From Actinomycetospora endophytica (lineage in GTDB: Bacteria; Actinomycetota; Actinomycetes; Mycobacteriales; Pseudonocardiaceae), in assembly GCF_021026375.1 (NCBI RefSeq), contig NZ_JAJNDB010000010.1, positions 124,001 through 188,000 on the forward strand: a DNA stretch of 64,000 nucleotides. The letters are read 5' to 3'. Below are positions 1 to 64,000 of this stretch, piece by piece. Made by a program: the position numbers and the translations under genes. The notes under the pieces are model-generated. The model did not search any database, was not told the origin of the DNA, and worked only from the letters and a program-made list of their open reading frames with translations. Numbering within the stretch: the stretch's first letter is position 1; each line of letters opens with the position of its first letter.

Positions 1-755
1 ACCGCGAACGCGTGGGTCACGCGGTGGCGCTCGATCTGCTCGAGCAGGTGCGCCGGCGAGAGGTCGGACAGCAGGATCGTGTGCCCGCCCTGCCCGAGGG
101 CCGTCAGCCCATAGCCGACCCCGCCGATGTGGAACAGTGGCGACGGCACGAGGTTCACCGAGTCCGGGCCCATCGCGTAGAACTCACGGCCCATCCGCGG
201 GGTGAAGGCCAGGTTCGCGTGCGTCAGCCGGGCGCCTTTCGGGGCGCCGGTGGTGCCGGAGCTGTAGAGCTGGAGCACGACGTCGTCGGGGGTGGCTTCG
301 TGGTCCGGCGGCTCGTTGTCGGGCGCGTCCGCGAGCCAGGGTTCGTAGTCGGTCTCGAGGACGATCGTCCGGGCATCGTGGTCGTCCGGGATCAGCGCCA
401 GATGCTCCTGCCCGGCGACGAGCAGCCGCGGGTCGGCGTCGGTGAGGATCGTTTCGAGCTCCGGACCGGCGAGGCGCCAGTTCAGCGCGACGAGCACGAC
501 ACCGGCCCGGGCGGCCCCGAACAGCAGTTCCTGGAACTCGGGGGTGTTGCGCAGCAGCACGGCGAGCCGGTCGCCGGGGACGAGACCCGTCGTCGTGAGG
601 ACGTGGGCCACCTGGTTCGCGCGGCGGTCCAGCTCCCCGAAGGTGACGGTGCGGTCGTCGAGGGTGATCGCGGGGCGGTCGGTGCCCAGCGCCGTGACCC
701 GGGTGAGCAGGTCGCCGAGGGAGGCGTCCATGACGGGCGCCGCGGGTGCGGTCAT
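1..755 (-). CDS. Acyl-CoA synthetase (AMP-binding), 3' part cut off by window edge
   Basis: This is the N-terminal 251 codons of a class I adenylate-forming enzyme, which activates a carboxylic acid to its acyl-CoA through an acyl-AMP. The P-loop-like signature LYSSGTTGAPKG sits around residues 160-172, and the N-terminus has the usual family opening (TFGELDRRANQVAHVL). The start is taken as the ATG at 755, 13 bases after the acyl-CoA dehydrogenase stop; a second ATG at 731 is possible. It is the promoter-distal gene of a two-gene operon behind the 1978-1993 operator. Substrate is unknown; the neighbours suggest an acid intermediate of the island's pathway. Confidence 0.9.
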   Translation of the reverse strand, partial: MTAPAAPVMDASLGDLLTRVTALGTDRPAITLDDRTVTFGELDRRANQVAHVLTTTGLVPGDRLAVLLRNTPEFQELLFGAARAGVVLVALNWRLAGPELETILTDADPRLLVAGQEHLALIPDDHDARTIVLETDYEPWLADAPDNEPPDHEATPDDVVLQLYSSGTTGAPKGARLTHANLAFTPRMGREFYAMGPDSVNLVPSPLFHIGGVGYGLTALGQGGHTILLSDLSPAHLLEQIERHRVTHAFA

Positions 756-768
756 GACGGCGGCTCTT

Positions 769-1959
769 CTAGTAGCTCTTCGGGAGGCCCAGGTTGTGCT
801 GGGCGACGTGGTTGAGGACCATCTCCCGGCTCACCGGGGCGGTGCGGAACATCCGCGCGGCGAACCACAGGTCGGACAGGCCGTACTCGTTCGACAGCCC
901 GTTCCCGCCGTGGGTCTGGATCGCCTGGTCGACGGCCTTGGCGACCGCCTCCCCCGCCGCGTACTTCGCGACGGTGGACGCGCTGCCGGTGGCCGCCGGG
1001 TCGGCTCCCGCGTCGGTGAGCTGGGCGGCGTGCATCGTCATGAGCCGGGCCAGCTGGACCTCGACGAAGCACGCGGCCAGCGGGTGCGCGATGCCCTGGT
1101 GCGCGCCGATCGGCGTGGACCACACGCTGCGGTCGGTGGCGTAGCGCGCGGCGCGGGCCAGGGCGTAGCGGGCGATGCCGTTGGCCTGCGCGGCCGCCGT
1201 CACGCGCTCCGGGTTGAGGCCGGCGAACACCTGTCGAAGGCCCGCCCCCTCGACCCCGATGAGGTCGTCGCGGGTGACGGCGACGTCGTCGAAGAACGTC
1301 GTGAACTGGTTCTCCGGGATCTGCAGCGACGAGTCGATCTGCTGGAAGCTCAAGCCGGGCGCGTCGGTGGGGACGAGGAACATCGAGATCGGGTGGCGTC
1401 CCTGCGGGCCGGGCTCGGACCCGCGCGCGACGACGATGACGGCGTCCGCGTCGTCGATGCCCGAGGTCCAGTACTTCTGTCCGCGCAGCCGCCAGGTGTC
1501 CGGGCCGTCGGCGTGCGCCGTCGTCGTGATGTTGTGGGTGTTGGTCCCCGCGTCCGGCTCGGTGATGGCGAAGGCGATCCGCTTCGTGCCGTCCGCGATC
1601 CCGGCCAGCCAGGTGTCCTTCTGCTCCGGGGTGGCGTGCGCGGTGAGCAGCGAGCCCGCGATGGCCGGCGAGATGACCAGCATGAACATCGGGCAGCCCT
1701 GGGCCGCGGTCTCCTCGATGACGATCGCCAGGTCGGTCAGGCCACCGCCCCCGCCGCCGTACTCCTCGGGCAGGTGCACCCCGAGGTAGCCGGCGCGGCC
1801 CATCTCGGCCCAGAGCTCGTCGGGCCGCGCGCCGCGGCGGGTCACGTCCTGGAAGTAGCGGCGTCCGTAGCTGCCGACCAGCTTGGCCACGCTCTCGCGC
1901 AGGGCCCGGCGCTCGTCGGTGTCGACGAGCAGGTCGTCCCGGACGATTCCGTCGGCCAC
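769..1959 (-). CDS. Acyl-CoA dehydrogenase
   Basis: FAD-dependent acyl-CoA dehydrogenase of 396 aa, usual length for the family, oxidising an acyl-CoA to the 2,3-enoyl-CoA. The family signature FAITEPDAGTNT is at residues 130-141, and a Gly-rich EEYGGGGGG turn is at about 65-73. The GTG start at 1959 has a strong AGGAGG ribosome site 5-10 bases upstream. The TCAAC-N6-GTTGA operator lies just upstream of that ribosome site, so a bound repressor would cover the transcription start. It is followed closely by the acyl-CoA synthetase, consistent with activation then first oxidation of the same substrate. The exact acyl group cannot be told. Confidence 0.93.
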   Translation of the reverse strand: MADGIVRDDLLVDTDERRALRESVAKLVGSYGRRYFQDVTRRGARPDELWAEMGRAGYLGVHLPEEYGGGGGGLTDLAIVIEETAAQGCPMFMLVISPAIAGSLLTAHATPEQKDTWLAGIADGTKRIAFAITEPDAGTNTHNITTTAHADGPDTWRLRGQKYWTSGIDDADAVIVVARGSEPGPQGRHPISMFLVPTDAPGLSFQQIDSSLQIPENQFTTFFDDVAVTRDDLIGVEGAGLRQVFAGLNPERVTAAAQANGIARYALARAARYATDRSVWSTPIGAHQGIAHPLAACFVEVQLARLMTMHAAQLTDAGADPAATGSASTVAKYAAGEAVAKAVDQAIQTHGGNGLSNEYGLSDLWFAARMFRTAPVSREMVLNHVAQHNLGLPKSY

Positions 1960-1977
1960 GTCGCCTCCTGTCGGCCA

Positions 1978-1993
1978 TCAACAGTGATGTTGA
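1978..1993. promoter_or_regulatory. Palindromic operator copy 1 (TCAAC-N6-GTTGA)
   Basis: TCAACAGTGATGTTGA, one of five copies of the same palindrome. It sits 18 bases upstream of the GTG of the acyl-CoA dehydrogenase gene, in the gap after the 3-hydroxyacyl-CoA dehydrogenase gene. This placement splits the minus-strand genes into two transcription units. Inferred to be a TetR- or similar-family repressor site. Confidence 0.75.
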
Positions 1994-2027
1994 CGCTAGA
2001 CCGGGGTGCGGTCGGGCGTCAACGCGT

Positions 2028-2864
2028 TCACGACCAGTCGTAGAACCCGTGGCCGGTCTTGCGCCCGAGCCGGCCTTCCGCGACGTGTCGTTCGAGGACC
2101 GCGGGCGGCGCGTACCGCTCGCCGTACTCGGCTTCGAGGAGCCGGGCGATGTCGAGCCGGACGTCGAGCCCGACCACGTCGGACAGGCGCAGCGGACCGA
2201 TGGGATGGCCGTAGGCGAGGACGGCGGCGCGATCGATGTCCTCGGCGGTGGCGACGCCCTCCTCGAGCATGCGCATCGCCTCGAAGGCGGCGATGTTGTC
2301 GAGCCGGCTGGTCGCGAAGCCGGGGACGTCGGCGACGACGATGGACTCCTTGCCGAGGGTGGTGGCGTGCTGTTGGGCTGTTGCCAGCGCCTTGTCGCTG
2401 GTCACGGCGCCGCGGACGATCTCGACGAGCGGCAGCGACCAGACCGGGTTGAAGAAGTGCATGCCGAGGAAGTCCTGCGGCCTGCTCAGGCCTGCCGCGA
2501 GCGAGTCGACGGAGATCGAGCTGGTGTTGGTGGCGAGCAGCCGTGGTGACCGTGCCTCGGCCTTCGTCAGCACCTCGGTCTTGAGGGCGGGGATCTCCGG
2601 GACGGACTCGATGACGAGCTCGAGGCCTTCGTCGAGCGCTTTCACCTCCCCGACGACCTGGAGGTGGCCGGGCATCCCATCAGCCACCGCCTGCTCGACC
2701 CGGCCCTTCGCCACTCCCGTGCGGGCACGGGCGACGAGGCCGTCGATCAGCGCCGCGGCTCGGTCCTGGTCGGGTTCGACAACGGTGGTGTCGATCCCGG
2801 CGGCCGCGAAGACGTAGGCGATCCCCTGGCCCATGGTGCCGCCGCCGATGACCGCGATGCTCAT
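2028..2864 (-). CDS. 3-hydroxyacyl-CoA dehydrogenase (HbdA/FadB2-like)
   Basis: NAD(P)-dependent 3-hydroxyacyl-CoA dehydrogenase of 278 aa, the single-domain-pair form also called 3-hydroxybutyryl-CoA dehydrogenase. The Rossmann motif GGGTMG is at residues 7-12, and the family signature HFFNP, with the catalytic His, is at 126-130. The C-terminal helical domain carries the usual GHPIGPLRLSDVVG stretch. Its ATG overlaps the stop of the upstream hydrolase gene (ATGA), so the two are translationally coupled. It would oxidise the hydroxyacyl-CoA produced by the crotonases of the same island. Confidence 0.93.
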   Translation of the reverse strand: MSIAVIGGGTMGQGIAYVFAAAGIDTTVVEPDQDRAAALIDGLVARARTGVAKGRVEQAVADGMPGHLQVVGEVKALDEGLELVIESVPEIPALKTEVLTKAEARSPRLLATNTSSISVDSLAAGLSRPQDFLGMHFFNPVWSLPLVEIVRGAVTSDKALATAQQHATTLGKESIVVADVPGFATSRLDNIAAFEAMRMLEEGVATAEDIDRAAVLAYGHPIGPLRLSDVVGLDVRLDIARLLEAEYGERYAPPAVLERHVAEGRLGRKTGHGFYDWS

Positions 2865-3847
2865 GTGCTCGCGGCCTTGAGTTCGCCGGCGATCCAGGCG
2901 ATCAGCTCGGCGGTCTGTGCGAGCTCACCGCCCATCCCGAGGAATCCGTGGATCATCTCGGGCCACTCCCGGAGGTGGACGTCGATACCCGCGTCGCGCA
3001 GCCGCTCGGCGTAGGCCATGCCCTCGTCGCGCAGCGGGTCGAAGCCGGCCACCGCGATCGAGGTCGGCGCGAGGCCGTCGAGGTCTTCGGTGAAGAGTGG
3101 GGCGGCGTCGGGCGGGACGGGGGCGACGGGGTCGCGGCCGTCGAGGTAGTGGCGCCAGAACCAGGCCATGTCCTGTGCGGTGAGCATGTAGCCCTGGGCG
3201 AAGTGGGAGTGCGAGGGGTGCTTCTCGGGGTCGGGCGGCGCGAGCGCGGGGTAGACGAGCAGTTGGCGCTGGAGGTCGAGGCGCCCGCGGAGTCGTCGAG
3301 CCGCCGCGGCTGCGAGGTTCCCGCCTGCGCTGTCCCCGGCGATGGTCAGGTGGGTGGCGTCCGCGCCCAGGTCCGCGGCGTGCTCCGCGAGCCAGGTCGT
3401 GGCGGCGACGGCATCGTCGAGGGGCCCGGGGAACGGCGTCTCCGGCGGGCGTCGGTACTCGACGGAGACGACGACCGTGCCCGACTCCTTCGCGATCGCC
3501 CGACACGGCCGATCCGCGTATGCGACGCTGCCGGCCACCCACCCGCCGCCGTGGAACCAGACCGTCAACGGCAGCGTCGTGCCCGGATCGGGGTGGTAGA
3601 CGCGCGCCGGCACGCGGCCGTCTCCGCCGGCGACGAGCACGTCCCGGGTGCTCACTCCCTCGAGCTTGTCGCCCTGCATCCAGCGGGACGACTCCACCGC
3701 GTGCCGCGCCCGGAGCACGCCGATCTCGTCGTAGGGGCGCATGCCCAGCTCGATGAGGCGGCGCAGCAGGTCAGCGGCTTCGGGGGCGAGTGCGGGCGCG
3801 GCGCCGTCCTTTGCGGCAGCGGTACCCGTCGCATCGGCTCGTGTCAT
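2861..3847 (-). CDS. Alpha/beta hydrolase, HSL-family esterase/lactonase
   Basis: Hormone-sensitive-lipase-family hydrolase, 328 aa from the ATG at 3847. The oxyanion motif HGGGW is at residues 99-103, the nucleophile elbow GDSAGGN has Ser173, and the rest of the triad is Asp270 (FDPLRDE) and His300 (MIHGF). The start overlaps the upstream stop by 4 bases (ATGA), and the stop overlaps the next gene in the same way, so three genes are tightly coupled. The open frame continues upstream but that part is out-of-frame shadow of the SnoaL-like gene. In an island with a Baeyer-Villiger enzyme, a plausible role is opening the resulting ester or lactone. Confidence 0.9.
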   Translation of the reverse strand: MTRADATGTAAAKDGAAPALAPEAADLLRRLIELGMRPYDEIGVLRARHAVESSRWMQGDKLEGVSTRDVLVAGGDGRVPARVYHPDPGTTLPLTVWFHGGGWVAGSVAYADRPCRAIAKESGTVVVSVEYRRPPETPFPGPLDDAVAATTWLAEHAADLGADATHLTIAGDSAGGNLAAAAARRLRGRLDLQRQLLVYPALAPPDPEKHPSHSHFAQGYMLTAQDMAWFWRHYLDGRDPVAPVPPDAAPLFTEDLDGLAPTSIAVAGFDPLRDEGMAYAERLRDAGIDVHLREWPEMIHGFLGMGGELAQTAELIAWIAGELKAAST

Positions 3848-4665
3848 GCCCCGGCTCCTGTTCCGTCGGTCAGCGCCCGGCGGAGCCCGAGGCGGTCCCG
3901 CACGACATGGCCGTTGATCGCTCCGTCGGCGCCCACCTCGACGAGCCCGACGATCCGCAGCTCCGCGGACGTCCCCGGCGCCGCCTCGACGTCGGGCAGG
4001 CCGCCGCGGTAGCGACCGCGCTGTACGGCGTGGAACGCGACCCGTCGTCCGGCCGCGAACACCGCGTCCGTGGTGCAGCCGTCGACGTCGAGCAGCATTG
4101 TGCTCGGAGCGTCGGCGCAGGCGTCGTCGTGGACGATCCCCGGCTCCTCGCCGGTCGGTCCTCCGCCGTCGACCCAGGTGCGGACGAGCTTCTCCGCCTC
4201 CGGATCGGCGGGCGTGGGCGGCTCGGTCCAGGGCGCGACCATCGGCGGATCGACCGGATCCGGCTCGCCGGCCAGCAGCTGGCGACGCCGCCCGAGATAG
4301 TCCTCCTCGCAGTCGTTGTCGACGAGCACCCCGCCGTGCGAGCTGAAGAGACCGATCCCCCGCCACGCGGCGGCGCCTCCCCGTGCGGACGCCCCGTGCT
4401 CGGTGAACCGCAGGGCGGCCCGACCGTCATCGGAGTAGATCGCGTCGTGCACGGTGATCGTCAGGCCGGGAAAGCGGGCGAGTTGCTCGGACGTGGTCTC
4501 GACGTACGCGTCGCGGTTCTCGAGGACATAACCGCCGATGCGGATCGTGTAGCCCGGCGCCATGATCTCGCGCGGCACCGCGGGGTCCGCGCGGTCGAGC
4601 CAGTCGACGGCGAACCGCCGCATCAGCGCGCCCAGGGGGTGGATCTCCACCCGTGTGCCGCTCAC
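3844..4665 (-). CDS. Tandem SnoaL-like (NTF2-fold) protein
   Basis: 273 aa with two SnoaL/NTF2-like halves: residues about 1-130 (MAPGYTIRIGGYVLENRDAY region) and about 155-273, each with the pattern of a small ligand-pocket fold. The GTG at 4665 is chosen because a textbook GCGAGGAGG ribosome site lies 6-14 bases upstream. The longer frame reaching 4695 would put its ATG inside the operator at 4692-4707. First gene of an operon with the hydrolase and 3-hydroxyacyl-CoA dehydrogenase. Such proteins are isomerases, hydratases or cyclases on ring substrates; the reaction here is unknown. Confidence 0.8.
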   Translation of the reverse strand: MSGTRVEIHPLGALMRRFAVDWLDRADPAVPREIMAPGYTIRIGGYVLENRDAYVETTSEQLARFPGLTITVHDAIYSDDGRAALRFTEHGASARGGAAAWRGIGLFSSHGGVLVDNDCEEDYLGRRRQLLAGEPDPVDPPMVAPWTEPPTPADPEAEKLVRTWVDGGGPTGEEPGIVHDDACADAPSTMLLDVDGCTTDAVFAAGRRVAFHAVQRGRYRGGLPDVEAAPGTSAELRIVGLVEVGADGAINGHVVRDRLGLRRALTDGTGAGA

Positions 4666-4691
4666 GTCGAGCCTCCTCGCCGTCGCTCCGG

Positions 4692-4707
4692 TCAACTGCA
4701 GTGTTGA
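4692..4707. promoter_or_regulatory. Palindromic operator copy 2
   Basis: TCAACTGCAGTGTTGA, extended to the 20-base palindromic frame GGTCAAC-N6-GTTGACC, the most symmetric of the five copies. It lies 26 bases upstream of the GTG start of the three-gene operon ending at 2028. Confidence 0.75.
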
Positions 4708-4737
4708 CCAGCCTCGGATCGGTGTCCAGATGGTGGC

Positions 4738-6963
4738 TCACCACGGCGGCTCCTCGGGGTAGCGCCGGTCCGTCTCGGATGCCTCATGGCCGGCCTTTCT
4801 GGCGGCACGGCGTTCGAAGTCGTCCGCGGTCCGGCGGGCGGCCTGGGTGATGTAGCCGTGGCGGTTGCGTTTGGGGGTGTACGGGTCGGGGGTGCGTGGG
4901 GCGGGGCTGTAGAGGTCGGCGGGCAGGGTGAACGGGCTGCCGTCGGTCGGGACCAGTGGGTCGGGGAGTGGGTCGTAGGGCTCCGGGGTTTTGGTGTGGT
5001 GGGTGCCGGTCGGGCTGGTCCAGATGAACACGCCTGGTTCGGGTTGTTCGAGGGTCCAGCCGGAGTCGGGGTCGTGTTTGAACAGGTGGTCGGCTTGGCA
5101 GAGCGGGCCGAGGTCGTCGGCGGTGCTCTGGCCGCCGTCGTCCCAGGCCAGGGTGTGGTCGAGGTCGGCGCCAACGGCCTGGCTGTTGCAGCCGATGCCG
5201 CGGCAGGTCCGGTCGCGGGCGATGACCCAGCGGGCCAGTTCGGCGCCGGGGCGGCGGCGGTGGGCGGCGGCGGTGGTGACCGCCGGGTGCTGCTCGGGTG
5301 GGCGGGCGCGGCCTGCGGTTAGCGCGCGGACCGTTCGGTCGAGCAGGGTGATCGCGTCCGTGCCGATGAGCCCGCCGACCCCGACACCGTCGAGTCCGCG
5401 GCCGGCGGTGAGGTCGTCGAGTTCGTCGGTGTGGGCGGTCAGTTCGACGACGTGGCGTCGTCGCCGGCCGCCTGCTCCTGGGGGCCCGCAGGAGGGTGGG
5501 CGGACGGTCAGCAGCCATTCGAGGGCGCCGTCGGTGTCGTGGAGGTGGACCCGCCAGGTGGTGTCGGTGCGGTCCCAGGCCAACTGCCGGGCGGTGGAGC
5601 AGCACACCGAGCCGTGGCCGGTGATCTCGCCGGGGCGACGGTCCAGGCCCAGCACGGTGCGCAGCCCGAGCCGGATCGCGGTCCGGGCCCGGAACGGCAC
5701 CGCCCGCGGCGCTGATCCGCCGGCGCCGTCAACTGGGGCCGCGTCGTCAAGATCGCTCTCGTCAGCGGGGCAGGGATCGTCGGGGCCGCCGCTTGCGGCG
5801 TCGTCGTCGGGTGGTCGTCCGTCGGGTGCGGGCTCGCCGGGGTCGGGCTCGCCGCCGGGACGGTCACCGTCCTCGCCGGCGGCGTCGGAGTCATCTCCGA
5901 GCCGGGCGTCGGTTCCGTCGTCAATAGGGTCGCCGCCGGACCGGTCGCCGCCGGGACCCTCGTCAGGTGCGGCGCCGCCGCCCTCGGGCCCCGGGCCGCC
6001 GTCCGGAGTGCCAGGAGCAGGGCCGCCGTCAGGGCCGGACTCGGGGCCGGGCTCGGGGTCGGGGCCGCTGTCGTCGGACCCGGTGCCGGGGTCGGTGAAG
6101 CGGGCCAGCACGAGTTCGATGACGTCGGCGTCCCACAGCCCGGCGCCGTCCGGGCCGGTCAGCACCAACAACACCTCGGTCTGGATCGGACCCTGCGGCG
6201 CCTCCCGCCCCACCGCCCGCAGCCGGCCATGCACCACATCGCCGAGCGCCACGATCCGGTCGTAGGCGTCCTGCGCCGGCTCCGGCGGCAAATCCACCCC
6301 CGACAGCTCCGCCGACCCCGACGGCGCCGCCCGCAACGACACCCGCCGCCGCGCGATCGCCGCCGCCTTACGCGCCTCGGCCCACCCCGGATCGACCGCC
6401 GCCGCGGTCGCCTCCACACGCGCCCGCAACTGGGCATGGGTCAACGTCGGAGCCCGACCCAGCAGCCGCTCGACCACCAGCCGGGCCTGCGCGTCATCCA
6501 GGTCAGCCACGGTCCCCACGAAGATCGACGCCTTGTCCTGCTCGAGCCAGCCCTCCCGCATCGCCTCCCCCAGCGCGGGCAACCGGACGAGGATCTGACG
6601 CGCGAACTCGATCCGCGCCGCCCCCAACTGCTCCGACCAGCCCAGCACGCCGGCCGGGATCTTCCCCGGCCGCGACCGCTGCGCGACCCGCTCGGTGGTG
6701 TCCGCCGCGGCCCGCCAGGCCTCCCAGATCCACCGCCAGCGCCGCCAGGTGACGTGGTTCTCCGCTCGGAACGCCGCCGCCAGCCCGGCCTCGGTCCACT
6801 GCCCCGGCGCCTCGGCCGGATCCATCGCGAGCAGCCACTGCTGCGGCAGTTCCTCCTGGAAGGCGGCGGTCTCCAGCGAGAACGCGTCCTCCGGCGGGCA
6901 GTCGTCGTCAGGCCAGGTGTGTTCACCACCAGGCCCGACCGGAATGCCCACCATCACTGCCAT
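4738..6963 (-). CDS. DUF222/13E12-type HNH endonuclease domain protein
   Basis: About 741 aa. The N-terminal two fifths is a DUF222 (13E12 repeat) region. A low-complexity Gly/Asp/Pro/Glu linker of about 130 residues follows (bases roughly 5700-6090). The C-terminus has an HNH nuclease core: CRGIGC, then DLDHTLAWDDGG, then LGPLCQADHLFKH. Members are multi-copy in actinobacterial genomes and are suspected selfish or mobile elements; their biological role is not settled. The linker makes it longer than the usual 400-500 aa. Start uncertain: ATG at 6963, ATG at 6954 or GTG at 6993, none with a clear ribosome site. It interrupts the catabolic island and has no copy of the island operator. Confidence 0.88.
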   Translation of the reverse strand: MAVMVGIPVGPGGEHTWPDDDCPPEDAFSLETAAFQEELPQQWLLAMDPAEAPGQWTEAGLAAAFRAENHVTWRRWRWIWEAWRAAADTTERVAQRSRPGKIPAGVLGWSEQLGAARIEFARQILVRLPALGEAMREGWLEQDKASIFVGTVADLDDAQARLVVERLLGRAPTLTHAQLRARVEATAAAVDPGWAEARKAAAIARRRVSLRAAPSGSAELSGVDLPPEPAQDAYDRIVALGDVVHGRLRAVGREAPQGPIQTEVLLVLTGPDGAGLWDADVIELVLARFTDPGTGSDDSGPDPEPGPESGPDGGPAPGTPDGGPGPEGGGAAPDEGPGGDRSGGDPIDDGTDARLGDDSDAAGEDGDRPGGEPDPGEPAPDGRPPDDDAASGGPDDPCPADESDLDDAAPVDGAGGSAPRAVPFRARTAIRLGLRTVLGLDRRPGEITGHGSVCCSTARQLAWDRTDTTWRVHLHDTDGALEWLLTVRPPSCGPPGAGGRRRRHVVELTAHTDELDDLTAGRGLDGVGVGGLIGTDAITLLDRTVRALTAGRARPPEQHPAVTTAAAHRRRPGAELARWVIARDRTCRGIGCNSQAVGADLDHTLAWDDGGQSTADDLGPLCQADHLFKHDPDSGWTLEQPEPGVFIWTSPTGTHHTKTPEPYDPLPDPLVPTDGSPFTLPADLYSPAPRTPDPYTPKRNRHGYITQAARRTADDFERRAARKAGHEASETDRRYPEEPPW

Positions 6964-7068
6964 GCTTCGCACACTAGTTCGAGGGTCTGACACTCACGCC
7001 CGGGTCGCCGTCGACGGCCCGGCCCACGACACTGGCGTGGTGCCTCAACCGGCGACGGGAGATCGGGA

Positions 7069-7848
7069 ATGACCACGGGCGCGGACGCCTCCCCGGTGCG
7101 GATCGACCGGCCGGGACACGGGGTTCTCGTCATCACTCTGGACCGGCCGTCGAAGCGCAACGCCGTCGACGGCCGCACCAGCCGGGCGCTCGCCGCCGCG
7201 CTCGACGACCTCGACGGCGACCCCGACCTCGCCGTCGGCGTCCTCACCGGCGCCGGCGGGACGTTCTGCGCCGGCATGGACCTCGCTGCCTTCCTCGACG
7301 GCGACGCTCCGGAGGTCCCGGGCCGCGGCTTCGGGGGCCTCACCGAGGCGCCGCCGTCCAAGCCGCTCGTCGCCGCCGTCGAGGGTTATGCGCTGGCCGG
7401 AGGATGCGAGCTCGTCCTCGCGTGCGATCTCGTGGTGGCGGCCGAGGACGCCACGTTCGGCCTGCCCGAGGTCGGGCTCGGCCTGATCGCGGGGTCGGGC
7501 GGCCTCCTGCGACTCCCCCACCGCATCCCCCGCGCGAAGGCAGCCGAGCTGGCCCTCACCGGTGACCGGTTCACCGCCACCGACGCCCACGGCTGGGGCC
7601 TGGTCAACCGCCTCGTCGCCCCCGGAACGGCTCAGGACGCCGCCGTCGAGCTCGCCACCCGGATCGCCCGCAACGCACCGCTCGCCCTCGCGGCGACCAA
7701 GCGGCTGCTCGCGGCCTCCGACCTGCCCCCCGACGAGGCCTGGGCGCGCCAGCGGACCGAGCTCCACGCCATCAAGGCCACCGCCGACGCACAGGAGGGC
7801 GCGCGAGCCTTCGCGGAGAAACGCCTGCCCCGCTGGACGGCGACCTGA
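7069..7848 (+). CDS. Enoyl-CoA hydratase/isomerase (crotonase family)
   Basis: Crotonase-family protein of 259 aa, normal length. The oxyanion-hole segments are visible: FCAGMDLAAF around residue 66-75 and ALAGGCELVLACDLVVAA around 107-124. A GGGAGA ribosome site precedes the ATG by about 8 bases. It hydrates or isomerises an enoyl-CoA. It is convergent with the second crotonase (7876-8766) and has no copy of the island operator in front, so it may be constitutive or read from a separate promoter. Confidence 0.92.
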   Translation: MTTGADASPVRIDRPGHGVLVITLDRPSKRNAVDGRTSRALAAALDDLDGDPDLAVGVLTGAGGTFCAGMDLAAFLDGDAPEVPGRGFGGLTEAPPSKPLVAAVEGYALAGGCELVLACDLVVAAEDATFGLPEVGLGLIAGSGGLLRLPHRIPRAKAAELALTGDRFTATDAHGWGLVNRLVAPGTAQDAAVELATRIARNAPLALAATKRLLAASDLPPDEAWARQRTELHAIKATADAQEGARAFAEKRLPRWTAT

Positions 7849-7875
7849 CGGTCGCCTCCAAACGGCGACGCCGAG

Positions 7876-8766
7876 CTACTTCTTCCCCGCCTGATAGGCC
7901 TCCCAGTAGGTGCGGTGCTCCTTGAACGGCGCGTCGCGGTCCTCCACCGCGGCCCGTACCCCGGAGGCCCGCTGGATCCGCTCGAAGTCCTGCATGGCGG
8001 GCCCGGCGATCGCCATGGCGTCGGCGTCGTTCGCGGCCGCGATCGCCGAGGTGATGCCCATGGCGTCCCACCAGCGGTTGGTCGACTCCTTGTGCGCGTA
8101 GATCATCTCGAGCGGCACGTTCGCGACCCGCTCGGCGTACGCGTAGGCGACGTCCTCGACCTCGTCCGCCGGCACCGCGCGGTTGGCCAGGCCGAACTCG
8201 GCGGCCTCGATCCCGGTCATCTCGTCGCCGGTGAAGAGCCACTCCTTGGTCTTGCGCATCCCGAGGTGCACCGGCCACATGCCGAACATGTGGATCTCGC
8301 CCATGGTGCGGGCCTCGGGCTGGCCGAAGCGGGCATCCTCCGCGGCGAACACGATGTCGAGCACCCCGGCGAGATCGAGACCGCCCGCGACGCAGGCCCC
8401 GCGCACGACCCCGATGGTCGCCTGCCGGATGCGCCAGAGCCGCATCCAGCGCTCGCGCGATTCGTGGAACTCACGACGGGAGAAGATCGGCGCCCGACGG
8501 TGCGGCCGTGCGTCCTCGGGGCGGCTCGGCGTCTCGGCGGTGCCCCAGAGGTAGGCCCACTCCGTGAGGTCGTACCCGGTACAGAAGTTCTTCCCGTTGG
8601 ACTTCACGACGAGTACGCGGGTGTCGTCGTCCGAGTCGAGATCGTCGAGCACGACGTCCATCTCGTCGCGCAGCGCGCGGCACAGCGCGTTGCCCCGGTT
8701 CGGACGGTTGAGCGTGAGGGTCGCGATCCGACCCTCCTTCTCGTAGATCAGGTGCTCGAAGTCCAC
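7876..8766 (-). CDS. Enoyl-CoA hydratase/isomerase (crotonase family), long form
   Basis: Crotonase-family protein, 296 aa, somewhat longer than the usual 260 because of an insertion after FCTGYDLTEW (residues about 63-72) that carries many charged residues and HRRAPIFSRREFHE. The second oxyanion-hole strand GACVAGGLDLAGVLDIVFA is intact. Transcribed divergently from the Baeyer-Villiger gene, with operator copy 3 between them, so the two are likely co-controlled. Might act on a bulky CoA ester rather than a straight-chain one; that is an inference from the insertion and context. Confidence 0.9.
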   Translation of the reverse strand: MDFEHLIYEKEGRIATLTLNRPNRGNALCRALRDEMDVVLDDLDSDDDTRVLVVKSNGKNFCTGYDLTEWAYLWGTAETPSRPEDARPHRRAPIFSRREFHESRERWMRLWRIRQATIGVVRGACVAGGLDLAGVLDIVFAAEDARFGQPEARTMGEIHMFGMWPVHLGMRKTKEWLFTGDEMTGIEAAEFGLANRAVPADEVEDVAYAYAERVANVPLEMIYAHKESTNRWWDAMGITSAIAAANDADAMAIAGPAMQDFERIQRASGVRAAVEDRDAPFKEHRTYWEAYQAGKK

Positions 8767-8830
8767 GTCCCACTCCTTCGTCGGGTGCCGTGCCGCTCAC
8801 CGGCCAACCTAGGCAGCACCCCCGACACCG

Positions 8831-8846
8831 TCAACAGAGGCGTTGA
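8831..8846. promoter_or_regulatory. Palindromic operator copy 3, divergent promoter region
   Basis: TCAACAGAGGCGTTGA in the 137-base gap between the divergent crotonase and Baeyer-Villiger genes. One site could control both directions. Confidence 0.75.
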
Positions 8847-8903
8847 CGCTGTCAGGGGGTCGTCCTAACCTCCGGAAGCACCTGGAACCGGAGGAGGACG
8901 ATC

Positions 8904-10510
8904 GTGCGACAGGTCGACATGGTCGTGGTCGGGGCGGGCTTCGCCGGGCTCCGGACGCTGCACACCTTCCGCGAGCGCGGCCTCGACGTCGCGGTGATCG
9001 AGGCGAACGCCGGGCTCGGCGGGGTCTGGTACGTCAACCGCTACCCGGGCGCGCGCTGCGACGTGGAGAGCTACGACTACTCCCTCTCGTTCGACCCCGA
9101 TCTCGAGCAGGAGTGGCGCTGGAGCGAGCGCTACGCCACCCAGCCGGAGATCCTGCGTTACGTCGAGCACGTGGCCGACCGGTTCGACCTGCGCCGCGAC
9201 GTCCACCTCGACACCCGGATGACCCGCTCCACCTACGACGAGCAGGCCCACCGCTGGCACGTCGAGACCGACGACGGCGACTGGTCCGCCCGCTACCTCG
9301 TCATGGCCACCGGCCAGCTCTCGGTCACCAAGCAGCCGCAGCTCCAGGGCCAGGAGGACTTCCGCGGCCGCATCCTGCACACCGGCGCGTGGCCGCACGA
9401 GCACGTCGACATGACGGGGAGACGGGTCGGCGTCATCGGCACCGGCTCGTCGGGGACGCAGCTCGTCCCGGTGCTCGCCGAGCAGGCCTCGCACCTCACG
9501 GTCTTCCAGCGCACCCCGAACTACTCGATCCCGGCCAACAACGCCCCGATCACCGACGAGCAGGACGCCGAGGTCAAGGCCACCTACCCGGAGCGGCGTG
9601 AACGGGCGCGCCGGTCCCCGAGCGGGCTCGGCTTCAAGCCCAACAAGCAATCCGCGCGAGAGGTGGCAGAAGACGACCGCCGCGCCCTCTACGAGCAGCA
9701 GTGGACGACGGCGGGGTTCGGCTTCCTGCTCGCCTACTACGACCTCATGCTCGACGAGCGCGCGAACGACACCGCAGCCGACTTCATCCGCGCGAAGATC
9801 GCCGAGAAGGTCGACGACCCGACGACGGCGGAGCGGCTGATGCCGCGCGGCTACCCCTTCGGCGCCAAGCGCCCGCCGGTCGACTCCGGCTACTTCGAGA
9901 CCTTCAACCGCGACGACGTCGACCTCGTCGACATGCGCGAGACCCCGCTCGAGCGGATCACCGAGCACGGGATCCGTACGACGGCGGGTGAGGTCGAGCT
10001 GGACACGATCGTCTTCGCCACCGGCTTCGACGCCATGACCGGCGCGCTGCTCAAGCCCGAGATCGTCGGACGGGACGGGCTGACGCTGCGCGAGCACTGG
10101 AACGCCGGCCCGCGCACGTACCTCGGGGTCGGGGTCGCCGGGTTCCCCAACCTGTTCGTCATCGCCGGGCCCGGCAGTCCGTCACTGCTGTCCAACGTGC
10201 TGCTCTCCATCGAGGCCCACGTCGACTGGATCGCCGGCCTACTCGACCACGCGGCAGAGCAGGGTGCCGACGAGGTCGAGGCCTCGGGGCAGGCCGAGGC
10301 CGACTGGGTCGCGCACGTCAACGAGCGCGCCGAGGCCACCCTGTACCCGAGGGCCGCCTCCTATTACATGGGCGCCGAGGTGCCCGGCAAGCCGCAGGTG
10401 TTCATGCCCTACGTCGGCGGGGTGCGCGGGTATCGGCGCGTCCTCGAGAAGGTCGTCGCCGACGACTACGACGGGTTCCGCTTCACCGGTGCCCGCGAAG
10501 CGGTGGCGTC

Positions 10511-10514
<4 letters not shown>
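8904..10514 (+). CDS. Type I Baeyer-Villiger monooxygenase
   Basis: FAD/NADPH monooxygenase of 536 aa that inserts oxygen next to a ketone to give an ester or lactone. First Rossmann motif GAGFAG at residues 10-15, BVMO fingerprint FRGRILHTGAWP at 153-164 (matches FxGxxxHxxxWP), second nucleotide motif GTGSSG at 179-184. The GTG start has GGAGGA 7-12 bases upstream. Its stop overlaps the GTG of the following acyl-CoA synthetase gene. The set of Baeyer-Villiger enzyme, HSL esterase, SDR and CoA ligase resembles in content the mycobacterial mymA operon (FMO, LipR, SadH, FadD13), though order and regulator differ. Confidence 0.94.
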
Positions 10515-12193
<1,679 letters not shown>

Positions 12194-12230
12194 CCCCGAA
12201 CAGCTCCGGGACTTCTTCCTCGGACGACCG

Positions 12231-12246
12231 TCAACGAGTATGTTGA
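12231..12246. promoter_or_regulatory. Palindromic operator copy 4
   Basis: TCAACGAGTATGTTGA, 67 bases upstream of the GTG of the luciferase-like monooxygenase gene. This implies the monooxygenase has its own promoter although it lies downstream of the Baeyer-Villiger/ligase pair on the same strand. Confidence 0.75.
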
Positions 12247-12313
12247 CGGACGTAGTGATCGGCGTCACACATTCGATCACCAGCCGACCGTCCCGGCCGA
12301 TGAAGGAGTCCCC

Positions 12314-13513
12314 GTGTCCCGCATGCGCTTCGGCATCTTCCTGCCGCCCCACCACGTCCCCGTCGGCCAGAACCCGACGTACTCGCTGCAGCGGGACCTC
12401 GATCTCGTGGTCCGCCTCGACGAGATGGGGTTCGACGAGGCCTGGTTCGGCGAGCACCACTCGTGCGGGGTCGAGCTCATCGGGGACCCGATGCTGTTCA
12501 TCGCCCACGCGGCGCAGGTGACCAAGCACATCAAGCTGGGCACCGGAGTGCTCTCGCTGCCGTACCACAACCCCTTCCTGGTGGCCGACCGCCTGATCCT
12601 GCTGGACCACCTCACCCGCGGCCGCGCGATGCTCGGCGTCGGGCCCGGAGCGCTGGCCACCGACGCGCAGATGTTCGGCCTCGACCCGGCCGATGCCCGG
12701 GCAGCGCTCGAGACCGACGTCGACGTGCTCATGCACCTGCTGACCAGCGACGAGCCGATCTCCATCGACACCGGCCGCTACAAGCTGGTCGAGGCGCGGC
12801 TGCAGATGGACGCGTACTCCGACCCGCATCCCGAGATCGCGACCGCTGCGATCGTCTCGCCGTCGGGTCCGCGGCTGGTGGGCAAGCACGGGCTCGGCAT
12901 GATCTCCATCGGCGCGACCATGAGCGCCGCCGGCTTCGACGCGCTGGCCCTGCACTGGGACGTCGTCCAGGAGCGGGCCACCGAGTTCGGGACCGACCCG
13001 AGCCGCGACGGCTGGCGCCTGGTCGGGCCGATGCACATCGCCGACACCAAGGACCAGGCGATCAAGGACGTCGAGTACGGCATCAACGAGTGGTTCGACT
13101 ACCTCCAGCACACCGCGGCGGCCCCGCAGCTGGGCGTCCAGGGTGAGAACACGAAGGAGCGCATCGAGTTCGTCATCGAGAGCGGGATGGGCGTCATCGG
13201 CACCGTCTCCGACGCGATCACTCAGATCGAGCGCCTGGAGGAGCAGTCGAAGGGCGGGTTCGGCTCCTACCTGATGTTCGCCCACAACTGGGCGCCCTGG
13301 GAGGCGACGCTGCACCACTACCACCTGTTCGCCAACCACGTGATGCCGATCTTCAAGAAGACCGACCGGCGACTGCTGGCGAACGAGGCCTGGACGCGCA
13401 GCGTGCGCGACCCGCTGGCCGCCAAGCAGTGGGACGCGATCAACGCCTGGACGGCGAAGCACCAGGCCGAGCGGGAGGCCAAGCAGGGCAGCGCTCCGTC
13501 AGCCCAGGCGTGA
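12314..13513 (+). CDS. LLM-class (luciferase-like) flavin-dependent monooxygenase
   Basis: 399 aa TIM-barrel flavin monooxygenase of the bacterial-luciferase superfamily. The N-terminus MRFGIFLPPHHVPVG and the strands DEAWFGEHH, LGTGVLSLPYHNP and RAMLGVGPGAL are typical. The GTG start has AAGGAG 7-12 bases upstream. Flavin source is probably a separate reductase; none is adjacent. Related enzymes oxidise ketones, including ring ketones, so this may duplicate or follow the Baeyer-Villiger step. It is convergent with the SRPBCC gene, 5 bases apart. Confidence 0.9.
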   Translation: MSRMRFGIFLPPHHVPVGQNPTYSLQRDLDLVVRLDEMGFDEAWFGEHHSCGVELIGDPMLFIAHAAQVTKHIKLGTGVLSLPYHNPFLVADRLILLDHLTRGRAMLGVGPGALATDAQMFGLDPADARAALETDVDVLMHLLTSDEPISIDTGRYKLVEARLQMDAYSDPHPEIATAAIVSPSGPRLVGKHGLGMISIGATMSAAGFDALALHWDVVQERATEFGTDPSRDGWRLVGPMHIADTKDQAIKDVEYGINEWFDYLQHTAAAPQLGVQGENTKERIEFVIESGMGVIGTVSDAITQIERLEEQSKGGFGSYLMFAHNWAPWEATLHHYHLFANHVMPIFKKTDRRLLANEAWTRSVRDPLAAKQWDAINAWTAKHQAEREAKQGSAPSAQA

Positions 13514-13518
13514 CCCCG

Positions 13519-13977
13519 TCAGGCCTGCTCGGCCAGCCCCGCGAGCCGCTCCAGCGTCGCGGCGAGCCCGTCCGCGTCGACGATGGGCAGATAGGGCAGG
13601 AGCCGCTCCATCGTCACGCCGGACCAGTCGTAGACGTGGGTGACCCGGGTGCTGCCGCCGCCGTTGCACGGCTCCAGCCGGTAGCCCCAGACCTGGCCAC
13701 CCCGGTCGCCCCCCGGGGTGGCCGGGGCCCAGGCGATCTCGCGGTCGGGTTCGAACGCGACGACGTGGTTCTCGACGGCGTAGTCGCCCATGTCCTCGCC
13801 GTGCATGTCCATGACGAAGACGTCGCCCACGGCACCCACCGGTCGATGGGTCCGCGAGCCCCGGACCGTCCCGGACGCGTCGAGGTCCGGGTGCCGGTCG
13901 GGGGTCGCGAGCAGGGTGAAGACCTGGTCGGGCCGGATGTCGACGACCCGCGTGGCCTGGAGTCGCTTCTCGCCCAT
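13519..13977 (-). CDS. SRPBCC-family (START/polyketide-cyclase-like) protein
   Basis: 152 aa, one SRPBCC ligand-binding domain. The pattern VVDIRPDQVFTLLATPDRHPDLDASG at the N-terminus and a long C-terminal helix (ADGLAATLERLAGLAEQA) fit the fold. The ATG at 13977 follows the SDR stop by 2 bases, so it is the second gene of that operon and under operator copy 5. Likely a small hydrophobic-ligand binder, or a hydratase- or cyclase-like enzyme; function unassigned. Confidence 0.85.
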   Translation of the reverse strand: MGEKRLQATRVVDIRPDQVFTLLATPDRHPDLDASGTVRGSRTHRPVGAVGDVFVMDMHGEDMGDYAVENHVVAFEPDREIAWAPATPGGDRGGQVWGYRLEPCNGGGSTRVTHVYDWSGVTMERLLPYLPIVDADGLAATLERLAGLAEQA

Positions 13978-13979
13978 CC

Positions 13980-14747
13980 CTAGTGCGCCGCCCAGATTCC
14001 GCCGTCGACGGGCAGGACCGCACCGGTGACGTAGCCGCTCGCGCGGGAGGCGAGGAAGACCGCCGCGCCCGCCATGTCGTCGGGCTGCCCGATGCGTCCC
14101 AGCACCGAGCTCCGAGCGATCTCGTCGCCCCGCTCGGCCAGCGTCGCGGCCATCATCTTCGACTCGAACGGGCCCGGCGCGATCGCGTTCACGCGCACGT
14201 TCCGCGGTCCCAGCTCGGCGGCCAGCACGCGGGTCAGCTGGTGCACGCCGGCCTTCGACGCCGAGTAGGAGTAGGTCGGCAGCGGGGTCACTCGCAGCCC
14301 GTCGATGCTCCCGACGTTGATCACGCTCGCCGTGTCGTCCGCGGCGGCCGACGCCTCGAGCAGCGGCATGAACGCCCGGGTCAGGTAGAACGGCGCCTTG
14401 AGGTTGAGGTCGACCACCTTGTCCCACGCCGAGGCCGGGAACTCCTCGAACGGCGCACCCCACGTCGCACCGGCGTTGTTGACCAGCACGTGGACCCGTT
14501 CCTCGCGCGCCGAGACCTCCCCCGCGAGCCGCGAGCACTCCTCCTCGGTCGACACGTCGGCCGGGATGGACACCACGGTCCCGTGCGACGACAGCTCCGC
14601 GACGGCGTCGTCGCCGGCCGCCGCCTTGCGCGAGCTGATGTAGACGCGCGCCCCGGCGTCGAGCAGCCCGCGGGCGATCATCAGGCCGATCCCGCGCGTG
14701 CCGCCGGTGACCACCGCGACCTTGCCGGTCAGGTCGAAGAGCTGCAC
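13980..14747 (-). CDS. SDR-family oxidoreductase
   Basis: Classical short-chain dehydrogenase, 255 aa. Cofactor motif TGGTRGIG at residues 12-19, NNAG in the middle, catalytic Ser in VGSIDG and YxxxK in YSYSASK. An Arg after the Gly motif and the SSRK stretch at strand 2 suggest NADPH. Transcribed divergently from the other SDR gene with operator copy 5 between. Probably interconverts an alcohol and ketone in the island's pathway. Confidence 0.93.
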   Translation of the reverse strand: MQLFDLTGKVAVVTGGTRGIGLMIARGLLDAGARVYISSRKAAAGDDAVAELSSHGTVVSIPADVSTEEECSRLAGEVSAREERVHVLVNNAGATWGAPFEEFPASAWDKVVDLNLKAPFYLTRAFMPLLEASAAADDTASVINVGSIDGLRVTPLPTYSYSASKAGVHQLTRVLAAELGPRNVRVNAIAPGPFESKMMAATLAERGDEIARSSVLGRIGQPDDMAGAAVFLASRASGYVTGAVLPVDGGIWAAH

Positions 14748-14768
14748 AGGTTCTTCCTCCTCGTCGAG

Positions 14769-14784
14769 TCAACGCCGATGTTGA
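14769..14784. promoter_or_regulatory. Palindromic operator copy 5, divergent promoter region
   Basis: TCAACGCCGATGTTGA in the 69-base gap between two divergent SDR genes. It is 22 bases from one start and 33 from the other, so it can block both promoters at once. Confidence 0.75.
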
Positions 14785-14816
14785 TGCTACGTCGGTCAAG
14801 GAGCAGTATCGCGGCC

Positions 14817-15614
14817 ATGACGAGCACCGAGGCCGAGGCACCCCGAGGCGGGACACTGCTCCAGGACGGCGTCGCCGTCGTCACCGGCGGCGCGAGCGGC
14901 ATCGGGCGCGCGATCTGCGAACGGTTCGCCCTCGCCGGGGCCCGTGCGGTCGTGGTGGCCGACCGACAGGCCGAACCCCGCGAGGGCGGCGCCTCGACCG
15001 TGGAGCTGGTGCGTCAGGCCGGCGCCGAGGCCGTCTTCGTCGAGACCGACGTGCGGGACCCCGCCCAGGCCGAGCGAGCCGTCGCGGCCGCCGACGACTT
15101 CGGCGGGATCGACGTCCTCGTCACCGCCGCGGGCATCGCGCGGCGCGGCTCGACGCTCGAGGTCTCCGAAGCCGACTACGACGCGGTCATGGACGTCAAC
15201 GCCAAGGGCACCTTCTTCGCCGCCCAGGCGGCGGTCCGGAGGATGCGCGGCACCGGCAGCGGGTCGCTCGTGCTGATCTCCTCGACCGGCGGGATCAAGG
15301 GCAACTCCGACATCGCGGTCTACACGATGTCCAAGGGCGCGGTCCGGCTGCTCGCGTACTCGCTGGCCGCCGAGTTCGGCGCCGACGGCGTCCGGGTCAA
15401 CGCCCTGCACCCGGGGCTCACCGAGACCGAGATGACCCGGACCGACCTCGGCCGCGTCGACACCGGCTCGGTCAGCCAGAGCCGCATCCCGCTCGGCCGG
15501 ACCGGGCAGCCGGGCGACATCGCCGACGCCGCGGTCTTCCTCGCGAGCCCGATGTCCGCGTTCGTGCACGGCTCGTCGCTGGTGGTGGACGGCGGGTCGA
15601 CGTGGGCGTCCTGA
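14817..15614 (+). CDS. SDR-family oxidoreductase
   Basis: 265 aa classical SDR. TGGASGIG cofactor motif at residues 24-31, acidic VVADRQAE after strand 2 (suggesting NAD), TAAG in place of the common NNAG, catalytic Ser in LISSTGG and YTMSK as the YxxxK motif. ATG at 14817 chosen; AAGGAG lies 13 bases upstream, a rather wide spacing. The 3' end overlaps the next ligase gene by 13 bases, so the two are coupled. Confidence 0.92.
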   Translation: MTSTEAEAPRGGTLLQDGVAVVTGGASGIGRAICERFALAGARAVVVADRQAEPREGGASTVELVRQAGAEAVFVETDVRDPAQAERAVAAADDFGGIDVLVTAAGIARRGSTLEVSEADYDAVMDVNAKGTFFAAQAAVRRMRGTGSGSLVLISSTGGIKGNSDIAVYTMSKGAVRLLAYSLAAEFGADGVRVNALHPGLTETEMTRTDLGRVDTGSVSQSRIPLGRTGQPGDIADAAVFLASPMSAFVHGSSLVVDGGSTWAS

Positions 15615-17191
15615 CGTTCCCGGCGATCGACCAGGCCGTCGCCGCCCGGTGGCGGGCGAGCGGGCACTGGCCCGGCCGGCTGCTCGACGACTACCTCGAC
15701 GAGGCCGTGGCCCGGACCCCGCACCGACCCGCCGTCGTCGACGGCGCCACGACCCTCACCTACGCCGAGCTCGCCGACCGCGTCGGCGCCGCGACCGCCG
15801 GATTCCGCGCGCTCGGGGTGACCCGCGGCGACGTCGTGTCGATCCAGCTCCCCAACTGGTGGGAGGCCCTCGTCGCGCACCTGGCGGTGATCCGGCTCGG
15901 CGCGGTGTCGAACCCGCTGATGCCGATCCTGCGCGAGCGGGAGATGCGGTTCGCGCTGGCCACCGCCCGGTCGCGGGTCCTCGTCGTGCCGGGGACGTTC
16001 CGCGGGTTCGACCACGCCGCGCTCGGCACCCGGCTGCGGGCGGACCTGCCCGACCTGGAGCACGTCGTCGTGGTGCGCGGCTCCGGGGAGACGACCTTCG
16101 ACGACCTCGACGGGCCCGATCGCAGCGCCGTCGAGAACCGCGAGCCCACCGACCCCGCCGTGCTGCTCTACACCTCGGGCACCGAGTCGGACCCGAAGGG
16201 CGCGGTGCACTGCCACGAGACGCTCGCGACCGAGGACGCCAGCATGATCGCCCACTTCGGACTGACCGGCGATGACGTGGTGTGGATGCCGTCGCCGGTC
16301 GCGCACGTCACCGGAGTCCTCTACGGCTTCCACCTCGCGACGATGCTCGCGACCACCGTCGTCTACCAGGACGTCTGGGACCCGGGCGCCGCGCTGGCGC
16401 TGATCGAGGCCCGGCGCTGCAGCGTCACCGTCGCCGCCACGCCGTTCCTGCACGGGATCGTCCACCACCCCGAGCGCGACGCCCACGACGTCAGCTCCCT
16501 GCGCGTCTTCGCCTGCGGCGGCGCCGACGTGCCACCCGGGCTGGTCCTCGACGCGACGGCAGCGCTGGACTGCCTCGTCGTCCGCGTCTACGGCTCCACC
16601 GAGATCCCGACGGCGACGGCGGGGCATGCGTCGGACCCGGCGGAGCTGCGCGCGGGCACCGATGGCCGGCCGATCGGCGCGGCCGAGCTGCGGGTGGTCG
16701 ATCCCGACGACGGCCGCGACCTGCCGTCGGGAAGTCCGGGGCTGCTGCTCGCCCGCGGGCCGGAGATGTTCGCGGGCTACCTCGGGCGGCCGCGACCGTT
16801 CGACGAGGCGGGCTGGTTCCCGACGGGCGACCTCGGTTCCGTCGACGACGACGGGTTCCTGACGGTGACCGGGCGCAGCAAGGACATCATCCTGCGCGGC
16901 GGGGAGAACCTGTCGGCCAAAGCGATCGAGGACCTGCTCTACGCCCATCCCGGTGTCGCGGACGTCGCCGTCGTCGCGGTGCCGGACCCGGTGCTGACCG
17001 AGCGCGCGTGCGCCGTCGTCGTGCCCCGGCCCGGGGCGGAGGTCACGCTCGAGTCCCTGGGCGCGTTCCTGGGTGAGCAAGGGGTCGCGCGGCAGAAGTG
17101 CCCCGAGCGCCTGGAGGTCGTGGCCGAGCTGCCGCGCACCCCGACCGGGAAGGTGCAGAAGTTCAAGCTGCGGGCCGACCTCGTGTCGTGA
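15602..17191 (+). CDS. Acyl-CoA synthetase (cyclohexanecarboxylate/AMP-ligase type)
   Basis: 529 aa class I adenylate-forming ligase. Motifs: LYTSGTESDPKGAVH, VYGSTEIPTATAGH, TGDLGSVDDDGF, the hinge GRSKDIILRGGENLS, and the C-terminal catalytic Lys in PRTPTGKVQKFKL. The GTG start lies inside the 3' end of the SDR gene. Sequence style (short, with HCHE after the P-loop) resembles ligases for alicyclic acids, but I cannot fix the substrate. It is the last gene of the island on this side. Confidence 0.92.
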   Translation: MGVLTFPAIDQAVAARWRASGHWPGRLLDDYLDEAVARTPHRPAVVDGATTLTYAELADRVGAATAGFRALGVTRGDVVSIQLPNWWEALVAHLAVIRLGAVSNPLMPILREREMRFALATARSRVLVVPGTFRGFDHAALGTRLRADLPDLEHVVVVRGSGETTFDDLDGPDRSAVENREPTDPAVLLYTSGTESDPKGAVHCHETLATEDASMIAHFGLTGDDVVWMPSPVAHVTGVLYGFHLATMLATTVVYQDVWDPGAALALIEARRCSVTVAATPFLHGIVHHPERDAHDVSSLRVFACGGADVPPGLVLDATAALDCLVVRVYGSTEIPTATAGHASDPAELRAGTDGRPIGAAELRVVDPDDGRDLPSGSPGLLLARGPEMFAGYLGRPRPFDEAGWFPTGDLGSVDDDGFLTVTGRSKDIILRGGENLSAKAIEDLLYAHPGVADVAVVAVPDPVLTERACAVVVPRPGAEVTLESLGAFLGEQGVARQKCPERLEVVAELPRTPTGKVQKFKLRADLVS

Positions 17192-17228
17192 CCCCCGGAC
17201 GGCAGCCCCGTCACGGAGGATTCACTCC

Positions 17229-18083
17229 ATGGGGGTACGACGCCGCACGGTCCTGCTGGGTGCCGTCGGCGCGGCGGCGTTCGCGGGCTGCGGCACGGGG
17301 ACACCGGCACCGGCGGCGCCGACGAGCCCCGTCCCCCCGACGACGACGGCCGCCGCACCCGCCGTCGACCTCGCCGCCCCGGCCGCGCAGGTCGTCGCCC
17401 GGGCCGCCGACGTGCCGGTGCTGTGCTGGCACCAGCTCCGCGACTGGCGTCCCGGCGACTCGGCCTACTCCCGCGCCACGCTGATCTGCCCACCCGCGTC
17501 GTTCCGCGCGCAGCTCGACGCCCTGCACGCCGGCGGCTACTCGACGATCTCCCCCGACCAGCACCTCGCCCACCTGACCACCGGCGCGCCGCTGCCGCCG
17601 AAGCCGGTGCTGCTGAGCTTCGACGACTCGCAGGGCAGCCAGATCACCACCGGCGTCCCGGAGCTGGCCCGGCGCTCGATGCAGGCCACGTTCTTCGTCA
17701 TGACGGTGCCGCTGGGCAAGCCGAACTGGATGTCCCGCGACGACGTGAAGCGCCTGCACGACGCCGGGCACACCGTCGCCGCGCACACCTACGACCACCA
17801 CCGCGCCGACCGGTACGCCGGCGCGGACTGGGACACGCAGTTGGTGAAGCCGCGCGCGGAGCTCGAGGCGATCGTCGGCGCCCCGGTGCGGCACTTCGCC
17901 TATCCCTACGGCGACTGGAACGCCGGCGACTTCGCCCACCTCGACCAGGCGGGCTACGTCACCGGCTACCAGTTGGGCGAGCGTCCGGTCGACCCGACGC
18001 GGCCGCTGCTCACCCTGCGCCGGATCCTCGTCGGGTCGGCGTGGGACGGGCCGCGGCTGACGTCGGCGATGGCCCGTCCCTGA
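17229..18083 (+). CDS. Lipoprotein polysaccharide deacetylase (NodB fold)
   Basis: 284 aa. The N-terminus RRRTVLLGAVGAAAFAGC is a lipoprotein signal with twin Arg and a lipobox ending in AGC, then a Pro/Thr/Ala linker. The catalytic domain (about residues 60-284) has the NodB motifs SFDDSQGS (metal/catalytic Asp pair), HTYDHH (H-x3-H metal site) and FAYPYGDWN. It would remove acetyl groups from a cell-wall or capsular glycan outside the membrane. ACGGAGG lies 8-14 bases before the ATG. Convergent with the DoxX gene, 13 bases apart. Confidence 0.92.
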   Translation: MGVRRRTVLLGAVGAAAFAGCGTGTPAPAAPTSPVPPTTTAAAPAVDLAAPAAQVVARAADVPVLCWHQLRDWRPGDSAYSRATLICPPASFRAQLDALHAGGYSTISPDQHLAHLTTGAPLPPKPVLLSFDDSQGSQITTGVPELARRSMQATFFVMTVPLGKPNWMSRDDVKRLHDAGHTVAAHTYDHHRADRYAGADWDTQLVKPRAELEAIVGAPVRHFAYPYGDWNAGDFAHLDQAGYVTGYQLGERPVDPTRPLLTLRRILVGSAWDGPRLTSAMARP

Positions 18084-18096
18084 CGTCAGTTCTTGC

Positions 18097-18585
18097 TCAG
18101 GCCAGCGACTTCGCCCGGGCCGCCACCGCGGCCGAGCCGAGGACCCCGGCGCCGAGGGCGCCGAGCGCGACCCCCGCGCCCGAGCGCTCGATGCCGAGGG
18201 CGTGGTCGAGCGAGAGCTTGCCCGGCCCGGCGGCGGCGACCGCGAACACGGCGGCGGTGAGGACGGCGTTGTACTCCCAGCCGCCCTTGGTCACCCAGGG
18301 GCCGTTGGGCTTGTGCACGTGGTAGAAGGCCGAGCCCATGGCGCCGGAGATCATCGTCGTGGCCAGCGGCGTCGCGAGGCCCGCGGCCAGCAGCGCGCCG
18401 CCGCCCGCCTCCGAGACACCCGCGGCAACCGCGTTGTCCCGCCCCGGCTTGAGGCCCATGCTCTCGAAGCCGGCCGCGGTGCCCTCGATCCCGCCGCCGC
18501 CGAACCAGCCGGCCAGCTTCTGCATGCCGTGCCCGACGAACAGCAGCCCCACCACGAGCCGCAGTGCCGCCATACCGATCTTCAC
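18097..18585 (-). CDS. DoxX-family membrane protein
   Basis: 162 aa with four hydrophobic segments and the DoxX N-terminal pattern ALRLVVGLLFVGHGMQKLAGWFG. A C-terminal extension of about 30 residues forms a fourth Ala/Gly-rich segment. DoxX relatives are small quinone-linked membrane proteins; in mycobacteria one works with a superoxide dismutase and a thiol oxidoreductase in stress defence. No such partners are adjacent here, so the role is unknown. Confidence 0.88.
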   Translation of the reverse strand: MKIGMAALRLVVGLLFVGHGMQKLAGWFGGGGIEGTAAGFESMGLKPGRDNAVAAGVSEAGGGALLAAGLATPLATTMISGAMGSAFYHVHKPNGPWVTKGGWEYNAVLTAAVFAVAAAGPGKLSLDHALGIERSGAGVALGALGAGVLGSAAVAARAKSLA

Positions 18586-18763
18586 GAGAGCTCCCGTCCT
18601 CGAACCGTCCCCGAACGAACAGTTGTCCCGTCAAGCTAACCCTCGGTGTGGGACTGCGCGCAGCGGGGATTCGGTCGAGGGTCACAGGTGCTCCCCGGCC
18701 CTGATAGGTGCACACTACAACCGTTCATGTCGTTGCCCGCACTAAAGAAACTTGGGACCGCCC

Positions 18764-20941
18764 ATGACGACGGCAACCGCAGCGCCCGTGTCGCGCACCC
18801 ACCCGGACCACCCCGGATACAAGTGGCTCGCGCTGTCGAACACGACGCTCGGCGTGCTGATGGCGACGATGAACTCCTCGATCGTCCTCATCTCGCTGCC
18901 CGCGATCTTCCGGGGCATCGGCATCAACCCGCTGCAGCCCGGCAACATCAGTTACCTGCTGTGGATGATCATGGGCTACATGCTGGTCACCGCGGTGCTG
19001 GTGGTCACGCTGGGCCGGCTCGGCGACATGTACGGCCGCGCGAAGATCTACAACTCCGGGTTCGCGGTCTTCACCATCGCGTCGATCGCGCTGGCCCTCG
19101 ACCCGTTCTCCGGCGGCGGCGGGGCGCTCTGGCTGATCCTCATCCGGGTCGTGCAGGGCATCGGCGGCGCCATGCTCATGGCGAATGCGACCGCGATCCT
19201 CACCGACGCGTTCCCGGCCGAGCGGCGCGGCTTCGCCATCGGAACGAACTCGGTGGCCGCGATCGGTGGCTCGTTCATCGGTCTGCTCGTCGGCGGCGTG
19301 CTCTCCGAGGTCGACTGGCGCCTGGTGTTCTGGGTCAGCGTGCCGTTCGGCGTGCTCGGCACCGTCTGGGCGTACAAGACGCTGCGTGACCCCGCCGGCC
19401 GTCGTCAGCACAAGATCGACTGGTGGGGCAACCTGACCTTCGGGGTCGGCCTGATCCTGCTGCTCGTCGGCGTCATCTACGCCATCCAGCCCTACGGGGG
19501 CCACGCCGAGGGCTGGACCAGCCCGTTCGTGCTCACCTGTCTCATCGCCGGCGTCGTCGTCCTCGCGATCTTCTGCTTCGTCGAGACGCGCGTGAGCCAG
19601 CCGATGTTCAACCTCGGACTGTTCCGGATCCGGGCGTTCACGTCGGGCCTGATCGCGACGCTGATGAGCGCGCTCTCCCGCGGTGGCCTGCAGTTCATGC
19701 TGATCATCTGGCTGCAGGGCATCTGGCTGCCGCTGCACGGCTACGAGTACGAGCAGACCCCGCTGTGGTCGGCGATCTACATGCTGCCGCTGACCATCGG
19801 CTTCCTCGTCTCGGCGCCGATCTCGGGCATGCTCTCCGACCGGTTCGGCGCACGGCTCTTCGCCACCGGTGGCCTGGTGATCGTCGCGCTGACCTTCGTC
19901 GGGCTCCTGCTCGTCCCGACCGACTTCAACTACTGGGTCTTCGCGGCGATCCTGTTCGTCAACGGCGTCGGCTCGGGGCTGTTCATCTCGCCGAACATGA
20001 CCGGGATCATGAACTCGCTGCCCGCCGACCAGCGCGGCGCCGGCAGCGGCATGATGTCGACGCTGCAGAACTCCGGCATGGCGCTCTCGATCGGCATCTT
20101 CTTCTCGATGCTCATCGCCGGGCTCGCCTCGTCGATGCCCACGGCACTGTTCTCCGGGCTCACCGCGCAGAACGTCCCGGCGAACGTCGCGCAGAACGTG
20201 GCCAACCTGCCCCCGGTCGGGACGCTGTTCGCGGCGTTCCTGGGCTACAACCCGATGCAGGAGATCCTCGGGCCGCAGGTGCTCGGCGCGCTGCCGCCCG
20301 GCAACGCGGCGACGCTGGTGGGCAAGCAGTTCTTCCCGAACCTCGTCACCGGGGCGTTCCACGACGGCCTCGTCGTCGTGTTCGCCGTCGCCATCGCGGT
20401 CTCGCTGGTCGGCGCCATCGCCTCGCTCTTCCGCGGCGGCAAGTACGTCCACCAGGACACCCCGGTCACCGAGCGCATCGAGCCTGCCGAGGGCGACCCG
20501 GCCGGCCCGGCGCTGCCCGCGCCGACCGTCGACCACGCGCCGGCGACGACGCCGCCCGCCGCCTCGACGCCGCCGGCCGCACCCGCCGTCGTCGGGAACG
20601 GTGATGGCAACGGGCATCCGTCGCGGCCGACTCCGACTCCGACTCCGGCGGCTCCGGTGGGCGGCCTCATCTCCGGGCGGGTCACCGCGACCGACGGCCG
20701 ACCCGTCGGCGCGACCCTCACCGCGACCGACCCGAGCGGTCGCCAGCTCGGGCGGGCCCGGACGGACGCCGAGGGGGCGTTCACGCTGCGCGCCCGGCCG
20801 GGCTCCGCGCTGCTCATCTGCTCGGCGCCCGGGTACCGCCCGCGCGCCGAGACGGTGACGATCGGCGCGGGCGGCGTGCGGCACGACGTCGTGCTGGAGC
20901 CGTCGGACCGGCAGGTGCGGACCCCCGTCGCCGGCTCGTGA
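18764..20941 (+). CDS. DHA2-family MFS transporter with C-terminal carboxypeptidase-regulatory-like domain
   Basis: 725 aa. Residues about 20-570 are a 14-TM drug/proton antiporter-type transporter: [11 protein letters not shown] loop after TM2 and repeated long hydrophobic segments. A Pro/Ala/Thr linker (about 570-630) follows, including a run of alternating Pro and Thr or Ser. Residues about 633-718 then form a CarboxypepD_reg-like beta-sandwich ([20 protein letters not shown] ... [14 protein letters not shown]). ATG at 18764 is used; a TTG at 18752 is possible. Substrate is unknown. The extra domain is usually found on secreted or surface proteins, so its place on a transporter is odd; by TM count its side of the membrane needs a topology prediction. 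Confidence 0.88.
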
Positions 20942-20960
20942 TCACGGACGCCCGCTCGCA

Positions 20961-21024
20961 ATGATCAACAGGCCTGGGTGGCTCCAGGAGATGGCTCCGG
21001 CAGCCATCCAGGCCTGCTGATCAT
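20961..21024. terminator. Long imperfect hairpin bounded by TGATCA
   Basis: Two 23-base arms (20961-20983 and 21002-21024) pair with two non-Watson-Crick positions around an 18-base loop. The outer ends are ATGATCA and TGATCAT. It sits just after the transporter stop and may be its terminator, but the TGATCA ends also recall the REP-like elements at 45.2 and 63.4 kb. Confidence 0.6.
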
Positions 21025-21090
21025 GGGCGCGTGTGACCCATGGAGCACGCGGCCCGCGGAGCCGTCCGCCGAGGCGCAGACTCGAGGGTG

Positions 21091-22134
21091 ATGAGCGAGA
21101 TCCTCTCCCCCGCGCCGCCGACCACCCTCCCGGTGCTCGACCTCCGCCGCCTGCACGGCCCGGACCGGCCGGCGTTCCTCGACGAGCTGCGCCGCGCGGC
21201 CCGCGACGTCGGGTTCTTCATCGTCACCGGGCACGGCGTCTCAGCGGACCTGGAGGGCTCGCTCGACGACGCCGTCCGGCGCTTCTTCGCGCTGCCGGTC
21301 GCCGAGCGGCGGGCGATCGAGAACACCGGCTCGCCGCACTTCCGCGGGTACAGCCGCGTCGGGACCGAGCAGACCGGCGGCACGGCCGACCAGCGCGAGC
21401 AGATCGACGTCGGGCCGGAGCGCGAGCCGCTCCCCCGCCGCGTCGGCGACCCCGCCTGGACCGGCCTCGTCGGGCCCAACCGGTGGCCGGCGGCGCTCCC
21501 CGGCCTGCGCACCGCGGTGCTCGCGTGGCAGTCCGAGGCGCTGCGGGTCAGTCGGGAGGTCCTGCGCGGGCTCGCGGAGTCGCTGGGCCAGGCGCCGGAG
21601 CACTTCGACCGCTGGTTCGACGACGAGTCACACCTGCACCTCAAGATCGTCCGCTACCCGGGCGGGACGACGAGCCGCCAGGGCGTCGGCGCGCACAAGG
21701 ACTACGGCTTCCTCGCGCTGCTGCACCAGGACACCGTCGGCGGCCTGCAGGTCCAGCTGCCCGACGCCCCCGACGGCACGCCCGGCGCGTGGATCGACGC
21801 CGACCCGGTGCCGGGCGGGTACGTCGTGAACATCGGCGAGATGCTCGAGATCGCGACCCGCGGGTACCTCACCGCCACCCGTCACCGGGTGACGAGCCCG
21901 CCGCCCGGGGTCGACCGCTACTCGGTGCCGTTCTTCCTCGGGCCGCGCCTGGACGCCGTCGTCGAGCCGTTGACGCTGCCGGCCGAGCTCACCGCCGAAC
22001 TGGGGCCCGATCCGGCCGCCTTCGACCCCGCGCACGACCCGGACAACCCGCTGCACGCCGCGTACGGCGACAACGCGGTCCGGGGCTGGGTCCGCTCGCA
22101 CCCGGACGTCGCGCAGCGGTGGGGGTGGACATAG
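21091..22134 (+). CDS. 2-oxoglutarate/Fe(II) oxygenase, isopenicillin-N-synthase family
   Basis: 347 aa. N-terminal DIOX_N part starts LPVLDLRRLHG and has RAARDVGFFIVTGHGV. The catalytic core has the iron ligands in HKDYG (H-x-D) and TRHRV (distal His), and the 2-oxoglutarate-type RxS as RYSVPFF. So it is a mononuclear iron dioxygenase of the IPNS/flavonol-synthase superfamily, substrate unknown. ATG at 21091 chosen although the ribosome site is weak; the GTG just before it is an alternative. It stands alone between a hairpin and a strong bidirectional terminator. Confidence 0.9.
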   Translation: MSEILSPAPPTTLPVLDLRRLHGPDRPAFLDELRRAARDVGFFIVTGHGVSADLEGSLDDAVRRFFALPVAERRAIENTGSPHFRGYSRVGTEQTGGTADQREQIDVGPEREPLPRRVGDPAWTGLVGPNRWPAALPGLRTAVLAWQSEALRVSREVLRGLAESLGQAPEHFDRWFDDESHLHLKIVRYPGGTTSRQGVGAHKDYGFLALLHQDTVGGLQVQLPDAPDGTPGAWIDADPVPGGYVVNIGEMLEIATRGYLTATRHRVTSPPPGVDRYSVPFFLGPRLDAVVEPLTLPAELTAELGPDPAAFDPAHDPDNPLHAAYGDNAVRGWVRSHPDVAQRWGWT

Positions 22135-22149
22135 GTGCGCTTCGCGCCT

Positions 22150-22189
22150 GTGAGCACTCCTTGACGCTATAGCGTCAAGGAGTGCTCAC
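22150..22189. terminator. Perfect 40-base palindrome, bidirectional terminator
   Basis: Arms 22150-22169 and 22170-22189 are exact reverse complements (GTGAGCACTCCTTGACGCTA and its complement) with no spacer. It lies between convergent genes ending at 22134 and 22186 and overlaps the last bases of the monooxygenase gene. No T-run follows, as is common for actinobacterial terminators. Confidence 0.8.
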
Positions 22190-23553
22190 GAGCGTCGGAA
22201 CGACGCACCTCGGTGCTCGTCCGGCAGCCGGTCCCCGCGGCCGAAGAGCTTCTGGCGCAGCGTCCCCGGCTCGTACGACGTCGGGTACACCCCACGACGC
22301 TGCAGTTCCGGCACCAGGTGCTCGACGACGTCCGCGAACGAGCCCGGGGTGATCGCGTACGGCAGGTTGAACCCGTCGACGTCGGTCTCCTCCACCCACG
22401 ACTGCAGCTCGTCGGCCACCTCGGACGGCGACCCGACCACCCGCGGCCCCATCCCGCCGATCCCGCCCCACCGGGCGATGTCGCGCACCGTCCACTCCTT
22501 GCCCGACGGGTCGGCCTGCTGGAACGACGCGACCGCGGACTGGATGGCGTTGGACTCGACGTCGCCGATGGGATCGTCGAGGTCGTAACGGGACAGGTCG
22601 ACGCCCATCCAGCCGGACATGAACACCAGCGCGCCCTCGTCGCTGGAGTACGAGGCCAGCTCCTCGTGCTTGGCGTGCGCCGCCTCCGAGGTCTCGTCGG
22701 TGATCACGGTCAGCATCGTGTAGATCCGCGCGCTGTAGGAGTCGCGGCCGGCGTCGGCGAGCCCCTTGCGGATGTCGGCGACGGTCTGCCGCAGTACCTC
22801 CTTCGTCGGTGCGCCGGTGAAGATCGCCTCGGCGTTCTCGGCGGCGAACCGCTGGCCCCGGGGTGACGCGCCCGCCTGGTAGATCACCGGGGTCCGCTGC
22901 GGCGACGGCTCGGACAGGTGCACCCCGTCGACGTCGAAGAACCGCCCGTGGTGGTGGATCTGGTGGACCTTCTCCGGGTCGGTGAACACCCCGCGCTCCG
23001 GGTCCCGGACGACCGCGTCGTCCTCCCACGAGCCCTCCCACAGCTGGTAGAGCACCTCGAGGTACTCGTCGGCGTGGTCGTAGCGCTGGTCGTGCGGCAT
23101 CTGGTCGGCCTCGCCCATCGCCCGCGCGGCCGCGGGCAGGTAGCCGGTGACGACGTTCCAGCCGAATCGTCCGCCGGTGAGGTGGTCGAGCGTCGAGGCC
23201 CGGCGGGAGAACGGGTACGGGTGCTCGAACCCGGTCGCCGCTGTCACCCCGAACCCGAGGTGCTCGGTCACCGCGGCCATCGCCGAGACCAGCATCATCG
23301 GGTCGTTCACCGGGATCTGCGCGCCCTGCCGCACCGCCGCCGTCGCGTCCGCGCCGTACACGTCGTAGGTGCCGAGCACGTCCGCGACGAAGATCCCGTC
23401 GAAGACGCCGCGCTCGAGCAGTTGCGCGAGGTCGGTCCAGTACCGGACGTGCCGGTAGTCGGGCGACCGGTCGTCGGGGTGGCGCCACAGCCCCGGGGAC
23501 TGGTGGGCGACGCAGTTCATGTCGAAGGCGTTGAAGCGGATGCGACGGGGCAC
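22186..23553 (-). CDS. LLM-class flavin monooxygenase, DszA/NtaA/SnaA (DmoA) family
   Basis: About 455 aa, the long form of luciferase-like monooxygenase that includes dibenzothiophene-sulfone, nitrilotriacetate and dimethyl-sulfide monooxygenases. Typical segments: IRFNAFDMN at the start, SRRASTLDHLTGGRFGWNVVTGY, QRYDHADEYLEVLYQLWEGSW, and VIYQAGASPRGQRFAAENAEAIF. GTG at 23553 chosen because the homology-like part begins there; the frame is open to 23589. It has its own unit, separated by a hairpin from the sulfur operon that ends at 23689. By context a DmoA-like role (dimethyl sulfide to methanethiol) is attractive but unproven; a reductase partner is not adjacent. Confidence 0.88.
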   Translation of the reverse strand: MPRRIRFNAFDMNCVAHQSPGLWRHPDDRSPDYRHVRYWTDLAQLLERGVFDGIFVADVLGTYDVYGADATAAVRQGAQIPVNDPMMLVSAMAAVTEHLGFGVTAATGFEHPYPFSRRASTLDHLTGGRFGWNVVTGYLPAAARAMGEADQMPHDQRYDHADEYLEVLYQLWEGSWEDDAVVRDPERGVFTDPEKVHQIHHHGRFFDVDGVHLSEPSPQRTPVIYQAGASPRGQRFAAENAEAIFTGAPTKEVLRQTVADIRKGLADAGRDSYSARIYTMLTVITDETSEAAHAKHEELASYSSDEGALVFMSGWMGVDLSRYDLDDPIGDVESNAIQSAVASFQQADPSGKEWTVRDIARWGGIGGMGPRVVGSPSEVADELQSWVEETDVDGFNLPYAITPGSFADVVEHLVPELQRRGVYPTSYEPGTLRQKLFGRGDRLPDEHRGASFRRS

Positions 23554-23629
23554 GTCACCGAGCCCAGCAGCGTGCTCCGGACCCGGCAACGCGACGACAC
23601 CTTCCGGTGGCCGTGGTCACCCCGTTCGT

Positions 23630-23693
23630 CCTGACGGACCTGTGCGTGCGTTTCCGTGTCGGAGCACGGAAACGCACGCACATGGCCGTCAGG
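23630..23693. terminator. Strong stem-loop, terminator of the sulfur operon
   Basis: An 18-base-pair perfect stem (TGTGCGTGCGTTTCCGTG at 23641-23658 with its complement at 23665-23682) around a 6-base loop. It is flanked by a second pairing CCTGACGG (23630-23637) with CCGTCAGG (23686-23693). It overlaps the stop codon of the aminotransferase gene, the last gene of the minus-strand operon. Confidence 0.85.
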
Positions 23694-25047
23694 CCGAAGG
23701 AACCCAGCACTCCTCCGCGGGCGCCGCGCGGTAGCTCAGCGTCGGTCCGTCGGCCACCAGCGCGCGGAGCCCGGTGACGAGCCGGTCGATGTCGTCGACG
23801 GTGTTCTGCAGCCCGAGGCTGGCGCGCACCACGCCGTAGCTCGCGAGCCGGTCGCCGCCGGCCATCGCGGCCTCCACCCGGGCCTGCTCGGCGTCGTCGG
23901 CACCCACCCAGCGGCGCACCAGCCGGTGGTTGCAGATCGTCCCGGCGCGGACCTCGACGCCGTGCTCGGCCTCGAGCGCGGACGCGACCAGCGCGTGGTG
24001 CAGCCCCGCGACCCGGAACGGCACCGCGCCAATCCGGTCCTCGACGCGGTAGCGCTGCGGATCCACGGTCAGCGTCACGCCGTCGACGGCCTCCAGCCGG
24101 TCCACGAGCACCTCGGTCAACGCCCGCTCGTGGGCCTCGATCGTGCCCCACCCGGCGTCGAGGATCGCCGACACCGCGGCACCGAGCGCGACGATGCCCG
24201 TGGCGTTCCACGTACCGGTCTGGTGCCGCTCGGCCGGCGGCGCCCAGAGCACCGAACCATCGGCGCCCAGCATGTCGATCGAGCCGCCGCCGGGGTCGAC
24301 CGGCGCCCGGTCGAGCACCGAGCGCGGCAGCGAGAGCACGCCGAGGCCGAACGGCGCGTAGACCTTGTGCGCCGAGAACGCGAGGACGTCCACCCCGCTC
24401 GCCGCCATGTCGATGCGCCGGTGCGGCGCGAGCTGGGCGGCGTCGACGAACAGCAGCGCCCCGGCGTCGTGGGTCAGGCTCGCGAGGGTGGCGACGTCGG
24501 GCCGGTACCCGGTGAGGTTGGACGCCCCGGTCACCGCGACCAGGCGCACCCGGCCGCGAAGACCGTCCAGCACCTCCGCGAGGTGGCCCAGATCGAGCGC
24601 GCCCTCGTCGTCGGCCCGCACCTCGACGACCTGCGCGGCGCTCTGGTGGCGCCAGGGCAGGTTGTTGCTGGTGTGCTCGATCTCGGAGGTCACGACGACG
24701 TCGTCCGGCCCGAGGTCGAGCAGCCGCGCGAGCTGGTTGATCGCCGAGCTGGTGTTCGTGGTGTAGAGCAGCGTGTTCTCCGGCGGCTGGCCGAGGAAGC
24801 GCTCGATGGCCTCGATCGCGTACTCGACCGCCTCGACGGTGGCGCGCGCCCGCGGTCCGGAGCCGCGGTGCAGGGCTCCGTACTGCCCGAGCATCCCGAC
24901 GACGGCGTCGACGACGGTGGCCAGCGGCGGTGTGGTGGCGGCGTTGTTCAGCGCCGCGACCGGGACGTGGCGTCCGTCGGGCAGGACCACGGGCGATCCG
25001 GTGTCGAACACGCGGGGCAGGGCGGCGGGCGGGGCGGCGATGGTCAT
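23689..25047 (-). CDS. Aminotransferase class V / cysteine-desulfurase-like protein
   Basis: 452 aa PLP enzyme of the NifS/SufS-like class V fold. N-terminal LNNAATTPP, cofactor-binding EIEHTSNN and FVDAAQLAPHR, and PLP lysine in FSAHKVYAPFG. A Cys-bearing C-terminal loop typical of true desulfurases is not clearly present, so it may be a desulfurase, a lyase or an isopenicillin-epimerase-type enzyme. The ATG overlaps the upstream transporter stop (ATGA). Last gene of the operon headed by the leader peptide at 32733. A role in releasing or moving sulfur is inferred from context. Confidence 0.87.
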   Translation of the reverse strand: MTIAAPPAALPRVFDTGSPVVLPDGRHVPVAALNNAATTPPLATVVDAVVGMLGQYGALHRGSGPRARATVEAVEYAIEAIERFLGQPPENTLLYTTNTSSAINQLARLLDLGPDDVVVTSEIEHTSNNLPWRHQSAAQVVEVRADDEGALDLGHLAEVLDGLRGRVRLVAVTGASNLTGYRPDVATLASLTHDAGALLFVDAAQLAPHRRIDMAASGVDVLAFSAHKVYAPFGLGVLSLPRSVLDRAPVDPGGGSIDMLGADGSVLWAPPAERHQTGTWNATGIVALGAAVSAILDAGWGTIEAHERALTEVLVDRLEAVDGVTLTVDPQRYRVEDRIGAVPFRVAGLHHALVASALEAEHGVEVRAGTICNHRLVRRWVGADDAEQARVEAAMAGGDRLASYGVVRASLGLQNTVDDIDRLVTGLRALVADGPTLSYRAAPAEECWVPSA

Positions 25048-26300
25048 GAGCGGTCCTCCGTGACGAGCGCAGGGAGCGGGAGGGTGGGGGCGTCCGGCGC
25101 CACCGGTATGGGCGCCGGAGCGGGGTCGGTGAGGGTGATGCACAGGCCCGCGGCGATCTGGACGAGCGCGGCGACCCCCAGCAGCGCGAGCGGGACGGTC
25201 CAGGCGCCGGTGGCGTCGTGCAGCGGGCCGAGCAGCAGGGGCCCGACGACCGCGAGCGCGTATCCGGTGCCCTGGACCTGGGCGGACAGCCGGGTGGGGT
25301 CGCCGGCGGCGCGGCGGGCGATCAGGGCCATCGCGAGCGGGAAGCCCCAGTGCGCCGTGGTGAGCAGGACCGCCCACACCCAGGCGCCGCCGGCCGGGGC
25401 GAGGGTGAGCCCGGCGAGGCCGAGCACCTGCGCCGCGCCGATCCCGACGACGAGCGCGGTGCCGTGGCCGCGGCGCACCGCGGCCGGCAGCAGCAGCGCG
25501 GCGGGCAGGGCCGGGACCACCGTGACGGCGAGCAGCAGCGACGCGGTGCCCGACGGGATCCCGGCGTCGCGGTAGACCTGCGGCAGCCAGCCCATCACCG
25601 CGAACGCGGCGAGGCTCTGCGCACCGAAGAACACCGCGAGCGCAACCGGCCGGCGCCGGTCGGCGAGGGTGATCGGCCGGGTGACCAGGTCGGCCGTCGA
25701 CGACGGTTCCGTGGCCGACCGGCCCGCGACGGCCCAGCCGGCCAGCGCGGCGACGGCGACGACCGCCCAGACGCCGAGCCCGCCGCGCCACCCCAGCCCG
25801 GACGACGAGCCGACGGGCACGGCCAGCGCCGCGGGCGCGGCGATCCCGGCGAGCACCCCGCCGGAGAAGACGCCGGTCGCCCACGGCGACCGCGGCCCCA
25901 CCAACGGCGGCAGCACGACATTGATCCACGCGACCGCGACCAGCACGACGACGCTCGCCGCGAGCAGCGTCGCGACGGAACCGGCCGCGGCCCGGACCAC
26001 CACCCCGACTGCGATCACCGCGAGCCCGCCGAGAACCACCGCACGCGACCCGACCCGGCGCACCACGACGGGAGCGACGAGGCCCGCCGCGGCGAACACC
26101 GCCAGCGGCATCGCGGTGAGCACCCCGGCGCCCAGGGCGCCGAGCCCGAGGCCACCGAGCGCCGCCGGGGCGCGCAACGACCCGAGCTCGGCGCCCACCG
26201 CCGTGACCGGCGAGCGCAGGCACGCCGCGGTGAGCCCGACGGCGGCCAGCAGGACTCCCGCCCCCGTCGCGGCCGGATCGGCGCGCCGGGAGTCCGTCAT
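25044..26300 (-). CDS. MFS transporter, CynX/NimT type
   Basis: 418 aa with about 12 hydrophobic segments. The opening LTAACLRSPVTAVGAELGSLR matches the CynX/NimT cyanate/nitroimidazole branch (R-P-x-T-x-V pattern). TGATG overlap with the stop of the small exported-protein gene, and ATGA overlap with the aminotransferase gene. The substrate is unknown; being in a sulfur operon, an organosulfur compound or an amino-acid product is plausible. Confidence 0.85.
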   Translation of the reverse strand: MTDSRRADPAATGAGVLLAAVGLTAACLRSPVTAVGAELGSLRAPAALGGLGLGALGAGVLTAMPLAVFAAAGLVAPVVVRRVGSRAVVLGGLAVIAVGVVVRAAAGSVATLLAASVVVLVAVAWINVVLPPLVGPRSPWATGVFSGGVLAGIAAPAALAVPVGSSSGLGWRGGLGVWAVVAVAALAGWAVAGRSATEPSSTADLVTRPITLADRRRPVALAVFFGAQSLAAFAVMGWLPQVYRDAGIPSGTASLLLAVTVVPALPAALLLPAAVRRGHGTALVVGIGAAQVLGLAGLTLAPAGGAWVWAVLLTTAHWGFPLAMALIARRAAGDPTRLSAQVQGTGYALAVVGPLLLGPLHDATGAWTVPLALLGVAALVQIAAGLCITLTDPAPAPIPVAPDAPTLPLPALVTEDRS

Positions 26301-26641
26301 CAGTACCCGCCGGACCCGGAGGAGGGCTGCGACGCGCCCGGCGCGTCCGCGGCACTCTGCGGCGCGTTCTCCGGGGCGCTCTCGCCGGAGGCGTCGGAGA
26401 GCAGCGCCAGCGGGGTGACCGCGGCCCGCAGCGCCTCGGGCACCCCGAGGGTGCCCTCGGGCAGCGGCACGGCGACCCCGTCGAGCAGGTAGGTCTGGGT
26501 GCCGCCGGGCTCCGGGGTCAGGTGGCCGGGGTCGGTGGGCGCGGGAGCGGCAGTCGGGGCGGCCGAGGCCAGGCCGGCGCCGGTGACGGCGAGGACGCCG
26601 GCACCCAGGGTGCCGGCGACGAGCCGGGTGAACGTGTTCAT
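26300..26641 (-). CDS. Small exported protein, unknown function
   Basis: 113 aa. Clear Sec signal peptide (residues 1-28, FTRLVAGTLGAGVLAVTGAGLASA) followed by a Pro/Ala/Thr-rich stretch and a short conserved-looking core, GTQTYLLDGVAVPLPEG. The C-terminus is Ser/Gly-rich. I do not recognise a family. GAAAGGA precedes the ATG by 7 bases. It lies 20 bases downstream of the YeeE gene and overlaps the next gene, so it is an integral part of the operon. Its design parallels the secreted protein at 31871-32362 (LGGVPVEGTL core). Confidence 0.8.
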   Translation of the reverse strand: MNTFTRLVAGTLGAGVLAVTGAGLASAAPTAAPAPTDPGHLTPEPGGTQTYLLDGVAVPLPEGTLGVPEALRAAVTPLALLSDASGESAPENAPQSAADAPGASQPSSGSGGY

Positions 26642-26661
26642 GACAGATCCTTTCAAGAGAT

Positions 26662-27948
26662 TCAGCAACGGGAGTCGGACGGCTTCGGGTTGGACAGTCC
26701 GAACAGGGGGCGCAGCGCGAGACCGGCGACGGTTCCGACGATGGCCATCACGCCCCAGACCCAGCCGTGGAGGCTGAACGAGGCGATGCCCGAGAAGTAG
26801 GCGCCGATGTTGCAGCCACCGGCGAGGCGGGCGCCGTAGCCCATGAGGATGCCGCCGAGCAGCGCGGCGACGATCGTCTTCACGGGTACCGAGCGGTGGA
26901 GCACGAACGCCCCGCCGAGCGCGGAGGCCACCAGCGCGCCGGCCATGATCCCGAAGTCGAGGACCGAGATCCGGTCGGCGAGCACCGACCCGGCCAGCGA
27001 CTTCGCGTTGGCGGGCACCTGGAAGTAGGCCCAGCTCGCCGGGTCGGCCCCGAACGCTCCGAGGATCTTCGAACCCCAGAGACCGAACGCCGAGGTGATG
27101 CCCCAGGGCTGCCCGGAGACCACCAGCACCGCGGCGTTGAGCACGCCGAGCAGCACGGCCCCGACCCACAGCGGCCAGGACCCGCGCAGCACCCGCCACC
27201 ACCCGTGGTCGGTCGGCGGGGCGTCGACCGGCGGGGGGTTGCGACGGCGGCCGACGGCGTAGGTCGCCGCGACGATCGCGCCCATGACCACCAGGGACAG
27301 GGCCAGGGCCCCTGGGTAGCCCAGGATGGCGCCGAGATTGACGACCGGCCCCTGGGGGACGGTCTTCGTCCAGAACGTGAACGTCCCGATCGACGCGAGC
27401 GACCCCAGCACGAACCCGACCAGCGTGTAGACGATCGTCGTCTGGCCGGAGCCGACCGCGAACAGCGTGCCCGACGCGCACGATCCACCGAGCTGCATCC
27501 CGACGCCGAACAGGAACGACCCGACGATCAGCGGGAAGCCGACCGGGCCCAGCTGGGGGCTGGCCGTGCCGGTCAGGCTCGCCCCGGTGGACAGGATGAT
27601 CGCGAACAGCACGGTGGCGACCGCGAGCATGAGCATGTGGGCGCGCAGCGCGGCGCCCTGCCCGACGGCGACCAGCTGGCGCCACGCCCCGGTGAACCCG
27701 AACCGGGAGTGGAACAGCGTGACGCCCAGCGCCAGGCCGAGCCCGAGGACGGCCGCCATGCGGGGGCCGGCGGTCGCCCACACCCCGGCCGCGAGCGCGA
27801 CCCAGATGACGAGCCCGATCGCGACGACGAGCCGGTTGGTCGGCGGGGCCTCGGGCGCTCGGGTGAACGAGGGCTCGGCTTCATGGCCGGGGCCGCCGAG
27901 CAGACGGCGTGGCCAGGTGAAGCCCGCCGGAGCGGGAACGGTGTTCAT
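26662..27948 (-). CDS. YeeE/YedE-family sulfur (thiosulfate-type) transporter
   Basis: 428 aa, about 9-10 TM segments in two repeated halves. Each half has the family Cys motif: GGSCASGTL in the first and GGCNIGAYFSG in the second. In characterised relatives (YeeE/TsuA) these cysteines relay thiosulfate across the membrane. The ATG at 27948 is chosen because GTGGAGG lies 5-11 bases upstream; the frame is open further but without a ribosome site. No TusA-like partner is adjacent. In this operon it would import or export a reduced sulfur species made by the methanethiol-oxidase-like protein. Confidence 0.9.
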   Translation of the reverse strand: MNTVPAPAGFTWPRRLLGGPGHEAEPSFTRAPEAPPTNRLVVAIGLVIWVALAAGVWATAGPRMAAVLGLGLALGVTLFHSRFGFTGAWRQLVAVGQGAALRAHMLMLAVATVLFAIILSTGASLTGTASPQLGPVGFPLIVGSFLFGVGMQLGGSCASGTLFAVGSGQTTIVYTLVGFVLGSLASIGTFTFWTKTVPQGPVVNLGAILGYPGALALSLVVMGAIVAATYAVGRRRNPPPVDAPPTDHGWWRVLRGSWPLWVGAVLLGVLNAAVLVVSGQPWGITSAFGLWGSKILGAFGADPASWAYFQVPANAKSLAGSVLADRISVLDFGIMAGALVASALGGAFVLHRSVPVKTIVAALLGGILMGYGARLAGGCNIGAYFSGIASFSLHGWVWGVMAIVGTVAGLALRPLFGLSNPKPSDSRC

Positions 27949-27985
27949 GGCACCTCCACAGGGGCGGTGGGAGAGGACTGAGGAA

Positions 27986-30028
27986 TCACGACAGCGGCCC
28001 CGAGAGCGGCACGATCCCGCCGCCGGGGAACCACGCCCCGGCCCGGTCACCGCCCGACATGCCGGGCATGCCCGGCATGACGTCGATCGCCGCGGCCGCG
28101 TAGAGCCGGTTCGGCCCGTCAGGCAGCCCGTGTGCGTGCGCCCAGGCCAGGTAGCCCGCGTACGACGGGGCGGCGTCCCCGGTGATCGTGGTGAGCAGAG
28201 CGGCGTACCCGCGCGGGGTCGCGTCCTGCGGGGTGAACGACAGCGGGAACATCGTCGACGAGCCCGCCGAGAGCACCCCCGGTGTGAGCAGCCAGGGCGC
28301 CAGGAACTGGCCCCCGGCGAACGTCGGCGCGCGCGTGGCGGCCGCCGTGACGTCGGTCAGCGTCGCGTGCGCGGACTCCCACCCGGACAGCACGAGCAGC
28401 CCGTCCTCGGGGTGCGGGGCATCCGAGATCGCCAGCCCGACCCGCGCCGCGGTGTCCCGGACGGCGGCGACGGCGGCCCGCGAGCGCGCCGAGTCGTCAC
28501 CGACCAGGTACAGCGAGCGCAGCCCGCGGGAGTGCAGGTCGCTGACCGCCGCGGTGACGGTGCGGGCGTCGGCCGGGGACAGCGCCGACGAGGGGCACGC
28601 GACCCCGGATCCGCCGCCGAGCAGGTCACCGAACTGGGCGTCCGCGCACTCCGGCCCGTCCGGACCGGCGAGCGTGGCGCCGTCGGCGGCCGACGACCCC
28701 GTCGCCACCGGGACCGTCGCGGAGCCCTGCGGCCCGGTGAGCGTGAGCTCGTCGGAGCCGGCCGGGACGTCGACGACGGCCCAGCGCCCGGGGGCACCAG
28801 CCCGTGTCCCGAACAGCACCGGGGTGCCGCCGGCCGAGACGGTGTAGCGGCTCAGGTCGGGCGGGGGCGGGGTGGACATGCCACCCATGCCGCCCATGTC
28901 CATGCCGCCCATGTCCATGCCCGACGAGGCGTGCGCCGGGTCCGGGTCGGAGCCGTCGGAGAGCCGGACCAGGGTCCGGCCGCCCGCGGTCGGCGCGACC
29001 AGCACGGCCTCCCGCTCGGTCCCGAGGGTGACCGGACGCAGCAGCGCGCGGCCTCCCTGCGGTCCCTGGGGTGCGCCGGGCAGCGCGCCGAGCAGCGCAA
29101 CACCGCCCAGCGCGACGACGAGTGCCCCCGCCGACCACCGGGCGAGCTCGTGCCACTGCCGGGCCCGGCGGGTCACCGTGTCGTCGTCGGCGGTGGGCGA
29201 GGTCCGCAGCGACGGGGCGAGCAGCGCCGCCGCCACGAGGGGCAGCGCCACGAGCGCCAGCGCGACGATCCCGCGCACCGAGCGCAGCAGATCGACGGGC
29301 GCCGCGCCGTCGATGGCGAGGACCGCCACCCCGACACCGGCGCCGACGAGCGACGCGGCGGCCCCCAGCACCGTGGCCCGGCGCGCGGCGACCGCGTCGT
29401 CGGACCGCACCGCGGCGACCGCGGCCGCGCCGAGCGCCACGGTGAGGACCACCGTGACGAGCAGCTCGACCACGGCCGCGGGCCCCCAACGCACCACGGC
29501 CACCTCGAGGGCGACCGTCGCGGCGAGCAGCACGGCCGCGGCGGACGCGGTCCGCCGCGGGAGCGCCGCCACGCCGACGACCAGGAGCACGTGACCCGCG
29601 ACGGCCGGCCACCCGGCGTCGCCGAGGACTCCGGCGACGACGACGGCGGCACCCGCGACGACCGCGGCCCCCCGGAGAGCCGCGGTCGCTGAGTTGGCGC
29701 CGGGCCCCATCACCCCGCGCGCCAGCCCCAGTCCAGCGGCGAGGGAGCTCGCGACGACGAGCACGATCCGCACCACGACGGAGGCCGGGGAGACCTCCGG
29801 TGCGATGAACGAGAGCAGTGCGGGGACGGCGTCGGGTGTCTCGGTGACACCGGTGGTGATCAGCACGACGAGGCCGATCACGGTCGCGAGCGCCAGGGCG
29901 CCCGCGATCAGCAGGGCTCCGCGGCGGCCGGCCGGGGGGCCGGCCCACCCGGACCCGTCTGACGACGGGTCCGGGTGGGTCGACGCCTTCGGCGGGGGCG
30001 CCGCGGTGGTGCTACTTGACGTCACCAT
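27986..30028 (-). CDS. Polytopic membrane protein with Met-rich loop and extracytoplasmic domain
   Basis: 680 aa, no family recognised with confidence. Residues about 38-270 contain 7-8 hydrophobic segments, and 300-318 another. Then comes an exported domain with a Met-rich run (MDMGGMDMGGMGGM, 371-384), a Cys pair around 460-480, and a stretch with a periplasmic-binding-like alternation (SLYLVGDDSARSRAAVAAVRD). It ends with a second Met cluster, MPGMPGMSGG. Met-rich loops of this kind bind copper(I) in known copper proteins. Its ATG lies 17 bases inside the end of the methanethiol-oxidase-like gene, so the two are coupled. Best guess: copper loading or membrane anchoring of that enzyme. Confidence 0.8.
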   Translation of the reverse strand: MVTSSSTTAAPPPKASTHPDPSSDGSGWAGPPAGRRGALLIAGALALATVIGLVVLITTGVTETPDAVPALLSFIAPEVSPASVVVRIVLVVASSLAAGLGLARGVMGPGANSATAALRGAAVVAGAAVVVAGVLGDAGWPAVAGHVLLVVGVAALPRRTASAAAVLLAATVALEVAVVRWGPAAVVELLVTVVLTVALGAAAVAAVRSDDAVAARRATVLGAAASLVGAGVGVAVLAIDGAAPVDLLRSVRGIVALALVALPLVAAALLAPSLRTSPTADDDTVTRRARQWHELARWSAGALVVALGGVALLGALPGAPQGPQGGRALLRPVTLGTEREAVLVAPTAGGRTLVRLSDGSDPDPAHASSGMDMGGMDMGGMGGMSTPPPPDLSRYTVSAGGTPVLFGTRAGAPGRWAVVDVPAGSDELTLTGPQGSATVPVATGSSAADGATLAGPDGPECADAQFGDLLGGGSGVACPSSALSPADARTVTAAVSDLHSRGLRSLYLVGDDSARSRAAVAAVRDTAARVGLAISDAPHPEDGLLVLSGWESAHATLTDVTAAATRAPTFAGGQFLAPWLLTPGVLSAGSSTMFPLSFTPQDATPRGYAALLTTITGDAAPSYAGYLAWAHAHGLPDGPNRLYAAAAIDVMPGMPGMSGGDRAGAWFPGGGIVPLSGPLS

Positions 30029-31874
30029 CGGCGGTCACGAACAGCTGGGAGTGCGGCTTCGCGTTGCCGAACGGGCCGTGCGGCCAGTCGGCGCGGTTGA
30101 AGTCGACACACGGCTGGCCGGTGTTCTCGTCCTTGAAGGCGGTGTCGAGAGTCATCTTGCCGCCCTTGCCGATGTCCTCCATGCAGACGCGGTGGTCGCC
30201 GTCGAGGCCGGTCCGGGCGACGAAGTAGTTCGCCGTGGACAGCCGGTCGGGCTGGGTCGTCTGGTGGTAGAAGCCGTCCTGGCCGAGCGCGAGGTTGTCC
30301 AGCGCGCCCCAGTGCGGGCCACCGGCCTTCTCGTCACCATTGATCGGCAGCACGCTCTTCTCGCTCGGGCAGCCCGGACCGGGGTTGGTCTCCTGCGCCG
30401 GGGTGGTGACCGAGCACGTCGTGGCGGTCCCGTCACCGACGAGCTTGGAGATGTCGAGCGAGATCACGCCGCCCGCGGTCCCCTTGTCGTCCTTGCCCAG
30501 TGCACCGGGCTGGCGACCCATGACCGCGTGGTAGAGCGTCGTGTCGTCGGGGCTGGTCTGCAGCCAGCCACCGTTGAGCCCGGCACCCTGGTCGGCCTTG
30601 GGGTCGAGCTTCTTGACCAGCGCGGTGAGGTCGTAGACCTCACGCCACTGCGGGTCCTTGGCGGTGATGTCGGGCGTGTAGTAGATCGCGCCGCCCTGCA
30701 TCGACATCGTGAACGCGCCCTTGTGGCCGGGCTGGTTGGTGACCGTGGTCTCCATCATCGCCCGGTTCTCGTTGTGCAGCGGGTCCGCCGCACTCGAGCG
30801 CGGCCCGGTCGGCATGTACTTCACCGACTTGACCTTCGGGTGGTCCGGATCCGAGATGTCCCAGGTCCGCAGCGTGGTGCGCCGCAGGTTCGGCGACGGC
30901 GCCTTCACCGGGTCCAGGATGATGTCCCGCGGCTCGGCGTAGTCACTGGTGACCATCGTCTTGAGGTCCTCGCGGACCTGGATGCCGTGCGGGTTCGCGC
31001 ACGTCGGCGTCGACAGCGCCGGCAGGTCGAGGCACTGCTTCGGGTCCTCCGGCGTGGTGGTCGCCGCCGGCGCCTCGTTGATCAGCTTGCCGTTCGGGTC
31101 GAACTTCACGACCTCACCCGGAGACCCGGCGAACCCGTTGCCGGAGCGGACCTCCCCGCCGGTGTAGCGGCACGGGCCCGGAGCGACCGGGCCGCCCATG
31201 TAGGTGCCGTAGGCGCTGCCGTCCTTGTTGGTCCAGTAGGCGTCGGGCACCGAGCCGCACTTGGTCTGGGTCGGCAGGCTGATGCCCTTGAGTCCGACGT
31301 TCGGCAGCTTCGAGACGTCGAACATGTAGGTCACCGCGGAGAACAGGCCACCGGCGAAGACGGTGTTGCCCTTGTGCCACTCGTACTGCATGTGGTGCGG
31401 CTCGTTCTCCACCAGCGGTCCGACGGTCGCGGTGTTGACGACCTTGCCGTACCCGGGCGAGCCCTTCGTGGCGTCGATGACGGCCAGGAAGTCCGGACCC
31501 GGGGCGGCGTTGCGCACCGTGTCCAGCGGCTTGGCCAGCGACCCCGGCAGCTTCTTCACCTGCGGGACCGCGGTGTCGGCGGCGTTCTCGTCGCCGGCCC
31601 AGACCACCAGGTACTCGGGCCGCTTCCCCACCCCCTGCGCCTGGGCGGTCGACTCCTCGACGGCACCCGGGACGACGTGGTTCTCGACCCAGTAGTCCTT
31701 GCCGTCCGAGCCCTTGATCGTCTGGCGCTGCGGCACGATGTCGGCCTGGGCCGAGAGCGCCGTCGGGATCACGATCCCCCCGGCGATCACCGCGAGGGCG
31801 GCGACGATCGTCGCGACCTTCGCCCGGAGCGAGAGCCGGTCCAGCAGCCGGCGGTGCCGACCGCCGCCGCTCAT
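30012..31874 (-). CDS. Exported SBP56-family protein (methanethiol-oxidase-like)
   Basis: 620 aa. A single hydrophobic segment (19-40) ending at SAQAD marks Sec export or a membrane anchor. The mature part has the SBP56/selenium-binding motifs PHHMQY (159-164), CANPHGIQ (292-299), SDYAEPRD (310-317) and GGPHWGALD (518-526), in a likely seven-bladed propeller. Bacterial SBP56 proteins (MtoX) are copper-dependent methanethiol oxidases giving H2S, formaldehyde and H2O2. It is longer than the typical 430-470 aa, with several inserts containing extra cysteines. ATGA overlap with the upstream secreted-protein gene. Context (copper-like membrane partner, sulfur transporter, sulfur leader peptide) supports the activity; substrate remains inference. 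Confidence 0.85.
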   Translation of the reverse strand: MSGGGRHRRLLDRLSLRAKVATIVAALAVIAGGIVIPTALSAQADIVPQRQTIKGSDGKDYWVENHVVPGAVEESTAQAQGVGKRPEYLVVWAGDENAADTAVPQVKKLPGSLAKPLDTVRNAAPGPDFLAVIDATKGSPGYGKVVNTATVGPLVENEPHHMQYEWHKGNTVFAGGLFSAVTYMFDVSKLPNVGLKGISLPTQTKCGSVPDAYWTNKDGSAYGTYMGGPVAPGPCRYTGGEVRSGNGFAGSPGEVVKFDPNGKLINEAPAATTTPEDPKQCLDLPALSTPTCANPHGIQVREDLKTMVTSDYAEPRDIILDPVKAPSPNLRRTTLRTWDISDPDHPKVKSVKYMPTGPRSSAADPLHNENRAMMETTVTNQPGHKGAFTMSMQGGAIYYTPDITAKDPQWREVYDLTALVKKLDPKADQGAGLNGGWLQTSPDDTTLYHAVMGRQPGALGKDDKGTAGGVISLDISKLVGDGTATTCSVTTPAQETNPGPGCPSEKSVLPINGDEKAGGPHWGALDNLALGQDGFYHQTTQPDRLSTANYFVARTGLDGDHRVCMEDIGKGGKMTLDTAFKDENTGQPCVDFNRADWPHGPFGNAKPHSQLFVTADGDVK

Positions 31875-32362
31875 GCGTAGTCCTTGGGACCCGAGCCCGG
31901 CACGATCGCGTCGGCGCCGGTGACGGCGTTCAGCGTGCCCTCCACGGGCACGCCGCCGAGCACGGTCTCCGGCTTCGCGCCGTACTGCGGGCCCGTCGGC
32001 GCGGGCGTCGGGTCGTCCGGCGTGGTGGCCCCGTCACTGCCCAGCAGGGCCGAGGAGGACAGCGCGGTACCGACGACGGAGGTCACCGGGTCGGCGCCCA
32101 GCGCCCCGGCACCGGGCAGCGCCTGGACCTTCGGGATCTCCGGCAGCTGCGGCAGTCCGAGACCGGACCGGCCGCCGGACTGGGCGGCCCCGGGCTGGGC
32201 GGCCCCGGGCTGGGCGGCGCCGGGCTGGGCGGCGCCGGACGCGGGGGTGTCGACGGTGGCCGCCGACGCGAGGCCGGGTGCGACGGCGAGCGCGGCGATC
32301 GAGCCGGCCAGGCCGCCGAGAACGGCGCGCGCACGGCGCGCCGCTGGTGTCGAGGTGGACAC
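31871..32362 (-). CDS. Small secreted protein with AAQPG repeats
   Basis: 163 aa. N-terminal signal peptide (Arg-rich start, hydrophobic LGGLAGSIAALAVAPGLASAA), then four AAQPG-type units, then a Leu/Pro region (LGLPQLPEIPKVQALPG) and a C-terminal YGAKPETVLGGVPVEGTL. Unrecognised family. GTG at 32362 chosen: GAGAGG lies 8-13 bases upstream; an ATG at 32419 would lack a signal peptide at the right place. First gene of the sulfur operon, 284 bases downstream of the leader-peptide stop. Confidence 0.78.
   Translation of the reverse strand: MSTSTPAARRARAVLGGLAGSIAALAVAPGLASAATVDTPASGAAQPGAAQPGAAQPGAAQSGGRSGLGLPQLPEIPKVQALPGAGALGADPVTSVVGTALSSSALLGSDGATTPDDPTPAPTGPQYGAKPETVLGGVPVEGTLNAVTGADAIVPGSGPKDYA
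32176..32235. repeat. 15-base tandem repeat, four units
   Basis: Four head-to-tail copies of CGGGCTGGGCGGCCC with one or two changes (32176-32190, 32191-32205, 32206-32220, 32221-32235). On the minus strand they encode the AAQPG units of the secreted protein. Copy number may vary by slippage. Confidence 0.85.
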
Positions 32363-32401
32363 GTGAGGGAACCTCTCTGATCGGGGAACGGGTCGAGCAC
32401 A

Positions 32402-32527
32402 GGTGCTCCTCGACGCCACGCCTGCCAGGGAGGACGTCGAGGAGCACCACGGCCCTCCTCAGGCGGCGCCCCGCACCGCGTCGTCACACGCGGGCGCGGG
32501 GCGCCGCCGCCCCGCCGTGCGGCGGGG
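32402..32527 (-). promoter_or_regulatory. Structured leader of the sulfur operon (candidate attenuator)
   Basis: Three stable hairpins lie between the leader-peptide stop and the first operon gene: GGTGCTCCTCGACG (32402-32415) with 32435-32448; GGCGGCGCCCCGC (32462-32474) with 32496-32508; and CCCCGCCG (32510-32517) with 32520-32527. Together with the Cys-bearing leader ORF they could form an attenuation switch. No T-run follows the gene-proximal hairpin. The rest of the 627-base gap 32363-32989 holds only the leader ORF and presumably the divergent promoters. Confidence 0.5.
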
Positions 32528-32646
32528 CGAAGGAGGAGGGTTCAGAACGGACGGGTTCGTCCGGAGACGGATCACCGGTCGCGCAGGACCGGGCCGTCAG
32601 CGGGCCGCGAGGGCCCGTCGGGTGTCGGCCGGAGAAAGTGGGGAGC

Positions 32647-32733
32647 TCAGCCGGCCGACCCGGCACACAGCGCGCTCGCCTGCAGACGCAGGTCGACGTG
32701 GCGTCGCATCGCGAAGCGCCGGGCGGTGTGCAT
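32647..32733 (-). CDS. Leader peptide of the actinobacterial RRHVDL...C type
   Basis: 28-codon ORF, ATG at 32733, TGA at 32647-32649. It contains RRHVDLRLQASALC near its C-terminal half, with a Cys codon six codons before the stop. Short ORFs with an (R)RRHVDL core and a Cys near the end are a recognised putative leader-peptide family in actinobacteria, found in front of cysteine and sulfur-assimilation genes. It is on the same strand as the seven-gene operon starting at 32362 and about 285 bases upstream, with hairpins between. Inferred role: ribosome stalling at the Cys codon under cysteine shortage alters expression of the operon. Too short to be listed by most gene finders. Confidence 0.8.
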   Translation of the reverse strand: MHTARRFAMRRHVDLRLQASALCAGSAG

Positions 32734-32989
32734 GTCCGGAACTTGACCATGCGGACACACGGACCGTCAAAACCCCGTGTGGCCACGTCGTCACGCAGCG
32801 ACGATCGGTTCCCGTGGCCTACGTCACACCGTAGGTCTGCCACCTGCGTTGCTGCGAATACCGCCGTTCGGGCCCTTGTGGTGTACACCTCATGGCCGTA
32901 TCCACCCGTTCGAGTGAGCTGCGGCGTTTCGACGGTCGGTGCGACGGGGACCCGCTGAGCCAGGCACGGCCGAGGCAGACTGGCCGACC

Positions 32990-33778
32990 ATGAGCGAACT
33001 GGTGCACCTCGAGGTCGAGGCAGGCCGCGCGACGATCACCCTCGACTCGCCACCGAACCGCAATGCGCTGTCCGCGCAGTTGCGCCGCGAACTGCGCGAG
33101 CACCTCGACGCCGCCCTGGCCGACGACGCCGTCCGGGTCGTCGTCCTCACGCACACCGGCACGGTGTTCTGCTCCGGGATGGACCTGCGCGAGTCGCGGG
33201 GAGCGGGCGCCGGGGACCAGGGCGTACAGGAGTTCCCGGGCATCCTGACGACGTTGTGGAACTCCCCGAAGCCGGTCATCGCCCGGATCGCCGGCCCTGC
33301 CCGCGCGGGCGGCGTGGGCCTGGTCGCCGCCTGCGACATCGCGATCGCCGCCCGGGCCGGCGGCGGCGAGAAGGGCGCGACGTTCGCGTTCAGCGAGGTC
33401 CGCATCGGCGTCGTGCCCGCCGTCATCTCGGTGCCGGTGGTGCCGCGCCTGCTCCCCCGCGCGGCCGAGGAACTGATGCTCACCGGCGAGACCTTCGACG
33501 CCGACCGGGCCGCCGCGATCGGACTCGTCAACCGCGCCGTCGACCCGGACGCGCTCGACGCCGAGATCGACCGCTACACCGACATGCTCGCCCGCGGGGG
33601 CCCGGCCGCGCTGGCGGCCACCAAGGCGATGCTGCGCCGCCGTCCGGCCGAGGACATGGCTACCGATTTCGCGACGATGCTGAGCCTGTCGGCTGAGTTC
33701 TTTGCGTCCGATGAGGGGCAGGAAGGCATCGCCGCGTTCGCCGAGAAGCGCCCGCCACGCTGGGTTCCCGAGGGCTGA
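32990..33778 (+). CDS. Enoyl-CoA hydratase/isomerase (crotonase family)
   Basis: 262 aa crotonase. Oxyanion-hole segments FCSGMDLRES and GPARAGGVGLVAACDIAIAA are intact, and the C-terminal FAEKRPPRW is typical. ATG at 32990 has only a weak ribosome site. Transcribed divergently from the sulfur operon. No island operator is present, so it seems unrelated to the regulon at 0-17 kb. Substrate unknown. Confidence 0.9.
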   Translation: MSELVHLEVEAGRATITLDSPPNRNALSAQLRRELREHLDAALADDAVRVVVLTHTGTVFCSGMDLRESRGAGAGDQGVQEFPGILTTLWNSPKPVIARIAGPARAGGVGLVAACDIAIAARAGGGEKGATFAFSEVRIGVVPAVISVPVVPRLLPRAAEELMLTGETFDADRAAAIGLVNRAVDPDALDAEIDRYTDMLARGGPAALAATKAMLRRRPAEDMATDFATMLSLSAEFFASDEGQEGIAAFAEKRPPRWVPEG

Positions 33779-33833
33779 ACCGCAGGTCAGCGAGGGTTTC
33801 GAATCCGCCTCGGAAAAATCTCGGGTTCGGGTC

Positions 33834-33861
33834 TCAAGCCCGATCGGGGGTCCGCCGATGG
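33834..33861 (+). promoter_or_regulatory. Candidate sigma-28/WhiG-type promoter
   Basis: TCAA at 33834-33837, 16 bases, then GCCGATGG at 33854-33861, close to the FliA/WhiG consensus TAAA-N15/16-GCCGATAA. The predicted transcript start, about 7 bases after the -10, falls on the GTG at 33868, which would make the regulator mRNA leaderless. Found by eye only. Confidence 0.4.
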
Positions 33862-33867
33862 AGTGGT

Positions 33868-34683
33868 GTGTTCCCGCTCATGGACCGCCAGTCGTTCGCC
33901 CGGCCGGACGCCGCGACCCCGTCGGGGCACGGCGTCACCCGACGAGGGGGCTCCGGGCCCTCGTCGTCGACGGCCGTCTCCCCCGCCGTTCCGGCGGCTC
34001 GCTTCCCGCACGCGGAGCAGCCGGCCGGCAAGTTCTTCACGCCGGCGGGCGAGGCGGGCTCCATCCCGGAGCGCATCTCGGTGCTGCTCGTCGACGGCGA
34101 TCCGCACCGGCGCGAGGTCGTCGCACGGTCGCTGGTGACGGCCGGCGCGGGCAACGTGCTCGAGGCGGAGACCTCCGAGGCGGCGCGGACCCGCGTGCTC
34201 ACCGGCCCGCCGTGCGAGCTCGCCGTCGTCGACCTGAACCTGCCCGACGGGGGCGCGCTCGGCCTCGTCGGCGAGCTCCGCGCGCAGGGCTGGCGCACCG
34301 TGGTCCTCGGCGGCCCCGACGATCCCGCGGCGGCCCGGGAGGCGTTCCGGGCGGGCGCCCTGGCCTACCTGCTCACGACGTCGTCGGTCCAGATCGGCGG
34401 CGCGGCGCGGCGCTTCCTCGAGCCGGACCTCTCCACCGGGCCCCGCATGGCGGGAGGCGCCCGGGTGCCCGGCGTCGACGACGCCCCGATCGAGCTGTCC
34501 GCCCGCGAGGTGCAGGTCCTGCAGTCGGTCGCCGACGGCCACTCCAACCACGAGATCGGCGCCGACCTCGGGCTCTCCGCGCTGACCGTGAAGAGCCACC
34601 TCTCCCGGATCGGCCGCAAGCTCGGCACCGGGGACCGCGCGCGGATGGTGGTCCTCGCGATGCGGGCCGGGGTGGTCCGCTAG
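33868..34683 (+). CDS. LuxR-type response regulator with degenerate receiver domain
   Basis: 271 aa from GTG 33868 (267 aa if the ATG at 33880 is used). An N-terminal Ser/Pro-rich tail of about 65 residues precedes a receiver domain (about 70-175), then a LuxR helix-turn-helix (about 205-265: ELSAREVQVLQSVADGHSNHEIGADLGLS). The receiver keeps the acceptor Asp in AVVDLNLPDG. However, the usual Thr/Ser after strand 4 is Gly (VVLGG) and the conserved Lys after strand 5 is Thr (YLLTT), so phospho-switching may be altered or lost. No histidine kinase is adjacent. Confidence 0.88.
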   Translation: MFPLMDRQSFARPDAATPSGHGVTRRGGSGPSSSTAVSPAVPAARFPHAEQPAGKFFTPAGEAGSIPERISVLLVDGDPHRREVVARSLVTAGAGNVLEAETSEAARTRVLTGPPCELAVVDLNLPDGGALGLVGELRAQGWRTVVLGGPDDPAAAREAFRAGALAYLLTTSSVQIGGAARRFLEPDLSTGPRMAGGARVPGVDDAPIELSAREVQVLQSVADGHSNHEIGADLGLSALTVKSHLSRIGRKLGTGDRARMVVLAMRAGVVR

Positions 34684-34691
34684 CCCCTGGC

Positions 34692-34775
34692 TCAGCGCAG
34701 GTTGAGCACGATCACCAGCACGATGAGCACGACGAGGGTGCCGGTCACCCACAGCCGGGCGTAGCGACGGTCCAC
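34692..34775 (-). CDS. Very small single-TM protein
   Basis: 27-codon ORF with GTG at 34775 and TGA at 34692-34694. After VDRRYARLW comes one hydrophobic helix (VTGTLVVLIVLVIVLNL) to the end. It starts 4 bases after the stop of the 66-aa membrane-protein gene, so the pair would be an operon. No clear ribosome site. Real but unproven; may be a micro-membrane protein. Confidence 0.45.
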   Translation of the reverse strand: MDRRYARLWVTGTLVVLIVLVIVLNLR

Positions 34776-34779
34776 CCGC

Positions 34780-34980
34780 TCAGGTCCCGGCGCCGCGGCG
34801 CCGCTCCTGCGCCGCGAGGCGCCACGCGACGGTCCGCTCCACGGCCGAGTCGACGACCGCGGCGATGCCCCAGCACAGCGGGCCGAGCACGCCGACGACG
34901 ATGATCACCTGGAGCGTGAAGTCGAGCTGGGTCAGCCACAGCTCGACGCCGTCCCACCAGGTCGCCACCGCGTGCAGCAC
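34780..34980 (-). CDS. Small membrane protein, unknown function
   Basis: 66 aa with a central hydrophobic stretch (FTLQVIIVVGVLGPLCWGIAAVV) and a basic C-terminus (RLAAQERRRGAG). A GTG at 34980 starts the frame. Short proteins of this pattern are common and uncharacterised in actinobacteria. No ribosome site stands out. Confidence 0.6.
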   Translation of the reverse strand: MLHAVATWWDGVELWLTQLDFTLQVIIVVGVLGPLCWGIAAVVDSAVERTVAWRLAAQERRRGAGT

Positions 34981-35068
34981 GCGCCACAGGCTACGCGCGC
35001 GCGGGTGTGGCGCCGGTGGCGGGCGGCGGGTCGTGAACCGCTTGACCGGCCACGCCCGGCGGAGCAGC

Positions 35069-35149
35069 GTGGGTGGGGTGCAACCCCTGGTGCGTCGGCG
35101 TCACGTCGACCTGGGCCGGGTGTGGTCCGCGGGCTGTCGTCGTCCCTGA
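35069..35149 (+). CDS. Second RRHVDL...C leader peptide, upstream of SsuD-like gene
   Basis: 26-codon ORF ending in VRRRHVDLGRVWSAGC-RRP and TGA at 35147-35149. Start taken at GTG 35069 (GGAG 4 bases upstream); GTGs at 35078 and 35090 are in frame too. Same core as the leader at 32647-32733: Arg run, HVDL, then a Cys near the end. Only 37 bases separate its stop from the GTG of the SsuD-like gene. That fits translational coupling rather than a long attenuator. Independent recurrence beside another sulfur-type gene strengthens both calls. Confidence 0.8.
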   Translation: MGGVQPLVRRRHVDLGRVWSAGCRRP

Positions 35150-35186
35150 CGCCCCCCACCACACCTCAGGAGACCGGAGACCTGCC

Positions 35187-36314
35187 GTGCCCGTCGAGTT
35201 CCTCGGGATCGCCGCCACCAACGACGGATCGGAGATCCACCCGCGCTCGGGTGGACCCTTCGACGCCGACTACACCCTGCGCCTCGCCGCCGCCCACGCC
35301 GAGAACGGCTGGGACCGCGTCCTGACCGCGTACTCGTCGGGCAGCCCCGACCCGGCCCAGGCGGCCGCCTACATCGCCGACCACGTCGACGGGCTGCAGC
35401 TGCTCGTCGCGCACCGCCCCAACCTCTCGATCCCGACGTTCGCCGCGAAGACGTTCGCGACGCTGGACCACATGTCGGGCGGGAGGGTCACCGTCCACGT
35501 CATCACGGGCGGCAACGACCACGAGCAGCGCCGCGAGGGCGACACCCTGTCCAAGAACCAGCGCTACGCCCGCACCCGCGAGTACATGCAGATCCTCAAG
35601 CAGGCGTGGACGAGTCCCACGGCGTTCGACTTCGCCGGCGAGCACTACGCGTTCACCGACTTCGTCGCCGACGTCAAACCGCTGCAGCAGCCCCGCATAC
35701 GGCTGTCGTTCGGCGGCTCGTCGGACGCCGCGTACGCAACAGGCGGCGCCGAGGCCGACATCTACGCGCTGTGGGGCGAGCCGCTCGCCGACACCGCCGG
35801 GCAGATCGCGACGGTGCACGCCGCCGCCCGGGCGGCCGGACGCTCGACGATGCCCCGCATCCAGGTCGCGTTCCGGCCCATCCTCGGCGCCACCGAGGAG
35901 GCCGCGTGGGAGAAGGCGTACGCCACGGTCGCGCGGATCGAGGAGCGCACCGAGGGCGGCACGAAGCCGCTCACCAACCGGCACCGCCTCACCGACCCGG
36001 AGAACGCCGGGTCGCAGCGCCTGCTCGCCGTCGCCGAGCGCGGCGAGCGCTTCGACCGGGCGCTCTGGACGGTCACCGCGAGGGCCACCGGGGGCGGAGG
36101 CAACTCGACGGCCCTCGTCGGGACCCCGGAGACCGTCGCCGCCGCCCTGCTCGACTACTGGGATCTCGGCGTCGACATCCTCTCCGCCCGCGGCTACGAC
36201 CTGCTCGCCGACGCCGAGGAGTTCGGCCGGGAGGTCATCCCGATCGTGCGCGAGGAGGTCGCGAAGCGGGAGGCCGAGGGCAGGCCGCGCGGTCTGGACG
36301 CCGTGGCGGCCTGA
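35187..36314 (+). CDS. SsuD/MsuD-like alkanesulfonate monooxygenase (LLM class)
   Basis: 375 aa flavin monooxygenase. Segments HRPNLSIPTFAAKTFATLDHMSGGRVTVHVITGG, LSKNQRYARTREYMQI and RIRLSFGGSSDAAYATGG correspond to the SsuD pattern (VVTGG ... RYE ... FGGSSDAA). SsuD enzymes use FMNH2 and O2 to turn an alkanesulfonate into an aldehyde plus sulfite. GTG at 35187 has AGGAG 14-18 bases upstream and GGAGA 7-11 upstream. No SsuABC transporter or SsuE reductase is adjacent. Likely induced under sulfur or cysteine limitation through the leader peptide. Confidence 0.88.
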   Translation: MPVEFLGIAATNDGSEIHPRSGGPFDADYTLRLAAAHAENGWDRVLTAYSSGSPDPAQAAAYIADHVDGLQLLVAHRPNLSIPTFAAKTFATLDHMSGGRVTVHVITGGNDHEQRREGDTLSKNQRYARTREYMQILKQAWTSPTAFDFAGEHYAFTDFVADVKPLQQPRIRLSFGGSSDAAYATGGAEADIYALWGEPLADTAGQIATVHAAARAAGRSTMPRIQVAFRPILGATEEAAWEKAYATVARIEERTEGGTKPLTNRHRLTDPENAGSQRLLAVAERGERFDRALWTVTARATGGGGNSTALVGTPETVAAALLDYWDLGVDILSARGYDLLADAEEFGREVIPIVREEVAKREAEGRPRGLDAVAA

Positions 36315-36388
36315 GTCGCCTGCCGCCGCCGGAGTCCCGACCCCCGTCACGATCGCGGGCGTCGGACCCGGCGGATAGGTTCGGTGCC

Positions 36389-37354
36389 ATGTTCGCCGTC
36401 TACGCGTCCGAGCCCAACGCCGACGATCCGCTCGCCTCCCTGGTGGTGGGCGAGCGTCCCGACCCCGAGGTGCCCGAGGGATGGGTGCGGGTCAAGGTCG
36501 AGGCCGCGAGCCTCAACATGCACGACCTGTGGACGCTGCGCGGGGTCGGGATCAAGCCCGAGCAGTTCCCGATGATCCTGGGTTGCGACGGGGCGGGCAC
36601 GCTCGACGACGGGTCCCCGGTGGTCCTGCACTCGCTCATGGGCGACCCGGACTGGAAGGAGGACGAGACCCTCGACCCGCAGCGCAAGATGCTCACCGAG
36701 TGGGCGCAGGGCAGCTTTGCCGACTACGTCGTCGTCCCCAAGCGCAACGCGCTGCCCCGTCCGGAGGGCCTCTCGGCGGTGTCCGGTGCGGTCATGGGGA
36801 CCGCATGGCTCACCGCCTACCGGATGCTGTTCACCAAGTCCGGGCTGCGCGGCGGGCAGACGATGCTCGTCCAGGGCGCCTCGGGCGGGGTCTCGACGGC
36901 GCTGATCGCGCTCGGCCGGGCCGCCGGCATGCAGGTCTGGGTCACCGGGCGCACCGACGAGAAGCGCGAGCTGGCGCTGCGTCTCGGTGCCCACCAGGTG
37001 TTCGAGTCCAACGCGAAGCTGCCCGGCAAGGTGCAGGCGGTGTTCGAGACCGTCGGCGAGGCCACCTGGAAGCACTCGGTGCGCGCCCTGGTGCCCGGCG
37101 GCACGATCGTCTGCTCCGGCGCCACCTCGGGCAACCAGCCGCCGGCCGAGCTCGCGCAGATCTTCTTCCTGCAGAAGAACCTGGTCGGCTCCACGATGGG
37201 CACCCTCACCGAGCTGCGCGATCTGCTCGACTTCGTCGCCACCACCGGCATCCACCCGGAGATCGGCCAGGAGCTGCCGATGACCGAGGCGGCCAAGGGC
37301 TTCCAGGCCATGTCCGACGGCGACACCGCCGGCAAGATCGTCTTCACGCGCTAG
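36389..37354 (+). CDS. Zinc-type alcohol dehydrogenase / quinone-oxidoreductase-like MDR protein
   Basis: 321 aa medium-chain dehydrogenase/reductase. GroES-like N-terminus (SLNMHDLWTLRGVGIKPEQFPMILGCDGAG) and Rossmann part with VQGASGGVSTALI. The usual catalytic zinc Cys/His and the structural four-Cys loop are absent, so it is a zinc-free NADPH:quinone-type reductase. A perfect terminator-like hairpin follows its stop. Confidence 0.9.
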   Translation: MFAVYASEPNADDPLASLVVGERPDPEVPEGWVRVKVEAASLNMHDLWTLRGVGIKPEQFPMILGCDGAGTLDDGSPVVLHSLMGDPDWKEDETLDPQRKMLTEWAQGSFADYVVVPKRNALPRPEGLSAVSGAVMGTAWLTAYRMLFTKSGLRGGQTMLVQGASGGVSTALIALGRAAGMQVWVTGRTDEKRELALRLGAHQVFESNAKLPGKVQAVFETVGEATWKHSVRALVPGGTIVCSGATSGNQPPAELAQIFFLQKNLVGSTMGTLTELRDLLDFVATTGIHPEIGQELPMTEAAKGFQAMSDGDTAGKIVFTR

Positions 37355-37361
37355 TCCGCAC

Positions 37362-37403
37362 GCCCCGCCACGCGGCGATGTTTGGTCGTCCGCGTGGTGG
37401 GGC
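37362..37403. terminator. Terminator hairpin after the MDR gene
   Basis: GCCCCGCCACGCGG (37362-37375) pairs with CCGCGTGGTGGGGC (37390-37403), one G-T pair, loop of 14 bases. The remaining gap to the sigma-factor gene (37404-37590) shows only the GGAGG ribosome site. Confidence 0.75.
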
Positions 37404-37590
37404 ATGCCGATGACCCGAGGGTTGAGCTCACAGTCCCGGTTCTCCAGGCACCAGGCGACACGCATCCCCTCTGAACGACCCGTCGTGGTCCGCCGTGCCT
37501 GACAGCAAGACGCGACCCGCGACGTGGTTCAGACCGCAAGCCACCGCGGACCATCCCGTGCCGTTCTCACGGCACGTTCCGGAGGTCTGC

Positions 37591-38400
37591 ATGAGTGAGC
37601 GCACCAGCGCCTACGACCAGTACGCCCCCCTGCTCGACGAGCTCGCCACCTGCTCGGACGACGATCGTCGCCGCGAGGAGCTGACCTCACAGCTCGTCGA
37701 CGCCTACCGCCCCGTCGCCCACAACATCGCCCGCCGTTTCTCGCGGCGCGGTGAGTCGGTCGACGACCTCGAGCAGGTCGCCTCGATCGGCCTGCTGCAC
37801 GCCCTGCGCCGCTACGACCCCGCACAGGGTCGTGACTTCATGTCCTACGCCGTCCCGACGATGATGGGTGAGGTCCGCCGGCACTTCCGCGACGCGGCGT
37901 GGACCATCCGCACGCCGCGCGGGGTGAAGGACCGCTACCTGCAGGTCGGCACCGCGTCGACCACGCTGAGCCAGCAGCTCGGGCGCGCGCCGACGGCGAG
38001 CGAGCTCGCGGAGCACCTCGACATGGACCGCGAGGAGGTCATCGAGGCCATCTCCGCGCACCACTCCTACCGCCCGGAGTCCCTCGACTCCACGCTGACC
38101 CAGGGCACCGACACGACGATGGCCGACGTGCTCGGCGACGACGATCCGGACATGGACCACGTCGAGGCACGCGCGCTCGTCCGGGACCTCGTCGGGACCC
38201 TGCCGGAGCGGGAGCGCCGCATCCTCGTGCTGCGCTTCATCCACGAGCAGACCCAGTCCGAGATCGCCACCCAGCTGGGGATCTCGCAGATGCACGTGTC
38301 CCGACTGCTCAGCCAGACCCTCGAGCGGCTGCGGGAGCGGGCCCGCGTGCGCGAGGCCGGCACCACTCAGGCGCCGGTGGCGCTCGCCAGGACCGCCTGA
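37591..38400 (+). CDS. RNA polymerase sigma factor, SigB/SigF family
   Basis: 269 aa, complete sigma-70 group 3: region 2 (VDAYRPVAHNIARRFSRRG...DLEQVASIGLLHALRRYDP), region 3 (APTASELAEHLDMDREEVIEAI) and region 4 (LPERERRILVLRFIHEQTQSEIATQLGISQMHVSRLLSQTL). The SQMHVSRLLS recognition helix is typical of the stress/sporulation SigB/F/G group. GGAGG is 6-10 bases before the ATG. No anti-sigma or anti-anti-sigma gene adjoins it, unlike many sigB/F loci. Its end overlaps the convergent FAD-protein gene by 34 bases. Confidence 0.93.
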   Translation: MSERTSAYDQYAPLLDELATCSDDDRRREELTSQLVDAYRPVAHNIARRFSRRGESVDDLEQVASIGLLHALRRYDPAQGRDFMSYAVPTMMGEVRRHFRDAAWTIRTPRGVKDRYLQVGTASTTLSQQLGRAPTASELAEHLDMDREEVIEAISAHHSYRPESLDSTLTQGTDTTMADVLGDDDPDMDHVEARALVRDLVGTLPERERRILVLRFIHEQTQSEIATQLGISQMHVSRLLSQTLERLRERARVREAGTTQAPVALARTA

Positions 38401-40385
38401 GCGCACGCGTCGTTGGCGCGGAAGCTCAGGCTGTTCGTGCGCGGCCGGGTGAAGGCCCCGGGCAGGCGCACCGTGGTGTGCGGGCCGACGGCGAAGAGTC
38501 GCGGATGCGGCTCGCCGTCGTGCCCGCTCAGCACCCGGAAGTCCGAGGCCTGCACCGGAACCAGACCGGTGGAGTGCACGACGACGGGCGTGGTGGCGCC
38601 CTCCACGCGCTCGGCGACCGCGTCGAGCGCGCAGGGGGTGGCGCGTTCCTCCCAGCGCAGGGTCTCCTCGTCGAGCACGCCGTGCTCGGTCAGCGAGGCG
38701 AGCATCGGGTCCACGGTGCGTCGCACGCTGGGCGAGGCCAGGCGGGCGTCGACGAACGTGGGCGCGCGCACCTCGCCCTGCAGCGATGCGCCGGTCGCGA
38801 CGAAGCCGGGCCTCCGGTCGGCGCGCTCGGTCGCGCCGTCGTCGTCGGCCTCGTCGATCCGCACGTCGATCCCGGCGCCGAGGAACGTCACGAAGCCGGC
38901 GCGGGAGAGCGCCAGCAGCTGACGCAGCCGCGGCCCGGGCGGCCCGCTGGCCATCGACGAGAACAGGTTCTGCCACCAGGACAGGTCGAAGGCCTTCGAC
39001 CGCGGGGTGAGACCGCCGCGGCTCGCGAGCTCGCTCGAGACCATGTACGCGGACAGCAGCGCGGTGAACGCCCCCAGCTCGGCCGTGTGGGCCGGGTCGA
39101 CGTGGCGGGCCAGGTCGTCGGCGACGTACTCGCGCAGGTGCTTCTGCAACGTGTCGAGGTCGGCGTCCACCTCGGCGAGCGGGCGGTCGAGGCGCTCGAA
39201 GTCGAGCCGGTCCGACTCGGCGGGCACCGCCTCGGCGACCAGAGCCTCCCGCGCCTCCGAGTACCAGTCCAGCGCGGCGTAGCGGGCCGCGAAGTCGTCC
39301 CAGGTCGTGGTGACGCGGCCCGGATGGCCGTGGTGGAGCTCGTGGTACCAGCCCCAGCCGACCTCCTTGGCGATGAGCGGCCACACCTCGTCGCGCAGGC
39401 TGACCTCGCCCCGCGTGAGCAGCTCCTCGACCTGCTCCGGGCCGAAGAACCGCGGCAGCGGCGGGCGCGGGCCGCGCAGCGTGTACTCGGTCTTCGCGTG
39501 GTACGGCACGCCGCGGCCGGACCCGACATGCAGGAACACCTCCCGTCCCGACGGGACGTAGTCCAGCCGGCCGCGCCCGGACCCGTCGTCGTCACCCGTG
39601 AGGTCCTCGACGAAGCGGCCGCCGCGACCCTCGTAGAGCAGCACCATCAGGTCGACGAACGCCAGCCCCATGCCGCGCGCGATCACGGTGCGGCCCGGCT
39701 CGATCGCGTCGAGGTCGGAGTCGGTGGTCTGCTCGGGCGGGAAGTACTGCAGGCCGAGCCGCTCGGCCGACTCGACGATCGCGGCCTCGTCGTCGGAGGG
39801 GCTGGCGTCGAGGTGGCCCGAGGCGAGCACGACGGCGTCGGTGTCGATCTCCGTGCACGTTCCGTCGGTCTCGTCGATGCGAACCCGCCGCACGTCGCCG
39901 TCGACGATCGCCGCCGCCCGGCCGCGGTGCAGGTGCACCCGCAGCCCCTCGGGGAGGGTGTCGAGCACGCGGCGCAGCACGAAGTCCAGGTAGTGGCTCT
40001 GCAGCTGGCGGGTCGGGAAGGTGTTCGGCCGCAGCGTGCGTACCTCGTCGCCGACGCGGCCCTCCGGGAGGGTCTCCCCGTCCAGTGCGCCGTCGCGGAC
40101 CTGCTCGGCCCACTCGATCAGGCTCGGGCCGGGGACGATCGGGCCGGTGCACGTCACGGTGTCGTCGGTGTACATCGTGACGTCCGCGGCCATGGAGTTC
40201 ATCCACAGCAGCTCGGACTGCGCAGTGCGCCAGATGCGGCCGGCGCCGGGCGGGTACGGGTCGACGAGGTGCACGTCGAGCGGGTGCTCGGCGTCGACGC
40301 CGTGGTCCGGGGCGGACGCGGCGAGGCGTTCGAGCACACCGGTCCCCCGCGGGCCCCCGCCGACGATCACCACCGAGCGCGCCAT
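38367..40385 (-). CDS. FAD/NAD(P)-binding protein (NAD_binding_9 type)
   Basis: 672 aa. N-terminal dinucleotide fold VVIVGGGPRGTGVLERL, followed by long segments seen in the uncharacterised FAD/NAD(P)-binding family (RIWRTAQSELLWMNSMAADVTMYTDD, ASGHLDASPSDDE, GRTVIARGMGLAFVDLMVLLYEGRGGRFV). Related proteins act as N-hydroxylases or unspecified oxidoreductases; no activity can be named here. Tail-to-tail overlap of 34 bases with the sigma-factor gene means their transcripts would be antisense at the ends. Confidence 0.85.
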   Translation of the reverse strand: MARSVVIVGGGPRGTGVLERLAASAPDHGVDAEHPLDVHLVDPYPPGAGRIWRTAQSELLWMNSMAADVTMYTDDTVTCTGPIVPGPSLIEWAEQVRDGALDGETLPEGRVGDEVRTLRPNTFPTRQLQSHYLDFVLRRVLDTLPEGLRVHLHRGRAAAIVDGDVRRVRIDETDGTCTEIDTDAVVLASGHLDASPSDDEAAIVESAERLGLQYFPPEQTTDSDLDAIEPGRTVIARGMGLAFVDLMVLLYEGRGGRFVEDLTGDDDGSGRGRLDYVPSGREVFLHVGSGRGVPYHAKTEYTLRGPRPPLPRFFGPEQVEELLTRGEVSLRDEVWPLIAKEVGWGWYHELHHGHPGRVTTTWDDFAARYAALDWYSEAREALVAEAVPAESDRLDFERLDRPLAEVDADLDTLQKHLREYVADDLARHVDPAHTAELGAFTALLSAYMVSSELASRGGLTPRSKAFDLSWWQNLFSSMASGPPGPRLRQLLALSRAGFVTFLGAGIDVRIDEADDDGATERADRRPGFVATGASLQGEVRAPTFVDARLASPSVRRTVDPMLASLTEHGVLDEETLRWEERATPCALDAVAERVEGATTPVVVHSTGLVPVQASDFRVLSGHDGEPHPRLFAVGPHTTVRLPGAFTRPRTNSLSFRANDACAQAVLASATGA

Positions 40386-40512
40386 CCGCCGCTCTCCCCT
40401 CGCTCGTCCCCTCGACGGTAGGTGCGTCGCGCACCGACTGCCATCCGGTGTGACGTGCGCCGGGTTCCCGGCATTCCTGGCGCGTGTCCCGGCCCGGTCC
40501 CGGCCCCGTTCT

Positions 40513-40635
40513 GAGCGAAGGGCACCTTCGCTCGAATAGATGGGCGAGGGGCGCCCACCGCCGGAACGCGGAGCCCCGGGGCGGAACGAGCGAAGGGCCC
40601 CGTCGCTCGATTAGATCGAGCGACGGGGCCCTTCG
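40513..40635. terminator. Two stem-loops downstream of the DEAD-box gene
   Basis: A small hairpin GAGCGAAGG/CCTTCGCTC (40513-40533) and a perfect 20-base-pair stem with 5-base loop (40591-40610 with 40616-40635). Both share the sequence GAGCGAAGG(G). The second sits 22 bases past the DEAD-box stop and is the likely terminator. The gap 40386-40656 shows nothing else. Confidence 0.8.
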
Positions 40636-40656
40636 GTCAGAACGGCGGGAGGTGCG

Positions 40657-42534
40657 TCAGCGCGGGCTGCGCTCCCGGCGGTCCGGGCGCCCACCGCGGT
40701 CGGGGCGGCCCCCACCGGAGGAGGAGCCCCCACCCTCGGACGCGCGGCGCAGCCCCATCGGCCGGCCGGCGACCCGGGCCTTCTGCAGCCGCTTGACCAC
40801 GTGCCCCGGGACGTCCGCGGGCAGCTCGACCAGCGTGTGGTCGGTGCGGATGTCGATGTGGCCGATGTGGGCCGAGTCGAGCCCCGCCTCGTTGGCGATG
40901 GCGCCGACGATCGCACCCGGCTTCACCCGCTGGTTGTGGCCCACGTCGATGCGGTAGGTGTCCGTGCCGGAACCGACCGACCACGACGGGGCGGGCGCTC
41001 GGCCCTTGCCCTGCCCGCGGCCCGGCTTGTCGTCACGGTCGCGGCCACGCTTCTCGCCGCGCGCCGGCGGGGCGGGCAGCTCCTCGACCAGCAGCGGCTT
41101 GCCGCCCTGGGACATCTTGGCCAGGGCCGCGGCGAGCGCGACCGGGTCGACGTCGTGCTCGGCGACGTAGTCGTCGACGATCTTCCGGTACACCGCCAGC
41201 GGGTCCCCGCCGTCGTTCTCACCGGCGAGCGCGGAGGTGATGCGCTCGGCGAAGCGGGCGCGGCGGCGGTCGTTGACCTCCTCGGTGCCCGGCACCGACA
41301 TCTCCTCCGCCTTCTGGCGGGTGGTGTTCTCGATCGCGCGCAGCAGCCGGATCTGGCCGCGGGTGACGAACGAGATCGCCTCGCCGGAACGGCCCGCGCG
41401 CCCGGTGCGCCCGATGCGGTGCACGTAGGACTCGGGGTCGGTGGGGAGGTCGTGGTTGACGACGAGGGTGATGCGCTCGACGTCGAGCCCGCGGGCGGCG
41501 ACGTCGGTGGCGACCAGGACGTCGATCTTCCCGGAGCGCAGGTCGGCGATCGTCTTCTCGCGCTGGGCCTGGGAGAGGTCCCCGGAGATGGCGACGGCGG
41601 CGAACCCGCGCCGGTTGAGCGCGTCGGTGACGTCGGTGGTGTTCTGCCGGGTGCGGACGAACACGAGGGCGGCGTCGAAGTCCTCGACCTGCAGCACGCG
41701 GGCGAGGGCGTCGGCCTTGAGGCGCTCGGGGAGCACGACGTAGCGCTGGCGGGTGTTCGCCACCGTCGTCGTCTTGCCCTTGATCGACACCTCTTCGGGC
41801 GCGTTGAGGTGCTTGCGGCTCACCTCGCGGATCGCCGAGGGCATCGTCGCGGAGAACAGCGCGACCTGACGGTCGGCCGGCAGCATGCCGAAGATGTTCT
41901 CGACCTCGTCGAGGAAGCCCATCTGCAGCATCTCGTCGGCCTCGTCGAGCACGAAGTACCCGACGTCGGTGAGGTCGAGCGTGCCCTTGTCGAGGTGGTC
42001 GGCGACGCGGCCGGGCGTCCCGACGACGATCTGCGCGCCGCGGCGCAGCGCCGAGAGCTGCGGACCGTAGGGCGCGCCGCCGTAGAGCTGGACCACGTGC
42101 ACGTGGGAGAGCCCGGCGGAGAACGACTCGATGGCCTCGGCGACCTGGATCGCGAGCTCACGGGTCGGGGTGAGGATCAGCGCCTGCGGGGCGCGCACGG
42201 CCGGGTCGATGCGGGAGAGCAGCGGCAGCGCGAACGCCGCCGTCTTGCCCGTCCCGGTCTGGGCCAGGCCGAGGACGTCGCGGCCGCCGAGCAGCAGCGG
42301 GATGGTCTCGGTCTGGATCGGGGTGGGCGTGTGGAAGCCCTGGTCGATCAGCGTGCCGAGGACGCGCTCATCGAGGCCGAGGGCGGCGAACCCGTTGGGG
42401 GTCTCGCCGTCGTCATCGGCCTGGTCGGTCTGGTCGGCTTCGTCGGTCGCGGTCTGGTCGGTCGCGTCGGCCGAGTCCTCGAGGAACGGGTCGAGCGGAA
42501 GATCGGAATCGGGCAGGACAGCAGCGTTGGTCAC
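40657..42534 (-). CDS. DEAD-box ATP-dependent RNA helicase (DeaD/CsdA-like)
   Basis: 625 aa. Acidic low-complexity N-terminus, Q-motif FAALGLDERVLGTLIDQGFHTPTPIQ, Walker A AQTGTGKT, DEAD box (VLDEADEM), SAT motif, and helicase-C HRIGRTGRAG. The C-terminal third carries a DbpA-type RNA-binding domain (DTYRIDVGHNQRVKPGAIVGAIAN) and an Arg/Gly tail. GTG at 42534 chosen with GAAAGAG upstream. Likely works on structured RNA in ribosome assembly or cold adaptation. Confidence 0.93.
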   Translation of the reverse strand: MTNAAVLPDSDLPLDPFLEDSADATDQTATDEADQTDQADDDGETPNGFAALGLDERVLGTLIDQGFHTPTPIQTETIPLLLGGRDVLGLAQTGTGKTAAFALPLLSRIDPAVRAPQALILTPTRELAIQVAEAIESFSAGLSHVHVVQLYGGAPYGPQLSALRRGAQIVVGTPGRVADHLDKGTLDLTDVGYFVLDEADEMLQMGFLDEVENIFGMLPADRQVALFSATMPSAIREVSRKHLNAPEEVSIKGKTTTVANTRQRYVVLPERLKADALARVLQVEDFDAALVFVRTRQNTTDVTDALNRRGFAAVAISGDLSQAQREKTIADLRSGKIDVLVATDVAARGLDVERITLVVNHDLPTDPESYVHRIGRTGRAGRSGEAISFVTRGQIRLLRAIENTTRQKAEEMSVPGTEEVNDRRRARFAERITSALAGENDGGDPLAVYRKIVDDYVAEHDVDPVALAAALAKMSQGGKPLLVEELPAPPARGEKRGRDRDDKPGRGQGKGRAPAPSWSVGSGTDTYRIDVGHNQRVKPGAIVGAIANEAGLDSAHIGHIDIRTDHTLVELPADVPGHVVKRLQKARVAGRPMGLRRASEGGGSSSGGGRPDRGGRPDRRERSPR

Positions 42535-42684
42535 AGAACTCTTTCGCGGAGGGGTACGGCGGACGGTTGGAGCTGTCCGCGGACCGCCTCGTGCGGGGTC
42601 CCACCCAGGCCGACAGCTCGGCACCTGCACGAACAGTCTACGCGAGCCGGACACCGCGGCCGGTACACCCCGGGGTGGTCCCCG

Positions 42685-44607
42685 CTACTTCTTGCCGGAC
42701 TTGGCCTTGTCCACGGCGCTCTGGTCGGTGGACAGCGCGGCGACGAAGGCCTCCTGCGGGACGTCGACCCGGCCGATCGTCTTCATCCGCTTCTTGCCCT
42801 CCTTCTGCTTCTCGAGCAGCTTGCGCTTGCGGCTGATGTCGCCGCCGTAGCACTTGGAGAGCACGTCCTTGCGGATGGCGCGGATCGTCTCGCGGGCGAT
42901 GATCCGCGAGCCGATCGCCGCCTGGATCGGCACCTCGTACTGCTGGCGCGGGATGAGCTCGCGCAGCTTGGTGGCCATCGAGTTGCCGTAGCCGTAGGCG
43001 GCGTCCTTGTGCACGATCGCCGAGAACGCGTCGACCGGCTCGCCCTGCAGCAGGATGTCGACCTTGACCAGGTCGGCGGCCTGCTCACCGGCGGGCTCGT
43101 AGTTCAGCGACGCGTAGCCGCGGGTGCGCGACTTCAGCACGTCGAAGAAGTCGAAGATGATCTCGGCCAGCGGCATGGTGTAGCGGAGCTCGACGCGGCT
43201 GTCGGACAGGTAGTCCATGCCGTCGAGCTGCCCGCGGCGCGACTGGCAGAGCTCCATGATCGCGCCGACGAACTCCGCCGGGGCCAGCACCGAGACCTTG
43301 GTGATCGGCTCGTAGATCGTCGCGACCTTGCCCTCGGGCCAGTCCGCGGGGTTGGTCACCTCCGCCTCGCTGCCGTCGTCGAGCTCGAGGCGGTAGACGG
43401 TGTTGGGCGCGGTGGAGATGAGGTCGAGGCCGTACTCGCGCTCGAGGCGGTCCCGGGTGATCTCCAGGTGCAGCAGCCCGAGGAAGCCGCAGCGGAAGCC
43501 GAAGCCCAGCGCGGCCGACGTCTCGGGCTCGTAGGACAGGGCCGCGTCGTTGAGCCGCAGCCGGTCGAGCGCGTCGCGCAGCAGCGGGTAGTCGCTGCCG
43601 TCGATCGGGTAGAGGCCCGAGAACACCATCGGCTGCGGGTCGCGGTAGCCGCCCAGCGGCTCGGCGGCGCCGTGCTTCTCCCACGTCACCGTGTCACCGA
43701 CGCGGGACTGCCGGACGTCCTTCACCCCGGTCATGAGGTAGCCGACCTCGCCGACGCCGAGGCCCTGGCAGGGCTTCTGGTCCGGGGAGATGATCCCGAC
43801 CTCGAGCAACTCGTGCACCGCGTTCGTGCTCATCATCCGGATGCGCTCGCGCGGGGTGATCTTCCCGTCGACGACGCGGATGTAGGTGACCACGCCGCGG
43901 TAGGTGTCGTAGACCGAGTCGAAGATCATCGCCCGGGCGGGGGCGTCGGCGTCGCCCACCGGGGCGGGGACGCGCTTGACGACCTCGTCGAGCACCGCAC
44001 CCACGCCGTCGCCGGTCTTCGCGGAGATGCGCAGCACGTCGGACGGCTCGCACCCGATGAGGTGCGCGATCTCGCCGGCGTACTTCTCCGGCTCGGCCGC
44101 GGGGAGGTCGATCTTGTTGAGGACCGGGATGATCTCGAGGTCGTGCTCCAGGGCGAGGTAGAGGTTCGCGAGCGTCTGCGCCTCGATGCCCTGCGCGGCG
44201 TCGACGAGCAGGATCGCGCCCTCGCACGCCGCGAGCGACCGGCTGACCTCGTAGGTGAAGTCGACGTGGCCGGGGGTGTCGATGAGGTGCAGCACGTGGT
44301 CGCGCATCTCGCCGTCCGGGCCGGCCGCGTACCAGGGCAGGCGGACGTTCTGCGCCTTGATCGTGATGCCGCGCTCGCGCTCGATGTCCATGCGGTCGAG
44401 GTACTGGGCGCGGTAGGCCCGCTCCCCCAGCACGCCCGTGAGCTGCAGCATCCGGTCGGCCAGGGTGGACTTGCCGTGGTCGATGTGCGCGATGATGCAG
44501 AAGTTGCGGATGCGCTCCGGCGGGGTGAACGTCTCGTCGGCGTACCCCACGGTGCCGGGCCGGCCAGGGGTCTGGGCCGACTGCTGCGTCGTGGTGGTCT
44601 CGCTCAA
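42685..44607 (-). CDS. lepA: Elongation factor 4 (LepA), ribosomal back-translocase
   Basis: 640 aa translational GTPase. G1 motif in [16 protein letters not shown]2 ERGITIK, G3 DTPGHVDF, G4 NKIDLP, and the LepA-specific C-terminal domain ending [21 protein letters not shown]. Start taken at TTG 44607 with GAGGA upstream, giving a 40-residue Thr/Gln-rich N-terminal tail before the GTPase; other starts are possible. Divergent from rpsT, as is common in actinobacteria. Confidence 0.96.
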
Positions 44608-44798
44608 CGAGGTCCTCGTTCCTGCTCGGGCTCGGGCACGGCTTTCGTCCTCATGGTCCCATGGCCCCCGACCGGCAGTGTGCCCATGGGTGATTGGTAA
44701 TCTGATGGCTACTGCGCCGTGCGGGCTGGACGCCTGTGTCGCTCCCGGGCGCGCCCGCACCATCCAGAAGACACGAGTGATCGAGGTTCGAAGGCCCC

Positions 44799-45074
44799 GT
44801 GGCGAACATCAAGCAGCAGGTCAAGCGCAACCGCAAGAACGAGGAGGCTCGTCAGCGGAACAAGGCGGTGAAGTCGCGGATCAAGACCGCGATCCGCCGC
44901 TACCGCGAGACCGTCGAGTCCGGTGACACGGCGGCCGCCGACGAGCGCCGCCGCGAGGCCGGGCGCCTGCTCGACAAGGCCGTGAGCAAGGGCGTCATCC
45001 ACAAGAACCAGGCGGCGAACAAGAAGTCGCGCATGGCGCACCGCGCCGCGCGGCACAGCGTCGACAACAAGTAG
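44799..45074 (+). CDS. rpsT: 30S ribosomal protein S20
   Basis: 91 aa, highly basic, all-helical S20: [32 protein letters not shown] and [10 protein letters not shown] are diagnostic. GTG start with GAAGG upstream. Binds 16S rRNA early in 30S assembly. Followed by its own terminator and the REP doublet. Confidence 0.97.
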
Positions 45075-45094
45075 TCGACCCCGGCTCGACCCTT

Positions 45095-45139
45095 CGAAGG
45101 GCACCCTCGGCCGCCTCACGTGGTCGGCGGTGCCCTTCG
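45095..45139 (+). terminator. rpsT terminator
   Basis: CGAAGGGCACC (45095-45105) pairs with GGTGCCCTTCG (45129-45139), starting 20 bases after the rpsT stop. Confidence 0.85.
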
Positions 45140-45172
45140 TCGTGTTCGGGGGTGGGTTCGGCGGCGGCCCGT

Positions 45173-45320
45173 CGCGGCGAGGGGCACCCCACGCGCCGCG
45201 AGGGGCCCTGCGGGATGGCTCATGTGCCCCTGATCAAGCGGTGGTCGCGCCGCCTCGCGGCGAGGGGCACAGCACGCTCCGCGCTGAGCTCTCCGCGATG
45301 CCTGACGTGCCCCTGATCAA
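45173..45320. repeat. REP-like hairpin doublet, period 83
   Basis: Two 65-base units (45173-45237 and 45256-45320). Each begins CGCGGCGAGGGGCAC and ends GTGCCCCTGATCAA; the AGGGGCAC and GTGCCCCT parts pair to a stem. The middle differs between units. The start-to-start and end-to-end distance is exactly 83 bases. Related units occur at 63353-63499. Confidence 0.75.
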
Positions 45321-45347
45321 CGGCGCCGGCGAGCTCGCCGGCGGGCG

Positions 45348-46355
45348 TCAACGACGGCGGGCGTGCCCGGCCAGCGCGGCCAGCTCCACCGTCGCCCGCT
45401 CCAGCGCGTACGACGGGTCGGCCGCCGCGCCCTTGACGTCGGCGTTCACGTCGGCGACCAGCGACATGGCGCGCGTGAGGCCCGGGCCGTCCCAGCCGCG
45501 GGCCTGCCCCTGGGCCTTCTTGACCTTCCAGGGCGGCATCTTGAGCTCCGACGCCATCCGGTACGGGTCGCCCCGGCCCGCGGCGCTCACCCGCGCGATG
45601 GTGCGCACCGCGTCGGCCAGCGCGTCGGCCACCAGCACGTGCGCCACCCCGGTCTCCAGCGCCCAGCGCAGCGCCTCGAGCGCCCCGGCGCGGTCCCCGG
45701 TCACCGCGCGCTCGGCGACGGCGAACCCCGTCACGTCGGCCCGCCCGCGGTGGAACGCGCGGACCGCCTCCGCGTCGACCTGGCCCCCGGAGTCGCTCAC
45801 CAGTTGGGACGACGCCGAGGCCAGCTCGCGCAGGTCCGACCCGATCGCGTCGAGCAGCAGGCCCAGCGCCTCCCCGGTCACGGTGCCGCCCGCCTGCCGG
45901 ACCTCGGCGCGCACGAAGTCGGCCCGCTGGTCGTACTTCTGCAGCTTCGGCGCCTCGGTGACCGCGGCCCCGGCCTTCTTCAGCCCGTCGACCAGCGCCT
46001 TGCCCTTCGCCCCACCGGCGTGCACGACGACGAGCGAGACGCCCTCGGTGGGGGCCTTCGCGTAGTCCACCAGCACCGTCGTGACCTCGGCGTTCGCGTC
46101 CTGCGCGGCCTCGAGCACCACCACGCGGGCCTCGGCGAACAGCGACGGGCTGACGAGCTCCGCCAGCAGTCCCGCGGTGATCTCCGAGGCCTTGAGGGTG
46201 CGGACCTCGACGTCCGGGTCCCGACGGCGGGCGGCGACGACCGCGCCGCTGACCGCGCGTTCCACCAGCAGGCCCTCGTCACCCACGACCAGGCGGACGG
46301 GGGCGTCCTCGACGTCGGCCGTGGGAGCCTGCGCGGGGCGGGTACGGGGCGGCAC
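45348..46355 (-). CDS. holA: DNA polymerase III subunit delta
   Basis: 335 aa clamp-loader delta subunit. Pattern: VRLVVGDEGLLVERAV at the N-terminus, VVVHAGGAKGKALVDGLKKAG, then the C-terminal collar MPPWKVKKAQGQARGWDGPGLTRAMSLVADVNADVKG. GTG at 46355 chosen, with GAGGA 7-11 bases upstream. It opens the sliding clamp during replication. The same frame stays open for another 4 kb upstream but that is only shadow of comEC. Confidence 0.94.
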   Translation of the reverse strand: MPPRTRPAQAPTADVEDAPVRLVVGDEGLLVERAVSGAVVAARRRDPDVEVRTLKASEITAGLLAELVSPSLFAEARVVVLEAAQDANAEVTTVLVDYAKAPTEGVSLVVVHAGGAKGKALVDGLKKAGAAVTEAPKLQKYDQRADFVRAEVRQAGGTVTGEALGLLLDAIGSDLRELASASSQLVSDSGGQVDAEAVRAFHRGRADVTGFAVAERAVTGDRAGALEALRWALETGVAHVLVADALADAVRTIARVSAAGRGDPYRMASELKMPPWKVKKAQGQARGWDGPGLTRAMSLVADVNADVKGAAADPSYALERATVELAALAGHARRR

Positions 46356-46506
46356 GTCGTCATCCTCGCAGGGGGCACCGACTTCCGTGGCGTGCGCAAC
46401 GTCGCCACGCGGTGGCCCGGCGTACGTACCGTGCCGTAACGTGCCCGTAGCGCCCCGCCCTGATCGATACACCGATCGATCCATGCTGCGGCCGACAACC
46501 GAATAC

Positions 46507-46628
46507 GGCTCATCCAGAGGGGTAGAGGGAACGGCCCGACGACACCCCGGCAACCGGCGGCATCCGCGCACGCGGACGACAAGACCGGTGCCAATTCCGA
46601 CCCGCTCCGCGGCGGGGAAGATGAGGAG
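46507..46628 (+). promoter_or_regulatory. SAM-I (S-box) riboswitch
   Basis: Matches the S-box core: CCAGAGGGGTAGAGGGAACG, then GGCCCGACGACACCCCGGCA with AACCGG, then GGTGCCAATTCCGACC, and GGGGAAGATGAG. P1 pairs CTCATC (46509-46514) with GATGAG (46620-46625). The 3' strand of P1 overlaps the ribosome site (GAGGAG, 46623-46628) of thrC, so SAM binding would hide it and lower translation. No separate terminator is visible, supporting translational control. Confidence 0.92.
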
Positions 46629-46637
46629 ATTCCTTTC

Positions 46638-47927
46638 ATGACGCTGACCGAGTCCGGCCCGTCGAGCACCACCTCCGGGTCCGCCGGCTCGTCCCTCGAT
46701 CTCGGCCCCGCCGCCGCCCTGGCGTGCCGGGCCTGTGGCCACCGCCTCGCCCTGGCGGCCGAGTTCGCCTGTCCGCAGTGCTTCGGGCCGCTCGAGGTGG
46801 CCTACGAGTTCGGCCGGGTCACCCGCGAGCAGATCGAACGCGGCCCGAAGAGCCTCTGGCGCTACAAGGACCTGCTCCCGGTGCCGTCGACGGTCGAGGC
46901 GCACCCGAACATGGACCCCGGCTTCACCCGCCTCGTGAAGGCCGACCGCCTGGGCGCCGAGCTCGGGTTCCGCAACCTCTGGGTCAAGGACGACACCGGC
47001 AACCCGACCCACTCCTTCAAGGACCGCGTGGTGGCCGTCGCGCTCGCCGCGGCTCGTGAGCTCGGATTCCGGGTGCTCGCCTGCCCGTCGACCGGCAACC
47101 TCGCCAACGCCACCGCGGCCGCCGCGGCGCGCGCCGGGTGGGACTCCGTCGTGCTGATCCCCTCCTCGCTGGAGCGGGCGAAGGTCATCATGACGGCGGT
47201 CTACGAGACCTCGCTGCTCGCCGTCGACGGCACGTACGACGACGTCAACCGCCTCGCCACCGAGCTCGCCTTCGAGCAGGAGGACTGGGCGTTCGTCAAC
47301 GTCAACGTCCGGCCGTACTACGCCGAGGGCTCGAAGTCGCTCGGCTACGAGATCGCCGAGCAGCTCGGCTGGCGCATCCCGGCGCAGACGGTGGTCCCGG
47401 TGGCCTCCGGCTCCCAGCTCACCAAGATCGACAAGGCGTACGGCGAGCTGGTGTCCCTGGGCCTCGTCGACGGTGCCGAGTGGCGGATCTCCGGCGCCCA
47501 GGCGGCCGGGTGCTCGCCGGTGTCCACGGCGTTCGCGGAGGGCACGGACGTCGTCCGGCCGCAGAAGCCGGACACGATCGCCCGCTCCCTCGCGATCGGC
47601 AACCCCGCGGACGGCCCGTACGTGCTCGACGCGGTGCGCCGGACCGGCGGGACCGTCACCGACGTGACCGACGACGAGGTGCGCGACGCCATGCGGCTGC
47701 TCGCCCGCACCGAGGGCATCTTCGCCGAGACCGCGGGCGGGGTGACCGTCGCGAATGCGCGCAAGCAGCTCGAGGCCGGCACCCTCGACCCGGACGCCGA
47801 CACCGTCCTGCTGATCACCGGCGACGGGCTCAAGACGCTGGATGCCATCGAGGGCCAGGTCGGCCCGACGGCGACCGTGCCGGCGACGTCGGCTGCGGTG
47901 CGCGAGGCCCTCGGGATCTCCTCCTAG
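46638..47927 (+). CDS. thrC: Threonine synthase
   Basis: 429 aa PLP enzyme making threonine from O-phosphohomoserine. An N-terminal zinc-ribbon (CRACG ... CPQC) precedes the catalytic part, with PLP lysine in HSFKDR and phosphate loop CPSTGNLANATAA. ATG at 46638 has GAGGAG 9-14 bases upstream, overlapping the SAM riboswitch. Phosphohomoserine/homoserine is the branch point between threonine and methionine, so SAM control here ties threonine synthesis to methionine status. Convergent with comEC, 8 bases apart. Confidence 0.95.
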   Translation: MTLTESGPSSTTSGSAGSSLDLGPAAALACRACGHRLALAAEFACPQCFGPLEVAYEFGRVTREQIERGPKSLWRYKDLLPVPSTVEAHPNMDPGFTRLVKADRLGAELGFRNLWVKDDTGNPTHSFKDRVVAVALAAARELGFRVLACPSTGNLANATAAAAARAGWDSVVLIPSSLERAKVIMTAVYETSLLAVDGTYDDVNRLATELAFEQEDWAFVNVNVRPYYAEGSKSLGYEIAEQLGWRIPAQTVVPVASGSQLTKIDKAYGELVSLGLVDGAEWRISGAQAAGCSPVSTAFAEGTDVVRPQKPDTIARSLAIGNPADGPYVLDAVRRTGGTVTDVTDDEVRDAMRLLARTEGIFAETAGGVTVANARKQLEAGTLDPDADTVLLITGDGLKTLDAIEGQVGPTATVPATSAAVREALGISS

Positions 47928-47935
47928 TCCCGGCA

Positions 47936-50491
47936 TCACCGCCGCCTCGGGTCGGGGCGGGGGTCGCCGCGGGCCACGACCGCGCTGCCCCCGCCCGCCC
48001 CGGGCACCAGGGCGAGATCGCCGGACTGGTCGGTGCGCCGCACGAGCGCGCCGGTGCCGGCGAGCAGGCCCATCATCGCCGGGTTCGGGTGCCCGTAGCT
48101 GTTGCCCTGCCCCACGCTGACCAGGGCGAGCCGGGCGTGTGCGGCCGTCACGAACGCGGGCAGCGAGGACCGTGAGCCGTGGTGGGGCACCTTGAGCACG
48201 TCCGCGCGCAGGTCGGCCCCGGAGGCCAGCAGCGCCTGCTGGGACTCGGCCTCGGCGTCGCCGGGCAGCAGGACGCGCCCGAGCGGGGTTGTCGCGCGCA
48301 GTACCACCGAGGTGTCGTTGACCTCGGTGCCGTCGTCCGCGTCGACGTGGGTGTGGGGGTGGAGCGGGCCGAGCACGTCGAGCGCGAGGCCCGGCCAGCG
48401 CAGCGTGACGCCGGGATCGAGGCCGACGATCGCCGAGCCCGCGGCCCGCGCCCGCCCCGTGACCTGCGCCAGCGCCCCGAGCGGCTCGTGCACCGGGCCG
48501 AGCGCGATCGCTGCGGCCGGCCGCCCGCGCAGTGCCCCCGCGAGGCCGTCGACGTGGTCGGCGTGCAGGTGCGAGAGCACGACCAGCGCGAACGAGCGCA
48601 CCCCGAGCCGGGACAGGCACCCGTCGATGGCACTGCCGTCCGGACCGGCGTCGAGCAGCACCGCCCGCCCGGGTTCTCCGGTGGCGAGCACGATGCCGTC
48701 GCCCTGCCCGACGTCGCACATGACCATCGCCCAGTCCGCCGGCGGCCATCCCACCGGCGCGACACGGGTCGGCACCAGGACGAGCAGCAGCCCGACGGCG
48801 ACCGCTAGCGCGACGAGCCGGACCCGCCGCCACCGCAGCGCCACCAGGGCCAGCAGCACGAGCCCGGCCAGCAGAAGCCCACCGGTGAGCCCTCCCGGCC
48901 AGTGCAGCGTCGCGCCCGGCACCGCCGCGCACCGGTGCGCCACCCACACCAACCACGACATCTCCGGCCCGGCCAGCCACACCGCCGCGTGCGCGCCCGT
49001 GGTCCACCAGGGCGCCAGCACCGCCGCCAGCACCCCGAGCACCGTCGCGGGCGCGACGGCGGGTGCGGCGAGCAGGTTCGCGAGCACCGCGACGAGGCTC
49101 ACCTCGCCCGACAGCCCGGCGATGACCGGCGCCGTCACGACGTGCGCCGCGAGCGGGATCGCCAGCGCCTCGGCGATCCCGGGCGGGACCCGCCGACGCC
49201 GCAGCGCGGTCACCACGACCGGCGCGAGCAGCACCAGCGCCCCGGTGGCGAGCACCGAGAGCGCGAACCCGGCGTCCACCGCCAGCGCCGGGTCGACCAG
49301 CAGCAGGACGATCACCGTGGCGGCGAGCGCGGGCAGAACCGAGCGCTTCCGGCCCAGCGCGAGCGCGAGGATCGCGACCGCACCCATCGCGCCCGCGCGC
49401 AGCACGCTCGGCGACGGCCGCGCGAGGACCACGAAACCCACCAGCGCGAGCACCGCCAGCACCGCCGCCGTCCGCGGGCCCAGTCGACCGAGCCGCGCGA
49501 GCAGCAGGACCGCACCCAGCACGAACGCCACGTTCGATCCGCTCACCGCGAGGAGATGCGTGAGGCCCGCGGTCCGGAAGTCGCGGTCGAGGTCGGCCCC
49601 GATGCCGGACGTGTCGCCCACGACGAGTCCGGGCAGGAGCGCGCCGGGCTCGTCGGCCAGGACGGTGCGGGAGGCGTCCCGCAGACCCGCGCGGAGATCG
49701 CCCGCGGCGAACTGGAGCCCGGGCGGCGGGCCGACGTCGCGGGGCGGGCCGCGGGTGCGCAGCACGGCGACGGTGAGGTCGGAGCGCGTCGAGGACCCCA
49801 GGGTGCCGCTCGCGGTGGCCCGCTGGCCCGGCAGCAGACCCGCCCACCCCTCGGCCGGAGCGAGCAGCACCACGTGCCCGTCTCCGCGCCACCGCGCACC
49901 CGCCGCCTGAGCCGCGACGAGTTCCGCCCGCACCACCACCCGCGCGCCACCCGACGGGCCGGTGTTGCGCAGCGGGGCCGGATCGTCGGTCAGCACGATC
50001 TCGAGGGTCGCCGCGGACCCCGCCGACGCCGCGGCGCGCAACGGATGCCCGGCGACCTGATGGGCCGCGGTACTCGCGAGCCCACCCACCGCGGCGGCGC
50101 AGATCCCGGAGGCGAGCAGCCCGGCGGCCCAGCGCGGCGCCTGCGCAGCCGACCCCGTTGACCCTGCCGACCCGGTTGGCCCTGCCGACACGGCCGTGCG
50201 TCGCGCCGCCAGCAGCCGTCGGCCTCCGAACGCGGCCGCGACCAGCGCCAACGCCGCGAGGAGCACGCCCGGTCCCCAGCCCAGCCCGAGGGCCACCAAC
50301 GCTCCCGTCCAGGCCGCGAGCGCGGGCGGCACGAGCCGGGCGTCCAGCGGCGGACGGGGCTCGTCGTCGGCGGCGGGCGACCCGGGCGGGGTGGCCGAGG
50401 CCGTGACGACCGCACCCGTCGCCGGTCGACCGGCCGCCTCCCCCACCCGCCGACCCCACGGGAGCGCAGCCCGACCGCGACCCGCCGTCAC
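47936..50491 (-). CDS. comEC: ComEC/Rec2 DNA-uptake channel protein
   Basis: 851 aa. N-terminal membrane part, competence domain (LLAVSGSNVAFVLGA) with many TM segments, and C-terminal metallo-beta-lactamase domain with LSHLHADHVDG (H-x-H-x-D-H metal site) and VPHHGSRSS. It would carry single-stranded DNA across the membrane. GTG start overlaps the comEA stop (GTGA). Natural competence is not established in most actinobacteria, yet the pair is conserved. Confidence 0.93.
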   Translation of the reverse strand: MTAGRGRAALPWGRRVGEAAGRPATGAVVTASATPPGSPAADDEPRPPLDARLVPPALAAWTGALVALGLGWGPGVLLAALALVAAAFGGRRLLAARRTAVSAGPTGSAGSTGSAAQAPRWAAGLLASGICAAAVGGLASTAAHQVAGHPLRAAASAGSAATLEIVLTDDPAPLRNTGPSGGARVVVRAELVAAQAAGARWRGDGHVVLLAPAEGWAGLLPGQRATASGTLGSSTRSDLTVAVLRTRGPPRDVGPPPGLQFAAGDLRAGLRDASRTVLADEPGALLPGLVVGDTSGIGADLDRDFRTAGLTHLLAVSGSNVAFVLGAVLLLARLGRLGPRTAAVLAVLALVGFVVLARPSPSVLRAGAMGAVAILALALGRKRSVLPALAATVIVLLLVDPALAVDAGFALSVLATGALVLLAPVVVTALRRRRVPPGIAEALAIPLAAHVVTAPVIAGLSGEVSLVAVLANLLAAPAVAPATVLGVLAAVLAPWWTTGAHAAVWLAGPEMSWLVWVAHRCAAVPGATLHWPGGLTGGLLLAGLVLLALVALRWRRVRLVALAVAVGLLLVLVPTRVAPVGWPPADWAMVMCDVGQGDGIVLATGEPGRAVLLDAGPDGSAIDGCLSRLGVRSFALVVLSHLHADHVDGLAGALRGRPAAAIALGPVHEPLGALAQVTGRARAAGSAIVGLDPGVTLRWPGLALDVLGPLHPHTHVDADDGTEVNDTSVVLRATTPLGRVLLPGDAEAESQQALLASGADLRADVLKVPHHGSRSSLPAFVTAAHARLALVSVGQGNSYGHPNPAMMGLLAGTGALVRRTDQSGDLALVPGAGGGSAVVARGDPRPDPRRR

Positions 50492-51495
50492 ACCCGCACC
50501 AGCTCGCGGAGGGTGCTGAACCGGGCGTCGCCGATGCCGGGGATCTCGCGCAGTTGCTCGACCGCGGTGAAGCGGCCGTTCTGGGTCCGCCAGTCGAGGA
50601 TCTTCTTGGCGGTGACCGGGCCGACACCGGTCAGGCCGTCGAGCTGTTCGAGCGTCGCCGCGTTGAGGTCCAGCTTCCCGCCCGACGCCGGCGCGGCAGC
50701 GCCACCTGCCCCTCCGCCCCCTCCCGCGGGTGCGGCGGCCGGCGCGGCGGCGGAGGGCGGTGCCGCGACCCCGACCAGGATCTGCTGGCCGTCGACCACG
50801 CGCGCCGCGAGGTTGAGCGGTGTGAGGTCGACCGCCGGGAGCGCTCCGCCCGCCGCGTCGACGGCCTCACCGATCCGCGCGCCGTCCCGCACCGTGACGA
50901 GGCCGGGGCGGCGCACCTTGCCCGCGACGTTCACCACCACCGGACCTCCGGGAGCCGGCCCGGCGGATGCGGTCGGGGCGCCGCCCGAGCCGGCAGTGGG
51001 AGCACCGGCGGCGACGACGGGCAGCGCAGGCACCGGCTCGGCCACCGGACGCCCGGCCCACACCCCGACGGCGGCGGCGACGGCGGCCACCGCGGCGACC
51101 ACGGCCAGCCCGATCGCGCCCCACCCGCCGGGATCCCAGCGCGCCGCGAGCCACGACGCGGGCAGCCACCGCGCAGGTCCGCGCCGGGGTGTGTCCCACG
51201 CGCTGCGCTGCGGGGACCCGGCGGCAGGGCCTGGGGGGACGTCGTCGTCCGACTCCCACGCGTCGGGTGAGCCCCACGACTCACGGGGACCCGGATCACC
51301 CACCACCCGCAGCCGCGCCCCCGGCGTGCCGTCCGGCGCCGCCGACCACGCCCGCCCCGGACCCGCCGACCATGCCTCGCCCGGCACCGGACCCACGGGC
51401 CAGGCCCGCGACCCGCCGTCGTCGCCGGATCCGGGATCGGGCGGGCGGGGCGCGCCGAGGGTCTGGAGCCGCAGGCGGGCGTCGTCGGGAACCAC
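50488..51495 (-). CDS. comEA: ComEA-like helix-hairpin-helix DNA-binding protein
   Basis: 335 aa. A long disordered, Pro/Gly/Asp-rich N-terminus, one TM segment (IGLAVVAAVAAVAAAVGVWAG), an SLBB domain (VVNVAGKVRRPGLVTVRDGARIGEAVDAAGG) and two C-terminal HhH motifs (LNAATLEQLDGLTGVGPVTAKKILDWR). Would bind incoming DNA outside the membrane for ComEC. GTG start. Confidence 0.92.
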   Translation of the reverse strand: MVPDDARLRLQTLGAPRPPDPGSGDDGGSRAWPVGPVPGEAWSAGPGRAWSAAPDGTPGARLRVVGDPGPRESWGSPDAWESDDDVPPGPAAGSPQRSAWDTPRRGPARWLPASWLAARWDPGGWGAIGLAVVAAVAAVAAAVGVWAGRPVAEPVPALPVVAAGAPTAGSGGAPTASAGPAPGGPVVVNVAGKVRRPGLVTVRDGARIGEAVDAAGGALPAVDLTPLNLAARVVDGQQILVGVAAPPSAAAPAAAPAGGGGGAGGAAAPASGGKLDLNAATLEQLDGLTGVGPVTAKKILDWRTQNGRFTAVEQLREIPGIGDARFSTLRELVRV

Positions 51496-51505
51496 GCCCG
51501 CGACG

Positions 51506-52363
51506 CTAGGGACGCAGCGGTACGTCCTCCGAGCTCACCACCGGCGCCTGGGGACAACCCGCGGCCCCGGTGCCGTTGGGGACGGCCGGCTGCTCCGCCG
51601 AGCCCGTCACCGGGCCGCCGGACGGCCCACCGCGCGCCGCCGAGATCGCGGCCGCCACCGCCTCCCCCACCACCCGGTGCGCCGCCCAGCCCCAGTGGAT
51701 CCCGTCCGGATTCCCCTGCCCGGTCAGCACGTGCTCCACGACCAGCGGGGCGGAGTCCACCGTCACGACATCGTGGTCACGCGCCCAGGAACGCAGCGCC
51801 TCCACATGACCCGACCGCCGCGGATGCACCCCGCCGTAGAACGACGACCGATGGACCGGGGGCAGCAGCAGGATCACCGGCGCGTGCGGGCGCAGCGTCG
51901 AGAACGCGACCCGGCACCGCTCCAGGCAACGCACCGTCTCCTGGGCGGGCAGCGCGGTCGGCCACCCCGCCGCCCACCGCGTCGACGCGGACGCCGCCGC
52001 CGCGTGCCCCGCGCGGTACCCGGCCCGCACCCGCGCCCGCAGGCCGGCCGGCCGGAGCACCCCGATCAGCTCCCGCAGGGCCGTCGGCAGCGGTGAGGGC
52101 AGCGAGTCCATGCCGCCGATCCCGAGCACCAGCACGTCCGCGTGCATGACCGACGCCCACACCCGCGGGTCGGAGCGCACCGCGCCCCACGCATGCCGGG
52201 CGGTCCAGCCCAGCCCGGCGTGCAGGTCGGCGGTGCCCGCCAGCGCGGCGGCGGCGACGTGCGGCCACAGCCCCGGGTCGTCGGCCGGGTGGGCGGTGGC
52301 CGGGCCGTGGAAGCTCAGCGAGTCGCCGAGCACGAGCAGGTGCGGACCGGCGCCCGCGGTCAC
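51506..52363 (-). CDS. octT: SGNH hydrolase, OctT-like (diglucosylglycerate octanoyltransferase)
   Basis: 285 aa. SGNH block I LLVLGDSLSFHGP with the nucleophile Ser, a Gly block (LGIGGMDSL), and the C-terminal DGIHWG block with the Asp-x-x-His dyad. In mycobacteria the gene next to gpgP and rsfS (Rv2418c) is OctT, which adds an octanoyl group during methylglucose-lipopolysaccharide synthesis; position and fold match, so the symbol rests on synteny. GTG start overlaps the gpgP stop (GTGA). Other SGNH activities cannot be excluded. Confidence 0.75.
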   Translation of the reverse strand: MTAGAGPHLLVLGDSLSFHGPATAHPADDPGLWPHVAAAALAGTADLHAGLGWTARHAWGAVRSDPRVWASVMHADVLVLGIGGMDSLPSPLPTALRELIGVLRPAGLRARVRAGYRAGHAAAASASTRWAAGWPTALPAQETVRCLERCRVAFSTLRPHAPVILLLPPVHRSSFYGGVHPRRSGHVEALRSWARDHDVVTVDSAPLVVEHVLTGQGNPDGIHWGWAAHRVVGEAVAAAISAARGGPSGGPVTGSAEQPAVPNGTGAAGCPQAPVVSSEDVPLRP

Positions 52364-52986
52364 GCCCCGGCGCCCCACTGGGCCAGCCGCCACCGGTCGA
52401 TGCGGAACTCCAGGACCGACCACCGGCAGTTGCCCAGCGGCGCGAGCGAGGCCCAGTGCTCCACCGGCCAGCCCAGGAACGAGCAGGTCAGCGCCCCGAT
52501 GGTGCCGCCGTGGGCGACGAGCACCGCGGTGTCCCCGACCGCGAACGGCTCGGGCGACCCGGCCAGCTCACGCAGCACCGGCAGTGCCCGCTCGGCGACG
52601 TCGACCCGGGACTCGCCGTCGGGCGGCGCGAACGCGGGCTCGCTGCGCCACCGGTCGAGCCCGCCCGGCCAGCCCGCCTCCACCTCGGTGTCGACGAGGC
52701 CCTGCCACTGCCCGACGTCGGTCTCGCGCAGCCGGGGCTCCTTGCGCGGCTCCAGGCCGCACTCCTCGCCGACCGTGATCGCGGTCTGCAGGGCCCGCGC
52801 CTGGTCGGAGCAGACGAGTACGACGGGCTTGAACGCGGCCACGGCGGGCGCGACCTCGACCGCCTGCGCCTCCCCGGTCCCGTCCAGTGGCGGGTCCAGG
52901 CGGCCCTGCATGCGCCGCTCCGCGTTCCACGTGGTGCGGCCGTGCCGGAGCAGCACGACGCGCGTGATCACGCCGGGGTCGGTCAT
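52360..52986 (-). CDS. gpgP: Histidine-phosphatase family protein, likely glucosyl-3-phosphoglycerate phosphatase
   Basis: 208 aa. Catalytic LLRHGRTTWN (His nucleophile) at residues 12-21 and the second His in VLVAHGGTIGAL; RETDVGQWQG is the family's acid-loop region. In mycobacteria the gene directly after rsfS is gpgP, which dephosphorylates glucosyl-3-phosphoglycerate in methylglucose-lipopolysaccharide synthesis. Gene name by synteny. Starts 10 bases after the rsfS stop. Confidence 0.8.
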   Translation of the reverse strand: MTDPGVITRVVLLRHGRTTWNAERRMQGRLDPPLDGTGEAQAVEVAPAVAAFKPVVLVCSDQARALQTAITVGEECGLEPRKEPRLRETDVGQWQGLVDTEVEAGWPGGLDRWRSEPAFAPPDGESRVDVAERALPVLRELAGSPEPFAVGDTAVLVAHGGTIGALTCSFLGWPVEHWASLAPLGNCRWSVLEFRIDRWRLAQWGAGA

Positions 52987-52996
52987 GGCACGGGGC

Positions 52997-53383
52997 TCAG
53001 TCGCCCGCGGCGACCGGACCGGTCACCTCGGCGGGGAGCTCGAGACGCGGGCAGTCCTTCCACAGGCGCTCGAGGCCGTAGAACTCGCGCTCGTCGGTGT
53101 GCAGGACGTGCACCACGATCTCGCCGTAGTCGAGGAGCACCCAGCGGGCCTCCTGCCTGCCCTCACGGCGGACCGCCTTGACGTCGGCGTCGCGAAGCTT
53201 CTCCTCGACGTTGTCGACCACGGCCTGCACCTGGCGCTCGTTCGGCGCGGAGGTGATGACGAAGCAGTCGGTGAGGGGGAGGCGCTCGGAGACGTCGATG
53301 GCGACCACGTCCTGGGCGAGCTTGTCGGCGGCAGCCAGGGCCGCGACCTCGGCCAGGCGCCGCGCACTGTCGGTGGCGGCCAT
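52997..53383 (-). CDS. rsfS: Ribosome silencing factor RsfS
   Basis: 128 aa DUF143 protein. Diagnostic stretch VVAIDVSERLPLTDCFVITSAPNERQVQAVVDNVEEKLR and WVLLDYGEIVVHVLHTDEREFYGLERLW. Binds L14 of the large subunit and blocks subunit joining when nutrients are short. ATG at 53383. Normally follows nadD directly; here two unrelated genes lie between. Confidence 0.96.
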   Translation of the reverse strand: MAATDSARRLAEVAALAAADKLAQDVVAIDVSERLPLTDCFVITSAPNERQVQAVVDNVEEKLRDADVKAVRREGRQEARWVLLDYGEIVVHVLHTDEREFYGLERLWKDCPRLELPAEVTGPVAAGD

Positions 53384-53451
53384 CGCCGTCGAGTCTACCC
53401 GGACGGCCCCGGCCGGGTTTCGCCCCCGGAGGCGGTGTCCATACTCGACGC

Positions 53452-54657
53452 ATGGCCGACTTCGGCGACGCGCTCGCCCAGGGACCCGATCTGCTCGCCG
53501 CCGCGGAGACCGCGGTGGCGGCCGCGACGGCGCCGTTGCACGGTCGTCGGCCCGACCTGCTCAGCGTGTTCGTGTCCCACCCCGACCCGGACCTCGCGGC
53601 GAGCGCCGGGCAGCGGGCGATGGAGATCGCGGGCGCGACGACGTCGTTCGGGTGCCGGGCGTCCGGGGTCATCGGCGACGGCCGCGGGGTCGAGGACACC
53701 CCCGCGATCGCGGTGTGGGCGGCGTCGCTGCCGGACGTGCGGGTGACGCCCTACCGCCTGCAGGCCGCGCGCCACGAGGGCGGCATCTCGGTGGGCGGCA
53801 TGCCGGTGCCCGCCGAGGACGACGCCGTGGCCGTGCTGCTCGCGGACCCGTTCACCTTCCCGGCGCAGGGCTTCGTCGAACAGTCCGACGACGCGCTGGG
53901 CGGGCTCCCGCTCGTCGGCGGGCTGGCGACGGCGCCGGTGGGCACGACGGCGCTCGGGCCGTCGCGTCCCGCGCCGGGGGGCGCGCGGCTGTTCCTCGAC
54001 GGCGAGGTGCACGAGCGCGGCGCCATCGGGGTGCTGCTCGGGGGCAAGGTCGGCGTCCGGACCCTGGTCAGCCAGGGCTGCCGCCCGATCGGCCCGACGA
54101 TGACGGTGACCGCGGCCGAAGGTGCCGAGCTCCACGCGCTGGCCGGCGTCCCCGCCTACCGCAAGCTCGAGGAGATCCTGCGCGACCTCGACGACGCCGA
54201 CCGCGACCTCGTGCTGCGCGGGCTGCACCTGGGCGTCGCGATGGACGAGTACGCCGACTCGCACGGCCGCGGCGACTTCCTCGTCCGCGGCGTCGTGGGC
54301 GCCGACGAGGACACCGGGGCGGTGACGGTCGGCGACGTCGTCGAGGTCGGGCGCACCGTGCGCTTCCACGTGCGCGACGCGACGACCGCCGGCGAGGACC
54401 TCGACGAGCTGATGGCCGCGTCGGTCGAGGACGGGCCGGTCGGCGGCGCGCTGCTGTTCACCTGCACCGGCCGGGGACGGGTCATGTTCGGCGAGCCGGA
54501 CTCGCCGTCGGGCGGGGCGAGCCACGACGTCCGGGCGATCCGCCGCGGCCTCGCGCCCCGGGTGGCGGGGTTCTTCGCCGACGGCGAGATCGGTCCGGTC
54601 GCCTCGAAGAACCACGTGCACGGGTTCACCGCGTCGGTGCTGGCGTTCGACCCCTAG
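53452..54657 (+). CDS. FIST N- and C-domain sensory protein
   Basis: 401 aa. FIST_N part (DLLSVFVSHPDPDLAASAGQRAMEIAGATTSFGCRASGVIG) and FIST_C part (YRKLEEILRDLDDADRDLVLRGLHLGVAMDEY ... LFTCTGRGRVMFGEPD). FIST proteins are thought to bind small molecules such as amino acids in signal transduction; direct function is unknown. Stop codon shares a CTAG with the convergent gene. Interrupts the nadD-rsfS unit. Confidence 0.9.
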   Translation: MADFGDALAQGPDLLAAAETAVAAATAPLHGRRPDLLSVFVSHPDPDLAASAGQRAMEIAGATTSFGCRASGVIGDGRGVEDTPAIAVWAASLPDVRVTPYRLQAARHEGGISVGGMPVPAEDDAVAVLLADPFTFPAQGFVEQSDDALGGLPLVGGLATAPVGTTALGPSRPAPGGARLFLDGEVHERGAIGVLLGGKVGVRTLVSQGCRPIGPTMTVTAAEGAELHALAGVPAYRKLEEILRDLDDADRDLVLRGLHLGVAMDEYADSHGRGDFLVRGVVGADEDTGAVTVGDVVEVGRTVRFHVRDATTAGEDLDELMAASVEDGPVGGALLFTCTGRGRVMFGEPDSPSGGASHDVRAIRRGLAPRVAGFFADGEIGPVASKNHVHGFTASVLAFDP

Positions 54658-55253
54658 GAGCGCTGCGGGTGGATCGTCTCGCCCCGCGCGAGCATCGCGA
54701 CGTACTCCTCGATCCGCCGCGCCCGCGTCTCCGCCCGCTTGAGCTGGCCGAGCCGGTGCGTGATCGCGTAGCGGTTCTGGCTGGTCAGGCGCTCGAACAT
54801 GGCGGCAGCCTCCGGAGAAGCAGCCAGCGCGGCCGCCAGATCCTCGGGCACCACCGCCGTCGCCGGACCCGCATAGGCCGCCTCCCAACGACCGTCGGCC
54901 CGGGCGCGCTCCACCTCCGCGAGCCCCGCCGGCCGCATCCGGCCCTCGTCGGTCAGCCGCGCGACGTGCCCGACGTTGCGCACCGACCACGGGCTGCGGG
55001 CCCGCCGCGGGGTGTAGCGCTGGAACATCGTCAGCTCGTCCCGACGGCGGGCCTGCCCGTCGATCCAGCCGTGGCACAGGGCCTCGTCGAGCGCCTCGTC
55101 GTAGGTCAGCGTCGTGGGCGGCTCGGGAAGGGCCAGCGCCGCCTTCTTCGCCAGCACCAGCCACACGCCCGTCGGGTCGGCGTGGTTCTCGGCGAGCCAC
55201 GCCCGCCACGCCGCCGCGTCGGCCACCAACAGCTCGGGCTGGTCGGCAGCCAT
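54654..55253 (-). CDS. YdeI/OmpD-associated-type protein
   Basis: 199 aa. YdeI-like pattern: WRAWLAENHADPTGVWLVLAKK, TYDEALDEALCHGWIDGQARRRDE, FQRYTPRRARSPWSVRN, and the C-terminal Omdp helix ERLTSQNRYAITHRLGQLKRAETRARRIEEYVAML. Function in this family is poorly known; some members are linked to peptide resistance. TGATG overlap with nadD. Confidence 0.88.
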   Translation of the reverse strand: MAADQPELLVADAAAWRAWLAENHADPTGVWLVLAKKAALALPEPPTTLTYDEALDEALCHGWIDGQARRRDELTMFQRYTPRRARSPWSVRNVGHVARLTDEGRMRPAGLAEVERARADGRWEAAYAGPATAVVPEDLAAALAASPEAAAMFERLTSQNRYAITHRLGQLKRAETRARRIEEYVAMLARGETIHPQRS

Positions 55254-55867
55254 CAGCTCAGATGCTCCAGCCGTGACGGGCTCGCCCCGTTGCGGTAGAG
55301 CCCCCGCTTCGCGATGTACTGCACGACGCCGTCGGGCACCAGGTACCAGACCGGCTCGCCCTTCTCGACGCGCGTCCGACAGTCGGTCGACGAGATCGCC
55401 ATCGCCGGCACCTCGATGAGCGTGACCGCACCGCGCGGCAGGTGGTCGCTGACCAGGTCGAACCCGGGCCGCGTCACCCCGACGAAGTGCGCGATGTCGA
55501 ACATCTCGTGCGCCCGGTGCCACGACAGGATCTGCTCGAGCGCGTCGGCGCCGGTGATGAAGTAGAGCTCGTCGTCGGGGAAGATCGCGGCGAGGTCGCG
55601 CAGGGTGTCGACGGTGTAGGTGGGGCCGTCGCGGTCGACGTCGACGCGGCTGACGGTGAAGCGCGGGTTCGACGCCGTCGCGACGACCGTCATGAGGTAG
55701 CGGTCCTCGGCCGCGGTGACGTCGCCCTTCGACTTCTGCCACGGCTGCCCGGTCGGGACGAACACGACCTCGTCGAGGGAGAACCGCAGCGCCGCCTCGC
55801 TGGCCGCGACCAGGTGGCCGTGGTGGATCGGGTCGAACGTCCCGCCCATGACCCCGATGCGCCTCAT
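55253..55867 (-). CDS. nadD: Nicotinate-nucleotide adenylyltransferase
   Basis: 204 aa. Nucleotidyltransferase motif [12 protein letters not shown] (H-x-G-H) at residues 8-19, and the ISSTDCRTR (SxTxxR-like) motif near residue 170. Makes deamido-NAD from nicotinate mononucleotide. The ATG at 55867 is chosen because AGGTGG lies 6-11 bases upstream; a GTG at 55876 is less likely. It starts 9 bases after the VWA-gene stop. Confidence 0.95.
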
Positions 55868-55876
55868 GAGGTCCAC

Positions 55877-57331
55877 CTATACCGGCAGCAGCCCGCCGAC
55901 GACCCCCGCCAGCTGGGCCGCCGTCCGGCACTCGTGCATCGGCATGATGCGGCCGTACTCGCGGGCCGCGGAGTCGCCGGTCCCCCACTGCTTCTCCGGC
56001 TCCGGGTTGAGCCAGTGCGCGTGGCGGGCGCGGGCCACCACGCCGGAGAGCACGCCCAGCGCCGGGTCCTGGTGGTTGGTGCGGGCGTCGCCGAGGACGA
56101 GCAGCGAGGTCCGGTCGGTCACCGCGTCCGGCCAGCGCTCGGCGAACCGGTCGAAGGCGCGGCCGTAGTCGGAGTGCCCGCTCCACGCGACCAGGCCCGG
56201 GCGGGAGTGCACCTCGGTGAGCACGTCGCCGAGGTCGGCGCCCGGGGTGAAGAGGTCGGTGACCTCGACGCAGCCGTCGACGAAGCAGAAGATCCGGATG
56301 CGGGAGAACTGCTCGCGCAGCGCCTGGACCAGCATCATCGTGAAGTGGCTGAACCCGGCCACCGAGCCGGACACGTCGCAGAGCAGCACCAGCTCCGGCC
56401 GTCCGGGACGCGGCCGCCGGTGGACGAGGTTCACCGGCACCCCGCCGGTGGACATCGAGCGGCGCAGCGTGCGCCGCATGTCGATGGCGCCACGGTGGGC
56501 CCGACGACGGCGGGCGGCCAGTCGGGTCGCGAGGTGACGGCCCAGCGGGGCGACCCGTCGTCGCAGGTCGGCGAGGGTGTCGGCGCCGGCGGAGAGGAAG
56601 TCGGTCTGCTCGGCCTGGCGGCGCACCCCGGTCCGGGCGGCGGCCTCCCGCCCGCGGATCTCCGAGCCGCGCCGGGCCGTCTCGGACTGCACCATGCGCC
56701 GGAACTCGGCGATGCGTGCCCGGGTCTGGCGCCGCGCGACCTCCTCGGCGAACGGGCTCTCGGCCTCCCCGCCCTCGCCGCGGCTGCGCAGGTCGGCGAG
56801 CACCCGCGCCAGCAGCGTCTCCGGTCGCACGCTGTTCAGCGCCTGGTAGGAGGAGAACCCCGACGGTGTGCCGGCCGCGCCGTCCTTCCCGGTGCCGGAT
56901 CCACCCGCCCCGCTGCCGTTGCCGTTCCCGACGCTGATCGCGCCCAGCCCGTCGACGACGGCCCGGGCCAGCTCGGTGAGCGCGGCGGTGTCGCCGTCGG
57001 CGAGCAGCTGCGCGAGCAGATCCCGCAGCGCGTCCACGTCGACGGAGCCGTCCTCGGCGTAGGGCAGCGCCACCTCGCCGAGTGCCGCCCCCTGGCCCAG
57101 CGGGAACCACAGGTCGAACAGCGCGTCGAACGTCTGACGCTGCCCGGAGCGGCGCAGCAGCGCGGCGGCGAGCCCCTCGCGCAGCTGTTCGCGGCGCAGC
57201 AGGTCGAGCTCGGCCATCACCGCCGCGGCGTCGACGGTCTCACCCGGCCCGACGTCGACGTGGTGGCGGCGCAGCGCCTGCACGAAGTCGACGAGGTGGG
57301 CGGGGAGGCCCCTCGCGGGGGTGTCGGCCAT
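55877..57331 (-). CDS. VWA domain protein, CoxE-like
   Basis: 484 aa. N-terminal helical region with RREQLREGLAAALLRRSGQRQTFDALFDLWFP, then a VWA fold with MIDAS LLCDVSGSVAGFS (D-x-S-x-S) and LVLGDARTN. CoxE-type proteins partner with MoxR ATPases as metal-insertion or protein-remodelling chaperones. TGATG overlap with the MoxR gene confirms the pair. Confidence 0.92.
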   Translation of the reverse strand: MADTPARGLPAHLVDFVQALRRHHVDVGPGETVDAAAVMAELDLLRREQLREGLAAALLRRSGQRQTFDALFDLWFPLGQGAALGEVALPYAEDGSVDVDALRDLLAQLLADGDTAALTELARAVVDGLGAISVGNGNGSGAGGSGTGKDGAAGTPSGFSSYQALNSVRPETLLARVLADLRSRGEGGEAESPFAEEVARRQTRARIAEFRRMVQSETARRGSEIRGREAAARTGVRRQAEQTDFLSAGADTLADLRRRVAPLGRHLATRLAARRRRAHRGAIDMRRTLRRSMSTGGVPVNLVHRRPRPGRPELVLLCDVSGSVAGFSHFTMMLVQALREQFSRIRIFCFVDGCVEVTDLFTPGADLGDVLTEVHSRPGLVAWSGHSDYGRAFDRFAERWPDAVTDRTSLLVLGDARTNHQDPALGVLSGVVARARHAHWLNPEPEKQWGTGDSAAREYGRIMPMHECRTAAQLAGVVGGLLPV

Positions 57332-58221
57332 CAGTTCAGCCGCAGTTCCGAGGACGCCTTGACCATGTCGGAGCGGTGCTTGAGGACGACGCCGAGGCTG
57401 GCCCGCACCGCGTCGTCGTCGAGGGTGTCGAGGCCGAGCGCGACCAGCGTGCGGGCCCAGTCGATCGTCTCCGAGACCGACGGCGCCTTGCGCAGGTCCA
57501 GCCCGCGCAGCACGCCGATGATGCGCACGAGCTGCTCGGCGAGCGCCTCCGGCAGCTGGGGGACGCGCGAGGCGACGATCCGGCGCTCGAGCTCGGCGTC
57601 CGGGAAGTCGAGGTGCAGGAACAGGCAGCGGCGCTTGAGGGCCTCGGAGAGCTCACGGGTGGCGTTGGAGGTCAGCAGCGTGAACGGGCGCTGCGAGGCG
57701 GTGATGGTGCCCAGCTCCGGGACGGTGACCTGGAAGTCGCCGAGCACCTCGAGCAGCAGTCCCTCCACCTCGACGTCGGCCTTGTCGGTCTCGTCGACCA
57801 GCAGCACCGTCGGCTCGGTGCGCCGGATCGCCGTGAGCAGCGGGCGGGTGAGCAGGAACTCCTCGGAGAAGACGTCGTCGCGGGTGGCGTCCCACTCCTC
57901 GCCCTGGCTGGCCTGGATGCGCAGCAGCTGCTTGGCGTGGTTCCACTCGTAGAGCGCCCGGGCCTCGTCGATGCCCTCGTAGCACTGCAGTCGGACCAGG
58001 CCGGCGCTGGTGGCCTCGGCGACCGCCCGCGCCAGCTCGGTCTTCCCGACGCCGGCCGGCCCCTCGACCAGCAGCGGCTTGCCCAGCCGGTCCGCGAGGA
58101 AGACCGTGGTCGCGACCGCGGTGGAGGCCAGGTAGCCGACGTCGGCGAGCCGGGTCACGACGTCGTCGACGGAGTCGAAGAGCGTCGTCCGTCCGCTCGA
58201 GTCGGTATCCACGAACCGCAT
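57331..58221 (-). CDS. MoxR-family AAA+ ATPase
   Basis: 296 aa. Walker A GPAGVGKTELA, Walker B LLVDETDKAD, sensor LLTSNATRELSEALKRRC and the C-terminal lid. ATG at 58221; a GGGCAGG just upstream is close to the start. With the VWA protein it forms a chaperone pair; the target is unknown. No carbon-monoxide-dehydrogenase or methanol-dehydrogenase genes are near. Confidence 0.93.
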   Translation of the reverse strand: MRFVDTDSSGRTTLFDSVDDVVTRLADVGYLASTAVATTVFLADRLGKPLLVEGPAGVGKTELARAVAEATSAGLVRLQCYEGIDEARALYEWNHAKQLLRIQASQGEEWDATRDDVFSEEFLLTRPLLTAIRRTEPTVLLVDETDKADVEVEGLLLEVLGDFQVTVPELGTITASQRPFTLLTSNATRELSEALKRRCLFLHLDFPDAELERRIVASRVPQLPEALAEQLVRIIGVLRGLDLRKAPSVSETIDWARTLVALGLDTLDDDAVRASLGVVLKHRSDMVKASSELRLN

Positions 58222-58362
58222 CCTGCCCGCTGATCGTCCAGTTGTCCCGGCATGGCGCGCGTCTGCGACGTGCCACCGCTGACACCCGACGTCAGGATCG
58301 CGCCGCATTCGACACGACGACACGCCGGACGCCGACCTGACGGACGGCGCATCCTCGGGGAG

Positions 58363-58620
58363 ATGACGACGACGGAAGCCTCGCAGCACCACCACGCCCA
58401 CCGGCGCGACCACGACGCGCGCATCACCGTCCCCTGGCTCGGCACCATCGAGATGTCCCGCCCGGAGCTCGTCTACGTCGGCGGCATCGCCGCGCTGGGC
58501 GTGCTCGGGTTCCTGGACTGGCCGCTCGCGCTCGTCCTCGGCACCGGCCACCTCCTTGCCGCCGACCGCAGCAGCCGCCGGGCCCGCGAGCTCGGCGAGG
58601 CGATGGAGGAGGCGGAATAG
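58363..58620 (+). CDS. Small membrane protein with His-rich N-terminus
   Basis: 85 aa. Residues 9-18 contain HHHAHRRDHD, a possible metal-binding tail. Two short hydrophobic stretches follow (LVYVGGIAALGVLGFL and WPLALVLGTGHLLA) and a charged C-terminus (ARELGEAMEEAE). Unrecognised. ATG at 58363 with GGGGAG right before it. Its stop is the start region of the next gene. Confidence 0.75.
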   Translation: MTTTEASQHHHAHRRDHDARITVPWLGTIEMSRPELVYVGGIAALGVLGFLDWPLALVLGTGHLLAADRSSRRARELGEAMEEAE

Positions 58621-60182
58621 TCACGCGCCTGCTGCTCGGCGTCGTCGTCGCGCTCGCGGTCACCGCGGGCCTGGTCTGGCGCCTCGACCTCGTCGGCGGT
58701 GACGCGATCGGCGCCGCCGACAACGCCGACGGCGCCCGGCTCTTCTGCGCGGTCGGGCTCACCCCCGACACCACCGACGGCCGCGCGTCCGGCCACGGCA
58801 TCGTCGTCACCGAGTTCCGCACCGGCGGACCCGCCTGCCGGGTCCCCGCGCCGACGAGCTCGCCCGGGCTCGTCCTGGGCGCGACCGTCGCGCTCGCCCC
58901 GCTCCTCGACCGCACGCCCGCCGCCCCGGACGGCACCACCCGGTTCTCCCTCGAGTGGCTCGGGGCGGCGTACGCGGGCCTGTTCGGGCTCGGTGCCGGG
59001 GTCGCGGCCGCCGCGGCGGGGTCCCGACGACGGGTGCCGGCGGCGGCCCTCGTCGTCGTCGCGCCGCTCGCGCCGCTGCTGGTCGCGCCCTGGTGGTCGC
59101 GGTTCCTCGTGTCGACCTACGGCGAGCCCGCGGGTCTGCTCGGCGCCGCGTGGGTCGTCTGGGGGCTGCTGGCGGTCGCGGTCACCCGTCCCGACGAGCG
59201 CGGCGAGCGGATCACCGCCCTCGGCCTCGTCGTCGCGGGCGGGGTCGTCGCGGCGACCGCGAAGCCCGGGTTCCTGCCGGTCGGGCTGGCGGCCGTCGTG
59301 GCGTGCGCGCTCGTCACGGTGGGCTCGCGGGCGTGGCGGCGTCGGGTGCCGGGGCTCGTCGCGGCCGCCCTCGCCGTCGGGCTGGCCGCCGCGCCGGTGC
59401 TCGCGGGCATCCGCTACCAGGACGACCTCTACGTCGTCCCGAACACCCACGACCTGATCTTCACCGCGATCCTGCCGGAGTCCGGCCCGGCGGCGCTGGC
59501 CCCGCTCGGCCTGCCGCCCGCGGCCTGGCAGCACTCCGGCGAGCACTTCTATCTCGACCTCGGACGGGGCATCCCGGGATGGGACGCGACGGTCGGCACC
59601 CGTCCCGTCGAGACCCGCGCGGTCGCGCGGCGGTGGATCGCGGAGCACCCCGTGGTGCTCGCGCGGATGGTGCACCGGGGGCTGCTCGCGACGCTGCGCC
59701 CCGAGATCCCCTACCTGGTGTCGACGACGGCGGGCCCGCGCACCGTGAGCGGCACGCTGCCGGTGCCGGACGTCCCCGAGGGCGCCCAGCGGATGGGCGT
59801 GACGTTCGCCTACTTCGACCGGCTCCCGGGGCGGTGGGTGCCGCCGGCGGTCGTCGCGCTCGCCCTGCTCGCCGCGGCGGCGTCGGTCGTCGTCCCGCGG
59901 TTCGCCCGCCGGAGCACGACCGCGCTCGGGCTGCTGCGCGTCGCCGGGGTCCTGGCCGCGGCCGCCGTCGGGACGGTGCTGCTGGCGGTCCTCGGCGACG
60001 GCTACGTCGAGGTGGCCAAGCACGTGTGGCTCGCCTCGTACCTGCTGGTCGTCACGGTGATCGTGCTGGCCGGGAGCGCCGTCGTCGGGCTCAGCGCGGC
60101 AGGTGCTCCCACATGGTGGCCCGGAAGAGGTCGAGGAACCCCAGCCGCCGGTAGAGACCGTGGCCGTCGTCGCTGGCGATGA
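58620..60182 (+). CDS. Polytopic membrane protein with non-canonical start codon
   Basis: 520 codons open from 58620, with about 9-10 hydrophobic segments (first VTRLLLGVVVALAVTAGLVW). No ATG, GTG or TTG occurs before 59034, although codon use, hydrophobicity and frame are continuous from 58620. A strong GGAGGAGG (58605-58612) is spaced 7 bases before codon GTC at 58620, in the TAGTC that also ends the upstream gene; TAGTGAC would be the normal layout. So either a start-codon point change, an error, or use of GTC/CTG. A soluble loop around 59480-59760 has DLIFTAILPESGP and RRWIAEHPVVLARMVHRG. Family not recognised (glycosyltransferase-like hydrophobic layout possible). Confidence 0.7.
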   Translation, partial: VTRLLLGVVVALAVTAGLVWRLDLVGGDAIGAADNADGARLFCAVGLTPDTTDGRASGHGIVVTEFRTGGPACRVPAPTSSPGLVLGATVALAPLLDRTPAAPDGTTRFSLEWLGAAYAGLFGLGAGVAAAAAGSRRRVPAAALVVVAPLAPLLVAPWWSRFLVSTYGEPAGLLGAAWVVWGLLAVAVTRPDERGERITALGLVVAGGVVAATAKPGFLPVGLAAVVACALVTVGSRAWRRRVPGLVAAALAVGLAAAPVLAGIRYQDDLYVVPNTHDLIFTAILPESGPAALAPLGLPPAAWQHSGEHFYLDLGRGIPGWDATVGTRPVETRAVARRWIAEHPVVLARMVHRGLLATLRPEIPYLVSTTAGPRTVSGTLPVPDVPEGAQRMGVTFAYFDRLPGRWVPPAVVALALLAAAASVVVPRFARRSTTALGLLRVAGVLAAAAVGTVLLAVLGDGYVEVAKHVWLASYLLVVTVIVLAGSAVVGLSAAGAPTWWPGRGRGTPAAGRDRGRRRWR

Positions 60183-60876
60183 GCACCGCCGGCAGTTCGG
60201 GGGCGACGCCCACGACGGCGGCGGTGAGCGCCGCCCCGTAGCCGTGGCGGCGGGCGCCGGGCAGCGTCGCGACCCAGTCGACCTCGACGATCCCGTGGTT
60301 CACCGCCGAACCGGCCGTCGCCACCGGGACGCCGTCGACGTAGCCGACCCGCAGGTGCAGCACCGAGTCGGCGAGGGCGAGGTCGGCGATCGCGGGGACG
60401 CCGACCTCGGCGAGCCCGTACCCGGCGACGAGCACGGCCTGGAAGTCGGCGAGCGTCGCCGCGTCGTGCACGGCGCGGATCTCGAGGCCGGGCGGGGGCG
60501 GGGGTGTCCGCGCGGGCGCGCGCAGCATCAGCGGCGGGTGGCCGACCCGGACGAGGCCGTGCCGGCGCAGGTCGGGCGTGGGGAAGACCGACAGCACCAC
60601 CCACCACCGGTGCGGCGGGTAGAAGGCGTCCGCCGCCGCGACCGTGTCCGGCCACTCGCCCTCGGCGAGCGGGCGGGTGAGGACGACGGCGTTGTCGTAG
60701 CCGAAGGGCGAGCCCAGATCGGCCATCCGCGCTCCCTCGACCCACTTCTGCCGTCCCCCGACGCGGGTGGCCATCGCGGTGATCCGGTCGGCGTAGGCCA
60801 GGACGAAGCGCCGGGTGATCGTGTCCCCGGCGGGCAGACCGGGCTCCCAGCCCGTCGTCAGGACCTCGGTGCGCAT
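60091..60876 (-). CDS. GNAT-family N-acetyltransferase
   Basis: 261 aa with a short N-terminal half and a GNAT core (about 130-261): EVDWVATLPGARRHGYGAALTAAVVG is the acetyl-CoA loop, and DDGHGLYRRLGFLDL the final strand-helix. The acceptor is unknown. Its 3' end overlaps the convergent membrane-protein gene by 92 bases. Confidence 0.9.
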   Translation of the reverse strand: MRTEVLTTGWEPGLPAGDTITRRFVLAYADRITAMATRVGGRQKWVEGARMADLGSPFGYDNAVVLTRPLAEGEWPDTVAAADAFYPPHRWWVVLSVFPTPDLRRHGLVRVGHPPLMLRAPARTPPPPPGLEIRAVHDAATLADFQAVLVAGYGLAEVGVPAIADLALADSVLHLRVGYVDGVPVATAGSAVNHGIVEVDWVATLPGARRHGYGAALTAAVVGVAPELPAVLIASDDGHGLYRRLGFLDLFRATMWEHLPR

Positions 60877-60982
60877 CCCGGAATGGTGCGACCTCGGTGA
60901 ACTGGCTCACAAGCGCCCGGTCGGCCGCCGGATGGCGCGGACGCGCCCCACGCTGTCGGTGCCCTGTGCCACCGTGGTGGGC

Positions 60983-63118
60983 ATGACGACGGTTGCCCCC
61001 GAACCGGCTGTGACCGACCTGCGGGCCGATGCGGAGGCCACCCTCCAGCGGCTCGCCGGCCCGGACGCGGTGCTGCGCGAGGACCAGTGGCGCGCGATCG
61101 AGGCGCTAGTGGCCCACGGGCGGCGGGCGCTCGTCGTGCAGCGCACCGGGTGGGGCAAGTCGGCGGTGTACTTCGTCGCCACCGCACTGCTGCGTGCCCG
61201 CGGCAAGGGCCCCACGGTGATCGTCAGCCCGCTGCTCGCGCTGATGCGCAACCAGATCGAGGCCGCCGGGCGCGCGGGCATCCACGCGGTGACCGTGAAC
61301 TCCGCGAACACCGAGGGCTGGCAGGAGGTCTACGCGCAGGTCCGCTCCGGCGAGGTGGACGTCCTGCTGGTCAGTCCCGAGCGGCTGAACAACCCCGAGT
61401 TCCGGGACCAGGTGCTCCCCGAGCTCTCGCGGACCGCCGGGCTGCTCGTGGTCGACGAGGCGCACTGCATCTCGGACTGGGGGCACGACTTCCGGCCGGA
61501 CTACCGCCGGCTGCGCACCCTGATCTCGGAGCTGCCCGACGGCGTGCCGGTGCTGGCCACCACGGCGACCGCGAACGACCGCGTGACCACCGACGTGGCC
61601 GACCAGCTGGGCGTCAGCACCTCGCACTCCGAGGCGCTGGTCCTGCGCGGCGAGCTCGACCGGGACTCGCTGCACCTGGGCGTGCTGTCGCTGCCGAAGG
61701 GCGCCGACCGCTTCGCCTGGCTCGCGCAGCACCTCGACGACCTCCCGGGCTCCGGGATCGTCTATACGCTCACCGTCTCGGCGGCCGACGAGCTCGCGGC
61801 GTTCCTGCGCGAGCGGGGGCACGCCGTCGCGTCCTACACCGGCAAGACCGACCCGGCCGAGCGCGAGCGGGCGGAGGACGACCTGCTGGCCAACCGGGTG
61901 AAGGCGCTCGTGGCGACGTCGGCGCTGGGCATGGGCTTCGACAAGCCGGACCTCGGGTTCGTCGTGCACCTGGGGGCGCCGCAGTCGCCGGTGGCCTACT
62001 ACCAGCAGATCGGGCGTGCGGGCCGTGGCGTCCAGCGCGCCGAGGTGCTGCTGCTGCCCGGCCCGGAGGACCGCGACATCTGGGCCTACTTCGCCTCGCT
62101 CGCGTTCCCGGCCGAGCCGCAGGTGCGGGTCGCGCTGTCGGTGCTCGGTGACGCCGGGCGCCCGATGTCGACCGCCGCGCTCGAGCCGCGGGTGGAGCTC
62201 TCCCGCGGGCGGCTCGAGATGATGCTCAAGGTGCTCGACACCGACGGCGCGGTGCGTCGGGTGAAGGGCGGCTGGGAGTCGACCGGCGAGCCCTGGGAGT
62301 ACGACGGGGCGCGCTACACCGGCCTGGCGAAGGCGCGGCGGGCCGAGCAGCAGGCGATGCTCGACTACATCGCCACCGACGGCTGCCGCATGGAGTTCCT
62401 GCGCCGCCAGCTCGACGACCCGGGCGCCGCGCCGTGCGGGCGCTGCGACAACTGCACCGGGCACCACCAGGACCCGACGGTCGGCGAGGACGTGCGGGTG
62501 CAGGCCCAGGAGGTGCTCGACCGGCCGGGCGTCCCGCTGGCCCCGCGCAAGCAGTGGCCCTCCGGGATGGATGCCCTCGACGTGCCGCTCAAGGGCAAGA
62601 TCAAGCCCGAGGAGGCCGCCGAGGAGGGCCGGGCGATCGGCCGGCTGACCGACGTCGGGTGGGGGCCGCGGCTGCGCCCGTTGCTGCGCTCCGACGACCT
62701 CGTGCCCGACGCCGTGGTCGACGCCGCCGTCCAGGTCCTCAAGGGCTGGGACTGGGCCGAGCGTCCGTCCGGCGTGGTGTGGCTGCCCAGCCGGACGCGG
62801 CCGGCGCTGGTGGAGAGCTTCGCGCAGCGGATCGCGTCGATCGGGCGGCTGCCGCTGCTCGGTGCGCTCGCCGACTCCGCCGCGCCGCACTTCGTCGACC
62901 CCGAGGACGACTCCGAACCCGAGCAGCCGAACTCCGCGCAGCGCCTGGCCGAGGTGTACGGCCGGCTGTCCGTGCCGGCGTCGGTCACGCCCGACGGCCC
63001 GGTGCTGCTGGTCGACGACGCCACCGACTCCGGCTGGACGATGACGGTCGCCGCGATGCTGCTCCGTCGGGCAGGGGCGACCGCTGTGCTCCCGCTGACC
63101 CTCGCGACGACGAACTGA
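60983..63118 (+). CDS. RecQ-like DNA helicase with C-terminal phosphoribosyltransferase-like region
   Basis: 711 aa. RecQ motifs: Walker A QRTGWGKSAVYF, VDEAHCISDWGHDFRPDY, TATAN, QIGRAGRG, and zinc-type cysteines C-x(23)-C-GR-C-DN-C (around residues 467-490). There is no HRDC domain. Instead the C-terminal 150 residues carry an LLVDDATDSGWT motif, as in the PRPP loop of phosphoribosyltransferases (VDDxxxTG). ATG at 60983 chosen, with GGTGG upstream. Probably a repair or replication-restart helicase; the C-terminal part may sense nucleotides or be structural. Confidence 0.9.
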   Translation: MTTVAPEPAVTDLRADAEATLQRLAGPDAVLREDQWRAIEALVAHGRRALVVQRTGWGKSAVYFVATALLRARGKGPTVIVSPLLALMRNQIEAAGRAGIHAVTVNSANTEGWQEVYAQVRSGEVDVLLVSPERLNNPEFRDQVLPELSRTAGLLVVDEAHCISDWGHDFRPDYRRLRTLISELPDGVPVLATTATANDRVTTDVADQLGVSTSHSEALVLRGELDRDSLHLGVLSLPKGADRFAWLAQHLDDLPGSGIVYTLTVSAADELAAFLRERGHAVASYTGKTDPAERERAEDDLLANRVKALVATSALGMGFDKPDLGFVVHLGAPQSPVAYYQQIGRAGRGVQRAEVLLLPGPEDRDIWAYFASLAFPAEPQVRVALSVLGDAGRPMSTAALEPRVELSRGRLEMMLKVLDTDGAVRRVKGGWESTGEPWEYDGARYTGLAKARRAEQQAMLDYIATDGCRMEFLRRQLDDPGAAPCGRCDNCTGHHQDPTVGEDVRVQAQEVLDRPGVPLAPRKQWPSGMDALDVPLKGKIKPEEAAEEGRAIGRLTDVGWGPRLRPLLRSDDLVPDAVVDAAVQVLKGWDWAERPSGVVWLPSRTRPALVESFAQRIASIGRLPLLGALADSAAPHFVDPEDDSEPEQPNSAQRLAEVYGRLSVPASVTPDGPVLLVDDATDSGWTMTVAAMLLRRAGATAVLPLTLATTN

Positions 63119-63134
63119 GGTACCGCCGGGGGTG

Positions 63135-63305
63135 TCAGTCGTCCGGGCGGAGGATGCCGCGCTGGTAGGCCTTCACGAGGGGTCGCGGGACGCGGATCTC
63201 GCGGCCGTTCACGGTGATCGGGACGAGGTCGGGCGCGGCGGCCTTCCACTGCGACCGGCGGGACCGGGTGTTCGCGCGCGACATCTTCCGCTTCGGGACA
63301 GCCAT
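63135..63305 (-). CDS. rpmF: 50S ribosomal protein L32, cysteine-free form
   Basis: 56 aa. [20 protein letters not shown] is the L32 signature. The CxxC...CxxC zinc site of the usual L32 is absent, so this is the C-minus version, often made under zinc shortage to replace the zinc-containing form. ATG at 63305 chosen; the frame extends upstream through the operator but that part is not L32. No ribosome site, so the mRNA may be leaderless. A Zur-like palindrome lies 8 bases upstream. Confidence 0.93.
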
Positions 63306-63313
63306 GTCGCAGA

Positions 63314-63328
63314 TGATAACCGTTACCA
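63314..63328 (-). promoter_or_regulatory. Candidate Zur box before rpmF
   Basis: Minus strand reads TGGTAACGGTTATCA, a 15-base imperfect palindrome of the form TGRTAAC-N-GTTAYCA. It resembles the TGAtAATgATTaTCA layout of actinobacterial Zur sites. Position right before a cysteine-free L32 gene fits zinc control. By-eye match only. Confidence 0.5.
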
Positions 63329-63352
63329 ATTAGAGGACCGCTCGGCCCTCGG

Positions 63353-63499
63353 TTGATCAGGAGCACACCGGGCAGGAGTCGATCATCCTGCGCGTGCGCT
63401 ATGTGCTCCTGATCAAGGCCGGCCGCGAAACCCACCCGACGAGGGGTACACCGGGCAGGAGTCGATCATTCTGTGCGTGCGCTGCGTGCTCCTGATCAA
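63353..63499. repeat. REP-like hairpin doublet, period 83
   Basis: Unit 1 (63353-63416) is a hairpin with perfect 15-base arms, TTGATCAGGAGCACA and TGTGCTCCTGATCAA. Unit 2 (63441-63499) repeats the right 51 bases of unit 1 with few changes, ending GTGCTCCTGATCAA. The end-to-end distance is exactly 83 bases, as in the doublet at 45173-45320. The remaining gap to 63621 holds the promoter region of the ligase gene. Confidence 0.75.
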
Positions 63500-63621
63500 C
63501 GAACGCGTAGGCGCCAGAGCCGCACGCCCCCCGGACGCCGCCACGGAAGCGGACAACTGGACGTGGCCCGACCGACCGGAGAGAGTGACCGGGCACACCA
63601 CCGACCGGGAAGGACCCCAGC

Positions 63622-64000
63622 GTGGACACCCGCGCCAACACCGTCGACGGCGTCCTGCGCCGCAGCGCGCGCCGCACGCCCGACCGCACCGCCCTGGTCT
63701 TCGCGGACCGCACCTGGACCTACCGCGAGCTGGACGAGGCGACGAGCCGGACGGCCGGCTGGCTGCGCGGGCTCGGCCTGGCGCAGGGCGACCGGGTGGC
63801 GACCTACGGCCGCAACTCCGACGCGTACGTCCTGAGCTTCCTCGGCGCGGCCCGCATCGGCGCGATCCACGTCCCGATCAACTACGCCCTCACCGGTGAG
63901 GAGCTCGCGTACCTGATCGACCAGTCGGGCAGCAAGGTGCTGGTCGTCGACCCCGCGCTCGCCGGCAACGTCGACGCCCTGGCCCGGCGCCCCGACCAGG
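63622..64000 (+). CDS. Acyl-CoA synthetase (AMP-binding), 5' part, runs off window
   Basis: First 126 codons of a class I adenylate-forming enzyme: VDGVLRRSARRTPDRTALVFADRTWTYRELDEATSR opening and GAARIGAIHVPINYALTGEELAYLI are typical. GTG at 63622 has GGAAGGA upstream with 7-base spacing. The catalytic motifs lie beyond the window edge, so substrate class cannot be judged. Confidence 0.9.
   Translation, partial: MDTRANTVDGVLRRSARRTPDRTALVFADRTWTYRELDEATSRTAGWLRGLGLAQGDRVATYGRNSDAYVLSFLGAARIGAIHVPINYALTGEELAYLIDQSGSKVLVVDPALAGNVDALARRPDQ

Follow-up and report, generated by a model that had tools for sequence, protein, structure and literature searches.

The seven-gene locus examined here, from a soil-type actinobacterium, has an even chance, in our estimate, of being an envelope module that is controlled by a cysteine leader and collects sulfur through an exported metal propeller (g2), a membrane partner (g3) and a YeeE-family transporter (g4). 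Direct analysis provides the gene order and its conservation, the leader and the sulfur genes found in its company, a predicted fold and a pattern of residues. The g2–g3 core is common to many related bacteria, and g2 is, judged by sequence, a far relative of SBP56/MtoX. The module probably constitutes an undescribed form of cysteine-leader-controlled sulfur scavenging in the envelope. Full-text literature searches found no description of this gene set, in agreement with an earlier reading made from the sequence only.

Locus organization and conservation

Seven co-directional ORFs (g1–g7), all on the minus strand, were found where the sequence-only reading had placed them in the window, that is, the whole 64,000-nucleotide stretch of DNA that was analysed. 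Four of the six junctions overlap (g1/g2 by 4 nt, g2/g3 by 17 nt, g5/g6 by 1 nt and g6/g7 by 4 nt), whereas gaps of 37 and 20 nt separate g3 from g4 and g4 from g5, so the description of almost every junction as overlapping was somewhat too broad. As had been proposed, the set begins behind a short leader ORF and ends at a strong hairpin. This terminator-like hairpin 3′ of g7 (23632–23683, minus strand) reaches −47.6 kcal/mol (z −8.4), a value that none of 200 shuffled sequences equalled, and is followed by no U-run. A strongly structured stretch on the same strand between the leader and g1 (32395–32540) comprises a two-hairpin element at 32445–32540 (−81.9 kcal/mol, z −7.3) and a hairpin at 32395–32450, upstream of g1 (−36.3 kcal/mol, z −4.9).

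Homology to g2 was used to collect 80 loci for comparison; counts out of 81 include the window. The g3 gene lies immediately 3′ of g2 in 76 of the 80, while three of the other four stop at contig ends and one (L077) has g2 without g3. Another genome (G241) gave no match to g2 and resembled g3 only in part, on two strands (best E 4e-22). A YeeE/YedE gene follows g2 in the same orientation in 40/80 loci and lies on the opposite strand in 5/80. It is absent from the remaining 35, of which 26 have more than 5 kb of sequence beyond g2. Because YeeE is missing or on the other strand in many loci, import by this transporter is no fixed step. The complete seven-gene order was found only in the window and its congener L011, and L012 has six of the seven genes, without CynX. 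As a unit, the seven genes were overstated in the original reading; what is conserved is the g2–g3 pair, accompanied by YeeE in half of the loci.

The exported propeller

The g2 ORF (31874–30012, minus strand) encodes a predicted exported protein of 620 aa with an SBP56-like, seven-bladed beta-propeller fold. The predicted fold is that of the Sulfolobus selenium-binding protein 2ece, its best Foldseek match (E 1.4e-14). Family models recognize the protein weakly: it matches SBP56 (PF05694) at E 0.0028 with 16.9 bits against a cut-off of 34, and the NCBIfam MtoX model (NF052453) at E 8.5e-6 over residues 126–191, where it scores 24.4 bits and the cut-off is 650.

Conserved residues of g2 are H160, H161, D211, H296, E375, H521 and H608. 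The pocket retains the HH pair, the Glu and the C-terminal His, with an Asp and two further His at new places, and the set is invariant in 19/19 members and in two distant relatives; a third distant relative (L109) lacks the equivalents of D211 and H296. The place of the HxxH motif reads D-x-x-W (D211/W214). Of the copper-ligand His of MtoX (H89, H90, H140 and H412), the HH pair and the C-terminal His are kept in 19/19 members and the full set is not, with H140 and H412 equated with HxxH and the last His by our own reading and not by an aligned MtoX sequence.

A non-enzymatic g2 is the strongest of the alternatives, though we consider it unlikely. The protein would then act as a scavenger or chaperone for metals or thiols, handing the sulfur or metal ligand that it has bound to the binding-protein-like domain of g3, and uptake would proceed without chemistry. 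Nevertheless, the invariant His, Asp and Glu occupy propeller positions that hold the metal in SBP56 and look like a catalytic metal site.

The membrane partner and the YeeE/YedE transporter

The g3 ORF (30028–27986, minus strand) encodes a polytopic membrane protein of 680 aa that combines a beta domain with a type-1 periplasmic-binding-like domain and carries an invariant Cys pair (C461/C478). No Pfam or NCBIfam family matched g3 at E 0.01, and when 20 members of its family were compared with Pfam, only DUF6239 turned up, weakly and in two of them. Its conserved part resembles a type-1 periplasmic-binding domain, for which Foldseek gave no match at E 0.001. The earlier proposal that g3 is a dedicated copper-type partner was not supported: its internal Met-rich tract is confined to the three Actinomycetospora copies, and its conserved part has the binding-protein resemblance just described.

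The 428-aa g4 (27948–26662, minus strand) carries a clear Sulf_transp domain (E 6e-70, 236.7 bits against a cut-off of 27), which supports the pairing of an SBP56-like exported propeller with a YeeE-family transporter. The YedE models score higher than those of TsuA, all below their cut-offs. Two TsuA cysteines are reported to be indispensable (PMC11582611). Equivalents of these two, C91 and C293, were found in 39/40 and 40/40 aligned copies, respectively, matched by motif in an alignment that holds no TsuA sequence. The place of C22 reads Gly in the g4 family (SRFGF in 39/40), so that two of the three TsuA cysteines are kept. In addition, g4 ends in a Cys, as do relatives outside the module, and no YeeD (TusA-like) partner is present among the seven genes.

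The leader and its relatives

The leader ORF (32733–32647, minus strand; 28 codons) encodes MHTARRFAMRRHVDLRLQASALCAGSAG, in which the Cys of SALC is specified by TGT. In 57/80 loci and in the window, its motif occurs in the same orientation as g2 and no more than 1.3 kb ahead of it, compared with 8 matches in all the rest of the 3.27 Mb with both strands counted. It is absent from 23/81 loci, seven of which have variants, three with a stop replacing the Cys. Leader codons other than the Cys codon differ synonymously between loci, which argues that the peptide is under selection. The window leader scores 12.6 bits against NF042934 (cut-off 27) and 9.4 bits against NF042936 (cut-off 45). A folding comparison found no hairpin general to all leaders and loci, and attenuation is therefore unproven.

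Another such leader, VQPLVRRRHVDLGRVWSAGCRRP, lies outside the operon at 35078–35149 on the plus strand and precedes an alkanesulfonate-monooxygenase-like gene (35187–36314, plus strand). It matches NF042936 at E 1.4e-8 with 34.2 bits and NF042934 with 21.2 bits, below the respective cut-offs of 45 and 27. Besides the operon's own leader, thirteen related ones were read in the same genome; the genes behind them encode five luciferase-like monooxygenases, two transport permeases, one each of a nitrite/sulfite reductase, a rhodanese and an OsmC protein, and three other products. A secreted repeat protein is encoded behind one of the genome's leaders. In mycobacteria, uORFs of such kind are reported upstream of cysA2 and nirA (PMC4633059). 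The window leader shares with the leader families a short ORF with a conserved peptide placed before sulfur genes. Because related leaders precede mostly sulfur-type genes, control of the operon by sulfur or cysteine appears well supported on these sequence comparisons, and this part of the sequence-only reading was upheld by the conservation of the leader in both sequence and place.

A leader of this type could also serve a cell-surface or envelope module, made up of the small secreted proteins, the propeller and the membrane protein, that answers cysteine shortage or redox stress and acquires no sulfur. The small secreted proteins A and B (69/81 and 55/81 loci, respectively), the dispensability of YeeE and the leader before the secreted repeat protein are consistent with such a role. 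However, this leader type lies mainly before sulfur-type families and half of the loci have YeeE downstream on the same strand; we regard the alternative as doubtful.

Small secreted proteins and accessory genes

Neither the small secreted protein g1 (32362–31871, minus strand; 163 aa) nor the small exported protein g5 (26641–26300, minus strand; 113 aa) matched a Pfam or NCBIfam family at E 0.01, and among the 80 loci their homologues were detectable only in L011 and L012. The C-terminal GGVPVEGTLNAVTGADAIVPG motif of g1 resembles, by eye, that of a small secreted protein in L023, whereas the family HMM of the small secreted proteins did not detect g1. Resemblance of g5 to small secreted protein B is in layout only. 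The accessory g6 (26300–25044, minus strand; 418 aa) is an MFS transporter of CynX/NimT type (TIGR00896, E 1.5e-58, below cut-off) with homologues in three of the 80 loci (L011, 74%; L023, 39%; L024, 38%). The accessory g7 (25047–23689, minus strand; 452 aa) is a class V aminotransferase (Aminotran_5, E 4e-74). It is SufS-like, with 232 bits against the SufS-type model TIGR01979 (cut-off 475), and has same-strand homologues in four of the 80 loci (L011, 86%; L012, 79%; L023, 67%; L024, 68%) and opposite-strand homologues of 37–39% in five. The Cys in its RAGTIC motif presumably takes the place of the desulfurase cysteine.

Proposed function

Known sulfur scavenging in actinobacteria is mostly cytoplasmic and relies on monooxygenases supplied by importers. 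In the envelope sulfur module that we favour, scarcity of charged tRNA-Cys would stall ribosomes at the leader's one conserved Cys codon and thereby switch on the downstream genes. The exported g2 would hold a metal, most likely copper, where its seven blades meet on the propeller axis, using a rearranged version of the MtoX/SELENBP1 ligand set, and its substrate would be a sulfur compound that it oxidises or cleaves beyond the membrane. Through its binding-protein-like domain, g3 may tether g2 or the ligand of g2 to the membrane and, where present, YeeE/YedE would import the freed sulfur, as its family suggests. Several observations weigh against this reading: the loss of HxxH, the loci with no same-strand YeeE or no leader motif, the scores of the window leader below the family cut-offs, the separate occurrence of g2 in L077 and of g3-like matches in G241, and the missing D211 and H296 equivalents in L109. 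More tentatively, g2 may represent a novel class within the SBP56 superfamily, a metal enzyme that works outside the cytoplasm with ligands redistributed round the propeller axis and a dedicated membrane binding-protein partner. It would free sulfur extracellularly, under a cysteine leader that retains the rare UGU as its sensing codon.

Least probable is the original proposal that g2 is a true periplasmic methanethiol oxidase, a copper enzyme whose products from methanethiol would be formaldehyde, hydrogen peroxide and sulfide, with YeeE and the aminotransferase recovering the sulfur: the shared fold and HH pair, the MtoX model match, export as in MtoX (PMC5739008) and a DmoA/NtaA-type monooxygenase gene after the operon speak for it, but g2 scores below the cut-offs of both families and has lost the HxxH residues whose exchange is reported to abolish SELENBP1 activity (PMC10362175), a canonical SBP56 is encoded elsewhere in the genome, and Pfam detected, in the seven genes plus two adjoining ones, none of the SCO1/SenC and MauG-like genes reported beside mtoX (PMC5739008).

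If the envelope sulfur module is real, sulfur would be released on the outer side of the membrane under cysteine control, and a function would be given to the g2 and g3 families, named in public records only as hypothetical, secreted or selenium-binding. Further, g2 would be a test case for ligand change in a copper propeller, and the leader a handle for reading out the set of operons behind such leaders.

Comparison with known systems

The window leader has the same RxHVDL...C core as the cysteine leaders of actinobacteria (NF042936, Ms4527A; NF042933, Ms5788A; NF042934) and the same position ahead of sulfur genes, but differs in the single Cys of its ASALC core and in its scores below cut-off. 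A target operon like g1–g7 goes unmentioned for those leaders in the available parts of the sources. Unlike the type-1 periplasmic-binding proteins LivK and AmiC, g3 has its domain fused to a polytopic membrane part, and it stands apart from them in Foldseek (E 0.001) and, weak DUF6239 matches aside, in Pfam. The g4 transporter shares the Sulf_transp domain and two of the three channel cysteines with the YeeE/YedE family (TsuA, SoxT, PmpAB and the selenium YedE), from which its replaced first cysteine, its C-terminal Cys and the lack of a YeeD/TusA-type partner among the seven genes distinguish it. The propeller has the seven blades, HH pair, pocket Glu and C-terminal His of SBP56/MtoX and SELENBP1 and, by prediction, the export reported for MtoX. 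It departs from MtoX in lying far under the family cut-offs and in having no SCO1/MauG-like gene within the seven, and from the whole group in its greater length, in the Asp and Trp that replace HxxH and in the extra His at 296 and 521, with His standing where SBP56 has Asp/Tyr and Gln.

Operon organization and conservation

The seven minus-strand genes described by the sequence-only reading, together with the leader and the closing hairpin, were all found at the coordinates it gave. Its statement that almost every junction overlaps was too generous: overlaps occur at four of the six junctions, and gaps of 37 and 20 nt separate the YeeE gene (g4) from its two neighbours. The nearest named homologues of the SBP56-like propeller (g2) and of the membrane protein (g3) both come from the genus Actinomycetospora. 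Directly past the closing hairpin, at 22186-23589 on the minus strand, lies an FMN monooxygenase of the NtaA/DmoA family (TIGR03860, 555 bits vs a cut-off of 279.7), a broad family of which the DMS monooxygenase DmoA is a member.

The distribution of g2 across genomes is patchy. It was present in 3/18 genomes of Actinomycetospora, in 10/61 genomes of relatives and in 5/396 genomes of a phylum sample in which only three candidates were scored per genome, the own genome being counted in the latter two. A profile built from an alignment of 19 g2 homologues and scanned against contigs, with one genome per species, located g2 relatives at 149 places. The best 80 of these, taken for locus analysis, belonged by record title to Amycolatopsis (31), Saccharopolyspora (16), Pseudonocardia (12), Kutzneria (4), Actinokineospora (3), Nocardioides (3), Fodinicola (1) and others. 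The own genome also encodes a canonical SBP56 protein elsewhere (L097, C2:53193-54581, E 1.5e-184).

Directly downstream of g2 and on the same strand, a g3 homologue was detected in 76/80 loci (75 by clustering, where g3 is called to start no more than 283 nt past the g2 stop, and locus L089 by tblastn). Three of the four remaining loci end 71-675 bases past g2, and L077 is the sole locus among the 80 at which g3 is truly absent. A YeeE-family gene occurred on the same strand in 40/80 loci and on the opposite strand in 5/80; none was found in 35/80, 26 of which extend more than 5 kb past g2. Homologues of the small secreted and small exported proteins (g1 and g5) were detectable only in L011 and L012 among the 80 loci compared. 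CynX (g6) homologues were found in L011 (74%) and in L023 and L024 (38-39%), and same-strand aminotransferase (g7) homologues in L011, L012, L023 and L024 (67-86%), both genes lying several kilobases off and in a different order in L023 and L024; five Pseudonocardia loci carry a g7 homologue on the opposite strand (37-39%). Given this scatter, the full order of all seven genes is confined to the window and L011, and the leader, g2 and g3 constitute a shared core.

Two types of small secreted protein also accompany g2, type A in 69/81 loci and type B in 55/81. HMMs of both types gave no match to g1 or g5, whose likeness to them is by eye only. In loci L013-L088, the module is accompanied, up- or downstream of g2, by small secreted proteins that carry a FAPLGVPVxGL or PGVDLGxLLxP motif, and Pfam assigned no family to the four of this kind that were scanned.

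Leader peptide and its cysteine codon

The 28-codon leader (32733-32647, minus strand) is widely shared. In 57/80 loci and in the window, its motif was detected on the g2 strand at most 1.3 kb upstream of g2, as compared to eight matches on both strands of the rest of the 3.27 Mb, four of which resemble leaders of other genes. Among the 23 motif-less loci, seven carry a variant leader, with the Cys kept in four and replaced by a stop in three. In the leaders of L043, L047 and L083, the stop codon stands exactly at the conserved Cys codon position. Synonymous variation was seen across the 58 leaders at the codons for H, V, D, L and others, a pattern that favours selection acting on the leader peptide.

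The Cys codon is the exception, being TGT in 58/58 leaders before g2, although these sequences are related and do not represent 58 independent events. TGT is otherwise rare: long genes of these loci use it for 388/3050 Cys codons (12.7%), and module genes for 68/697. The leaders are likewise narrow in their Ser codon (AGC in 55/58). TGT occupied the fixed Cys place in 13/14 leaders of the own genome, including that of the window operon, and in 12/12 readable leaders from 28 class loci (16 unreadable by the search pattern). In 29 loci of relatives (7 unreadable), it occurred in only 8/22 readable leaders; the other 14, all from Actinomycetospora, use TGC. These counts make UGU a strong preference of this type of leader, but neither a rule nor special to the g2 operon. 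In cysS uORFs of Rhodobacterales, UGC is reported to dominate (PMC8632094).

Leaders elsewhere in the genome

At E 10, NCBIfam NF042934 gave 26 matches in the own genome, of which nine had E values under 5e-4 (150/273 candidates scored, here and in a second search); the window operon's own leader was absent from this match list. Matches were obtained in 10/14 control genomes at E 10, none above cut-off, and in 0/14 at E 5e-4, which indicates that the weaker matches are mostly chance. We read 13 matches as leaders, namely all nine under 5e-4 plus L137, L141, L142 and L144, which are weaker and were picked by peptide.

The genes behind them encode a nitrite/sulfite reductase, a rhodanese, five luciferase-like monooxygenases, two binding-protein-dependent permeases, an acyl-CoA-dehydrogenase-like protein, an OsmC-type protein, a secreted repeat protein and a short hypothetical protein (Pfam applied to 10/13). 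By family, nine of the 13 would fit sulfur assimilation or organosulfur use, the luciferase-like and permease families being broad. In the window, at 35078-36314 on the plus strand and 2.3 kb from the operon's leader, a leader is followed by an alkanesulfonate-monooxygenase-like gene; this luciferase-like protein is nearest to alkanesulfonate monooxygenase, below cut-off. Outside the window, at ~71-110 kb of the same contig (C1, on which the window spans 124001-188000), seven ORFs within ~40 kb were interpreted as further leaders of this type, preceding sulfite reductase, monooxygenase, permease, OsmC and other genes. This region is possibly a sulfur island extending towards the window.

Cysteine-rich uORFs precede cysA2 and nirA in mycobacteria (PMC4633059), where cysteine genes have been reported under such control (PMC13236596, citing a 2020 paper). 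A 2005 paper had already noted actinobacterial Cys leader candidates that lack obvious terminators (PMC1262725).

Proposed function and prior description

Gene order, conservation, the leader and the genes it accompanies, the predicted fold and the residue pattern of the module are established directly, and the module is probably sulfur-related. In the proposed mechanism, the ribosome would stall at the leader Cys, the propeller would bind a metal, chemistry would take place at the cell envelope and a handover to g3 and YeeE would follow. As a whole, this chain is about evenly balanced between holding and failing. The identity first proposed for g2, under which the module would be built on a classical methanethiol oxidase (MtoX), is improbable.

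Full-text literature searches, which covered the main text of mostly open-access papers, showed no earlier description of the gene set. The gene set was absent among the matches listed (best 20 of 32) for MTO, SBP56 and YeeE; the leader motif gave a single, unrelated paper; and a search combining selenium-binding, YeeE, Amycolatopsis, Pseudonocardia and methanethiol oxidase gave nothing with three of the five terms.

Comparison with TsuA

The transporter g4 was compared with the YeeE thiosulfate transporter TsuA over 40 aligned copies, window included, with six tblastn-found copies outside the set. The C-terminal residue is Cys in 40/40, mostly within NPKPxDSxC, and may mark a YedE subfamily, because relatives outside the module end likewise. 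In this set, g4 differs from TsuA in having Gly at the place of the first TsuA cysteine and resembles it in keeping the equivalents of two cysteines that are reported to be indispensable in TsuA (PMC11582611, PMC11073785).
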